Of a DNA stretch of 7,159 nucleotides, positions 1 to 7,159 are shown in pieces (position 1 is the stretch's first letter; each line of letters begins with the position of its first letter). The DNA is from Candidatus Methylomirabilis sp. (lineage in GTDB: Bacteria; DYJV01), in contig DYJV01000091.1 of assembly GCA_020722945.1 (NCBI GenBank), positions 1 through 7,159 of the forward strand, given 5' to 3'. The notes beneath the pieces were generated by a model that saw only the letters and a program-made list of their open reading frames with translations, did no database searches and was not told the DNA's origin. Both the position numbers and the translations under genes were made by a program.

Positions 1-8
1 GTTAGGTA

Positions 9-1760
9 TTACTCTGAATAAATTTTTTTCCCAATCTCAATGATATCTTTTACTCTTTGGGTGTATCTGTGCTTTTCTACTACTTTTTTGTAGGCTCTAT
101 TGATTATATTTTTTCGCTCTCTCTTATCTTTCATATATTTTGAGATTAACTCTTCAATCTCCTGTATACTTTTATAACATACAACTTCTTTCCCAATATC
201 AAAAAGATCTTCTATCTGACTTCTATAATCTGTAATTAAAAATTGTTTTGAAGCTGGAACATCAAAAACTCTCTGATTTACAGCATTTTTCATCTGTAGA
301 CTTGTTGTATTAAAATTTACTTCTGCTAAATTGTAAAAATATGGTAATTCATCGTAATAGTTGATCTCTCTATGGTATTTGGTTTTGTTATTGAAGTAGC
401 CTCTCCATCCAATATCACCAACTATCAGAGAATCAAAATTAAGAATCTCTTTGACGCAGTTGTATCGGTAGATTCTTGTTGCTTCCCATGTAACGGTGGT
501 TTCGTAATTTGTTTTGGATGTATCATCCCAATCTGAAAAAAATTTGTAAAGGCTGGGGAATTTTACCTTTATAACTTCTTCGACTGACCGAATGTTATCC
601 AAAGAGAACTCATAAGCAATTTCCTTGTAATATTTTAAAAACTTCTCCTCTACATTGGTTCTTTCGTAACTTTTTTTTACCTTTTCTATCATTGAATTCC
701 CAATAAAGATAACATCAGCTTTAAATTGGGAAAATTTATTCTCATTTATAGGGATTTTCTTGAATCTGTTTGTATCAACTCCAAGTGGCAGATAGAAGAC
801 ATTTTTAAAACCTATATTTTTCATATCTTCTATATTATCTTTGTCCCAGACAAGTAGAGTGGCTATATCTGATACGTTTTTCTTAAAATGTTTTATGATA
901 AGGTTTGGATTATCAACATACCAAGATAGAAGTGGCATCTCTATTTTTTCAAGAAAATTTATTAAAACTCCCTCTCTGTCAACCCCAAGATGATTTATGG
1001 TGAATATAAAATCGGGGTGAAATGATGATATTTTCTCTATCATCAGCTTTATAAATTCCTCCGACAGAAACTCCTGGTCAGATAGAATAAGAGTATCAAA
1101 TGGTATATCAAGCTCTTTTAGTGCATTGATAATTTCACCCATAAGGAAATATTTGGATGTTATGAGTAGAATTGCTACTTTACTATTTTTGAATTTTGGA
1201 TATTTTAGTTTCTCAAAAGAGCTCTCTCTTTTTAAATTAATCAAGTAATTTGAAATATCGTTGTAGAATTGTTTGTAAACTTTTAGGTAAGGTGGATAGA
1301 ATATAGGGTGTATATGATGGTATTTTTGTAGTTGGTTGATAAGATTGAGGGGGTTATCTTCGATGATGAAAGTTATATCGTTTCTTGAAAATATATCTGT
1401 AAGATCAAAAAGGGTCATTGCTTTTATAAAGATAGAGGGTTGATTTTCGGTGAGGATAAAATGTCTCTCAGTATTGTTAGTCAAAAATGGTCTGATGTGG
1501 AAAAAGAAAGCTGTTCCAAAAATAATGGGGGTAGCAGATGATAACCCACCTTTGTTACTTTCATAAAAGTTTTGACCCTCTTTTACAGGGTCAAATAAGC
1601 TATGAAAAGTAATTTTACCTATTTTAAAAGAGAAAGAGTTACCCCTACTATTTACTATTTCGATACTGTCAGTTGAAAAATTTTTCTCTAAAATATTAAA
1701 ATTCAAGTATGGATGAAATTTTTTGAGATGTGATAAATTTATTTCAAAAAAGTTGTCCAT
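9..1760 (-). CDS. CgeB/DUF3880-type glycosyltransferase with extra N-terminal domain
   Basis: Predicted cytoplasmic glycosyltransferase of 583 residues; no signal peptide or membrane segment is visible. Residues about 195-335 look like the DUF3880 half of CgeB-type proteins: a beta strand at 194-200 (KVAILLITS), the stretch PDFIFTINHLGVDREG at 249-264, SWYVDNP at 279-285 and LPLGVDTNRF at 324-333. Residues about 430-575 look like the C-terminal nucleotide-sugar-binding half (Glyco_trans_1_2): VGDIGWRG (447-454), NQRVFDVPASKQFLITDY (495-512), then a helical end. Residues 1-190 form an additional domain; FGTAFFFHIRPFL (81-93) and the acidic ILTENQPSIF (102-111) recall the N-terminal region of MAF-like flagellin glycosylation proteins. 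It starts 3 bases after the acetyltransferase stop (TAATTTATG); the nearest purine-rich run, AGGAAG, is 17 bases upstream, so translation is probably coupled. Donor and acceptor are unknown; flagellin or surface-polysaccharide glycosylation is inference. The family call is fairly secure, the role is not. Confidence 0.8.
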   Translation of the reverse strand: MDNFFEINLSHLKKFHPYLNFNILEKNFSTDSIEIVNSRGNSFSFKIGKITFHSLFDPVKEGQNFYESNKGGLSSATPIIFGTAFFFHIRPFLTNNTERHFILTENQPSIFIKAMTLFDLTDIFSRNDITFIIEDNPLNLINQLQKYHHIHPIFYPPYLKVYKQFYNDISNYLINLKRESSFEKLKYPKFKNSKVAILLITSKYFLMGEIINALKELDIPFDTLILSDQEFLSEEFIKLMIEKISSFHPDFIFTINHLGVDREGVLINFLEKIEMPLLSWYVDNPNLIIKHFKKNVSDIATLLVWDKDNIEDMKNIGFKNVFYLPLGVDTNRFKKIPINENKFSQFKADVIFIGNSMIEKVKKSYERTNVEEKFLKYYKEIAYEFSLDNIRSVEEVIKVKFPSLYKFFSDWDDTSKTNYETTVTWEATRIYRYNCVKEILNFDSLIVGDIGWRGYFNNKTKYHREINYYDELPYFYNLAEVNFNTTSLQMKNAVNQRVFDVPASKQFLITDYRSQIEDLFDIGKEVVCYKSIQEIEELISKYMKDKRERKNIINRAYKKVVEKHRYTQRVKDIIEIGKKIYSE

Positions 1761-1763
1761 AAA

Positions 1764-2327
1764 TTAGAATTCAAAATCTTCCTGCTCTTTGAGATCATAC
1801 ATCATAATTGTAACATCAAACATCTCCCCTTCATTTGTCATGAAGTAATCTTCGAGATCGCACTTTCTTGAAAAACCAAGTGTCCTGAAAGATTTGATTA
1901 GTTTGTAATGTTCTGAGATAATTTCTGCAATTATGCTTTTTAGATTGAGCTCTCGTCCAATTTTAATCTGAGATTTAACGAGATAAGAGCCTAACCCTAT
2001 ACCTCTAAAATCTTTGTCGAGAAAAATCCTTATTTCAGCCATATGTCTCTTGCTTTTTGTCATAAAGTGTAAAGTAGTATTCCCTATGATTTTGTTTTCA
2101 TATTGGGCTACAATAGGAAGAACTTTTGAAAAATCAATCTTCTCATACCATCTATCGACAGTTTCTCTGGTTTTGACTTTGTCTTTGAGAAATATCATAT
2201 CAGATTCATCAGCTCTTTGAAAAAGGTCGTATATGAGATCTCGATCTTTCTCTATTGTGGGTCGTATTAAAACTTTTTTGTAGTTACTCAAAGTAACAAA
2301 TTCTCTAAATTGCTTCACCCTCTCCAT
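1764..2327 (-). CDS. GNAT-family N-acetyltransferase
   Basis: Predicted acetyl-CoA-dependent N-acetyltransferase, 187 residues, soluble, acceptor unknown. The fold order fits GNAT: KKVLIRPTIEKDRDLIYDLF (17-36) as beta1-alpha1, VAQYENKIIGNTTLHFM (73-89) as the central beta hairpin, AEIRIFLDKDFRGIGLGSYL (97-116) carrying the acetyl-CoA pyrophosphate motif R/QxxGxG (R108, G111, G113), then LKSIIAEI and FRTLGFSRKCDLEDYF (147-162), the usual 'GF' strand near the C-terminus. The start is well supported by AAAGGGGG five bases upstream of the ATG. It is the first gene of a two-gene unit with the CgeB-type glycosyltransferase, only 3 bases apart, so it may acetylate an amino sugar or a protein in the same glycan pathway; this is inferred from position only. 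A promoter-like TTGACA/TAATAA pair lies upstream. The family is confident; the substrate cannot be read from the sequence. Confidence 0.85.
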   Translation of the reverse strand: MERVKQFREFVTLSNYKKVLIRPTIEKDRDLIYDLFQRADESDMIFLKDKVKTRETVDRWYEKIDFSKVLPIVAQYENKIIGNTTLHFMTKSKRHMAEIRIFLDKDFRGIGLGSYLVKSQIKIGRELNLKSIIAEIISEHYKLIKSFRTLGFSRKCDLEDYFMTNEGEMFDVTIMMYDLKEQEDFEF

Positions 2328-2332
2328 CTTTA

Positions 2333-2340
2333 CCCCCTTT
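2333..2340 (-). promoter_or_regulatory. Shine-Dalgarno of the acetyltransferase gene
   Basis: On the minus strand AAAGGGGG lies five bases before the ATG at 2327. It is a strong anti-16S match and fixes this start. Confidence 0.75.
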
Positions 2341-2390
2341 ATTGTTGTATTGACAAAATTAAATATTTTTTAAATAACTTGGAATAAAAT

Positions 2391-2419
2391 TTATTAGAAA
2401 ATATGTTATAAATTGTCAA
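2391..2419 (-). promoter_or_regulatory. Sigma70-like promoter for the acetyltransferase-glycosyltransferase unit
   Basis: On the minus strand a perfect TTGACA (2419-2414) is followed by a 17-base spacer and TAATAA (2396-2391), a weak -10. The predicted transcription start near 2384 leaves an untranslated leader of about 55 bases before the ATG at 2327. The 148-base gap between the oxidoreductase stop and the acetyltransferase start is otherwise AT-rich, with no strong terminator hairpin. Confidence 0.5.
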
Positions 2420-2475
2420 GAACTCTTTCTATTTTTTGTAGTTGTTTCGGTTTTGAGAAAAAAATATTAACTTTG

Positions 2476-3822
2476 TTATAAATGTCTCTTCCCAAGTCTT
2501 GCTGCCAGAAGGACAGGGTCCCATACTGGTGCAAATGGTGGAGAGTAAGCAAGATCGAGGTTGAAAAGATCATTTATATTCATTCTGTTGTATATTGCGG
2601 TTGCCCATACATCTATCCTTTTTACAGAATCAATAGGTCCGATAAGTTGTGCTCCGAGGATACTACCTTTACCCTTCTCAATGATTACAAATGATTTGAG
2701 CTTGTCTGAATTTGGATAATATCTTGCTTTTGTTCTACTGATTAGGTCGTATTTGACTGCATCTATTCCAAGATTTAGGGCTCTTTCTATTGTAATACCT
2801 GTTTTAGCAATACCTGTATTAAATATTTTGGTTATTAAGGTTTCTGTAACACCTTTACACACCTCTTTTTTTCCTGAGATATTAAGACCTGCAATCATCC
2901 CTTCTCTATTTGCCTTTAACGCAAGAGGAGTGAAAACCTTTTCATTTGTAAGGATGTTTCTTGATTCAGCACAATCCCCACCAGAGTAAATAAATTCAAA
3001 ATTTGTCTGGAGATAGTCATTTACGGCTATACTGCCCTTTGCACCGAGTGCTATGCCGGCATTACGACATATTTGGGTATTAGGCACTACCCCTATTGCA
3101 AGTAAGACAAAATCAACATCTATATTTCCGCTGTTTGTGGTGATAGATGTTTTAGCCCCACTATCTGATATTTGGGTTATTTTTCTGTTTAAATTGAGAA
3201 TTACCCCTTTTTTCTCCATTATTGTAAGAATATCTTTTGATATTTCAGGTTCAAAGATATTTGCAAGCTGGTCTCGTCTATGAACCATATGAACTTCAAG
3301 CCCTAAATCAGCAAAAGCTTCTACCATCTCAATTGCAATAATTCCTCCTCCCACAACGGCACAAGATTTTGGTTTGCTCTTTATAAGGAAGTTTTGAAGA
3401 AGTTTTGTGTCATCTAAGTTGTTTAGAGTGAAAACTTTATCAGAAGATATCTCAAAATCCCCCATATTGGGAGAAGCTCCTGTGGATATCATAAGGTAGT
3501 CGAAAGGTTGGTCAAATATTTGGGAATTAGATAAAGATTTTACAGTAACTTTTTTACTGTTGGGGTCAATAGCTATTACTTCATGTTTTAGTCGTAAATC
3601 TATTTTCCTATCTTCTATGAATTCTTCAGGTTTCATCTCAATAAGCTGTTCAAAATGGGAAACTGCTCCACCTATGTAGTAAGGCATTCCACAAGAAGCG
3701 TAAGAAACAAATTCACCCTTTTCAAAGACTGTAACATCCCACTCCTTACTCTGTCTCTTTACCTGACTTGCTGTGCTCATACCTGCAGCATTGCCACCTA
3801 TGACAATAATCTTTTTAGGCAT
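2476..3822 (-). CDS. FAD-dependent CoA-disulfide reductase / NAD(P)H oxidase-type oxidoreductase
   Basis: Flavoprotein of the single-cysteine branch of the pyridine nucleotide-disulfide reductases (CoA-disulfide reductase, NADH oxidase, NAD(P)H sulfur/polysulfide reductase), cytoplasmic, 448 residues from the chosen start. Counting from that start: FAD motif VIGGNAAGMS (7-16); active-site SYASCGMPYYIGG with Cys44; NAD(P) motif VVGGGIIAIE (156-165) with HRRD (181-184) at the end of the second strand, basic rather than acidic and so hinting at NADPH; second FAD motif YSGGDCAE (279-286). The C-terminal dimer domain carries ARYYPN (366-371) and AYSPPFAPVWDP (425-436), matching the two tyrosine positions of CoA-disulfide reductases. 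There is no rhodanese fusion. GGAGG at 3832-3828 lies five bases before the ATG at 3822, so this start is preferred over the ATG at 3834, which overlaps the GGAGG. It is divergent from the ODP-chemoreceptor genes. The physiological substrate (CoA disulfide, polysulfide, sulfur or oxygen) cannot be decided from sequence. Confidence 0.88.
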   Translation of the reverse strand: MPKKIIVIGGNAAGMSTASQVKRQSKEWDVTVFEKGEFVSYASCGMPYYIGGAVSHFEQLIEMKPEEFIEDRKIDLRLKHEVIAIDPNSKKVTVKSLSNSQIFDQPFDYLMISTGASPNMGDFEISSDKVFTLNNLDDTKLLQNFLIKSKPKSCAVVGGGIIAIEMVEAFADLGLEVHMVHRRDQLANIFEPEISKDILTIMEKKGVILNLNRKITQISDSGAKTSITTNSGNIDVDFVLLAIGVVPNTQICRNAGIALGAKGSIAVNDYLQTNFEFIYSGGDCAESRNILTNEKVFTPLALKANREGMIAGLNISGKKEVCKGVTETLITKIFNTGIAKTGITIERALNLGIDAVKYDLISRTKARYYPNSDKLKSFVIIEKGKGSILGAQLIGPIDSVKRIDVWATAIYNRMNINDLFNLDLAYSPPFAPVWDPVLLAARLGKRHL

Positions 3823-3827
3823 TTGCT

Positions 3828-3832
3828 CCTCC
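3828..3832 (-). promoter_or_regulatory. Shine-Dalgarno that decides the oxidoreductase start
   Basis: On the minus strand GGAGG lies five bases before the ATG at 3822 and begins inside the upstream in-frame ATG at 3834. Starting at 3822 gives MPKKIIVIGG, the usual short N-terminus before the FAD-binding strand; starting at 3834 adds four residues and has no clear site of its own. Confidence 0.65.
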
Positions 3833-3911
3833 ATAATTTTTCTTTACTCTCTTTAAAATATTTTTAATATTAATTCAATTAAATATATTACTTTTTTACT
3901 TTATTTTTTTG

Positions 3912-3940
3912 TTGAAATTTTGTTTTTTATAATATAGATA
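3912..3940 (+). promoter_or_regulatory. Candidate promoter region for the ODP-chemoreceptor genes
   Basis: The 158 bases between the two divergent starts (3823-3980) are extremely AT-rich and must hold promoters for both directions. On the plus strand TTGAAA (3912-3917) is followed after 17 bases by TAGATA (3935-3940). Alternatively a perfect TATAAT sits at 3928-3933 but without a recognisable -35. No sigma28-type or sigma54-type motif was seen, although the downstream gene is a chemoreceptor. The exact hexamers are uncertain because of the base composition. Confidence 0.35.
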
Positions 3941-3951
3941 TTTAAATTATA
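3928..3951. repeat. Imperfect AT-rich palindrome in the divergent promoter region
   Basis: The arms TATAATATAGAT (3928-3939) and ATTTAAATTATA (3940-3951) match as inverted repeats at 10 of 12 positions. The outer six bases on each strand are the -10 consensus TATAAT, so the element could carry overlapping -10 boxes for both directions or be an operator. In sequence this AT-rich it may also be chance. Confidence 0.3.
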
Positions 3952-3965
3952 CAAAAATGCTTAAT

Positions 3966-3971
3966 GGGAGG
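3966..3971 (+). promoter_or_regulatory. Shine-Dalgarno that decides the ODP start
   Basis: GGGAGG lies nine bases before the ATG at 3981. The upstream in-frame ATG at 3957 is preceded only by A/T-rich sequence with no site, and starting there would place this GGGAGG inside the coding region. Confidence 0.75.
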
Positions 3972-3980
3972 CATGTATCT

Positions 3981-4763
3981 ATGAAGCACAACAATGAAGT
4001 AGATATACTTAAAGGTGAAGTTTTATTTGAAGATGGAAATTATCAATTTATATGGCTTGGATGGGAAGAGAGAGATGAAGGATTAGTTCAGGTAAATCAG
4101 TATCTTATTAAAGATGGAGATGAAGGGATACTTCTTGATCCGGGTGGAGTTCATGTATTTCCAAGGATTGTAGGGAATGTTTCGAGGTATATAGACCTTG
4201 ATAAGATAAAAAATATATTTTTTACACATCAGGACCCTGATGTATCTTCTGGTATAGCTTTGTGGTTAAGTGTTACACCTGCAAAGATACATATTTCAAA
4301 ATGGTGGATAAGATTTCTTGCTCATTTTGGTGTTTTTGACCATAAAAGGGTAATGCCGATAGAGGACAAGGGTGGCACTCTCAGCACAAGTAGTGGTAAA
4401 AGATTTGAGTTTGTCCCTGCACATTTTTTACACTCTCCAGGCAACTTTTCACTCTACGACCCCAAATCAAAGATACTTTTTACAGGTGATATAGGAGCTG
4501 CAATATTCCCTGCAAATCAGAGGTATCTTTTTGTTGATGATTTTAACTCTCATGTTAAGATTATGGAAGGATTTCACCAGAGATTCCTTGCAAACAATAT
4601 AGCAGTTAAGGCTTACCTTAATAAAATTTCAAGATTTGATATTCAGATGATTGCTCCTCAGCATGGGGCAATATTCCCTGATCAGGATACTTCCAAAAAA
4701 TTTATAAATTGGCTTTCAGGGCTAAAATGTGGATCTGATATCATAAATCAAATTTACGGTTAA
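3981..4763 (+). CDS. ODP-type flavodiiron-like metallo-beta-lactamase protein (oxygen/iron sensor)
   Basis: Predicted cytoplasmic diiron protein, 260 residues from the chosen start, with one metallo-beta-lactamase fold of the flavodiiron branch and no flavodoxin domain after it (full flavodiiron proteins are near 400 residues). Counting from that start: VNQYLI (38-43) and LLDPGG (51-56) form the early beta strands; the metal motif is THQDPDV (82-88: His83, Asp85, Asp87), then HSPGN with His151, FTGDIG with Asp170 and PQHGAIF with His228. Compared with the flavodiiron HxExDH motif, Glu is Asp and the final His is Val88. The family includes ODP, the oxygen-binding diiron protein shown in Treponema to signal iron and oxygen to the chemotaxis kinase. 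The gene 50 bases downstream is a sensor-less chemoreceptor, the expected partner. An in-frame ATG at 3957 would add eight residues but lacks a ribosome binding site. An ordinary hydrolase is less likely given these motifs and this neighbour; sensing is inferred. Confidence 0.82.
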   Translation: MKHNNEVDILKGEVLFEDGNYQFIWLGWEERDEGLVQVNQYLIKDGDEGILLDPGGVHVFPRIVGNVSRYIDLDKIKNIFFTHQDPDVSSGIALWLSVTPAKIHISKWWIRFLAHFGVFDHKRVMPIEDKGGTLSTSSGKRFEFVPAHFLHSPGNFSLYDPKSKILFTGDIGAAIFPANQRYLFVDDFNSHVKIMEGFHQRFLANNIAVKAYLNKISRFDIQMIAPQHGAIFPDQDTSKKFINWLSGLKCGSDIINQIYG

Positions 4764-4800
4764 TTTTATTATAACGTCCTTTTAGTGGATTAAATTACAA

Positions 4801-4805
4801 AGGGG
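4801..4805 (+). promoter_or_regulatory. Shine-Dalgarno of the chemoreceptor gene
   Basis: AGGGG lies eight bases before the ATG at 4814 in the 50-base gap after the ODP stop. The gap shows no terminator and no clear promoter, so both genes are probably co-transcribed. Confidence 0.65.
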
Positions 4806-4813
4806 TATCATCT

Positions 4814-5641
4814 ATGAATGAAAATCTTAATTCCATAAAAAATATAAGTAAAGGGGTTATCAAATCCACTCTTCTTGATTCTATGATAGCAAGCACAATG
4901 GGTCTTTTGAATAGCAACTTTTCAAGGATTGTGGGCGATACTGATACTATTGCTACTGCTGTTGAAGAGCTTGAAGCTACCATCAATCAGATGAGCAGAA
5001 ATGTTTCTGATATCAATAAACGTATGGGTGATATACTGGATAAGAACCAAAAAATTGATGATGCTTTTGGTCAACGAATCAACCAGATGAGTGATGTTAC
5101 AAAGAGTGTAAGTGGAACAGTTGAGGAGATCAGGGAGCTTGGGAAGGCTACACAAAATATAAGTAAATTTGTTGTTGATATATCAGATATTGCAGACCAA
5201 ACTAATCTACTTGCTCTCAATGCAGCTATTGAGGCTGCAAGGGTAGGGGATGCGGGAAGAGGCTTTGCCGTTGTTGCAGAAGAGGTTCGGAAGTTATCCG
5301 AAAATACCAACTCACTTACCAAAAATATCTCAAAAGTCTTAAAAGAGTTTACCAAAAGAATTTCAAAGTCTGTTGTTGAAATAGAGAATCTCTCCTCTGT
5401 AATGAATACTTTTGAAACTGATTTTGTTGATGTCCGACAAACTTTTGAAGTTAATAAGAGATCCTCTGATGAAATTGGGATATCGCTTAATCAGCTTACT
5501 ATAGCTATTAATGAAAATTCTCAAGTTTTATCAAGTATTTTTGGCAAGATAGTTGATGTTGATGCTACTTCAAGGGAAGTGCAGAAGATCTTTTCTACAA
5601 TGTCAACTGTTAATAAAGCTATAAGCAATATGAAACTATAG
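4814..5641 (+). CDS. Cytoplasmic methyl-accepting chemotaxis protein without a sensor domain
   Basis: Short soluble chemoreceptor, 275 residues, with no membrane segment, HAMP domain or ligand-binding domain; almost the whole protein is an antiparallel coiled-coil signalling hairpin. The conserved tip that contacts CheA and CheW is at about 122-161 ([18 protein letters not shown] at 129-146, then [14 protein letters not shown] at 148-161). The arms are about equal, roughly 140 and 130 residues. A likely methylation segment is [10 protein letters not shown] (48-57), with the Glu-Glu pair at 51-52. The C-terminus (AISNMKL) has no NWETF-like tether for CheR or CheB. With no sensor of its own it needs an input protein; the ODP gene directly upstream is the obvious candidate, as in characterised ODP systems. 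No cheA, cheW or cheY lies in the window, so it must join an array encoded elsewhere. The family is very clear; the ODP partnership is inference from gene order and precedent. Confidence 0.92.
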
Positions 5642-5667
5642 CATAAAATACTTTTTATGCTATAGTT
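5634..5667 (+). terminator. Perfect 15-bp stem-loop over the chemoreceptor stop codon
   Basis: AACTATAGCATAAAA (5634-5648) and its exact reverse complement (5653-5667) flank a four-base loop TACT. The stop codon TAG (5639-5641) lies in the left arm. Only three pairs are G-C and there is no uninterrupted T run after the stem (CTCATTACTTTTAT follows), so it is a weak intrinsic terminator at best. It may act as a partial terminator or as an RNA-processing/stability element between the chemoreceptor and the protease, whose start is 14 bases beyond the stem. Confidence 0.5.
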
Positions 5668-5681
5668 CTCATTACTTTTAT

Positions 5682-7103
5682 ATGCCAGATATAAAATTTT
5701 TTCTAATTTTCTTATCAATTCTATTCTTATTTGAGTCTTGCTCGGTCAATCCTGTGACAGGGAAAAGAGAACTTATGCTTGTTTCAGAGTCGCAGGAGCT
5801 TTCTATGGGGGCAAGCTACGATAAAGATGTATCGAATGATTACGGTATTTATGATGATAATAATCTTAACAACTACATAAATTATGTTGGTCAGAAATTA
5901 GTCAAACAAGTTCATCGTAAAAACCTTAATTATCATTTCAAAGTTCTTGATGCTGCAGAAGTAAATGCTTTTGCTGTTCCGGGTGGATATATTTATATTA
6001 CAAGGGGGTTGCTTGCCTATCTTAACAATGAAGCACAGCTTGCTGCTGTTCTTGGACACGAATTAGGCCATGTGAATGCAAGACACTCAGCAAAACAGAT
6101 GACTAACTCTATGCTTGGGCAGTTTGGTCTTCTTGCTGGGACTATTGCAGTTCCGGAGCTTCAAAACTATCAAGAGGTTATTTCATCAGGAGTTCAGCTA
6201 CTCTTCCTGAAATTTAGTAGAAGTGATGAAGTCCAAGCGGATCATCTTGGGGTTGTTTACTCATCAAAAGCAGGTTACGATTCCTTTGAAATGGCTAAAT
6301 TTTTTGAGACTCTTGAAAGATTAGAACCCAAATCTTCAGGTAAACTTCCAGAGTGGGCATCTACACATCCCAACCCTGATAACAGAATTGACAATGTTGA
6401 GAGAGATACTTTACAGATTAGAAGCACCTTACCTATCCCTAAATCTGAATATGCTGTTTTAAAAGAGCAATTTATCAAAAATATAGATGGAATGACTTTT
6501 GGAGATGACCCAAGAGAAGGTTTTTATGAAGATGGTTACTTCTATCATCCTGTTTTAAAATTTAAATTCATTGTTCCTGATGGTTTTAAAGTTCAAAATT
6601 CCAAGTCAAAAGTTTTAATAACACCACAGCAGAAAGATTCTGTGATTGTTTTTCATCTTACAAATGGTAGAGATTTAGATTCTGCTATTAATCAATTTAG
6701 ACTAAATCGCTCTATTAAGGTTTACTCTTACTCCAATGTAATAATAAACAATCTCAAAGCAGTTAAGGTAGTTTCATCTCTTGTCCAGAACAAGATGTTA
6801 CTTGTCAGCTATTTTATTCAGAAGGGTGATAAAATCTATCAGTTTGATTCATTCTATAAAAATTTTCCAGAAAGATATCAATTTATCCCAATGAGCTTTT
6901 CAGCTTTATTTGATCCTCACAAGTTAGATAGAAAGCCGAAACGGATAAAAGTGATAATGACCACTTTTCATGGTTCACTAAAAAAACATCTTGCTAAATT
7001 TAATATTAATGATCCTAAAGATGTTGATAAAATAGCTCTTTTGAATGGTATTTATGCTGATACTGTATTAAAGGAAGGTGAGTTAATAAAAATAATTGAA
7101 TAA
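5682..7103 (+). CDS. M48-family zinc metalloprotease, predicted lipoprotein with LysM-like C-terminus
   Basis: Exported peptidase of the M48 family, 473 residues, probably for envelope protein quality control like BepA/LoiP-type proteases. Residues 3-19 are a hydrophobic signal segment ending at Cys20 in FESC, a non-standard lipobox; the following NPVTGKRELMLVSESQE (23-39) is typical of M48 lipoproteins. The catalytic domain spans about 40-245: NAFAVPGGYIYITRGL (95-110), zinc motif HELGH (126-130; His126, Glu127, His130), third zinc ligand Glu183 in SDEVQAD (181-187), and THPNPDNRI (228-236). A second domain (about 275-415, with FYHPVLKFKFIVPDGF at 287-302) and a LysM-like tail (about 421-473, with IALLNGIYADTVL at 451-463) follow. 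The start at 5682 has no visible Shine-Dalgarno, but no other in-frame start precedes the signal peptide. It lies 40 bases after the chemoreceptor stop, beyond a stem-loop; no separate promoter is evident, and a link to chemotaxis is doubtful. Confidence 0.9.
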   Translation: MPDIKFFLIFLSILFLFESCSVNPVTGKRELMLVSESQELSMGASYDKDVSNDYGIYDDNNLNNYINYVGQKLVKQVHRKNLNYHFKVLDAAEVNAFAVPGGYIYITRGLLAYLNNEAQLAAVLGHELGHVNARHSAKQMTNSMLGQFGLLAGTIAVPELQNYQEVISSGVQLLFLKFSRSDEVQADHLGVVYSSKAGYDSFEMAKFFETLERLEPKSSGKLPEWASTHPNPDNRIDNVERDTLQIRSTLPIPKSEYAVLKEQFIKNIDGMTFGDDPREGFYEDGYFYHPVLKFKFIVPDGFKVQNSKSKVLITPQQKDSVIVFHLTNGRDLDSAINQFRLNRSIKVYSYSNVIINNLKAVKVVSSLVQNKMLLVSYFIQKGDKIYQFDSFYKNFPERYQFIPMSFSALFDPHKLDRKPKRIKVIMTTFHGSLKKHLAKFNINDPKDVDKIALLNGIYADTVLKEGELIKIIE

Positions 7104-7115
7104 AGTATATAGGAC

Positions 7116-7132
7116 AGGCTGAAGGCTGAAGG
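7116..7132. repeat. Short tandem repeat AGGCTGA x2 plus AGG
   Basis: Just after the protease stop, two perfect copies of AGGCTGA are followed by AGG. The GC-richer composition contrasts with the surrounding AT-rich sequence. The window ends 27 bases later, so a longer array cannot be excluded. Its function is unknown. Confidence 0.5.
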
Positions 7133-7159
7133 GAAAGACTAAAAATAAAAGCAAAAAAA

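Follow-up and report, generated by a model that had tools for sequence, protein, structure and literature searches.

A gene pair in the window, which is the whole 7,159-base contig analysed and belongs to a 2.5-Mb MAG (98% complete, 5.8% estimated contamination), very probably encodes a two-gene oxygen/iron chemotaxis module, judging from homology to characterised proteins and from gene order in relatives. It consists of an oxygen-binding diiron protein (ODP) and a chemoreceptor without a sensing domain, and is a well-supported further example of a known sensor pair in an unstudied host, not a new system. The features concerned are as follows.

3966..3971, + strand: GGGAGG, likely the ribosome-binding site that serves ATG 3981 of the ODP (from sequence)
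3981..4763, + strand: ODP, oxygen-binding diiron protein, 260 aa, metallo-beta-lactamase (MBL) fold without a flavodoxin domain (called from PDB phmmer, Pfam PF19583, residue conservation, trees and Foldseek of the model)
4814..5641, + strand: cytoplasmic chemoreceptor without a sensor domain, 275 aa, consisting of the MCP signalling hairpin alone (called from Pfam PF00015, AlphaFold helices, a profile of ODP-linked receptors and a consensus scan)
5634..5667, no strand assigned: perfect 15-bp inverted repeat with a 4-nt loop, where the receptor gene ends (fold z-score -6.8)

Gene pair and host genome

Both open reading frames were found where the first-pass annotation had placed them, on the same strand and separated by a gap of exactly 50 bases between the ODP stop, which ends at 4763, and the receptor ATG at 4814, upstream of which lies AAGGGG. 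The ODP frame is open already from ATG 3957; the start is likely ATG 3981, because GGGAGG lies about 10 bases upstream of it and the alignment to relatives begins there. At the inverted repeat, a possible end of a two-gene operon, the T-run rule is satisfied on the minus strand only. An M48 peptidase gene follows the receptor and the repeat on the same strand, and the upstream neighbour of the ODP, a pyridine-nucleotide-disulphide oxidoreductase gene, is divergent. From spacing, strand, end repeat and divergent upstream neighbour, the pair looks like a two-gene operon. A scan of the sequence for sigma-70 promoters returned fewer matches than in shuffled sequence.

The divergent gene (window 2476-3834, minus strand) encodes a flavoprotein of the CoA-disulphide reductase/NADH-oxidase-like kind; it faces the promoter region of the ODP, and was not conserved beside the ODP in the relatives read. 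At window 9-1760 (minus strand) lies a glycosyltransferase gene whose product weakly matches the Maf flagellin-glycosylation N-terminal domain. Window composition fits the large contigs of the MAG (GC 33.0%, tetranucleotide r 0.97-0.98), in which no 16S rRNA was found. The host MAG encodes two CheAs, six CheW domains (CheV-like proteins included), FliG and at least seven other MCPs.

Identity of the diiron protein and its receptor

Searched against the PDB with phmmer, the product of 3981-4763 matched 6qrq (E 1.5e-101) and 6qnm (E 2.9e-93), both named oxygen-binding di-iron protein, and the best flavodiiron proteins (FDPs) in the same search reached E 1.8e-10. Pairwise identity was 56.5% to the ODP of Thermotoga maritima (6qrq, which has zero branch length to a Thermotogota sequence in the tree) and 54.0% to that of Treponema denticola (6qnm). 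The Pfam ODP model PF19583 scored 252.3 bits against a cut-off of 27.2 (E 4.3e-75), a match that is not decisive by itself because the model matches FDPs too. A structure model of the ODP alone, a prediction that the first-pass annotation had proposed and which came out with moderate confidence (pLDDT 69.9), was compared with solved structures by Foldseek, and the best matches were 6qwo, 6qrq, 6qnm and 6r9n, ahead of all FDPs; by their titles, 6qwo is from T. maritima, 6qnm is from T. denticola and 6r9n is a 'Peroxy diiron species of chemotaxis sensor ODP'.

The description of a single-domain flavodiiron-like protein with His/Asp motifs was borne out in the particular form of an ODP. Pfam, the model and Foldseek all gave a single MBL-fold domain in the 260 aa, with no flavodoxin domain. 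The ligand-type residues H83, D85, D87, H151, D170, Q227 and H228 (counted from the M at 3981) are all intact, and the metal-site pattern HQDPD...H...D...QH carries the ODP-specific Gln, described as an unusual ODP ligand (PMC7785958), in place of a motif 2 His. These seven residues are invariant over 55 core ODPs, 11 second-clade ODPs and 21 Nitrospirota ODPs. Phylogeny agreed: the protein falls inside the single-domain ODPs, a group supported at 100/99 (100/98 in a tree with more rows), with fused ODPs outside that group and FDPs far apart from the ODPs at 100/100. With Nitrospirota sequences added, the window ODP and the paired Nitrospirota ODPs form sister branches (98/88).

It is therefore highly improbable that the gene encodes an MBL-fold hydrolase or an oxygen/NO reductase of flavodiiron-like type that stands beside a receptor gene by chance. 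Such an enzyme would share the fold and could account for the weak but significant matches to FDPs, but in FDPs the sequence HxExDH stands where the ODP has HQDPDV, the extra histidine being V88 here, and D or S occupies the position of the ODP-type Q227. Tested for membership of the FDPs, the protein showed HQDPDV and no second domain and was not placed among them; the tree, the receptor pairing conserved over phyla (see below) and a separate 410-aa FDP-like protein of the host's own, on C44, likewise argue against an enzyme. By these comparisons the product of 3981-4763 is an ODP. It would be expected to bind iron and oxygen and to act in motility because characterised homologues are about 55% identical.

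The receptor matched Pfam MCPsignal (PF00015) at E 3.7e-34, and no other Pfam domain rose above its own cut-off. No transmembrane segment was found (19-residue hydropathy peaks at 1.16), and AlphaFold gave two long helices, residues 2-143 and 147-271, with a turn between, in a model whose pTM is only 0.46 and which supports no atomic claim. The earlier description of a 275-residue receptor that is only a signalling hairpin, with neither a transmembrane nor a sensing domain, thus holds. The hairpin tip, at about residues 139-146, is intact and closely resembles the tips of the host membrane receptors, a likeness in sequence which suggests that the receptor can be part of arrays of the same type. 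A profile built from 51 ODP-linked receptors, with the window receptor left out, scored 191 bits to it over residues 6-274 and at most 118 bits, in pieces, to the host's own MCPs; by this profile and by its identity to Nitrospirota partners (see below), the receptor belongs to the same subfamily as other ODP partners.

One methylation-type consensus was found in the receptor, at residues 47-56. Such a consensus occurs in only 5 of 52 ODP-linked receptors compared, and the Nitrospirota partner receptor in L104 has a similar site, ATAIEEIDAT. Most ODP partners from Thermotogota and the spirochaetes have no such site, so the window receptor might, unlike them, be capable of adaptation by methylation; this, and/or a non-flagellar or mixed output of the pair, is distinctly improbable.

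Conservation of the pairing

An ODP and a receptor were paired in all 64 loci counted (30 from Thermotogota, 19 from the spirochaete phylum and the 15 closest from Nitrospirota). Within Thermotogota an ODP was present in 57 of 103 genomes, and a receptor of 276-329 aa lay immediately downstream of it in 30/30 loci read. The spirochaete phylum had an ODP in 30/296 genomes at E 1e-50; all 19 ODPs of the closer kind had a receptor arranged likewise, and 11 from a second clade did not. Nitrospirota had an ODP in 59 of 245 genomes, and a receptor lay downstream in 15/15 newly read loci with an ODP 61-67% identical to that of the window. The Nitrospirota pairs L104-L118, in this same range of ODP identity, have the order and strand of the window pair and receptors 44-50% identical to the window receptor over all 275 residues (ten compared); unlike it, they belong to another host phylum and their intergenic distance varies. 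The closest pairs of all are from Nitrospirota (ODP 67%, receptor about 49% identical). The same pairing with a receptor thus holds across Thermotogota, Nitrospirota and the spirochaete phylum, in line with the statement that similar pairs occur in several phyla, including one with a Thermotoga ODP. Distances between ODPs and between receptors correlate (r 0.92 over 52 loci), as expected if the two were inherited together.

Other arrangements were seen among Nitrospirota. L010 (a Nitrospirae MAG, ODP 63% identical) is the exception at this level of identity: its ODP gene belongs to a che operon, preceded by two membrane receptors and followed by cheR, cheD and cheB, with no small receptor beside it, a layout which implies that an adjacent small receptor is not obligatory. 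Among ODPs at about 51% identity, those of L119 and L120 have a 228-aa partner, that of L121 has a 418-aa partner upstream, and for that of L122 no receptor partner was seen; the more distant L123-L137 were mostly without a receptor neighbour. Selenocysteine in Nitrospirota ODPs, considered on account of reported internal TGA codons, was rejected, there being no stop inside the aligned proteins.

In the second ODP clade of the spirochaete phylum (L090-L099), a protein of 180-206 aa is encoded directly upstream of the ODP (for example L096:941-1489, L092:2236-2853, L094:835-1437 and L098:842-1441). All that this protein retains of the MCP hairpin is a partly decayed tip, with MCPsignal at 36-37 bits in the best and undetectable in those of L098, L099 and L093; it may be a receptor that has been shortened and is degenerating, or else an adaptor. 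A receptor-first gene order is already reported in PMC7319448.

Proposed mechanism and known systems

The mechanism that best explains the window pair, because of homology to characterised ODPs, begins with a soluble MBL-fold ODP that would hold two irons through His/Asp ligands. When loaded with Fe(II), it would react with oxygen to give a stable peroxo adduct, as established by others for the T. denticola ODP and presumed for that of the window. The iron/oxygen state of the ODP would then be passed to the neighbouring receptor, itself without a sensing domain, whose conserved hairpin tip would insert into a CheA/CheW array together with the host membrane receptors and which would alter CheA activity and, through CheY phosphorylation, flagellar behaviour. 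For the window ODP we infer metal identity and oxygen binding, and for the pair the ODP-receptor contact, the choice between the two host CheAs and the direction in which the cell responds. Published work provides the precedent: the T. denticola ODP acts in chemotaxis and its loss changes CheA ordering (PMC7666581), the genetically coupled TDE2496 is without transmembrane and sensing modules and can modulate CheA (PMC7666581), and ODP, besides binding iron and oxygen, interacts with cognate receptors (PMC6978683). The reading of the pair as an oxygen/iron chemotaxis module, put forward by the first-pass annotation, is supported, and none of the refutation tests that could be computed went against it.

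Two variants of this mechanism were weighed. The pair might sense mainly Fe(II) or redox state, with oxygen secondary in an anaerobe, and the title of Muok 2019, as cited in PMC6978683, does call ODP an Fe(II) and oxygen sensor; this reading is somewhat unlikely, since the binding of oxygen is documented better (peroxy form, 6r9n), although sequence does not separate the two kinds of sensing. It is quite unlikely that the output of a working sensor pair runs by way of the second CheA (cluster on C156 or C44) to a non-flagellar pathway and not to swimming: the tip of the receptor closely resembles those of the host membrane receptors, the characterised homologue acts in chemotaxis and the host has FliG, against which stand the presence of two CheAs and the fusion of ODP domains elsewhere to GGDEF, cyclase or receiver domains, one such fusion being in a second genome of the host's phylum.

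Compared with the T. denticola ODP (TDE2498; 6qnm, 6r9n) and TDE2496, the window pair has an ODP 54% identical with the same ligands and, as there, a coupled receptor without a transmembrane or sensing module (PMC7666581); it differs in host lineage, and its receptor shares no more than about 25-28% identity with those encoded at spirochaete ODP loci. With T. maritima (6qrq, 6qwo) it shares gene order: in the Thermotogota family of that ODP, too, the ODP gene is directly followed by one for a receptor of similar length; unlike the window receptor, most Thermotogota partner receptors are without the methylation consensus, and the receptor has diverged.

The first-pass annotation was right that the system type is already described (PMC7666581, PMC7319448, PMC6978683); according to citing papers, Muok 2019 published it together with its gene orders and its distribution. 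For that 2019 analysis, PMC7319448 describes the recruitment of ODPs to bacterial and archaeal signalling, two ODP groups that share operons with receptor genes, in either of two gene orders, and other ODPs with different signalling genes or as fusions. The arrangements found here fit that description. The window contributes a well-supported ODP chemotaxis pair from a phylum of which few genomes have been sampled, and the survey shows the pairing to be regular among close relatives in Thermotogota, spirochaetes and Nitrospirota; both aid the annotation of MBL-fold proteins otherwise called hydrolases, and raise no new question.

ODP fusions (ODP-GGDEF, REC-ODP, ODP-cyclase), described as a group in PMC7319448, have the same HQDPD...QHG site; they differ in that the sensor is joined to another output, and lie outside the single-domain ODPs in the tree. 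In a second genome of the host's phylum (L030:2539-4254, minus strand) an ODP is fused to a GGDEF domain, so that oxygen/iron sensing there may feed c-di-GMP instead of chemotaxis. An ODP is fused to a nucleotide-cyclase-like domain in L034:3981-5606, and stands behind a receiver domain in L032:2877-4655 (minus strand).
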